Origin: a virus
Reading direction: 5' to 3' (one strand)
Virus record (IMG/VR): IMGVR_UViG_3300030673_000038
Location: 1-29,068 of that record
Length of the DNA: 29,068 nt
A model generated the notes under the pieces. The model saw nothing but the letters and a program-made list of their open reading frames with translations. It ran no database searches and was not told the origin of the DNA. Position 1 is the stretch's first letter. Every line of letters begins with the position of its first letter. The translations under genes were made by a program, and so were the position numbers. Below are positions 1 to 29,068 of the stretch, one piece after another.

Positions 1-89
1 TTGGCCTTGGGGGCAGCGTTGGCTTCAGTCGCAACAGCAGCTTGAGCCAGGAGTTCTTCTACAGTGAGTTCAACGGCACCATCAGTCAT
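1..89 (-). CDS. Hypothetical protein, N-terminal part only
   Basis: The ATG is preceded by GGAG at a normal distance and the frame stays open to the window edge. The visible 29 residues are Ala/Glu rich (starting MTDGAVELTVEELLAQAA) with no recognisable domain. It sits directly downstream of a good minus-strand promoter at 143-177, so it is probably the first gene of another leftward transcription unit that continues outside the window. Function unknown. Confidence 0.65.
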   Translation of the reverse strand, partial: MTDGAVELTVEELLAQAAVATEANAAPKA

Positions 90-142
90 TTTGAATCTCC
101 AACGTGTTTTAGAATAGGAGTAGCTCTGTATTTATTGGCTAC

Positions 143-177
143 GGTGCAACTATAGCACCGTTGACCATCCTATGCAA
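143..177 (-). promoter_or_regulatory. Sigma70-like leftward promoter with repeated TTGCACC element
   Basis: On the minus strand: -35 TTGCAT (172-177), exactly 17 bp, -10 TATAGT (149-154), followed at once by TTGCACC (143-149). GGTGC and GCACC flank the -10 as a 5-bp inverted repeat, which looks like an operator. The -35 overlaps the last codons of the helicase gene; the promoter would drive the gene starting at 89. The same module recurs at several other gene starts. Confidence 0.8.
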
Positions 178-1654
178 GCAAATATTTACGCAAATACGCT
201 AAAAATTGCGCCTCGCTGCTCCGCTTGCTCTCAACAGCTTCCAGCATTGCATGCTCTGTTGGGCAGTCAACCAAGATGCGGTAGACCATGACAGATTCAG
301 CCTTCGTACCATCACGGGCAATCCTCTTATTAGCTTGGTAATAGTTTTCCCATGACCAATCCATGCCGAACCAGCAAATGTTTCGGCAGTTGTCCTGCAG
401 ACCGTCGACTCCATGAGCCACTGATTGGGGATGTCCTGCCAGAAGGGGCATACCGCCAGCGCCGAAGGACTGACACCACGCCGAGCCTTGATCCTTACTG
501 ACACCCGAACCGATCCACGGGATACTATGCCCCAAGCGCTCAGCAATGCGTGCGACGTCGTGCTTAAAGGCGTATAGCAAGAAGAGAGGATCACCGTTTA
601 ATTCCTCCAGTAAGTTCTCCAACACGTCCAGTTTCAGGTCATGGGCCTTCACGTATGGGCGTACTTCATGCCCGAAGTGGTCAATAGACACTGGTACGTC
701 CTTGGCAAACATATCAGGCTCATAATAGATGGCCCCCTGCGCAATTTGCCGCAGCTTGCCAAGCAATGCCGCCGAGGTTGGGGCCAATATTGTCTCGCCC
801 TCGATCATAACCATGAACTGAGCGGCTAGCTCATCGTAAATAGCCTGAGCTTCCGGAGGCATCTTAACCCAGAGATCAACTATCTGCATCGGGATAGACT
901 CATCGTCTTCCAGTTGCAGAGTGGTTGGTGCGATGATCTCGGCTATCTTCTCCAAGGCTCCGGGCAGCGGGTAGGTCTTGTCGTCGAAGCCCTTATACAT
1001 GAACTCGTTGCGGAAGTGCGTGATGTAGGCCCCCAAATCCTCACCCAAGTCCGTCAGGAAGCACTGCGCAAAGATGTCTTCCAACTTGTTAGGCTTGGGC
1101 GTACCGGTCATCACCACGCAACGATGGATAAATGGCAGATACCGCTTGATGGTGTTGAAGCGCGCCGACTGGGGGTTCTTGAACTTGGTGGATTCGTCAA
1201 TAGCCACCATCACTCGCTTGTCTTTCAGCCAGCGTAGTGCTTCGTCGTTCATGACGTAGCAACCACGCACCTTGCTCAGCTTCCACTCGCTTGACAGCAG
1301 GCCCTCAACGTTCATCAAGTAGACATCAGCCGCCGTGTCCATCGCCTCCAAGCGCGCCGTCTTCCCTCCATGTATAGTCACGTATGAAAGATGTTCGAAA
1401 TCTTCCCATCGTTCCAGTTGGGAGGGCCAGGATGTTGCGATCACTCGTAACGGTGCGATGACAAGAAGTACATCTATGAGCCCCATCTTCTTCAACACGG
1501 AAAATGCCTTCAAGACAGTCGCAGTCTTTCCTTTCCCGGGCGGCAGAAATAGTCGGGATCCTTTGTTCTGCACGATTAGCTTCATACCACGGATCTGTTC
1601 GGGCCGTGGCAAGAATTTTTGCCTTGATCGACTCCAAAGATTTGGTCCGGTCAT
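170..1654 (-). CDS. SNF2-family (SF2) DNA helicase/ATPase
   Basis: A 494-aa protein of the compact phage SNF2-like helicase group, probably acting in phage DNA replication or recombination. Visible motifs: Walker A LPPGKGKT near residue 40, DEST (motif II variant of DEAH) near 153, MTGTP (motif III) near 183, and the C-terminal motifs HPQSVAHGVDGLQ and QANKRIARDG (motifs V and VI with the arginine fingers). The ATG at 1654 is chosen over an upstream TTG because GAGG lies six bases before it. Its first 329 nt overlap the VRR-NUC gene in another frame, a long overlap that suggests translational coupling. Family assignment is confident; the exact role is inferred from its neighbours (nucleases and DNA polymerase). 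Confidence 0.9.
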   Translation of the reverse strand: MTGPNLWSRSRQKFLPRPEQIRGMKLIVQNKGSRLFLPPGKGKTATVLKAFSVLKKMGLIDVLLVIAPLRVIATSWPSQLERWEDFEHLSYVTIHGGKTARLEAMDTAADVYLMNVEGLLSSEWKLSKVRGCYVMNDEALRWLKDKRVMVAIDESTKFKNPQSARFNTIKRYLPFIHRCVVMTGTPKPNKLEDIFAQCFLTDLGEDLGAYITHFRNEFMYKGFDDKTYPLPGALEKIAEIIAPTTLQLEDDESIPMQIVDLWVKMPPEAQAIYDELAAQFMVMIEGETILAPTSAALLGKLRQIAQGAIYYEPDMFAKDVPVSIDHFGHEVRPYVKAHDLKLDVLENLLEELNGDPLFLLYAFKHDVARIAERLGHSIPWIGSGVSKDQGSAWCQSFGAGGMPLLAGHPQSVAHGVDGLQDNCRNICWFGMDWSWENYYQANKRIARDGTKAESVMVYRILVDCPTEHAMLEAVESKRSSEAQFLAYLRKYLLA

Positions 1655-1910
1655 TGTGTACCTCAACTCGGAAGCCTAGCTTCTTAATGACTTTGTGAAT
1701 ATAGGGCTGAAGCGGCTCTGGGGCCCCAGTCAGCGTTTTATACTCTATGAATAGGCAGTTACCTCCCTCCCATAGCAGCAGACGGTCGGGCCAGCCCCTA
1801 AAGCCTAGCACGTTTAATTTAAGAAACTCGTGCCAAATGCCATTCTCTCGGCACCATTTCTTGAGGTCTTCCTTGACCCCAACTTCGATCTTAGACTCAG
1901 CGCGTTCCAT
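1326..1910 (-). CDS. VRR-NUC domain nuclease
   Basis: The first ~95 residues match the VRR-NUC fold of the PD-(D/E)XK nuclease superfamily: GFRGWPDRLLLW gives the catalytic Asp, and CLFIEYKTLTG gives the E-x-K pair. Phage VRR-NUC proteins are usually stand-alone ~90-120-aa nucleases next to SNF2 helicases, as here. The frame stays open for another ~100 residues that run out of frame over the helicase N-terminus; this tail has two Cys-x2-Cys-type pairs (CDCLEG, CTSCHR) but may be only a by-product of the overlap. The ATG has GGAG eight bases upstream. Likely resolves or processes replication/recombination intermediates. Confidence 0.85.
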   Translation of the reverse strand: MERAESKIEVGVKEDLKKWCRENGIWHEFLKLNVLGFRGWPDRLLLWEGGNCLFIEYKTLTGAPEPLQPYIHKVIKKLGFRVEVHNDRTKSLESIKAKILATARTDPWYEANRAEQRIPTISAARERKDCDCLEGIFRVEEDGAHRCTSCHRTVTSDRNILALPTGTMGRFRTSFIRDYTWREDGALGGDGHGG

Positions 1911-2079
1911 ACATCTTACTCCCAGTCTTGCAGCACTGCTTGCAATACTTCCCGCTGGCAGACCAAGTCATGGTCATGCCAGTGTGGGCCCACTTTCCGC
2001 ACAACGATTCGCCATCTACAAAGTAGTGAGCCTTCTTGTTCGGGGCCCACCATCCGGGGTATTGTTTATCTGGCAGCAC
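1897..2079 (-). CDS. Small cysteine-rich protein (60 aa)
   Basis: Starts at GTG, chosen because AGGAGG lies eight bases upstream. The protein has Cys residues arranged as ESLCGKW and KYCKQCC, consistent with a small zinc-binding knuckle, although only one Cys-x2-Cys pair is clear. It overlaps the genes on both sides by 14 nt, the pattern of a translationally coupled operon. No family recognised; the position between two nucleases suggests a role in DNA metabolism, but this is inference. Confidence 0.65.
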   Translation of the reverse strand: MLPDKQYPGWWAPNKKAHYFVDGESLCGKWAHTGMTMTWSASGKYCKQCCKTGSKMYGTR

Positions 2080-2728
2080 GGCAAGTTCCTCCTTTCCTCC
2101 AGTTTAGATGGCAGTAATAGCAGCCAGATCCAGGCTTAGGTGGGTAGACCATAGAGTTGCGTAAGAAGTCAATCTCTTCCGTCAACTTAATTCTTTCGAC
2201 CACAATTTTTGGAGCAAGGTAATCCCGTGTCTCAACGTGGGTAGGGATGTCTAGGTATACGAAGTGCGTGCGGTAGACAAGATAGCTACCCGGCTCCATC
2301 GCGCAGTATGAAAGACCCTGGGACTCATGGTCAGGGTATATCTTGCCAGACTTCCAGTCGAAGATGTCGAGCACTTTAGGGTTCCCGTCCAGCTTAAGAT
2401 CATATTTCCCCCGGTAGTTGGCGTTTGGATCGTTGAACGTGGTCTGGGACCAATCGCTGAGTACTGCGACCTCTCCCTCAGCGGTGTGGGGCTTAATGCT
2501 CAGCCCCTCCATAAAGCGCTGCCAAGGGCGCAGAGTCTTGTTCGCCGCTGGGTATGGCTGGGCCCCAGTGAAGAACAGTTCAAGCTCCAAGTGCAACTCA
2601 GTTCCTCGGTCGCTGGCGGCCCGTGCTGGTGGGTAGTTCCCAGCGACGTATCGGTCAGCCCACTTGAACGGGCACTCCTTGAACAGCTTTAAGCCCGATG
2701 GTGATAGTGGTTTGTTGTAGATGCTCAT
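2066..2728 (-). CDS. PD-(D/E)XK nuclease, Cas4/RecB-like, possible Fe-S cluster
   Basis: A 220-aa protein of the RecB/Cas4-like exonuclease family. It shows the N-terminal SPSGLKLFKECPFKW box, RGTELH (helical motif), the catalytic Asp in RGKYDL near residue 110, and DIFDWKSGK at 121-129 (D-x-K). Cys19 plus Cys203, Cys206 and Cys216 (CYYC...C) reproduce the four-cysteine layout that holds a 4Fe-4S cluster in Cas4 and AddB. Probably a 5'-3' or end-processing exonuclease in phage replication/recombination. The ATG has AAGGA at usable distance. Its first 74 nt are overlapped by the HNH gene upstream. Confidence 0.85.
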   Translation of the reverse strand: MSIYNKPLSPSGLKLFKECPFKWADRYVAGNYPPARAASDRGTELHLELELFFTGAQPYPAANKTLRPWQRFMEGLSIKPHTAEGEVAVLSDWSQTTFNDPNANYRGKYDLKLDGNPKVLDIFDWKSGKIYPDHESQGLSYCAMEPGSYLVYRTHFVYLDIPTHVETRDYLAPKIVVERIKLTEEIDFLRNSMVYPPKPGSGCYYCHLNWRKGGTCRAAR

Positions 2729-3038
2729 ATACGTGTCCTTTTTGGAAGAGCTTAGCCTCTCCGCGCCGGGTGTTTTCGGCTACGGTGACGGGCTCGAGGT
2801 GGGCTGGATTGCAGCAGAGCCGGTTCCTGCACAGATGATCGAGAACGAGTCCAGGCTCAATGGGGCCAATGTGAAGTTGGTACATGACGCGATGTACCAT
2901 GAGCCGTCTACCTTGAATCTCAATTCTCCCGTATCCGTTGCGGTTTTGCTGACCGGTCCAGAGCCAACAGCCATCAGGGCCGCTGCTTTGAATTCTCGTA
3001 TTGATTCGTGTTCCCAGCGGTACAATAGAGCGCCCCAT
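2655..3038 (-). CDS. HNH endonuclease (HNH_3 / zinc-finger His-Me type)
   Basis: A 127-aa protein with DGCWLWTGQQNRNGYGRI, then GLVLDHLCRNRLCCNP and HLEPVT, the typical His-Asn-His metal finger with an extra zinc-binding Cys set found in free-standing phage HNH (homing) endonucleases. The start is the ATG at 3038, six bases after GGGAGG; the frame upstream of it is only antisense-free read-through over polymerase sequence. The gene overlaps the 102-aa membrane ORF at its 5' end and the Cas4-like gene at its 3' end, which looks like an insertion of a selfish element into a compact operon. Could nick DNA to promote its own spread or assist packaging. Confidence 0.9.
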   Translation of the reverse strand: MGRSIVPLGTRINTRIQSSGPDGCWLWTGQQNRNGYGRIEIQGRRLMVHRVMYQLHIGPIEPGLVLDHLCRNRLCCNPAHLEPVTVAENTRRGEAKLFQKGHVYEHLQQTTITIGLKAVQGVPVQVG

Positions 3039-3088
3039 ATCAAACCTCCCAGCGTTATACCGACAACGGCGTACATTAACTCCTTCAT
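2780..3088 (-). CDS. Small membrane protein, overlapped by HNH gene
   Basis: Starts in an ATGA junction with the polymerase stop and has GGAGG just upstream, so initiation is credible. Residues 4-21 form one hydrophobic span (MYAVVGITLGGLIWGALLY) followed by RWEHESIREF, an N-out or N-in single-span topology. After about residue 25 the frame runs under the HNH gene for 259 nt and its composition becomes uninformative. The original gene may have been a ~30-aa microprotein that was lengthened when the HNH gene arrived. Function unknown. Confidence 0.5.
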   Translation of the reverse strand: MKELMYAVVGITLGGLIWGALLYRWEHESIREFKAAALMAVGSGPVSKTATDTGELRFKVDGSWYIASCTNFTLAPLSLDSFSIICAGTGSAAIQPTSSPSP

Positions 3089-4869
3089 TTCGCCTCCGAC
3101 CAGTTGGCCCCAGTGGCGATTTCCATAAGCATAGGGACGTCGCACGGAAGGGCATTAGCTGACTCGTTGATGATCTTGTACACTTCTTCGCGCTGAGAGG
3201 GCAAGTGCGACACGCTATATTCGTCGTGTACAGTACCCAGTAACCGAGCTCCGGGGCAGCGGAGACGTAGCTGCGCATGGGCGTACACAAGAGCCTCTTT
3301 GGTCTCATCAGCTGCGCTACCCTGGATCAGAGTGTTCAGCGCCTTGTAGTCCCAGCGTCGGGCCCCAGTTGGCGGCTCGCAGAAATAGAAGCGGCCCCCA
3401 AGCGTTACGATGGGTAGCCCTGACTTGAAGCGCTTCTTGCACTGATTATCCAGCGCTACGATATCGGGTATGGAAGCCTTGATACAGTTACGCAAGATAG
3501 TAGCCTCTTGCTCGCTGATATCCAGCTTGTCCGCCAGCATGGCGATGCCCATCGCGTACAGCAGCCCCAAGTAGATGCCCTTGGCCTTCTTCCGCTCCGA
3601 GTGCGGCATGCCAGCCACGTCACACAAGAAGATGTATGGGTCCAAGTCAGGATTGGCGTTAAACGCCGCCATGAACTTGCCATCTTCAAAGTGGGCCGCT
3701 AGCCGTGGCTCTTGGTTCTTAAAGTCACCTGTAGTCCACTCGTGACCCTCTTCTGGCAGCAGGTACGAGCGCATCACTGGGAACGGTTCACCGAAGTAGT
3801 CAAGGAAGTCAACTACCGTTGGCACGTTTTGGAAGTTGGGCCCAGTGCTGGACAGGCGCCCAGTGCATGTACCGTAGCCCTCGGGGTTGCGCACTTGGTT
3901 ATAGGCCGCGTGTATGCGCCCGCCGTTGGCCTTGGCGTATTGCAGCCACGGCCACATAAAGGTGCCGGTAAACGTGGCGTAGGTGGCTCTAGAGCGAATC
4001 ATAAGCTGGAGGTCTGGGTCGCCCGCCAGTACAGTCTCCAGGCTCAGCTTGGACATGGAGTCCTTACCAGACTTGGCTGTCTTCAGGAAGCCCGTGAATC
4101 CGTTCGCAACCAACGCCGCACCAAGCTCGGCGTCACTACTGACGTTAAGTGTGGGAGCAGAGAGCCGGTTCCTAATGAGGGAATCCAGTTCACCCAGTTT
4201 GCGCATGGCAACAAGGTAGTCCGTCGCGAGTCTACGAACGTCGCACCGCACTCCAAGGTTCCGTATTTCGGAAAGTATGGGGCCCAGTTTGACTTCCCGT
4301 TGATAGGGTTCGACCATATCCTTAATGAGGGGTTCAACGTGTTCCCACAGAGCCAGCGTCCTTGTACAGTCGCCGACAGCATATGGACCCACAAATCTAA
4401 CCGGAGCCTTGGAGATGTAGACCCCGGCCTCTTTACGAGTGCAGCCGACATTTGCAACGAGCCAATCGTACATATCTTGTTGTTCATCTGGCGGGATCCC
4501 TAGCCAATCCTCAGCCAGATCCTTCAACGAAAGGGAGCGGGCGTGTGGGTTGTGGAGATAACTGGCGAACAGAGTGTCGTCTGTGAGCAGAGGATCCCGC
4601 TCAGGAAGGTTGAAATGGTGAGCAGCGAGAGGAATATCAAAAGTGCAGCCGTTTTGTGTGAGTATCCGGCGGTGCCAGATCGATGCGAGGTATTCACGGA
4701 AATCCTCCTTGGTGCAGTTATTGCCCTCGGGATGGCCCCAAGAGAAGTAATGACCCTCGGGGTATTTATCTGGGTCGATGATAGCGCAACCTACCGGGAT
4801 CGGCAGCAGTGGCGCCCCGTTCTCAATCTTCTCCGACTCAAAGTCGAGCACAATTCCATCGTAGCTCAT
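3085..4869 (-). CDS. Family A DNA polymerase with 3'-5' exonuclease
   Basis: The 594-aa replicative polymerase of the T7/Pol I type, without a 5'-nuclease domain. Exonuclease: LDFESE (ExoI), QNGCTFD (ExoII), YAVGD (ExoIII, near 167). Polymerase: CTGRLSSTGPNFQN, motif A GDFKNQEPR (Asp382), O-helix RKKAKGIYLGLLYAMG (Arg426, Lys430), QGSAAD, and motif C VHDEYS (Asp549). Odd points: motif A has KNQE in place of SQIE, and the O-helix selector position (Phe762 of E. coli Pol I, Tyr526 of T7) is Leu434. Start: ATG at 4869 in an ATGA overlap with the microprotein upstream; a GTG 12 nt earlier is possible. Confidence 0.95.
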   Translation of the reverse strand: MSYDGIVLDFESEKIENGAPLLPIPVGCAIIDPDKYPEGHYFSWGHPEGNNCTKEDFREYLASIWHRRILTQNGCTFDIPLAAHHFNLPERDPLLTDDTLFASYLHNPHARSLSLKDLAEDWLGIPPDEQQDMYDWLVANVGCTRKEAGVYISKAPVRFVGPYAVGDCTRTLALWEHVEPLIKDMVEPYQREVKLGPILSEIRNLGVRCDVRRLATDYLVAMRKLGELDSLIRNRLSAPTLNVSSDAELGAALVANGFTGFLKTAKSGKDSMSKLSLETVLAGDPDLQLMIRSRATYATFTGTFMWPWLQYAKANGGRIHAAYNQVRNPEGYGTCTGRLSSTGPNFQNVPTVVDFLDYFGEPFPVMRSYLLPEEGHEWTTGDFKNQEPRLAAHFEDGKFMAAFNANPDLDPYIFLCDVAGMPHSERKKAKGIYLGLLYAMGIAMLADKLDISEQEATILRNCIKASIPDIVALDNQCKKRFKSGLPIVTLGGRFYFCEPPTGARRWDYKALNTLIQGSAADETKEALVYAHAQLRLRCPGARLLGTVHDEYSVSHLPSQREEVYKIINESANALPCDVPMLMEIATGANWSEAK

Positions 4870-4952
4870 GATAGAGTCCACGCTATAATAACTGACACCA
4901 CGAAGGATACGGCGGCCGAAAGTATCACAACCACTAAGAAATCACTGTCCAT
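4866..4952 (-). CDS. 28-aa single-span membrane microprotein
   Basis: ATG with GAGG eight bases upstream; 28 codons ending in an ATGA overlap with the polymerase start. The product is MDSD followed by an almost uninterrupted hydrophobic helix (FLVVVILSAAVSFVVSVIIA) and WTLS. The strong ribosome-binding site and the exact coupling argue that it is translated, at least to load ribosomes onto the polymerase gene. No known family. It might be a membrane anchor or inhibitor, or only a leader peptide. Confidence 0.6.
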   Translation of the reverse strand: MDSDFLVVVILSAAVSFVVSVIIAWTLS

Positions 4953-4997
4953 ATTATTCACCTCAATGAAGTGGGGGCCACTACGGCCCCCTGGAGC

Positions 4998-5744
4998 TTA
5001 GAACTTGGACTTCTTCCCAGCGGCCTTAACCCGAGCTTCCGCCTCCTCTGGACTAACTTCTGGATTAGGATCGTATACCTTCTCCATCAAGTCCTTGCAG
5101 AGTGCCCCCTTATCCATGAGCGCCTTGATGTAAGAGACATCAACAGGACGCACTGGCTCAAACGTGATGTGGAACTGGTGCTTCATGTCAGGTACGGCCC
5201 CCACCGTAGTGACCATGCCAAGCGGCGGGCGCCCATACTTCAACGCTATCAGGTTGACATAGTTACCCCAGAACTTGATGGAGGTAACCGGGAGGCTTTG
5301 GATGGCGACTTCAGCCTTGTCGATTTCGTCAGCCTGTACATCGGCTGGGATACCGGCCAATTTACGACCATTCTTGCACGCCTTGCCTTTGCCACCTTCT
5401 GGATCAGACTTCCATTGGTTGGCCCAGCACTTGTCGCAGGTCTCGCACTGCGGCTTGGAGCTGGCTGGGTGCGGGGCCATGTTCTCACCGTCAGGGGAGT
5501 AGGCAAAGCAGACAGGGTTGGTGGGGTTGTCTGGGTCCCACTTCTCCTCGTAATACAGGTTGGAGTAGGTGCTGGCAATGACGATCATATCGATCTTATT
5601 GCCTTTGATAGCCTCGCCGTTCATGGTGAGGATACCGGCCTTGCAACCCAGTGTTGAGGAACTTGGACGCTCGGTGGCGGCGGCTGTTTTCGCCATGCCT
5701 TGGAGCAACTTCTCGTAGTCTACAATCTCTGTGCTATCACTCAT
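4998..5744 (-). CDS. Probable ssDNA-binding protein with zinc-binding cysteines
   Basis: A 248-aa protein. The centre carries CETCDKCWANQW followed by GGKGKACKNGRKLAG, a four-Cys group reminiscent of the zinc insert in the OB-fold of phage ssDNA-binding proteins, and the C-terminal part (SIKFWGNYVNLIALKYG, HQFHITFEPV) has beta-rich character. Proteins of this size with the GKACKNxRRL signature are commonly found beside phage polymerases and are usually called ssDNA-binding; I recall this pattern rather than having aligned it. The C-terminus is basic (AAGKKSKF), unlike the acidic SSB tip. It lies just upstream of the polymerase operon, which supports a replication role. Confidence 0.55.
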   Translation of the reverse strand: MSDSTEIVDYEKLLQGMAKTAAATERPSSSTLGCKAGILTMNGEAIKGNKIDMIVIASTYSNLYYEEKWDPDNPTNPVCFAYSPDGENMAPHPASSKPQCETCDKCWANQWKSDPEGGKGKACKNGRKLAGIPADVQADEIDKAEVAIQSLPVTSIKFWGNYVNLIALKYGRPPLGMVTTVGAVPDMKHQFHITFEPVRPVDVSYIKALMDKGALCKDLMEKVYDPNPEVSPEEAEARVKAAGKKSKF

Positions 5745-5761
5745 TTCTCAGTACTCAGTAA

Positions 5762-6109
5762 TTAGATAACGATTTGGTTCTCAGCCTTAGCCTGGAACGC
5801 CTGCGCCAGCATGATGAACACTTCCTCGGCGCTTAGATCCTGGCTGCTGATCATAGCCAAGTTGAGCATATCAACGCCAGTGCGGCCAATGGGGCCCATG
5901 AAGGTAGAGCCGTTGATGGCTACACCACCATCGCGGTTCAGCGCGCTCTGCACCAAGAAGCCGAAGGGGATCTTGTTAGCGACCAAGAACTCACCCACTG
6001 GCACGAACAGCGCTTGCAACTCCAGGAGCTTTTCTTGCGGGAACTCGTAGGGCTCGTATTGCGCAGCAGCCCAGCTTTCCAGCGTCAGGTTTTCTGTTTG
6101 TTCAGTCAC
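5762..6109 (-). CDS. Hypothetical protein (115 aa)
   Basis: GTG start chosen because GAGG lies eight bases upstream and the promoter at 6146-6174 would place transcription start just before it; the upstream TTG lies inside the promoter. The product is acidic in its first half (TEQTENLTLESWAAAQYEPYEF), then mixed alpha/beta with GGVAINGSTFMGPIGRTGVDML and a C-terminal helix. Not recognised. As first gene after its own promoter and directly before the ssDNA-binding candidate it is likely co-transcribed with the replication genes. Confidence 0.7.
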   Translation of the reverse strand: MTEQTENLTLESWAAAQYEPYEFPQEKLLELQALFVPVGEFLVANKIPFGFLVQSALNRDGGVAINGSTFMGPIGRTGVDMLNLAMISSQDLSAEEVFIMLAQAFQAKAENQIVI

Positions 6110-6145
6110 GGTTATATCCTCGTTGCTGTTAGTTGGTACGCTGTT

Positions 6146-6174
6146 ATTATAGCGCAGTGCATACAATGGTGCAA
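6146..6174 (-). promoter_or_regulatory. Strong sigma70-like leftward promoter
   Basis: Minus strand: -35 TTGCAC (6169-6174), 17-bp spacer, -10 TATAAT (6146-6151). Near consensus. Unlike the sister promoters it lacks TTGCACC after the -10, but it keeps the GTACCAAC start-region sequence. It should drive the replication module (5762 gene, ssDNA-binding candidate, polymerase and beyond). Confidence 0.8.
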
Positions 6175-6281
6175 CTGCTAAGCGTGTCGGTAGTAAAACG
6201 CCAGCACGGTCTCTAGATTGGGCCCACTTGCGCTGAAGCGGGGGCCCACAACGAACCAGAGGCCGAGTTTTTGGAACGTGG

Positions 6282-6617
6282 TCACTGCCCGTTACTCCCA
6301 GTCGCCATCATGGCGTCGTTTTCTTTAATGAAGACGCCGTCAACCATCTTACCTTTACGGTCCTTGATGATATTCCATACATCTTCAAGAATGTTTGCTG
6401 GGGTACTGCCACGCTGGGCGCACATGATTATGGCGATGACCATGATGTCACCGAGCGCATCATCAACCACCTCATTTTTGCCGCGTGCCAATCCAGCCGC
6501 AAGCTCGCCAACTTCCTCAACAAGCTTAACGAACTGCTTGTCAACGGTACTGCCTGCGATAAGGTTGCGGTCATTGGCCCACCCCAGCACTTTTGCTGTC
6601 AGTTCATCCATACGCAT
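6282..6617 (-). CDS. MazG-like nucleotide pyrophosphohydrolase
   Basis: A 111-aa all-alpha NTP pyrophosphatase. KLVEEVGELAAGLARGKN (EExxE, residues 34-38) and EVVDDALGDIMVIAI (ExxD and D-x3-D, residues 49-57) are the metal-binding motifs of the MazG/dUTPase-like superfamily. It hydrolyses (d)NTPs to NMPs; in phages it may clean non-canonical nucleotides or alter host nucleotide pools. The first ATG follows GGAG. The next gene upstream ends three bases before it. About 170 nt of non-coding sequence with a promoter follow it. Confidence 0.88.
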   Translation of the reverse strand: MRMDELTAKVLGWANDRNLIAGSTVDKQFVKLVEEVGELAAGLARGKNEVVDDALGDIMVIAIIMCAQRGSTPANILEDVWNIIKDRKGKMVDGVFIKENDAMMATGSNGQ

Positions 6618-6619
6618 AA

Positions 6620-7027
6620 TTAAGATCTCCGATCAAATAGTTCAAATACATCGGTGTGGCCGATGCCCGGCACTTTGACGCCATTCATCTCGCGCTCTTC
6701 AACGGCCGAGTTGGACAGGCGGAATTGCAGAAGATCAAGTTCACCGGTCTTCTTAATGTAGTCCATGAAGGCGGTCTTGTCTTCAACGATGGGCACTTCC
6801 TTCTTGGAGAGCCCTGTAATGCGGCCCCCGATCAGCATACCCTCAAACTTTTGCTGCTTGAATACTTCCAAGAGCCAGGAGCTTAGAGCGACCTCCTTCT
6901 TCTTCAGCTCTTCCATGATGCGGTTAGCTTCCAAGCGCTTAGTGCGCTGCTCCCTCCACATAGAGATGATTTCTTCGGTCTGAGCGCGTGTCGCTTCCAG
7001 CACTGGAACTTTGATGATATCAGTCAT
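6620..7027 (-). CDS. Conserved phage protein with N-terminal coiled coil
   Basis: 135 aa from the ATG at 7027 (GGAG ten bases upstream; the frame upstream only runs over the neighbouring gene). Residues ~10-60 form a charged helix (IISMWREQRTKRLEANRIMEE), then a small beta region (MLIGGRITGLSKKEVPIVED), and a C-terminal motif with FMDYIKKTGELDLLQFRL and a VPGIG..DVFEL ending. I recognise this layout from many phage genomes, where it stays of unknown function and lies among replication genes. It overlaps the P-loop gene upstream by 8 nt. Confidence 0.75.
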   Translation of the reverse strand: MTDIIKVPVLEATRAQTEEIISMWREQRTKRLEANRIMEELKKKEVALSSWLLEVFKQQKFEGMLIGGRITGLSKKEVPIVEDKTAFMDYIKKTGELDLLQFRLSNSAVEEREMNGVKVPGIGHTDVFELFDRRS

Positions 7028-7379
7028 AGCGGTGAAACTCCGAGATGATACGGTTATGGGCCAAGCGCACGGCCTCGTGGTCAAAGAACACTGAACCCTC
7101 TGGGGCCCCAGTTAGGAACAGGCCGTCCATCTTGACGTTTGGGTTCTTCATAGTGCAGAATACCATCTTGCCACCGTCGCTCAGCAAGAAGGTACGGTCA
7201 TGCTGGCACCAAGCGCCACGCGGGTCGATCTTGGCGAGTATGGGTCCAATTTGGGACATATCGCCAGTGGCTAGCACGACGTACGCCTTACTACCCACGC
7301 TGGCCGCGTGCTTTGCAGCAGCAAGCAGCATTTTAGACGTACGACCTGACCGTCTATTGTCGTATTTAAGGTCACTCAT
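7020..7379 (-). CDS. Small P-loop-like NTPase fragment (GRTSK motif)
   Basis: 119 aa. RRSGRTSKMLLAAAKHA at residues 9-25 resembles the variant Walker A (GRT[ST]xM) of small phage P-loop proteins; KAYVVLATGDM would be the following strand. No clear Walker B: LDGLF-like strands near residue 85 lack a DE pair, so activity is uncertain. It begins in an ATGA overlap with the preceding gene and overlaps the next by 8 nt, so it is an operon member. Role unknown. Confidence 0.65.
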   Translation of the reverse strand: MSDLKYDNRRSGRTSKMLLAAAKHAASVGSKAYVVLATGDMSQIGPILAKIDPRGAWCQHDRTFLLSDGGKMVFCTMKNPNVKMDGLFLTGAPEGSVFFDHEAVRLAHNRIISEFHRYD

Positions 7380-7687
7380 TCTTCCACCCTCTTAACGAAT
7401 ACGCGAGTACCATTTAGAGCGCTACGTTCCCAGAGCAGGGCCTGTAGACTGCGGCCCATAACTGTGACGTCGTGCTTGTTTGGGGCCTCACCGTAGATGT
7501 CGGCCCATAGTTGATCAGCGTATATGATGTAGTGCTCAGCACCACGGAAGTTGCGCTTGTACTCAGACAGATCAATCGCTGCCAGTTTAGCTTCGAGTTC
7601 AGCAGTGTAGATCGGGTCTTCCATTGGGGAGATAGCCCGTTTCAGTCTCAGATTCTCCGACTGTAACTCTTCGTATGTAGGTTTCAT
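7376..7687 (-). CDS. Hypothetical protein with N-terminal coiled coil (103 aa)
   Basis: Starts at ATG about 25 nt downstream of the predicted transcription start of the promoter at 7712-7746. The first ~17 residues (TYEELQSENLRLKRAI) form a leucine-spaced coiled coil, followed by acidic and aromatic sequence (SEYKRNFRGAEHYIIYADQ). No family recognised. Ends in ATGA overlap with the P-loop gene. Confidence 0.7.
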   Translation of the reverse strand: MKPTYEELQSENLRLKRAISPMEDPIYTAELEAKLAAIDLSEYKRNFRGAEHYIIYADQLWADIYGEAPNKHDVTVMGRSLQALLWERSALNGTRVFVKRVEE

Positions 7688-7711
7688 GATACTAGCCCTT
7701 GGTTAATTACT

Positions 7712-7746
7712 GGTGCAACTATAGCAGGCTTGTGGCCGGGGTGCAA
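7712..7746 (-). promoter_or_regulatory. Sigma70-like leftward promoter with TTGCACC element
   Basis: Minus strand: -35 TTGCAC (7741-7746), 17-bp spacer, -10 TATAGT (7718-7723), overlapped by TTGCACC (7712-7718), then AACCAA in the start region. It lies in the only gap of this operon and drives the coiled-coil, P-loop, 135-aa and MazG genes. Confidence 0.8.
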
Positions 7747-8013
7747 CTAGGGGCAGCAACTCTTCGGCGGGCCTTCCCCACAGTAATATAAACCCCCCTC
7801 GTAGTTCGGCAGCCCACGGTTTTCGCAGTACGGACCCGAGCACCTTACTTCGTGTAACTCGCCAGATCCTTCGCATACTCTACAAGTCGTATGCGCGGTC
7901 TTTGAGGTATGGCACCCATTACCATCGCAGTACTCACACTCTTCGGCCCCATCATCTGGCTCGTGGTTCTGAGACTCTGCTAACTCCTGCGTCCAGTCAG
8001 CAAATGATTTCAT
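7747..8013 (-). CDS. Small DnaJ-type zinc-finger protein
   Basis: 88 aa with two CxxCxGxG repeats: CEYCDGNG (Cys26, Cys29) and CRVCEGSG (Cys44, Cys47), the pairing seen in the DnaJ cysteine-rich domain. There is no J-domain (no HPD). More Cys pairs follow (RCSGPYCENRG, YYCGEG, SCCP), so a second zinc site is possible. It may bind a protein or nucleic acid; it could mimic the substrate-handling zinc domain of host DnaJ. Its start and the previous stop share one base. Confidence 0.75.
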   Translation of the reverse strand: MKSFADWTQELAESQNHEPDDGAEECEYCDGNGCHTSKTAHTTCRVCEGSGELHEVRCSGPYCENRGLPNYEGGLYYCGEGPPKSCCP

Positions 8014-8249
8014 CAGTCGTGCTCCTTGAAGTCACGAGGGTTGATGCCTTGGCTCCATCCTACGCGCTTGGAGATTGCAACAGCGTCCTCAATGCTGAGG
8101 ATCTTGCGGCAAGCCTCCATGCGCTTACGGTAGGCGGCCCCTACTTCCCCCTTGAACCAAGGGGAGCCGATCTGCTCAAAGCGCCACTTACGAAGCAGAT
8201 CCTCATAGGAGGATTTAGCAATCCAGTCGAGCATATCGGAGGTGTTCAT
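8013..8249 (-). CDS. Conserved small phage protein (78 aa)
   Basis: The core LLRKWRFEQIGSPWFKG and SKRVGW is a pattern seen repeatedly in small proteins of phage early regions; function unknown. Predicted mostly helical. It starts in an ATGA overlap with the gene upstream and ends one base into the next start, so translation is coupled. Confidence 0.75.
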   Translation of the reverse strand: MNTSDMLDWIAKSSYEDLLRKWRFEQIGSPWFKGEVGAAYRKRMEACRKILSIEDAVAISKRVGWSQGINPRDFKEHD

Positions 8250-8518
8250 TGCAGAGTGTCCTTGTCAGTTTTGGGGACCAGAGTCAGCGTGGGCTTCTCT
8301 GGGTCCAGGTTGAGCAACTTGTCGGCGTTCTTGGTGTACTCCGCGCGGTCCACCTTGCCCTCGATGAGACTGAGGGAGATGAGCGCCGACATATTGGACT
8401 CAGGATCATAGCCACACACCACTATCTTAGCAGCAGTCGGATCCATAGCGGCGTGCAGGGCCACTAGTGAGTCGATGGCTAGCATGGTGAGTTCACGTAT
8501 TTTGTCGTTACTAGTCAT
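8246..8518 (-). CDS. Hypothetical protein (90 aa)
   Basis: GTG and ATG are adjacent; the ATG at 8518 is nine bases after AGGAG, the GTG six bases, so either may be used. The product has a hydrophobic helical N-terminal half (LTMLAIDSLVALHAAMDPTAAK), then ALISLSLIEGKVDRAEY and a Pro/Thr/Lys-rich tail. No family recognised. Coupled on both sides by short overlaps. Confidence 0.7.
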   Translation of the reverse strand: MTSNDKIRELTMLAIDSLVALHAAMDPTAAKIVVCGYDPESNMSALISLSLIEGKVDRAEYTKNADKLLNLDPEKPTLTLVPKTDKDTLQ

Positions 8519-8789
8519 CACAGAGTGCTCCTACCAAGTGGCTACGCATGACGACCGCTACGCCCAGATCCTGGCGCACCCAACTACCGGCGTCAAAGTT
8601 GCATTCGAAAACGGTGTGCGTCGCGCCCTGCTCTACGGCGTCTTCTCCGAACCATACATCTTTGTGGATCGGCTGAACAGCCATGCGCACGACCAGAGTG
8701 GCGGGCCCAACGGCGTAGATGTCAGCGCTAGTGATGATGCCCATTTCTGGGAACCAGACCTTGGCCCCTGTCTTTACGCACTTGCTCAT
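8511..8789 (-). CDS. Hypothetical protein (92 aa)
   Basis: A beta-rich small protein (GAKVWFPEMGIITSADIYAV, ATLVVRMAVQPIHKDVWF) with four scattered cysteines. Starts in ATGA overlap with the preceding gene. No family recognised; its place in the leftward early operon suggests a host-interaction or nucleotide-metabolism role, which is inference only. Confidence 0.7.
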   Translation of the reverse strand: MSKCVKTGAKVWFPEMGIITSADIYAVGPATLVVRMAVQPIHKDVWFGEDAVEQGATHTVFECNFDAGSWVRQDLGVAVVMRSHLVGALCDD

Positions 8790-8977
8790 GCTTGATCCTC
8801 CTGACAGAGTTCTTTGCGCACGGTGCGGATTTCAGCCAGTGCGTCACGGGCCCCGCGCAGGCGGCTGGCAAACTCTTTGCGCTCGCCGCTGTCGATTTCC
8901 ATGGTGCCGAGTTTCGTTGCAGCTTCCTTGATCAGCCAATCAAGGATTTGCATGGTGCGAGCAGATATCATTGCCAT
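8786..8977 (-). CDS. Hypothetical helical protein (63 aa)
   Basis: ATG at 8977 is six bases after GGAGG, so the longer frame upstream is rejected. The product is almost entirely helical and charged (ISARTMQILDWLIKEAATKL, KEFASRLRGARDALAEIRTV). No known domain. It may oligomerise through the second helix. Coupled by ATGA to the next gene. Confidence 0.7.
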   Translation of the reverse strand: MAMISARTMQILDWLIKEAATKLGTMEIDSGERKEFASRLRGARDALAEIRTVRKELCQEDQA

Positions 8978-8978
8978 G

Positions 8979-9161
8979 TTACGCCTCCAACTTGTTGGCC
9001 CCTTCGCGGGCCTCTTCGTACTCAGAAACAAAGAAGTTACGCTTCGGCTGAGCTTTACGCTGGGCCTTGGCTTCGTTCCGCGCTTGGCGCTCGGTCAGCT
9101 TGTCCTTCCAGACAGCCGTGCCGTTTTGCAGGTCGTTGACCATAACTCTGAACGCTTTCAT
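8979..9161 (-). CDS. Small basic protein (60 aa)
   Basis: GAGG seven bases before the ATG, and an ATGA overlap with the acidic 38-aa gene. The product starts with a short strand (MKAFRVMVNDLQNG) and continues with a Lys/Arg/Gln-rich helix (RQARNEAKAQRKAQPKR) that could bind nucleic acid. No family recognised. Confidence 0.7.
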   Translation of the reverse strand: MKAFRVMVNDLQNGTAVWKDKLTERQARNEAKAQRKAQPKRNFFVSEYEEAREGANKLEA

Positions 9162-9274
9162 TCGTAGTCCTCTGGGTAGTCGTTGGGCTCAGCCGGGTCA
9201 TCGTCGACAGGGGTTGGCTCATCTTCTTCGGCCCCATCCATACCCTCCTCAAGCCAGCGGTCATGAGGTGTCAT
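9158..9274 (-). CDS. 38-aa highly acidic protein
   Basis: Begins MTPHDRWLEEGMDGAEEDEP and ends NDYPEDYE: 16 Asp/Glu against one Arg, giving a net charge near -15. The ATG has AGGA seven bases upstream, and both ends overlap neighbours by ATGA junctions, so translation is well supported despite the length. It may be a DNA mimic or a counter-ion partner for the basic proteins encoded on each side. Function unknown. Confidence 0.65.
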   Translation of the reverse strand: MTPHDRWLEEGMDGAEEDEPTPVDDDPAEPNDYPEDYE

Positions 9275-9462
9275 TTTACGTTCCTTTGGCGCCTCGCCAG
9301 TTGTGCCACGACGTGCTCAGTGCTGAGCGCTCGGCTCAACTCCAGCTTGCTGAAATCACGGACGTACTGCTTAGCGCTCGGCACGGCTACATTAGCCTTG
9401 GAGTGTCGCAGGAACAGGATCTCAACGCTCGGCACTTTGCGATTAACACGTGTCTTAGACAT
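9271..9462 (-). CDS. Small basic protein, first gene of leftward operon (63 aa)
   Basis: ATG preceded by AAGGGG, about 35 nt downstream of the predicted transcription start of the divergent leftward promoter. Strongly basic (MSKTRVNRKVPSVEILFLRH, ARRQRNVK), short beta then helix. A first-expressed small basic protein is often a host-takeover or DNA-binding factor, but no family is recognised. Confidence 0.7.
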   Translation of the reverse strand: MSKTRVNRKVPSVEILFLRHSKANVAVPSAKQYVRDFSKLELSRALSTEHVVAQLARRQRNVK

Positions 9463-9498
9463 TTTGTAGCCCCTTGCTGGAGTGGTTTTGGTTGGTAC

Positions 9499-9533
9499 GG
9501 TGCAACTATAGCGCGGCCTATATAGTAGTGCAA
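9499..9533 (-). promoter_or_regulatory. Leftward early promoter
   Basis: Minus strand: -35 TTGCAC (9528-9533), 17 bp, -10 TATAGT (9505-9510), TTGCACC (9499-9505), then GTACCAACC. This is the head promoter of the leftward gene set and forms the left half of a mirror-image control region. Confidence 0.85.
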
Positions 9534-9565
9534 CTGCTTTATTTAATCAAATTACAAAATAGTGG

Positions 9566-9601
9566 TTGCACTGCTTATATAGGCTGGGCTATAGTTGCAC
9601 C
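9566..9601 (+). promoter_or_regulatory. Rightward early promoter
   Basis: -35 TTGCAC (9566-9571), 18-bp spacer, -10 TATAGT (9590-9595), TTGCACC (9595-9601), then TTAACCAACCC in the start region. It drives the SSB-tip-mimic gene and the genes after it. Confidence 0.85.
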
Positions 9602-9632
9602 ACGTTAACCAACCCAAGCAAAGGTGCCTCAA

Positions 9633-9995
9633 ATGAAACAGTTTACCAAGCCTCTACCCACCAAGCTCTACCTCCATCTGTCACTGCAAAGCTGGGGGGA
9701 CGACTGGACTATCTTTACCGACCCCTGCATGCGGGACTCAAAATCTAATAAAGAATACCCATTCATTGCTGAGGTGGAAGTCACTTGGCCCGTAACGCTT
9801 GAAGACGTACAGGGCCAGTACCACAATATCAAGTTGGGGGCCCTGTATAAAAAGGCTGGCGAGGCACAACACGCTCTGGATAAGATTAACGAGGAAATCC
9901 GTAACATGCTAGCCATCGGGCATGACGAAGAAGAACACGCTAAGGAGCAGGTCCTTAGTGATGAAGATATCTTCGACGACGACATCCCATTCTAG
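9633..9995 (+). CDS. Early protein with an SSB-type C-terminal tip
   Basis: 120 aa from the ATG with AAGG eight bases upstream (a GTG nine bases earlier is less well placed). The last seven residues, FDDDIPF, are identical to the C-terminal tip of E. coli SSB and follow an acidic stretch (VLSDEDI), so the tail should dock on the host proteins that recognise SSB (for example RecQ, RecO, PriA, ExoI, HolC). The rest (KLYLHLSLQSWGDDWTIF, EYPFIAEVEVTWPV, then a helical region) is beta-rich then helical and is not an obvious SSB OB-fold, though a divergent one cannot be excluded. First gene of the rightward early unit. Confidence 0.8.
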   Translation: MKQFTKPLPTKLYLHLSLQSWGDDWTIFTDPCMRDSKSNKEYPFIAEVEVTWPVTLEDVQGQYHNIKLGALYKKAGEAQHALDKINEEIRNMLAIGHDEEEHAKEQVLSDEDIFDDDIPF

Positions 9996-10006
9996 GAGCT
10001 AAGCGC

Positions 10007-10210
10007 ATGGAACTCAAAATTAAGCTCGAGGCTCTACGTCAATTAGATGGAATGAGCGACTGCCGTGACGAATCAGTGGCTACGCTCTTCAAACTACGCT
10101 GCGAAATGGCTGCCGTTATCCGCGCCGGGGCCCGAGCAGGGGGTGTGTATCTGGACCCAGAGGCGGTGATTTATAACGTCGACGCTCTCATTGAAGAAGC
10201 GTTGAAATGA
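10007..10210 (+). CDS. Hypothetical helical protein (67 aa)
   Basis: AGGAG lies upstream at normal distance. The product is helical, with LKIKLEALRQLDGMSD, LFKLRCEMAAVIRAGARAGG and a C-terminal NVDALIEEALK helix. No family recognised. Ends in an ATGA overlap with the following microprotein gene. Confidence 0.7.
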   Translation: MELKIKLEALRQLDGMSDCRDESVATLFKLRCEMAAVIRAGARAGGVYLDPEAVIYNVDALIEEALK

Positions 10211-10329
10211 TTTCTTGCTACTGGATTAACGGCCTCGTCCTGTGGGATTATACAGACAGAGGCCATACTGACCCATACTACCAGTTCATAGATGGCTGGT
10301 GCTGCCCCATTAAATTCGAGGTTCTATAA
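10207..10329 (+). CDS. 40-aa hypothetical protein
   Basis: Start and previous stop overlap as ATGA. The product begins MISCYWINGLVLWDYTD and ends DGWCCPIKFEVL, rich in Trp, Tyr and Cys (aromatic, probably a small beta fold). The next gene starts one base after its stop. Coupling is the main evidence for translation. Confidence 0.55.
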   Translation: MISCYWINGLVLWDYTDRGHTDPYYQFIDGWCCPIKFEVL

Positions 10330-10330
10330 A

Positions 10331-10987
10331 ATGTGCAATTCATCCAACAAAGCTGGCCCAACTACTCCGCATATGGCAGATCGCATGGACTTCAGCCCCG
10401 AAGCTCTCGGCTACGCCGAGGCTAAGGACAAAGCTCCTACTGGTCTGGTCGTAGAAGGGAAGCAAGTCAGGGTGGGGCAGAAATGGTATCTGCAGAACGT
10501 GGGCTATGACATTCGCTACTTGGGTCAGGCGTACCTATTCACTAACGGTGATCCAGACGCTCGGTACGTATCGCTGATTCGTGATGGTGACTTCGTCGGG
10601 TTCATCATCACATATAAGGCGTTCATCCGTGAAGCCAAGTCTAAGCCAGATCCAGTGGTGCATTACATCACTATCGGGCGGATTATGGAGGCTGGGCCCT
10701 GCTCTAGCGGCCTCTGGGATCTGGTGGCGATGTTCGGTGCTGACGCTTCACCCGGCAGCGACGTAGCATTGTCCTACCGCATTACTACTCGCCTGACACA
10801 CAACGGTGATATATCTCGTAAGTTCACTGTTCAAGAGTTATACGATAGATTCGTAGCCACCCGTAAGTATCAGCCGTCCGCAGCTATGTTGTTGTTCATC
10901 GCCAAGATACTGAAGTTAGTGCCCGATGGCAGCAACGGGCCGGGGCGTGCTACACTGCTAAGGCTGCTAGGCATCGAGGAGAAATAA
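10331..10987 (+). CDS. Hypothetical protein (218 aa)
   Basis: ATG at 10331 has GAGG nine bases upstream; the longer frame lies inside the previous gene. The middle section (KWYLQNVGYDIRYLGQAYLF, RYVSLIRDGDFVGFIITYKA) has a beta-rich look and the C-terminal part is helical and hydrophobic (SAAMLLFIAKILKLVP, RATLLRLLGIEEK). No known family. Rightward early operon member. Confidence 0.75.
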   Translation: MCNSSNKAGPTTPHMADRMDFSPEALGYAEAKDKAPTGLVVEGKQVRVGQKWYLQNVGYDIRYLGQAYLFTNGDPDARYVSLIRDGDFVGFIITYKAFIREAKSKPDPVVHYITIGRIMEAGPCSSGLWDLVAMFGADASPGSDVALSYRITTRLTHNGDISRKFTVQELYDRFVATRKYQPSAAMLLFIAKILKLVPDGSNGPGRATLLRLLGIEEK

Positions 10988-10988
10988 A

Positions 10989-11111
10989 ATGTGGTGGATT
11001 ATCGGTGTGGTTGTGTTCGTCGTCCTGGACCTTGCCATTGTTGATATGATGAACAAGGTTGAAGAACGTGGTTATCAACGCGGGCTGCATGAGGGTCAAA
11101 ACAATGGCTGA
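10989..11111 (+). CDS. 40-aa membrane microprotein
   Basis: GAGGAG lies seven bases before the ATG, at the end of the previous gene. MWWIIGVVVFVVLDLAIVDM forms one membrane helix, followed by a charged tail (NKVEERGYQRGLHEGQ). It overlaps the next microprotein by 8 nt. No family recognised; the first of three successive single-span peptides. Confidence 0.65.
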   Translation: MWWIIGVVVFVVLDLAIVDMMNKVEERGYQRGLHEGQNNG

Positions 11112-11181
11112 TATTATCGCAATCGCACTGGGGTCCATCTTCCTACTGGCGCTGATCGAAGTGTTCTGGGAGGACCTATGA
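11104..11181 (+). CDS. 25-aa membrane microprotein
   Basis: MADIIAIALGSIFLLALIEV is a single hydrophobic helix, ending FWEDL. It starts inside the previous gene (GAGG about ten bases upstream) and ends in an ATGA overlap with the next. Its size and the exact overlaps point to a coupled membrane peptide; function unknown. Confidence 0.55.
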   Translation: MADIIAIALGSIFLLALIEVFWEDL

Positions 11182-11291
11182 ACAGCGGGGGTGAATGGTT
11201 GGTGTGGGCCCTTGCCGTAATACTGAGCCTAAGCCTCTCCGTGACCGCTGTGTGCTTAGTGGCTACCGCTTTGCACTGGGCGCTTGGTTAG
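11178..11291 (+). CDS. 37-aa membrane microprotein
   Basis: Starts in an ATGA overlap with the previous gene; GGGAGG is upstream at 11168-11173. The product is MNSGGEW followed by a long hydrophobic helix (VWALAVILSLSLSVTAVCLV) and ALHWALG. Last gene before a hairpin. Function unknown. Confidence 0.6.
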   Translation: MNSGGEWLVWALAVILSLSLSVTAVCLVATALHWALG

Positions 11292-11315
11292 CGCATACTG
11301 GGCGCCCCGTTACGC

Positions 11316-11349
11316 AATAAAAAGCCCCACTAGAGCGAACTAGTGGGGC
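11316..11349 (-). terminator. Rho-independent terminator for minus-strand transcripts
   Basis: GCCCCACTAG (11324-11333) pairs perfectly with CTAGTGGGGC (11340-11349) around a 6-base loop. The T-run (TTTTTATT) follows the stem only when read on the minus strand; on the plus strand the stem is followed by GAAGG. No leftward gene ends here, so it may stop antisense transcription; on the plus strand it could be a 5'-side hairpin before the primase-helicase gene. Confidence 0.7.
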
Positions 11350-11395
11350 GAAGGCGTACAGCAACGAGTAACAAGCATACCCCCTGGAGCCATAA

Positions 11396-13564
11396 ATGGC
11401 AACTAAATTTTTTACAGATGCCGGAAGTACCTACTTACAAGAGGCAGCTGAGTATTTAGAAGCTCGGTGCCTTACTATCCAAGATTGTCCCATCATTCCA
11501 TTCTGCACCAAGAACCACGGGCTCAGCCTCAAGGATGGTACTGACTATCCATTGCAGGGCTGGGCCTTTATGGTCAAGGGCGAGGACGGTTTACCAGACG
11601 ATACCAAACGACATCTACGGGTCTGCAACTACCCCGAGCAGGCCCTTTATTTTGTGCGGGGTAAACTGGCCCAAGTGTACGCCGACCGCCCCAAGTTCTT
11701 GCAGATGTTCAAGGGTGAGTTCCTGCACTTCACCAAACCGAAAGATGTTATATGTCACGCTAACGTGGTGATGCTTCATGAGAAAATTACGAGCGCGGAA
11801 CTGGCGACGAAGTTTCTGGAAATACCGGGGCTGGCTATTAGCGGATGCGCCGGATGGTCAAAGAATGGGAAGATGGGTGAGCAACTCGAGCATACCATCA
11901 AAAACATGGCGCTTGGGGCAAAACTTCTTGTTTGTTTTGACGGTGATATCTCCTACAAGCCCGGAATTCAAGAAGCAGCTAAAGGACTTAAAGGCTGGAT
12001 CAATCTCATTCGAGACGATATCAAAGTTGTGTTCCTAGAAGTACCAGAGAACGAGCGCGGTGTAGGCTGGGACGACTGGTGCATGGAGCAGCCCCAAGGG
12101 CAGATCGCTGCCAACTGGGCAATGGAGATACTACGACAGCAGACCGGCGTTGAGATAACTGACTTCGTACCTCCTGGCTTCCTAATCGCCGAGTACCAGT
12201 TAGAGACCAAGGAAGATAAGTTCCATAACATCAGCGCCGTCCATACCCTGGATAATTACATGCGATTGACCCGCTATCCAAAGTGGGCCCAACTAGCCAT
12301 GGACATTAGTAACCAGATCTATGATATGAGCAATATTGACGCTGGGCCCAAGGACTTCGACTCGTTGGTTATGGACTTCCGCACTTGGCTAGAGACCAGC
12401 GCCTACCGTGGCAATGGCGAAAGCGTGCGCAACACCTTCGCTAAGGATGCCCTGAACTACCTACTCAGCACTCGTAAGACCAGCATACCGCTGGAGCTAT
12501 TGGAGCGCCAAGAGCCAGTTACCGAGGACCAAGCATATGCTGCGGCAAATAGACTTATCACTGAGGGCATTAAAGTCACCGGTCCGCTCACTCAAGAGCA
12601 AACGGCTGAGACGATTATACGCATGTCACGGGATATCGTTGCACTTTGGTCGCTTGATCCTAATGTTGACGTCCAATGGGCCTGCGCACTTGTCGGTCCG
12701 TCTGGTTGTGGGAAGTCAAACTTTCCGCATTCCTTTATCGCCGCGCTGGGCGACTGGGGCTACCGACCGAGAGTAGGGAAGCTCGCCAAAGATGGGGCCA
12801 AATCCGAACTCGGCGAGCTGTATAAGGCTTGCCGAGACAATCTATTAGGAGTCTTCGATGAATACAATCCAGCTGATGGCAATGCTAAACAGGTTGAGCA
12901 GAACATCTTTACCCTTAGCACGACACGATCTACGGATGTGCGAGAGCTCTATAAGGAATATGCGAGTGAATGCACACGACATTCCTCAATATTCCTCACT
13001 ACTGTCGATACTAACAGAGGCTATATCAGATCTTCAAAAGGCGACGGCGAGCGTAGATTCATTACGCTTGAAGTTGTTGGAGTTCATCACTACTATGGAA
13101 GACTCACCTCCAACCGTGATGTCATCAAAGAATGCGGCGCTACCCTCCTGCGATACGGGTATCAACTCTTCAGAGCAGGGGACACTCGCTCAGCTACTGA
13201 GCACTCAGAATCCACCGCCGAGCAATACATAAGCGAGTCTAATGTGGTGGGCCGCATGGGACAATTCTGGGCCAAGGCGGACATCTGGCAGATGCTTAAG
13301 AAGACGGGGGAGGAAGCATTCCGCGCCAAGACCGGCGACTGGCGTATGCAAATGTCGCTGCTCGTAGAGACCTTCATGCCTAGTGATGGAAGATTGTTGC
13401 CAAGACAGGAAAAGGCCGATCTCATTGCTATGATCAAGGAGTGCGGGGCCAAGGACATCGGCCAAGCCCGCGTTAGGATACAGGGCGTTGACGCTCTCAA
13501 GAAGGGTGTCGTGTCCATTGAAGACTGGGTTGCGTTCTGTGAGGCGATGGTGGCACGCTTCTAG
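11396..13564 (+). CDS. Primase-helicase (DUF3854 Toprim-like + SF3/VapE-like ATPase)
   Basis: 722 aa. The N-terminal half has the Toprim-like DUF3854 pattern: LAISGCAGWSKNGKMG, then KLLVCFDGDISYKPG near residue 182 and VVFLEVPENERGVGWDDWC. The C-terminal half is a superfamily 3 helicase of the VirE/D5 type: Walker A GPSGCGKS at 434-441, LGVFDEYN (Asp488-Glu489) as Walker B, then TTVDTNRGYIRSSKGDGERRF with the sensor and arginine finger. It should prime and unwind DNA for the family A polymerase encoded on the other strand. GGAG sits six bases before the ATG. Length fits this phage family. Confidence 0.88.
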   Translation: MATKFFTDAGSTYLQEAAEYLEARCLTIQDCPIIPFCTKNHGLSLKDGTDYPLQGWAFMVKGEDGLPDDTKRHLRVCNYPEQALYFVRGKLAQVYADRPKFLQMFKGEFLHFTKPKDVICHANVVMLHEKITSAELATKFLEIPGLAISGCAGWSKNGKMGEQLEHTIKNMALGAKLLVCFDGDISYKPGIQEAAKGLKGWINLIRDDIKVVFLEVPENERGVGWDDWCMEQPQGQIAANWAMEILRQQTGVEITDFVPPGFLIAEYQLETKEDKFHNISAVHTLDNYMRLTRYPKWAQLAMDISNQIYDMSNIDAGPKDFDSLVMDFRTWLETSAYRGNGESVRNTFAKDALNYLLSTRKTSIPLELLERQEPVTEDQAYAAANRLITEGIKVTGPLTQEQTAETIIRMSRDIVALWSLDPNVDVQWACALVGPSGCGKSNFPHSFIAALGDWGYRPRVGKLAKDGAKSELGELYKACRDNLLGVFDEYNPADGNAKQVEQNIFTLSTTRSTDVRELYKEYASECTRHSSIFLTTVDTNRGYIRSSKGDGERRFITLEVVGVHHYYGRLTSNRDVIKECGATLLRYGYQLFRAGDTRSATEHSESTAEQYISESNVVGRMGQFWAKADIWQMLKKTGEEAFRAKTGDWRMQMSLLVETFMPSDGRLLPRQEKADLIAMIKECGAKDIGQARVRIQGVDALKKGVVSIEDWVAFCEAMVARF

Positions 13565-13578
13565 TGATAAAATAATAT

Positions 13579-13612
13579 TTGCACGGTGCAACTATAGGGG
13601 CTATAGTTGCAC
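13579..13612 (+). promoter_or_regulatory. Rightward promoter overlapping a perfect 12-bp-arm palindrome
   Basis: -35 TTGCAC (13579-13584), 17 bp, -10 TATAGT (13602-13607), TTGCAC (13607-13612), then TGTACCCACCAAC. The spacer holds the same element reversed: GTGCAACTATAG (13586-13597) and CTATAGTTGCAC (13601-13612) are perfect inverted repeats around GGG. Probably operator-controlled; drives the microprotein genes after it. Confidence 0.85.
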
Positions 13613-13640
13613 TGTACCCACCAACAACGCAGGCCCCGCC

Positions 13641-13718
13641 ATGATCTACATACTAATCTACATCACTCTCAGCACTACGTTCACCTATGCTTGGTGCAGG
13701 GGGACTCGTCGTGTATAG
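13641..13718 (+). CDS. 25-aa membrane microprotein
   Basis: First ATG after the promoter at 13579-13612. MIYILIYITLSTTFTYAW is one hydrophobic helix with a basic tail (CRGTRRV). Its ribosome-binding site is weak (AGG only), but its stop overlaps a well-signalled GTG start of the next gene, which fits coupling. Function unknown. Confidence 0.5.
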   Translation: MIYILIYITLSTTFTYAWCRGTRRV

Positions 13719-13869
13719 CATTCAGCGCATAGATTGCATCATGACAGGCTACCACTACCTCTTGATACGGGGCCCCAAGGCCGCCGGAGCGCGTAGTGTG
13801 GTGTGGCGCGGCACCAATGCCCACCAAGCCTTCCTACAACTGTACAAAACGATGGCTGCTAACCAATGA
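13711..13869 (+). CDS. Small basic protein (52 aa)
   Basis: GTG start chosen because AGGGGG lies seven bases before it; an ATG inside the upstream gene (13687) and an ATG at 13741 are alternatives. The product contains GYHYLLIRGPKAAGARSVVW and a helix with NAHQAFLQLYKTMAANQ, a small alpha/beta protein. No family recognised. Ends in ATGA overlap with the next gene. Confidence 0.6.
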   Translation: MYSIQRIDCIMTGYHYLLIRGPKAAGARSVVWRGTNAHQAFLQLYKTMAANQ

Positions 13870-13976
13870 TGGAACTATTATTTCTATTCCTATGTCTACT
13901 TGGTCTGGGTCTGGCATTGGCTATACTCAATGTAAATAGACGAGATGATGATGATACTTTCCCTGGAGGATGGTAA
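13866..13976 (+). CDS. 36-aa membrane microprotein with acidic tail
   Basis: MMELLFLFLCLLGLGLALAI is a single Leu-rich membrane helix or signal-like segment followed by NRRDDDDTFPGGW. The first ATG overlaps the previous stop (ATGA) and its stop overlaps the next start (TAATG); its own last codons contain GGAGG, the ribosome-binding site of the next gene. Function unknown. Confidence 0.6.
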   Translation: MMELLFLFLCLLGLGLALAILNVNRRDDDDTFPGGW

Positions 13977-14215
13977 TGGCTAACGTACCGATGCAACTCA
14001 ATGACATACCACTCGTCTATGCTGGGCCCTCTAAATCAGGACGCCCGCGCTACGTCAGGGCATACGAGGTGATGGTAGATCAGTTTCCGCATCCCAAACC
14101 GTTCATGCGCGCAGCAGCGATTCATTGGATCAAAACTCAGCTTCTCTGCACTGAGCAACAGGCGCACTACGCCTATTATCAGCTCTACGACTTGGGATAC
14201 ATTCAGCGCACTTAG
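13976..14215 (+). CDS. Hypothetical protein (79 aa)
   Basis: GGAGG is six bases before the ATG at 13976, so the ATG six bases earlier is less likely. The protein looks like a small winged-helix or all-helical DNA-binding-type fold (FMRAAAIHWIKTQLLCTEQQ, AHYAYYQLYDLGYIQ), with the final helix-strand resembling wHTH 'LxxLGYI' ends; this is only suggestive. Last gene before a strong terminator. Confidence 0.65.
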   Translation: MANVPMQLNDIPLVYAGPSKSGRPRYVRAYEVMVDQFPHPKPFMRAAAIHWIKTQLLCTEQQAHYAYYQLYDLGYIQRT

Positions 14216-14289
14216 GCTCTCCCCCAAGCCCCACCCTCTGGAAACGAACCTCGGTGGGGAAACCTTCCTAACTGCGATCGCGACCCCCG

Positions 14290-14325
14290 GACACATCTGC
14301 ATGAGAATGGAGATGTGTCTTTTCT
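14290..14325 (+). terminator. Rho-independent terminator
   Basis: GACACATCT (14290-14298) pairs with AGATGTGTC (14311-14319) around a 12-base loop, followed by TTTTCTTT. It ends the transcription unit that started at 13579. The loop sequence and stem are clean; the stem is nine perfect pairs. Confidence 0.9.
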
Positions 14326-14440
14326 TTGGTCTCAGCACTCCTCACCAAGATAGAACTCGGCACGCTAATTGCTAAGCGCCAGGACACGACTGCCCTTTAT
14401 TATGCGCGCAGACGCGTAGCAAGGACCGTGCCAACTTGGC

Positions 14441-14454
14441 GCAAATTAATTTGC
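14441..14454. promoter_or_regulatory. 14-bp perfect palindrome upstream of promoter
   Basis: GCAAATTAATTTGC is fully self-complementary and lies 20 bp upstream of the -35 box. It could bind a dimeric regulator, or, being AT-rich with the tract after it, act as an UP element. Confidence 0.5.
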
Positions 14455-14473
14455 AAATAGTTTAAAAAATGAC

Positions 14474-14501
14474 TTGCACAGTGCAACCGCTGTGCTATTG
14501 T
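14474..14501 (+). promoter_or_regulatory. Rightward sigma70-like promoter
   Basis: -35 TTGCAC (14474-14479), 16-bp spacer that contains GTGCAAC (reverse element), -10 TATTGT (14496-14501). A variant of the repeated module without TTGCACC after the -10. Drives the 163-aa gene. Confidence 0.75.
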
Positions 14502-14551
14502 TTACTCAGGCCAAGGCAATACCGCCCAGCCGCTAATACAGGTACACCGCC

Positions 14552-15043
14552 ATGAAAACTGCATCCTCCACCAAAGCACCACGCGCCCCTAAAGTTGCTG
14601 TTAACCACGATGCGCATGTGCAGGCTTATGAAGCCAACTGGGCCGAACAATACAACGAAGCCAAGGCCATCGATGAAGCACGGCAAGCTAACCCAGTTGT
14701 GGCCCTGCTTGAACAGTTTGACGCTGGCGTAGCAAGCGGTGAAATTGTAGCGCCAGCCGTAGTGGGCGCACCCAGCTTTAAATTGGCCGGTAAGGCCGCC
14801 CAGGACCGCGCCACCATGCAAGCCGGGGCCAAAACAGGTATGGGTATGGCTTGGCGCAGTGTGGCCGCCCCAGCCACTAATACGCGCCTTGTAGCACTGG
14901 CCCAGTTGCAAGCGCTTGGCGATACGTTTACCGAAGCCGAAGCGCTCGCCGCACTGGCGCAGATTAAAGCCAAGCTGGGCAGCGGCACACCACGGTCTTA
15001 TTGGAAGGCTTTCACCACCAGCGGCTACATTGCTCAAGCCTAA
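14552..15043 (+). CDS. Hypothetical Ala-rich protein (163 aa)
   Basis: Single-gene-like unit with its own promoter and terminator region. Starts with a Lys/Pro/Ala-rich flexible segment (MKTASSTKAPRAPKVAV), then an acidic helix (YEANWAEQYNEAKAIDEARQ), a spacer with APAVVGAPSFKLAGKAA, and a C-terminal domain TRLVALAQLQALGDTFTEAE...YWKAFTTSGYIAQA whose end resembles a small winged or helical domain. Composition is nucleoid-protein-like but no family is recognised. The ribosome-binding site is weak (AGG nine bases upstream). Could be a regulatory or DNA-associated protein; low certainty. Confidence 0.75.
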   Translation: MKTASSTKAPRAPKVAVNHDAHVQAYEANWAEQYNEAKAIDEARQANPVVALLEQFDAGVASGEIVAPAVVGAPSFKLAGKAAQDRATMQAGAKTGMGMAWRSVAAPATNTRLVALAQLQALGDTFTEAEALAALAQIKAKLGSGTPRSYWKAFTTSGYIAQA

Positions 15044-15083
15044 CCACTACGCACGGGGCCTCCGGGCCCCAAGGATGTGTGAA

Positions 15084-15185
15084 ATGTGCAAATTACTAGG
15101 CGCCGTCGCTATCTACACCATCGTGCTATGGGCTGCGTTCCTAGCACTACGCGGATACATGCAACGGCCAAGACATAAACACTAG
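15084..15185 (+). CDS. 33-aa membrane microprotein
   Basis: AAGG lies nine bases before the ATG at 15084; an ATG at 15075 is too close to it. MCKLLGAVAIYTIVLWAAFL is one membrane helix, then a basic tail (RGYMQRPRHKH). The stop meets the end of the converging leftward gene. Function unknown. Confidence 0.55.
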   Translation: MCKLLGAVAIYTIVLWAAFLALRGYMQRPRHKH

Positions 15186-15529
15186 ACGCACAACAATTTC
15201 TCAAGCCGCTCAACCCGTTGCTCCAGGGTTAGCGGCTTTTCTTTGTTTTCTTTGTTCGGGCACAACTCTAGCGGCCACGCTTTCAGCGCCTGTACAAACG
15301 CTGCCCAGTCCTTGCTCCTAACCCCCAGCACTCTCTTCTTTAGCTGTATCCTTCCATCTGCTAGTTGCACCCTGCTTTGCCCCAGTAGCGTAGCACCACG
15401 CTCCACGAGCTGCCTAGTCGCGTTTGAGTATCTGGTAGTGCGACGCACACCTATCAGCATCGGGGCCGTAAATCTCACCTCGTCCACAGACGTCCTGTAG
15501 TGCGCGCTATAGAATTCTTCGTAGTTCAT
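15182..15529 (-). CDS. Hypothetical protein on the opposite strand (115 aa)
   Basis: The only leftward gene inside the rightward half before the morphogenesis block. Start ATG at 15529 with AGGG about nine bases upstream and a 5-bp hairpin (15545-15558) just before; the open frame further upstream is low-complexity repeat. The product is basic in the middle (GVRRTTRYSNATRQLVERGA, GRIQLKKRVLGVRSKDWAAF) and ends in a heptad-like helix (LEQRVERLEKLL), consistent with a DNA-binding, oligomerising regulator, but no HTH is evident. Its 3' part contains the plus-strand terminator at 15204-15248. A weak promoter (TTGCGG, 18 bp, TACACT) lies upstream. Confidence 0.65.
   Translation of the reverse strand: MNYEEFYSAHYRTSVDEVRFTAPMLIGVRRTTRYSNATRQLVERGATLLGQSRVQLADGRIQLKKRVLGVRSKDWAAFVQALKAWPLELCPNKENKEKPLTLEQRVERLEKLLCV
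15204..15248 (+). terminator. Rho-independent terminator for the rightward unit
   Basis: AGCCGCT-C-AACCC (15204-15216) pairs with GGGTT-AGCGGCT (15226-15237), twelve pairs with one bulged base, then TTTTCTTTGTTTTC. It ends the unit with the 163-aa and 33-aa genes although it lies inside the coding region of the leftward gene. Confidence 0.85.
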
Positions 15530-15594
15530 GGCTAGTACCCTAGTGGCTATATGTAGCCGTAGTGTATGCCTTGCTATGGGCACGCCGCAAGTGG

Positions 15595-15908
15595 TGTACC
15601 GTGGCGCTGTACCCTGCGCCACGCGCCCCGGTACAGTGGCGGGGCTTTTGCTATGGTCGTGTTGGGCCCAATAGGCTGGGCCCATGATGGTGTACCGGCG
15701 GCTGGGTACTGTGTACCGTGCAGGGCCGATGGGGGGTACAGCGCGTAGGTGCCGTGGCGCAAGGCTCGTGGTGTTGTGTACCTTTGTGTACCGTGGTTTA
15801 GGCAAAGTTATAATGTAAAAAATAGTACTGTATGTATAACCAGTAACTACGCACTACGCGCCAGCCATAATACTTTGCTGGGCTGGGGGGTACACCATTT
15901 AAGGTACA
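15595..15908. repeat. Cluster of ten TGTACC/GGTACA boxes
   Basis: TGTACC at 15595, 15608, 15691, 15712, 15777 and 15787; GGTACA at 15630, 15735, 15889 and 15903. Several are extended to TGTACCGTG. A 13-bp direct repeat ACCGTGCAGGGCC occurs at 15715 and 15911. The boxes lie upstream of the lone leftward gene. Confidence 0.75.
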
Positions 15909-16307
15909 CCACCGTGCAGGGCCCAACGCGCCACGCGCCACGCCCACCGAACCTAGCACCCAGCCTCCTAGCCCCTGGAGCGTAGCGCCACGCCACGCAA
16001 TGCCAAGCACCTAGGCAACCCTAGCGCCTAGCGCCTAGCGCAGCGCATACGCATCTACAGCCAAGCACCCTCCTCGATAACCGGCCATGAACAGATGCAT
16101 CACTAGAGTGCAAGGTCGCTCTTACTTGGTGCTCAGCGCTCAGCACTGAGGCGATACGTTATAATGTAACGATCAGCTGAGAGGGTGGTCACGCGGCGCT
16201 CAGAATCAACCCCCCACCCCCTATGAACCAAAAGTGGGGGGCCAAGCACTCGGGTCTCAGGCGCCACGCACAAAATGTGAAGTTTCAAATCACTAGTGCC
16301 ACCACGC

Positions 16308-16378
16308 GCTGAGAGCTTGGTGCTGAGAGCTTGGTGCTGAGAGAGTGGTGCTGAGAGCTGAGAGAGTGGTGCTGAGAG
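16308..16378. repeat. 14-bp tandem repeat array before the terminase genes
   Basis: GCTGAGAG occurs at 16308, 16322, 16336, 16350, 16357 and 16371: a 14-bp period with one 7-bp half step. Units are GCTGAGAGCTTGGT or GCTGAGAGAGTGGT. Related CTTGGTGCT also lies at 16125 and the reversed GCTCAGC at 16131-16144. Direct repeats of this kind bind initiator or TerS proteins in other replicons and phages. Confidence 0.85.
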
Positions 16379-16443
16379 GTGAATACCACTGTATGCCCAT
16401 ACAGTACTCCGCACCATGCAACAAGCGTGCCAACGCAAACCGC

Positions 16444-16473
16444 TTGCGCACGCGCCCATATCCATGCTACTAT
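16444..16473 (+). promoter_or_regulatory. Candidate promoter of the terminase/morphogenesis operon
   Basis: -35 TTGCGC (16444-16449), 18 bp, -10 TACTAT (16468-16473), followed by GCACC. A weaker relative of the early module (compare GCTATAGTTGCACC with GCTACTATGCACC), fitting a late promoter. About 35 nt remain to the terminase start. Confidence 0.5.
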
Positions 16474-16516
16474 GCACCCACCATCTAAGCTCCACGCCCC
16501 ATATAGCGAGACGGTC

Positions 16517-16900
16517 ATGGCAAAACAGGGCCCACAAGACGAAGAGAAATTCCGGCTAATGGAGAATCTTCAATCCCGTTTGACGGAACGTCAGATGGCG
16601 AAGATTACGGCCCCGAACGTGACGAAGATGTTCACGCGGAAGATGATCCAGGATGCATTTCTTGAAACTTTCGAATTAGTAGGTGGCGTGTCGCGCCTCG
16701 CTATATGGGCGAACGACCCTGAAAATTACGAGACGTTCCTTCGTCTACTTATGATATTGGCCCCTAAAGAATCGAATAACAAAGTGGATGGTGGGAAGAC
16801 CATCGAGTATCGTAGTATGGTGCCGCCATCTAATCTGAACCAGAACACCAAAAAGAAGTCTCCGCTCACGGTGATCGACGAGGATATCACCGATGTATGA
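16517..16900 (+). CDS. terS: Terminase small subunit
   Basis: 127 aa, starting MAKQGPQDEEKFRLMENL; the frame upstream is repeat-derived and rejected although the ribosome-binding site is only GAGACGG. The mid part has helical MTRK/IQDAFLETFELVGGVSRL-type sequence followed by WANDPENYETFLRLLMILAP, a composition common to small terminase subunits of podoviruses. Assignment rests mainly on size and on the 8-nt overlap with the large subunit. It would recognise the packaging site, possibly the repeats just upstream. Confidence 0.75.
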   Translation: MAKQGPQDEEKFRLMENLQSRLTERQMAKITAPNVTKMFTRKMIQDAFLETFELVGGVSRLAIWANDPENYETFLRLLMILAPKESNNKVDGGKTIEYRSMVPPSNLNQNTKKKSPLTVIDEDITDV

Positions 16901-18299
16901 GGATATTCATGATGACTGTCCGTCATTCATTCTGAGTCCTTATCAGCTTCGTGATGCGCGCGAGTTTCCTCTCGCTCACTCGATGTGCTACGATTTCCAC
17001 GCTCGTGCTGAACGCTTCGCTGTGATGGTCATGCACCGTCGAGCGGGTAAGACAGTGATGTGCATCAACGACATCATTGATAAAGCGATACAAAACGAAC
17101 TGCATATGCCACGATATGGATACGTGGCTCCATTCTATAAGCAGGCTAAAGAGATCGCGTGGAATTACCTGAAATTCTACGCGGCGCCGCTTATTGAAAA
17201 GATCATGGAATCCGAACTCAGCGTCCTACTCACAAATGGGGCGCTTATTCGCTTGTACGGTGCTGACAATCCGGACTCCCTCCGTGGTGTTTATTTCGAT
17301 GGGGTAGTGCTGGACGAATTCGGTGATATGGCCCCGCGTCTATTTGGTGAGGTCATCGCTCCTACGATAACGGATCGGAAGGGCTGGTGCGTCTTTATTG
17401 GCACGCCAAAGGGCCCGAACCACTTCATGGAGCTTTGGGACGACGCGCAAGATGATCTGCGCTGGTTCAAAAGGATGCTTCGTGCGTCGCAATCAGGCAT
17501 CATCGATGCTGATGAACTAGCGCTGATGGCAAATCTTCCAGGTTCTGATGAAAGTACCTTCCGCCAAGAATTTGAATGTGATTTCCATGCGGCTATCCGG
17601 GGAGCCTACTACGGACAGATCCTCAATGCGCTGGAAGCCAAGGGGCATATGGGATCATTCCCGTGGGATCCAGAACTTCCGGTCATTACCGCGTGGGACA
17701 TTGGTTATAGCGATGATACTTCGATCTGGTTTATCCAGACGAATGGTAAAGAGTTCAAAGTGATTGACTTTTTCACGGCTAGTGGGCTGAGCGCTGATGA
17801 TGTAGTGGATATTCTCCAAGAGAAACCCTATATGTACGGTGATTTTGCCCTCCCACATGACGCCAAGAACAAGTCGTTCCAGACTGGTAAGTCCACCGTA
17901 GAGCTATTCCGAGCGCGTGGCATGAAGAATATACGAGTCGTAGCGCGTCTATCCGTGCAGGACGGCATCCAAGCTGTGCGGAAGACTCTACCAAATGTCT
18001 TCTTTAACACCGATAACGAAGATGTTCGGCGCGTCGGTCTCGGCGCTCTGCGCATGTATCAGCGAGAGTGGGACGATAAGGCGCGCAAGTTCAAGGAGGC
18101 CCCAAAACACGATTGGAGCTCCAACCCTGCGGATGCCTTCCGGATGTTCGGGTGCTTTATGAACCCAACAGCGACGAAGCGTAACTCAGGATCACTACAG
18201 ACACACCAACCAAAGTCCGAGATCGTCAGTAATGTGATGCACCTCGAGGCTCTTTTTGCTGACCGTGAACGGTCCAAATCTGGGGGCAATAGGATATGA
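16893..18299 (+). CDS. terL: Terminase large subunit (packaging ATPase/nuclease)
   Basis: 468 aa. Packaging ATPase with Walker A HRRAGKT (Lys53), Walker B GVVLDEFGD (Asp141-Glu142), coupling motif IGTPKG near 169-174, and an RNase H-like nuclease with AWDIGYSDD (Asp269, Asp274) and PHDA (Asp323) plus a final NPADAFRM. It cuts concatemeric DNA and drives it into the prohead through the portal. ATG has GAGG nine bases upstream and overlaps the small subunit by 8 nt; it overlaps portal by an ATGA junction. Confidence 0.95.
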   Translation: MYEDIHDDCPSFILSPYQLRDAREFPLAHSMCYDFHARAERFAVMVMHRRAGKTVMCINDIIDKAIQNELHMPRYGYVAPFYKQAKEIAWNYLKFYAAPLIEKIMESELSVLLTNGALIRLYGADNPDSLRGVYFDGVVLDEFGDMAPRLFGEVIAPTITDRKGWCVFIGTPKGPNHFMELWDDAQDDLRWFKRMLRASQSGIIDADELALMANLPGSDESTFRQEFECDFHAAIRGAYYGQILNALEAKGHMGSFPWDPELPVITAWDIGYSDDTSIWFIQTNGKEFKVIDFFTASGLSADDVVDILQEKPYMYGDFALPHDAKNKSFQTGKSTVELFRARGMKNIRVVARLSVQDGIQAVRKTLPNVFFNTDNEDVRRVGLGALRMYQREWDDKARKFKEAPKHDWSSNPADAFRMFGCFMNPTATKRNSGSLQTHQPKSEIVSNVMHLEALFADRERSKSGGNRI

Positions 18300-20389
18300 G
18301 CAAGGACTGGATGGACCAGATCGAAAAGTCGAAGAAATTCAAGGCTAAGTCGGTCACGCACGGTCGTAAGGTATACGCGCTGTACGAAGATCAACGCGAT
18401 ACGAACGCAGCATGGGTCAAGAAGGCTAACTTCTTCTACGCCAACGCTAATATCCTGAAGGAGTCGCTGTTTAACAGCCTCCCTAAGCCTGATGTTTCGC
18501 GGATGCAGAAGGGTAACTTCCTGGATGACGCGAGTCGTGTGGCGGCGTTGATCATCCAGCGCGGCCTGACGTACGAAATCAAGTGCGCTGAGAGCTTCGA
18601 TGAGGCGATCAAAGCGGCCATTCTTGACCGCCTCGTACCGGGTATGGGCCAAGTCTGGCTTCGGTTCGAAGTGGAGGAGAATCCAGAGGCCGAAGCCGTA
18701 GAAGGTGACGACACTGGGGGCGACGAAGTTGATGTAGAAATGCAGAACGAGCAGGAATCTGGGCCCATTGCTGGCACCGAGAAGATCTGCATTGAGCACG
18801 TCTTCTGGGAAGACTTCTACTATCAGCCAGCGCGCCTATGGTCTAAGGTCACTTGGATCGCCCGCAAGCTCAATCTCACGGAAGCTGAGATCAAGGAGAA
18901 GTGGGGCGAAGATGCGATGTCTAAGGTGGGAAGCGTCAACAAGAAATCTGACGATACCCTCACTCCGGACGAGATCAACGAAGATAAATACACCGTCTAC
19001 GAGATTTGGGACAAATCCACTCGTAAGGTGATCTTCCATGGTGGCGGTGAAGAGCCATTGTCTGAAACAGCTGATCCGTACAAACTGAAAGACTTCTATC
19101 CATGCCCTATGCCGTTGATCGCGAACGTCACCACGAACAAATTCTTGCCTGTTACTGACTACCACATCAGCCAGGACCAGTACGAAGTCCTGAACGTGCT
19201 GTACGCCCGCATCAACTTGATCATTGAAGCGGTCAAAGTGGCGGGGATCTACGATTCGCAGTCCATGGAAATCCAGCGTATGCTGTCTGGCGCTGAAAAC
19301 CGCCTGATCCCATGCGACAACTGGGCCATGATGGCTGAAACGGGCGGAGTATCGGGCCATATTGAGTGGTATCCGGTAGAAAAGATCGTGATGGTGCTGC
19401 GCGAACTCCAACAGCAGTTCGAAGCCGCTAAATCGATCCTTTATGAGATCACAGGGATGAGCGACATCCTTCGTGGTGCGTCCAACCCGTATGAGACCAA
19501 GGGGGCCCAGCAAATCAAGGCTCAATTCGCGTCTGTGCGCATGAACGGCTACCAACGGGACATCGCGATCTTCGTGCGTGACATCCTGCGCATCATGTCA
19601 GAGTTCATGTGCCAGCTTTATAGCGTGGAAAAGCTGCAAAAGATCGTAGGTCAGCTTCCTCCTCCTGATATGCAGTTCGCTGAGCCAGCGCTTGCCATCA
19701 TTCGTGACGATTTTGCTACGATGTACAGCGTTGATATCCAAGCGAACAGCCTGACGCAAGCAGACTGGGCCCTGGAGAAGGAACAGCGCATGGAAGTAGT
19801 CCAAACGCTGGGGCAAATGCTACAGGCAACAGTAGGTATGGCCGCGCAGGCGCCGCAAATTGTACCATTGGCGGTGCAAATGATTAAGTTCGCCATCGCC
19901 GGGTACAAAGGGGCCTCCGAATTCGAGGGTTACGTCGATCAGATCCTTGACGACATGCTACGCGAGCAGCAGCAGGCCAAGGCGAATCCTCAGCCTAAGC
20001 CACCATCGCCAGAAGAGCAGAAAGCTCAGGGCGAAATGCAGAAGCTCCAGATGGAAGGCCAGATGGCCCAACAGCAATTCGCGTCTGATCAGCAAATGGC
20101 TCAGATTGAAGCGCAGATGTCTGGCGAGAAGCTACAGGCCGAGATGGGCATTAAGCAGCAGGAAGCTGAGATGAAGTTGCAAATGATGCAAGCTGAGCTA
20201 GCTCATAAAGAGCAGATGTACTCGCTAGAAGTTCAGATTGAGATGTTGCGGCTGAAGGTGGAAGAGGCTCAAGCTCAATTGGCCATATCCTCACAAGCTG
20301 CTAGCAACACTCTGGATATCCAGCACGCCCAACAATCCCATGATGTAAAAATGCAGCAAGCCGCTGCTAAACCTACAGGAAATAAATGA
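18296..20389 (+). CDS. Portal protein
   Basis: 697 aa, the size of P22-like podovirus portals. The body has conserved-type segments such as NILKESLFNSLPKPDV, DRLVPGMGQVWLRFEVEE, FWEDFYYQPAR, ITGMSDILRGASNPYETKG (portal crown/wing signature) and DWALEKEQRM. From about residue 560 it is a long Gln/Glu/Met-rich coiled coil (EEQKAQGEMQKLQMEGQMAQ onward), resembling the C-terminal helical barrel of P22 portal. It forms the dodecameric DNA channel. Coupled to the large terminase by ATGA. Confidence 0.93.
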   Translation: MSKDWMDQIEKSKKFKAKSVTHGRKVYALYEDQRDTNAAWVKKANFFYANANILKESLFNSLPKPDVSRMQKGNFLDDASRVAALIIQRGLTYEIKCAESFDEAIKAAILDRLVPGMGQVWLRFEVEENPEAEAVEGDDTGGDEVDVEMQNEQESGPIAGTEKICIEHVFWEDFYYQPARLWSKVTWIARKLNLTEAEIKEKWGEDAMSKVGSVNKKSDDTLTPDEINEDKYTVYEIWDKSTRKVIFHGGGEEPLSETADPYKLKDFYPCPMPLIANVTTNKFLPVTDYHISQDQYEVLNVLYARINLIIEAVKVAGIYDSQSMEIQRMLSGAENRLIPCDNWAMMAETGGVSGHIEWYPVEKIVMVLRELQQQFEAAKSILYEITGMSDILRGASNPYETKGAQQIKAQFASVRMNGYQRDIAIFVRDILRIMSEFMCQLYSVEKLQKIVGQLPPPDMQFAEPALAIIRDDFATMYSVDIQANSLTQADWALEKEQRMEVVQTLGQMLQATVGMAAQAPQIVPLAVQMIKFAIAGYKGASEFEGYVDQILDDMLREQQQAKANPQPKPPSPEEQKAQGEMQKLQMEGQMAQQQFASDQQMAQIEAQMSGEKLQAEMGIKQQEAEMKLQMMQAELAHKEQMYSLEVQIEMLRLKVEEAQAQLAISSQAASNTLDIQHAQQSHDVKMQQAAAKPTGNK

Positions 20390-20793
20390 TGCCCATTTAT
20401 ACCTCTGAGTGCCCAGAGTGTGGACTTCGGTTCAACGAGTATCGTAGCGTGGCTGAATACCGCGCTACACCGAAGTGCGAGGCTTGCCACGGGCCCACGT
20501 TCAATGTTATGCTGGAAGCGCCACAAGCGTTCGTAAAGGGTAAGTTTGAGCCGTTCATTAGTTCGGTTGATAGGACTTTGATTAGCACTCAGAACGACCT
20601 CAACGAGCATAATAAAAGAAATAACGTAGTCAACGTTCACGATGGGTACAGCGAGCGGGAGTTGTTTGATAAAATGAGCGCCCCGCGAGATACGCCCAAA
20701 GTAGATAAGAAAGAAGTGGCAGCGGACATCGCTGAATCAATTAAACAGGTGCAGGCCGGATACAAACCGACCATAGAGGCTCAAGATGACTGA
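20386..20793 (+). CDS. FmdB-like zinc-ribbon protein
   Basis: 135 aa. CPECGLRFNEYRSVAEYR and PKCEACHGP supply the two Cys-x2-Cys knuckles of an FmdB-type zinc ribbon in the first 40 residues; the rest is charged and helical with KKEVAADIAESIKQVQ. Such small zinc proteins often lie between portal and scaffold in podoviruses; role in head assembly unknown. Start: two adjacent ATGs, with AGGA upstream, in ATGA overlap with the portal stop. Confidence 0.8.
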   Translation: MMPIYTSECPECGLRFNEYRSVAEYRATPKCEACHGPTFNVMLEAPQAFVKGKFEPFISSVDRTLISTQNDLNEHNKRNNVVNVHDGYSERELFDKMSAPRDTPKVDKKEVAADIAESIKQVQAGYKPTIEAQDD

Positions 20794-21805
20794 CAGTATT
20801 CGCGAAGATATGGAAGCCACCATCAGAGAGTTGGAAGGCAAAGAGGAAACAGTCGTAGAGACTGCGGCCAAGCTTGAGCCCGAAGTCAAGGATCCAGAGC
20901 CCGTAGTGGAAGAGGGCAAAGAGCCTGAAGCCAAAGAGCCTGAGGAAGAGGGCAAAGAGCCCGAAGCCAAAGAGCCTGTAGAAGAAGAGAAGACAGATCC
21001 TCTTCTGGTACAGGACAAGGCTCCATCCGGCTGGACTCCTAAAGTGCGCGAGCAGTGGGCCACCATCCCGAAAGATGTACGGGATGAAATCCTACGCCGT
21101 GAAGATGCGTCGGCTCAGGGGGTTCGCAAGCTGCAAGAAGAGACAGCCCCGATGCGCGGGTTCGTGCAGCAGCTTGATCCTTTCATCAAAGAGGCGATCA
21201 ATAATGGCGCTAATCCAGCGCAATACATCGGGAACGTCATGGCGGCTGAGCGCGCTCTCCGTGCTCCTTCGCAAGATGATCGTTTCGCAGCCCTGCTCAA
21301 TATTGCAGATCAGTACGGCATACCCCTTCGTGAAGTCATCAACGCCTCGGTAGGCCGAGAAGTGCTTCAGAAAGCGGCCCCAAGCCAGCCATCCGTTCCG
21401 CCGGAAATCCAGCGTGAACTGGAAGAGTCCCGCAAGTGGCGTGAACAGCAGTCCATGGAATCAACCAACCGTGAGATCGCAGCGTTCAAGTCTGGTAAGG
21501 AATTCTTCGATGACGTGGCTCCGTATATGGCGAACCTGATGGAAGCCGGGGCGGCCACAACTCTACAAGATGCGTACGACCAAGCTATCTGGGCCGTACC
21601 AACTGTCCGTGAAGTTCTTCTCGGGCGTCAAGGTAAGACCAACGCCACCAATGACTTGAAAGAGAAACAGAAGGCAGCAGCCGCAGCCGGTATCAAGTCT
21701 AACGACACAATCGGCGTCAAAACCAAGAAGAAAGACGGGGAAGATGAGTCGTCCTTGGCGGATGACATTCGAGAAGCATTTGCGGCGCAGGCCGGTCGCA
21801 CTTAA
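20786..21805 (+). CDS. Head scaffolding protein
   Basis: 339 aa, strongly charged. Residues ~25-70 contain a duplicated Glu/Lys/Pro segment (GKEPEAKEPEEE) encoded by two 36-bp DNA repeats (20909-20980). Then a helical body (SGWTPKVREQWATIPKDVRD and following) and an Ala-rich basic/acidic C-terminus ending SLADDIREAFAAQAGR. The acid-rich N-terminus, helical core and location before the capsid match phage scaffold proteins. It would template the prohead and leave. It overlaps the zinc-ribbon gene by 8 nt. Confidence 0.85.
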   Translation: MTDSIREDMEATIRELEGKEETVVETAAKLEPEVKDPEPVVEEGKEPEAKEPEEEGKEPEAKEPVEEEKTDPLLVQDKAPSGWTPKVREQWATIPKDVRDEILRREDASAQGVRKLQEETAPMRGFVQQLDPFIKEAINNGANPAQYIGNVMAAERALRAPSQDDRFAALLNIADQYGIPLREVINASVGREVLQKAAPSQPSVPPEIQRELEESRKWREQQSMESTNREIAAFKSGKEFFDDVAPYMANLMEAGAATTLQDAYDQAIWAVPTVREVLLGRQGKTNATNDLKEKQKAAAAAGIKSNDTIGVKTKKKDGEDESSLADDIREAFAAQAGRT

Positions 21806-21820
21806 ATAGGGGATAGGGTC

Positions 21821-22162
21821 ATGGCAGATGCCACCGAAGAAATTTTCCGAAGGCTGGCAACTCTAGAGAAGGAAACTTACTCTATGACCCGTCAACTTAA
21901 TGCTATCGAAAACGAAAAGCCTATCCAGCGCCTGAGCATGGTGGAGATGTCTGTTAAGCAGATCGCAACTGACCTGCTTAGCATGGAAAAGATAAGTGTT
22001 GAGATGTCGGAGAAGTTGACCAAGGGTATAGATGATCTCAACACTCAGGCCGCTATATCACGGGCCCAGATGAAGTGGATCGTCAGCCTTGGCATAGCCA
22101 CACTAGCCATGATAAACGCTTGGCCGGTCATACGTGAAATGCTGAAGGCGCTTGTATCATGA
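21821..22162 (+). CDS. XhlA-like/membrane-anchored coiled-coil lysis protein
   Basis: 113 aa: an N-terminal coiled coil (RRLATLEKETYSMTRQLNAI; SVEMSEKLTKGIDDLN) and one C-terminal membrane helix (MKWIVSLGIATLAMINAWPV). This order matches XhlA-type haemolysin/holin accessory proteins, which sit beside endolysins. Alternatively it is an inner-membrane spanin. ATGA overlap with the muramidase gene supports the lysis role. Confidence 0.7.
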   Translation: MADATEEIFRRLATLEKETYSMTRQLNAIENEKPIQRLSMVEMSVKQIATDLLSMEKISVEMSEKLTKGIDDLNTQAAISRAQMKWIVSLGIATLAMINAWPVIREMLKALVS

Positions 22163-22749
22163 GAAAGTTAGCTGATAGTGACATAAAAGATGCAGCCGTG
22201 GCGCTTGGAGTTGATACAGCAGCGGTGCGGGCTGTGACCGAGGTTGAAGCTCCGGGCGGGGGGTATTACGATGATGGTCGGCCGAAGATCCTATTCGAAA
22301 GGCATGTCATGTATAGGTTGTATAAGACCAAGTTCGGTCAAGCAGCGGTGGACAAGGCTGCATTCATGTATCCTGAGATCTGCAACCCCAAGCCGGGGGG
22401 TTATGGCCCCAGCCTTGACCAGCCGATTCGCATGGAAAGTGCTGCGAAGTTACTGGATCGTGACTGCGCTTTGCAGGCGGCTAGTTGGGGCATGTTCCAG
22501 ATTATGGGCTACTACTGGAAAGACCTAGGTTATATCTCATTGCAGGCGTTTGTGAACGCAATGTACGCCAGCGAAGGGGCACAACTACAGGCATTCGTGG
22601 CCTTCATTGAAGAAAACCCAACGCTTCATAGAGCGCTAAAAGAACTCGCTTGGTCGACGTTCGCTCAGGGCTACAATGGCCCCGACTACGCGAAGAACAA
22701 GTACGACACTAAACTCGCTACAGCGTACAAGAAATTCCAGGGGGCATAA
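22159..22749 (+). CDS. Endolysin, N-acetylmuramidase (DUF3380 type)
   Basis: 196 aa. AVRAVTEVEAPGGGYYDDGR contains the catalytic Glu (about residue 28), followed by PKILFERHVMYRLY, then AASWGMFQIMGYYWKDLGY and WSTFAQGYNGPDYAKNKY, the signature sequence of the DUF3380 N-acetylmuramidase family. It cuts the MurNAc-GlcNAc bond of peptidoglycan. No signal peptide, so it needs the holin for release. It is preceded and followed by overlapping lysis-type genes. Confidence 0.93.
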   Translation: MRKLADSDIKDAAVALGVDTAAVRAVTEVEAPGGGYYDDGRPKILFERHVMYRLYKTKFGQAAVDKAAFMYPEICNPKPGGYGPSLDQPIRMESAAKLLDRDCALQAASWGMFQIMGYYWKDLGYISLQAFVNAMYASEGAQLQAFVAFIEENPTLHRALKELAWSTFAQGYNGPDYAKNKYDTKLATAYKKFQGA

Positions 22750-23321
22750 TGTTCATCTTCCAGTGGTTATTTCTCTTCCTAAGTGACGTAATATTCGTCA
22801 CTCTGGGCCCTATTATGGTCGCGCTAGCGCTACCTTTCGCCAAGGATGACTTCAGTGTTAGTGATCACAGAGTCATCAGAAACCTGCCAAAGTGGGCGTA
22901 TTTCTGGGGAAATGACTTCGATGGCAGCCTTGGGGACAAACATGGATGGTGGGCAGCCAATACCCCCTTCGGATGGAAAGTTGATTCATTTATGGCTCAG
23001 TGGTGGTGGCTAGCAATACGCAATCCAGCTAATAACATGCGCATGTTTTCGTGCTGGTCGGCCCCAGTGGCCGGAGCAACTTGCTCATTCAAGGGAGACG
23101 CAGCCGTAGCGGATAGTCCTGGGCGTGGTGGTTGGCAGTTCGTTACCTTCTCCTACCCGGATAAATTCTCTAGGTATGGCTTCTATTTAGTCAAACAGCT
23201 GAGCGCAACTCACGCATTCGTCATTCGTCTGGGCTTCAAGATAAGCCCGGATTTGGTGGGCACTGACGAACAGCCGAAGGGATACACCTTCAAAATCAAT
23301 CCTGCAAAGAATATAGGGTGA
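22749..23321 (+). CDS. Conserved phage membrane protein (190 aa)
   Basis: Start and previous stop overlap as TAATG. Residues ~1-28 form a hydrophobic segment (FIFQWLFLFLSDVIFVTLGP), then a Trp/Phe-rich soluble domain (WAYFWGNDFDGSLGDKHGWW, WWWLAIRNPANNMRMF) ending with basic residues. I recognise this N-anchored Trp-rich layout from lysis-proximal genes of other phages, without a known function. It may be a secreted or periplasm-facing protein. Confidence 0.7.
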   Translation: MFIFQWLFLFLSDVIFVTLGPIMVALALPFAKDDFSVSDHRVIRNLPKWAYFWGNDFDGSLGDKHGWWAANTPFGWKVDSFMAQWWWLAIRNPANNMRMFSCWSAPVAGATCSFKGDAAVADSPGRGGWQFVTFSYPDKFSRYGFYLVKQLSATHAFVIRLGFKISPDLVGTDEQPKGYTFKINPAKNIG

Positions 23322-23324
23322 TAT

Positions 23325-23759
23325 ATGATTCCCATCGCGATCGTCAGCGGTCTGTTTGACATAGGTAAGAACCTGATCGATAAGCTAATACCGGACCCAG
23401 CGGCGAATGCTGCGGCCCAACTTGAGCTCATGCGCTTGGACCAGAATGGTCAGTTGACGCAGCTACAGCTTCAGATGTCCGCTATTCTGGCAGAAGCTAA
23501 CAGCACTGACCCATGGACTTCACGTGCTAGACCATCATTCATGTATCTATTCTACATAGTAATTTTAGCTATGGTAGTCATAGCTCCTATGGTGGGCATA
23601 TGGTTTCCTCTATCAATGGATATGTTTTTTACAAATGTGAGTAAGGGGTTCAATGCCATCCCCAGTGAATTATGGACCACATTCACTATAGGGTATGTAG
23701 GATATTCTGCTAGTAAAACTTACGAACAGACTAAGGGGGCTAAGAATCCTGGAAAGTAA
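23325..23759 (+). CDS. Holin, 3-TM (GTA holin) type
   Basis: 144 aa. Amphipathic N-terminal part (GKNLIDKLIPDPAANAAAQL, LQLQMSAILAEANSTDPWTS) leading to RARPSFMYLFYIVILAMVVI and a second hydrophobic stretch (APMVGIWFPLSM) and a final one (TFTIGYVGYSASKTYEQTK). The 'RARP' turn and the three-span layout match the 3TM holin family. It would form the membrane lesion that frees the muramidase. Its last 20 nt overlap the converging HNH gene. Confidence 0.85.
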   Translation: MIPIAIVSGLFDIGKNLIDKLIPDPAANAAAQLELMRLDQNGQLTQLQLQMSAILAEANSTDPWTSRARPSFMYLFYIVILAMVVIAPMVGIWFPLSMDMFFTNVSKGFNAIPSELWTTFTIGYVGYSASKTYEQTKGAKNPGK

Positions 23760-24225
23760 ATTCCCCGAAGTATTTTTCTTCGGCAGCCGCCCTAGCTTTT
23801 AGAGCGGCTTCTTCGTTTTCGAAACTCCCTAAGTGTATTGATTCTGCATTGACTTTTATGCGGGCATACCACTTATTTCTATCCGATCTGAAATACACTC
23901 CAGCCAATGAGCACATAGATCTATTCATACTATTCTGTGATCTAGTGGCTAATCTCATATTATCATCTATATTATTTAGACCATTTGTATCTTTATGGTC
24001 TATTTCGTATCCTTCAGGTATAGAGCCATGTCTCATTATCCACATTACTATATGTAGCATATAGCTCTTATCATTAATGGAAACCCTTAAATACCCCTTC
24101 CCAGCATTAGAACCAGCTTCCTTTCCCACGGATCTACCCCTAGACGGCATCTTCCATACTAGATGTGTCCCCATATCATGAAACATTTCTAATAGTTCAT
24201 CTTGGCTAGGATATTGGCGCTTCAT
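23740..24225 (-). CDS. HNH homing endonuclease with AP2 domain
   Basis: 161 aa. HNH part: GYLRVSINDKSYMLHIVMWI, EGYEIDHKDTNGLNNIDDNM and LATRSQNSMNR; AP2-like DNA-binding part: GVYFRSDRNKWYARIKVN, IHLGSFENEEAALKARAAAE. This combination is typical of phage-borne homing endonucleases. It lies against the direction of the surrounding structural operon, between holin and capsid, and its DNA looks more AT-rich than its neighbours, which suggests recent transfer. AGGG lies seven bases before the ATG. Confidence 0.93.
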   Translation of the reverse strand: MKRQYPSQDELLEMFHDMGTHLVWKMPSRGRSVGKEAGSNAGKGYLRVSINDKSYMLHIVMWIMRHGSIPEGYEIDHKDTNGLNNIDDNMRLATRSQNSMNRSMCSLAGVYFRSDRNKWYARIKVNAESIHLGSFENEEAALKARAAAEEKYFGEFTFQDS

Positions 24226-24264
24226 GGTAAAACCCTGTTTATGCGGTAAACCACCATAACGTGC

Positions 24265-24293
24265 TTGTATGTTCTGCGCAACTGCTATATACT
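24265..24293 (+). promoter_or_regulatory. Promoter for the major capsid operon
   Basis: -35 TTGTAT (24265-24270), 17 bp, -10 TATACT (24288-24293). Upstream half GCGCAACTGCTATA resembles the reverse element of the early promoters. About 90 nt of untranslated leader follow before the capsid start. It would let capsid be made independently after the HNH insertion. Confidence 0.65.
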
Positions 24294-24393
24294 AATGCCA
24301 CCTACCTCCTTTGTACGCCGCTAACCGGCCTCTACATCAGGCTAACCCTCTAGACGGAATAGGCAAATAATCACTTTCTAGAGGAACGCCATT

Positions 24394-25359
24394 ATGGCCT
24401 TCGCTAACGTCTCGGACATCATCGCGACAACTATCGAGAAACGCTCTCGTAAGATCGCTGATAACGTCACCAAAAACAACGCCCTTCTGTCGCGTCTGAA
24501 ACAGAAAGGTCGCACCAACACTTTCTCCGGCGGTCGTTTGATCTACGAAGAACTGTCCTTCGCGCAGAACGGTAACGCTGGTTTCTACAGCGGCTACGAC
24601 TTGCTCCCAGTGACGGCTCAAGACGTGATCTCCGCTGCTCAATTCGACATCAAGCAGGCTGCCTGCCCAGTCGTTATCTCTGGCCTGGAAATGCTGCAAA
24701 ACAGCGGCCCAGAACAGATGATCGACTTGCTGACTGCTCGTATGGACGTGGCTGAAGCGACCATGATGAACTTGGTCTGCGGCTCGCTCTACGGCGACGG
24801 CACTGGCTACGGCGGCAAGGAAATCACCGGCTTGAATGCCGCGCTTCCTGTCACCCAGACCGGCACATACGGCGGCATCGACCGTGGTACTTGGACCTTC
24901 TGGCAGAACCAAGTGTCCAACCCAGCCAACAAGACCACCTTGCTTGCTGACTGGAACACTTTGTGGGCCAAGCTCCAACGCGGTATGGACCGTCCTGATC
25001 TAATCATGGTGGACAGCTTGGTGTGGGGCGCTTACGTCGCCGCGCTGCAATCTATTCAGCGCTTTACCGCAGCTGACGGCGCTGGCTCGGCTGGCTTCGG
25101 CTTCCCTTCCATCAAGTATATGGACGCTGATGTGGTCCTGGATGGTGGTATCGGCGGCTTCTGCCCAGCGAACACCGCGTTCTTCCTGAACACTAAGTTC
25201 ATGAAGTTCCGCCCACACGCACAACGCAACTTCGTCGCTCTGTCGCCGAACAAGCGCTACTCGATCAACCAAGACGCCGAGGTCCAGATTCTGGGCTGGG
25301 CTGGCAACCTGACTTCGTCCGGTAACCAGTTCCAAGGTCGTTATCAGGCTATCGCATAA
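24394..25359 (+). CDS. Major capsid protein
   Basis: 321 aa with high use of preferred codons (Lys, Gly, Ala, Asn in C-ending forms) as expected of an abundant protein. Segments ADNVTKNNALLSRLKQKGRT, GGRLIYEELSFAQNGNAGFY, DLIMVDSLVWGAYVAALQSI and GFPSIKYMDADVVLDGGIGG are the pattern of HK97-fold capsids of podoviruses and their E-loop/P-domain; the C-terminal region SPNKRYSINQDAEVQILGWA GNLTSS is common in that group. Assembles the head around the scaffold. GAGG nine bases before ATG. Confidence 0.9.
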   Translation: MAFANVSDIIATTIEKRSRKIADNVTKNNALLSRLKQKGRTNTFSGGRLIYEELSFAQNGNAGFYSGYDLLPVTAQDVISAAQFDIKQAACPVVISGLEMLQNSGPEQMIDLLTARMDVAEATMMNLVCGSLYGDGTGYGGKEITGLNAALPVTQTGTYGGIDRGTWTFWQNQVSNPANKTTLLADWNTLWAKLQRGMDRPDLIMVDSLVWGAYVAALQSIQRFTAADGAGSAGFGFPSIKYMDADVVLDGGIGGFCPANTAFFLNTKFMKFRPHAQRNFVALSPNKRYSINQDAEVQILGWAGNLTSSGNQFQGRYQAIA

Positions 25360-25369
25360 GGGGGCTGTC

Positions 25370-25870
25370 ATGGACTTTATTATTGGCATCAACCCAACCC
25401 AAATCCAGGCATCCACTGAGATTCCTGCGTTCAAGTTGGGTCAAACAGGCTGCGTCACCGACAACTCCACTGGTGAAGAACGTGTCTACATGTTCGTCAA
25501 GTTCACAGAGCAGCCTACTGGTGTGGGCTACCTGGAACTCGTCAACCCGTTGACATTCACCTGCACTATGGTGACTTCCACTAACGCCTTGTTGGCGGTG
25601 GGCTTCCCTATCGGTTCTGCGGTGTCTCTGCCATTGGCTGGTGGTTTTGGTTGGATCCAAATCTACGGTCGTAGTCAGGTTCGTGCAACGGCGGCTATCG
25701 CCCTCGGCGCGCAGACCAACACCACCGCAACAGCGGGCGGGGTCAGCAGCACTTTGACAGCCGCCACCACTGCGCAGATCTCGGGGGTTGGCGTTACTAC
25801 CCTCACCGGCGCGGCGGGCACCACCACTGCTTGGCTCAACTATCCAATTGTGTTGAAAGCGCAGCAATAA
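25370..25870 (+). CDS. Head decoration-like protein
   Basis: 166 aa, Thr/Ala/Gly-rich and beta-sheet-like (GINPTQIQASTEIPAFKLGQ, VYMFVKFTEQPTGVGYLELV, WIQIYGRSQVRATAAIALGA), with codon use similar to the capsid gene. It follows the capsid gene by ten bases and ends at a terminator, so it is probably produced in large amounts with the capsid. A decoration or accessory head protein (DUF2190-like appearance) is likely; the family is not confirmed. Confidence 0.7.
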   Translation: MDFIIGINPTQIQASTEIPAFKLGQTGCVTDNSTGEERVYMFVKFTEQPTGVGYLELVNPLTFTCTMVTSTNALLAVGFPIGSAVSLPLAGGFGWIQIYGRSQVRATAAIALGAQTNTTATAGGVSSTLTAATTAQISGVGVTTLTGAAGTTTAWLNYPIVLKAQQ

Positions 25871-25886
25871 GATCAACCAACGCCAA

Positions 25887-25913
25887 GGCCCCAAGGATGG
25901 GGCCATCTTTTAT
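25887..25913 (+). terminator. Rho-independent terminator after capsid/decoration genes
   Basis: GGCCCC (25887-25892) pairs with GGGGCC (25899-25904) around AAGGAT, then ATCTTTTAT. A short but clean hairpin with T-run. It would make a capsid-specific transcript from the promoter at 24265. Confidence 0.8.
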
Positions 25914-25945
25914 AACTAGATCGTTAATCAACTATAGGTGCTGAG

Positions 25946-26512
25946 ATGGACGTATATGATGGTAATGTCGACCACTTCGAGTCTCGCTACGCTGGTGATC
26001 GCAGTGTGTTCGCAAAGTTTTATTATATGCCTCGTAAGGATGAGGAAGCTTCAGCGCAGGCTGGGCGGCCCATTTTCAAAGACGTGGTATTCGTTGAAAT
26101 CATGGTGGCTGGTGATGCGAATAACGTCATCCGTCGTGAGGCAAGCAATCTCGATATTGATCGCTTTGCCAAAGTTTATGAACGCTTCATGTCTGGTGCT
26201 GAAGAGCAAACCATTGGTACTCCACTGACAGAAGTGCCGTGGATCACCAAGTCGCAGTGTGAAGAATTGCTGTATCACAAGGTGCGCACTCTGGAAGCAT
26301 TGGCGGGCCTTAACGACGAAGTTTGCGGCCGTATTCCCGGCTTGTATAGCCTGAAGAAGAAAGCCAACGAGCACGTCCAAAAGGCTGATGCAGCGGCCCC
26401 AATCGAACAACTGTCCAAAGAGAACGCCGATCTCAAGGAACAGTTAGCGGCTATGAAGCAGAGTATGAGTGACATGGTCACGTCGTTAGCCGAGCTGAAA
26501 GCCAAGAAGTGA
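25946..26512 (+). CDS. Conserved podovirus head-associated protein (188 aa)
   Basis: The body contains VFVEIMVAGDANNVIRREAS, IDRFAKVYERFMSG and GTPLTEVPWITKSQCEELLY followed by VRTLEALAGLND, a pattern seen beside capsid genes in many short-tailed phages but with no established function. The C-terminal ~50 residues are a coiled coil (IEQLSKENADLKEQLAAMKQ). Its ribosome-binding site is weak and it follows the terminator, so it may depend on read-through or on upstream promoters. No other identity recognised. Confidence 0.75.
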   Translation: MDVYDGNVDHFESRYAGDRSVFAKFYYMPRKDEEASAQAGRPIFKDVVFVEIMVAGDANNVIRREASNLDIDRFAKVYERFMSGAEEQTIGTPLTEVPWITKSQCEELLYHKVRTLEALAGLNDEVCGRIPGLYSLKKKANEHVQKADAAAPIEQLSKENADLKEQLAAMKQSMSDMVTSLAELKAKK

Positions 26513-26580
26513 TTTCGGGCGCTTTGCCCACTGGGCTATAGGGAGGCACCCCCGTAGTCCAGGATTTCTAGGAGAGTACC
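26513..26580. other. Short intergenic gap before the adaptor gene
   Basis: Contains GGGCGCTTTGCCC and CTATAGGGAGG but no convincing promoter or terminator. AGGAG near 26571 is the ribosome-binding site of the next gene. Confidence 0.5.
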
Positions 26581-27297
26581 ATGCCAATCACAGCCACTGC
26601 GCAGCAGATTCTAACAGCCGCTGGTCAGCAGTTGGGGCTGGAGGTCGGTACAATCGGCACGCTTCAAACTGGCCAGACTGGCGATCAGGCTCTGGCCCTT
26701 CTTAACAGCCTAGGCGACGATCTTGTAAAGGTCTACGACTGGCAATTCCTCATGTTCACCAAAGATATCCAGGGCGACGGGGTAACATCTGCCTTTGCCA
26801 TGCCCACGGATTTCGGCCGCATTGTCAACCAGACAGAGTGGGCCAAGAATATGAAGCGCCCGATGCAGGGCCCATTGACTCCACAACAGTGGGGATGGAC
26901 TCAGTACGGAATAGTTAGCGTTGGGGTGTTCTTCCGCTACCGTATTCTCCAGGGCAAATTCACCATCTTCCCTACACCATCAGCGACTGAGAAGTTCAGC
27001 TTCTTCTATATCAGCAAGAACTGGGTCTATGATCCTATCGGGCTGGTGTACAAGGACGCTATCACTCTTGGGACTGACGTGCCAGTATTCGATCGTAGCC
27101 TGATGATTACTGGCCTCAAACAGCGCCTATGGGCCCAAAAAGGGTTTGATACGAGCGTGCTGAGCGCTGAGTTTGACTACCAATTGGCGGCCGAAAAGGG
27201 CCAGAATCAGGGTGCTTCTGAGATCGCCTTGGCTGGCAATATCGACACGTTCTACCTAAACCCGCTCAATAACGTCATGGATGGGGGGTGGAACTAA
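26581..27297 (+). CDS. P22 gp4-like tail adaptor protein
   Basis: 238 aa. Begins with the helical TATAQQILTAAGQQLGLEVG, then ALALLNSLGDDLVKVYDWQF, a common start of P22 gp4-type (tail accessory/adaptor) proteins; later LQGKFTIFPTPSATEKFSFF, WVYDPIGLVYKDAITLGTDV and a helical C-terminal half. It would attach to the portal ring and connect it to the tail hub after packaging. The next gene begins inside its stop (TAATG). Confidence 0.83.
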   Translation: MPITATAQQILTAAGQQLGLEVGTIGTLQTGQTGDQALALLNSLGDDLVKVYDWQFLMFTKDIQGDGVTSAFAMPTDFGRIVNQTEWAKNMKRPMQGPLTPQQWGWTQYGIVSVGVFFRYRILQGKFTIFPTPSATEKFSFFYISKNWVYDPIGLVYKDAITLGTDVPVFDRSLMITGLKQRLWAQKGFDTSVLSAEFDYQLAAEKGQNQGASEIALAGNIDTFYLNPLNNVMDGGWN

Positions 27298-28889
27298 TGG
27301 CTACTCGTCCTAAGCAGCGAGTTTCCCGCATTGCCACTCTTGCCGCCCCTACAGGCGGCATTGACGATACTAACCCCATCGCTGGCATGGATCCTCATTA
27401 CGCCATAGAGATGACAAACATCTTCCCTCAGAACTCGTCATTGCGGGTGCGCGCTGGGTACAAAGAATGGACTACAGGACTCCCATCCAGTGCGAAGAGC
27501 TTGCTGCAATACTCAAGCCAGAACTCCTCTACTGACAAATTATTCGCCTGTACAGACGCTGGCATGTTCGATGTTACTGCCCAAGGAGTAGCGGGGGCCA
27601 GCGTAAGGACTCTGACCAACGGGCGCGTAGACTATGTCATGTTCGCTAATACTGCGGCCCAGTTCATGGTGGTAGTGAACGGATCCAGCGAGAACTTCAT
27701 GTACGACGGTACGACTTACTATCCTATCGTCTACAATGCCACACCTACCACACCCGGACAGATTGGTGGTATGACTACGCCCCAGAACTTTACTCAGGTA
27801 TGCTCTCATAAGCGTCGTCTATGGTTCGTAGAAAAGAACTCTACAAATGCTTGGTATCTCCCTACAGACGCCGTGGCTGGAGCTGCGACCCAGTTCCTTA
27901 TGGGATCTATCTTCAAGCTCGGTGGGTACTTGCTGAATATATTCAGCTGGACACGCGGCGCCGGTAACGGTATTGAAGATATCTTGGTGTTCCAGTCGTC
28001 CAATGGTGAGCTGGCCGGGTACTCTGGCAGCGACCCGTCTTCGGCCACCACTTGGTCCCTAGAGGCGGTGTTCTTCATCGGGGCCCCACTGGGCGATCGT
28101 ACCTTTACTGACCTTGGGGGTGATATCGCGCTGCTCAATATCTACGGCGTGATGAGTATGTCGAAGATAGTTGGGGGTACTTCCTCAGCTGGGGATACCA
28201 ACGATACGCTGTCTAAGCGAATAAGCCGAACGATTAACGAACTGGGTCAGGCAACTAATTTGCAGCCTGGATGGGAACTAACATCAGTCCCGGCGTTGCA
28301 ATATCTTGTTCTTTCCGTTCCGGCTACGGCCAACGCCCCTGCTATACAGTACATTATGAATATGCTGAACGGGTCTTGGACCACTTATAATCTGCCCATG
28401 CTGACGTGTGTGCAGTTCCATGAGCGTCTGTACTTCAGCGACACAACTGGTCGTGTATACCTATACGGTAACGTGTTCCAGGACGGTATTCTTCTGGATG
28501 GTTCTGGCGGCACACCCATCGTATCTGGCTTCATGCAGGCGTATAGTGACTTCGGTGATCTTGGTACTGATAAGCATTACAAAGTGGTACGTCCTATCTT
28601 CACATGCTCGGTGCGTCCATCATATACAGTCAAAGCTAACGCCGATTATGGCCCCACACGCCTAGCGTCATTACAGACTCCGGGCCCAGTAACAACTCAG
28701 GCCACTAACGTCTGGGATAACGCGATATGGGACTCTGGAGTGTGGGCAGAGGGTCAAGTAAGTTTCTATGAATGGGTCGGTGTCAGTGGTGTGGGGTATA
28801 GTGCCGCCCTGCTCTTAAAGATGCGCACGTCATCTGACACTGAATTTGTCGCTTGTAACTGGGCCTTCGAACCTGGAACTGCGCTATGA
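27297..28889 (+). CDS. P22 gp10-like tail hub/DNA stabilisation protein
   Basis: 530 aa from ATG at 27297 (a GTG nine bases earlier is less likely). The N-terminal TLAAPTGGIDDTNPIAGMDP and the MTNIFPQNSSLRVRAGYKEW segment are characteristic of packaged-DNA stabilisation proteins of P22-like phages; the body has repeated beta motifs with FACTDAGMFDVTAQG, RRLWFVEKNSTNAWYLPTDA and GSWTTYNLPMLTCVQFHERL as in a beta-propeller. It plugs the tail and fixes packaged DNA. Follows the adaptor by TAATG and is coupled by ATGA to the next gene. Confidence 0.85.
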   Translation: MATRPKQRVSRIATLAAPTGGIDDTNPIAGMDPHYAIEMTNIFPQNSSLRVRAGYKEWTTGLPSSAKSLLQYSSQNSSTDKLFACTDAGMFDVTAQGVAGASVRTLTNGRVDYVMFANTAAQFMVVVNGSSENFMYDGTTYYPIVYNATPTTPGQIGGMTTPQNFTQVCSHKRRLWFVEKNSTNAWYLPTDAVAGAATQFLMGSIFKLGGYLLNIFSWTRGAGNGIEDILVFQSSNGELAGYSGSDPSSATTWSLEAVFFIGAPLGDRTFTDLGGDIALLNIYGVMSMSKIVGGTSSAGDTNDTLSKRISRTINELGQATNLQPGWELTSVPALQYLVLSVPATANAPAIQYIMNMLNGSWTTYNLPMLTCVQFHERLYFSDTTGRVYLYGNVFQDGILLDGSGGTPIVSGFMQAYSDFGDLGTDKHYKVVRPIFTCSVRPSYTVKANADYGPTRLASLQTPGPVTTQATNVWDNAIWDSGVWAEGQVSFYEWVGVSGVGYSAALLLKMRTSSDTEFVACNWAFEPGTAL

Positions 28890-29068
28890 AAATGATTCAT
28901 TGTTCCACAATGGCTATCCCCCTTCTATCGAAGGCGCTTGGTGTTATGCCCAGTAATGCCGCGCAGGCAATTACTTGCATTGAAAATGGGGATGTTATTG
29001 CAGGCGTGATATATGACTGCTATAATGGGGGCAGCATCCAGGCGCATATCTGGATGGATGCTGACCAT
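28886..29068 (+). CDS. Acetyltransferase-like (GNAT) protein, N-terminal part
   Basis: Begins MKMIHCSTMAIPLLSKALGV and continues ENGDVIAGVIYDCYNGGSIQAHIWMD, the opening strands and loops of phage GNAT-type N-acetyltransferases that commonly follow gp10-like genes. The acetyl-CoA-binding motif lies beyond the window. Starts in an ATGA overlap with the preceding gene. Role in virion or host modification unknown. Confidence 0.7.
   Translation, partial: MKMIHCSTMAIPLLSKALGVMPSNAAQAITCIENGDVIAGVIYDCYNGGSIQAHIWMDADH

Follow-up and report, generated by a model that had tools for sequence, protein, structure and literature searches.

The window analysed here, i.e., the whole stretch of 29,068 nucleotides, corresponds to an IMG/VR virus record of 29 kb. 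The capsid protein shares 74% identity with its counterpart in Stenotrophomonas phage BUCT555 and 58% with the one in Myxococcus phage Mx8. The replication genes, coding for a family A DNA polymerase (3085-4881, minus strand; PF00476, E 1.4e-43), a nuclease, and a helicase, are arranged in a leftward unit, while a VapE-like primase/helicase (11396-13564, plus strand; PF05272, E 3e-4, below its cut-off) is located farther along the rightward unit. At the head of the latter lies the coding sequence of a 120-amino acid protein, termed P0001 (9633-9995, plus strand). The ATG is favoured as its start, being preceded by AAAGGTG at a distance of a few bases; a GTG located 9 bases upstream is also possible.

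P0001 is preceded by a divergent control region (9488-9612) that contains a 37-nt imperfect inverted repeat and is flanked by two copies of the element CTATAGTTGCAC. Six exact copies of this element are present in the window on either strand (144-155, 7713-7724, 9500-9511, 9589-9600, 13586-13597, and 13601-13612), each of them associated with TTGCAC or TTGCAT followed, after 17-18 bases, by TATAGT. In front of P0001, the promoter-like element (9566-9600, plus strand) consists of TTGCAC (9566-9571), 18 nucleotides, and TATAGT (9590-9595), and overlaps the CTATAGTTGCAC copy at 9589-9600; the ATG starts 33 bases past the last base of that copy. The element also occurs in the sibling record and is absent from the more distant sisters. 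A promoter consensus scan did not call the promoter-like elements at these sites. Judged from their sequence, the sites are likely phage early promoters with a shared built-in operator.

The C-terminus of P0001 reads EQVLSDEDIFDDDIPF-stop, with DEDIFDDDIPF as the final residues. Translation and pattern searches place the FDDDIPF tip, which is identical to the C-terminal tip (SSB-Ct) of bacterial single-stranded DNA-binding proteins (SSB), at 9972-9992 of the plus strand, directly abutting the stop codon, and the chain end has the form found in bacterial SSBs, i.e., an acidic tip terminating in I/L-P-F. Among the last 24 residues, 11 are Asp or Glu and one is Lys or Arg. The initial annotation had read both an SSB tip and a preceding acidic stretch from the DNA, and both readings are borne out. 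From the amino-acid composition, such an end would arise by chance with a probability of ~1e-9 per gene, or ~5e-8 for 45 genes. A pattern search with back-translated FDDDIPF-stop yielded at least 120 matches in viral_contigs, a collection of 2.9 million viral contigs, while the scrambled FDIDDPF-stop, made up of the same codons, yielded none; the tip is, hence, a specific signal, and a chance origin was rejected.

Additional support for the gene is provided by the sibling contig G002, which encodes a P0001 homologue with 96% identity. The two coding sequences are distinguished by 15 synonymous and five non-synonymous codon changes (dN 0.018, dS 0.239, dN/dS ~0.07), from which it follows that the reading frame is real; the gene is under strong purifying selection between window and sibling. 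The tip codons are identical in both, and two linker residues differ.

According to the initial annotation, the remainder of the protein is not clearly an SSB fold, and this view is upheld. Structure prediction, which had been proposed as a check for an OB-fold in the N-terminal part, was performed with AlphaFold2 on a six-member alignment and returned, at low confidence, a three-stranded beta part (residues 11-49, positions 9663-9779; pLDDT 53-66) with strands at residues 11-17, 24-28, and 44-49. It is followed by a long helix (residues 63-96, positions 9819-9920) with a hydrophobic heptad and invariant GxAQ ... LA motifs, and by a disordered acidic linker (residues 97-113, positions 9921-9971; pLDDT ~45-50). 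The five models were alike in confidence, which is low (mean pLDDT 61.6, pTM 0.39), and the elements had appeared in the same order in an earlier three-sequence run. An OB-fold is absent from this low-confidence structure. Foldseek comparison of the model with BFVD and the PDB returned nothing at E <= 0.001 and no OB-fold among the matches; the best BFVD match is an unnamed viral protein (E 0.018). Pfam, PHROGs, and PDB sequence searches with the family likewise gave nothing convincing. The top Pfam score is a single-member match to Mg296 (E 0.0048), and the sole PHROG match of P0001 is phrog_23715 of unknown function (E 0.095), with no match to any PHROG family called single strand DNA binding protein. 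The P0001 family scores below zero bits against a local SSB profile, and a PF00436 match is missing not only from P0001 but from the whole record. A canonical SSB identity of P0001 was, therefore, rejected, with the reservation that the structural part of this judgement comes from a low-confidence model.

Five relatives of P0001 were found, all in one phage group, with identities of 26-96% (26-38% if the sibling is left aside). The four relatives other than the sibling (L142, L143, L144, and L145) were retrieved by means of conserved synteny and a hand-made motif pattern; L143 and L145 were recognized, at E 3e-28 and 4e-25, respectively, by an HMM derived from the initial four members. Searching viral_contigs with a three-member alignment as guide revealed no further relatives, and two pattern matches in genome_contigs, namely, L137, which is read antisense to another gene, and L138, from a histidine kinase region, were dismissed as chance matches. 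Comparison of the window with annotated phages by tblastn and megablast gave no match to P0001 or its region. No precedent for the P0001 family exists in the libraries searched; its tip is an already known element, found here in an unusual location.

Within the family, the invariant positions reside mostly in the helix, where all six sequences have hydrophobic residues (Ala and one Cys counted) at positions 68, 71, 75, 78, 82, 85, 89, and 92. This pattern is compatible with a coiled coil or with a helix packed on a sheet and, given the hydrophobic heptad in all six predicted helices, P0001 may self-associate and present several tips. The linker, comprising ~17 low-confidence residues in P0001, varies in length across the six members and is longer and Pro-rich in L144. 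The tip is exact in three of the six members, including L144, and near-exact in two, with L142 ending in FDDDVGF and L143 in FGDDTPF. By analogy with E. coli, where a Pro-to-Ser exchange at the penultimate site of SSB-Ct weakens binding (PMC10164576), the FDDDVGF end of L142, with Gly in place of this Pro, may bind more weakly. The L145 homologue (7711-7989) stops after the helix and lacks the tail, making it a natural tail-less control; the tip is accordingly not required for retention of the gene, and preservation of the body despite loss of the tail indicates that the body has a use of its own. The family pattern of a variable linker and an end kept in five of six members is the behaviour of a short linear docking motif.

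The gene order surrounding P0001 deserves attention. It had been described as the first gene of the rightward early unit, which is true for the window, where it is encoded on the plus strand; in the four sister phages L142-L145, however, the homologue lies in the leftward unit beside the replication genes. This implies a change of position in the lineage of the window. In these sisters, the P0001 homologue is followed downstream by homologues of 7376-7687, 7020-7379, 6620-7084, the MazG-like gene, the gene at 4998-5744, and the polymerase, nuclease, and helicase genes; an overlap with the gene preceding it is seen in L142, L143, and L145.

A profile search for PF00436 was negative in all six family records, with positive controls. 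PF10991, representing the Enc34-type ssDNA-binding protein, was not found in any of the six records either, with a weak control insofar as one control genome matched, below the cut-off. A candidate for the DNA-binding protein of the phage is the Cys-containing protein encoded next to the polymerase (4998-5744, minus strand), which ends in KSKF. Its family has conserved Cys residues and is always found near a family A polymerase, and all seven relatives in the alignment terminate in [KR][FY]; in BUCT555, the corresponding slot is taken by a phage SSB ending in FSDDDIPF. From its position, this protein may be a DNA-binding protein devoid of an acidic tip, in which case P0001 would be the supplier of the tip. 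In more distant phages possessing the 4998-5744 protein, no tip-bearing ORF was seen in the stretches read.

How far the tip itself is informative can be judged from its occurrence on other proteins. Of the 120 tip-bearing viral ORFs, 50 fit, among the matches listed, the canonical SSB profile, which was built from seeds within the tip-bearing set. PHROGs searches with ten other tip bodies, the BUCT555 protein counted, assigned four to families called single strand DNA binding protein (phrog_6015/378, 18154/7364, and 743). In the genome of Hahella, the only one with matches of the two scanned, both tip matches terminate SSB-like proteins. The idea that every tip-bearing phage ORF would be a non-SSB was rejected, many of them being phage SSBs. 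With the tip occurring on SSBs and non-SSBs, it proves by itself neither identity.

Several bodies unrelated to P0001 share its tip. FDDDIPF terminates the SF2 helicases L054 and L080 as well as a 73-75-amino acid, helical-looking phrog_1811 protein with almost no linker (L016, 2980-3003; L093, 3479-3700), and it is found on the unnamed proteins L043 and L119 of unknown function. In L013, a CAP12/Pycsar-type TIR protein (4873-5748; PF10137), a defence-type effector, ends in DFDSFDDDIPF; its gene closes what by eye appears to be a cluster of tail, lysis, and methylase genes. These unrelated bodies seem to have acquired the tip independently, and the wider non-SSB set carrying FDDDIPF suggests that phages have borrowed the SSB-Ct motif more than once. 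Such a portable motif, on the P0001 family, helicases, small helical proteins, and a TIR effector, would plug the phage into the host SSB hub. It is conceivable, if rather doubtful, that SSB-Ct is used by phages as a portable docking motif on unrelated proteins that are not themselves SSBs and that, in the present group, it comes in trans from a separate and probably oligomeric P0001, while the DNA-binding protein of the replication module has no acidic tip.

Concerning the function of P0001, the binding mode of SSB-Ct is instructive. Its known binding pockets bury the terminal Phe, with a basic lip holding the alpha-carboxyl group and a basic ridge holding the Asp residues, and thus require a tip located at the extreme C-terminus, as in P0001; without the Phe, binding is lost, and this deletion is lethal in E. 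coli (PMC10164576). P0001 offers the required Phe, carboxyl, and Asp groups on a predicted flexible tether, and its tip is, as far as can be read from the sequence, most likely a working docking peptide. The beta part and the heptad helix, likely self-associating, would carry a flexible acidic tail ending in the host SSB-Ct; the terminal Phe and carboxylate would fit the SSB-Ct pockets of, for example, PriA, RecO, RecQ, ExoI, RecG, chi, and DnaG, and one or more of these host SSB-binding enzymes would be brought to the phage replication module. That P0001 is an early adaptor docking host SSB-binding enzymes is the best reading at hand, albeit a tentative one that falls somewhat short of an even chance. 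It is preferred because the replication module is without a recognizable acidic-tailed SSB and the gene adjoins that module in four sisters. The distant relative BUCT555, which carries DDDIPF on an SSB-like protein adjoining its polymerase instead, supports this reading. Counting against it are the tail-less L145, the altered Pro in FDDDVGF of L142, the FGDDTPF end of L143, the lack of a tip-bearing ORF in the stretches read of more distant phages that have the 4998-5744 protein, and the weak model. The mimicry of a host interaction hub put forward in the initial annotation is partly supported; for its role, we rely on inference.

A different use of the same peptide, rather unlikely yet the main rival, would be that of a decoy, where early and abundant P0001 occupies the pockets for SSB-Ct on host repair enzymes and thereby shields phage DNA or blocks host DNA repair. 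The exact host-type tip and the location as first gene behind a promoter-like element are in line with this, as is the disturbance of genome maintenance by small-molecule inhibitors of SSB docking, one of which imitates the Pro-Phe end (PMC3594151). The protein would have to be present in many copies, however, since single tips bind at micromolar affinity (~3 uM for RecG; PMC10164576). Moreover, the gene lies inside the replication unit and not at an early-unit head in four sisters, and conservation of the body after loss of the tip in L145 would be unexpected for a pure decoy. It is this placement within the replication module, seen in four of the six phages, together with the retained body, that favours the adaptor, the choice being mainly one of gene position. 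A further scenario, which is quite improbable, is that a phage enzyme such as the polymerase, the VapE-like primase, or the helicase recognizes the tip instead of host enzymes. P0001 travels with the phage replication genes, and in phage HK620 the SSB tail is required by the phage's own Sak4 (PMC5928155); yet the tip matches the host consensus and varies among relatives that retain 44-60% identity in polymerase, helicase, and primase.

That P0001 is a divergent phage ssDNA-binding protein, the body of which binds ssDNA unseen by profiles while the tip works as in any SSB, is unlikely. Several tip-bearing phage proteins outside PF00436 belong to PHROGs called single strand DNA binding protein, and both the share of tip-bearing ORFs fitting the SSB profile and the lack of PF00436 in the phage speak in its favour. 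The predicted three strands and long helix, low in confidence as they are, differ from a five-stranded barrel and retrieved no OB-fold by Foldseek, the SSB profile scores are negative for the family, and the slot beside the polymerase is taken by the 4998-5744 protein. Least probable is that the tail is a relic, acquired by recombination with an SSB gene and of little present use. Its loss in L145 and its alteration in L142 and L143 would be explained in this way; the exact tips of three and near-exact tips of two of the six members, and the identity of the tip in window and sibling, where the gene is under strong purifying selection, are difficult to reconcile with it.

In comparison with bacterial SSB (PF00436), P0001 shares a tail, predicted to be disordered, with C-terminal FDDDIPF and differs in having no OB-fold by profile or prediction, a linker of only about 17 residues, and a predicted body of three strands and a helix. 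Tip-bearing phage SSBs (phrog_18154, phrog_7364, and phrog_743; BUCT555, 9410-9865) have in common with P0001 the replication/recombination module and the SSB-type end; they are annotated as ssDNA-binding, and their sequences are unrelated to the P0001 body. The SSB of phage HK620, which ends in NDYPPF, is another phage replication/recombination protein with an SSB-type end. If the decoy scenario holds, P0001 would resemble the phage-encoded recombination inhibitors T7 gp5.9 and P22 Abc2 in being aimed at host DNA repair. Both of these bind RecBCD itself, and we know of no SSB tip involved in their action. No description of phage SSB-tip mimicry was found in the open-access literature searched. 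SSB-Ct serves as the principal docking peptide in bacterial DNA metabolism and is also a drug target; a phage non-SSB body equipped with it would provide a natural probe or inhibitor of the SSB hub and a rapid means of asking which SSB-binding enzymes are important during infection.

Two minor observations concern the remaining genes of the window. The MazG-like gene (6282-6617, minus strand) is 86-91% identical in the sisters, compared with 34-60% for other early genes, and the L144 ORF matching it is interrupted by extra residues. The ORFs at 2655-3308 and 23740-24225, both on the minus strand, have by eye the look of HNH homing endonucleases.
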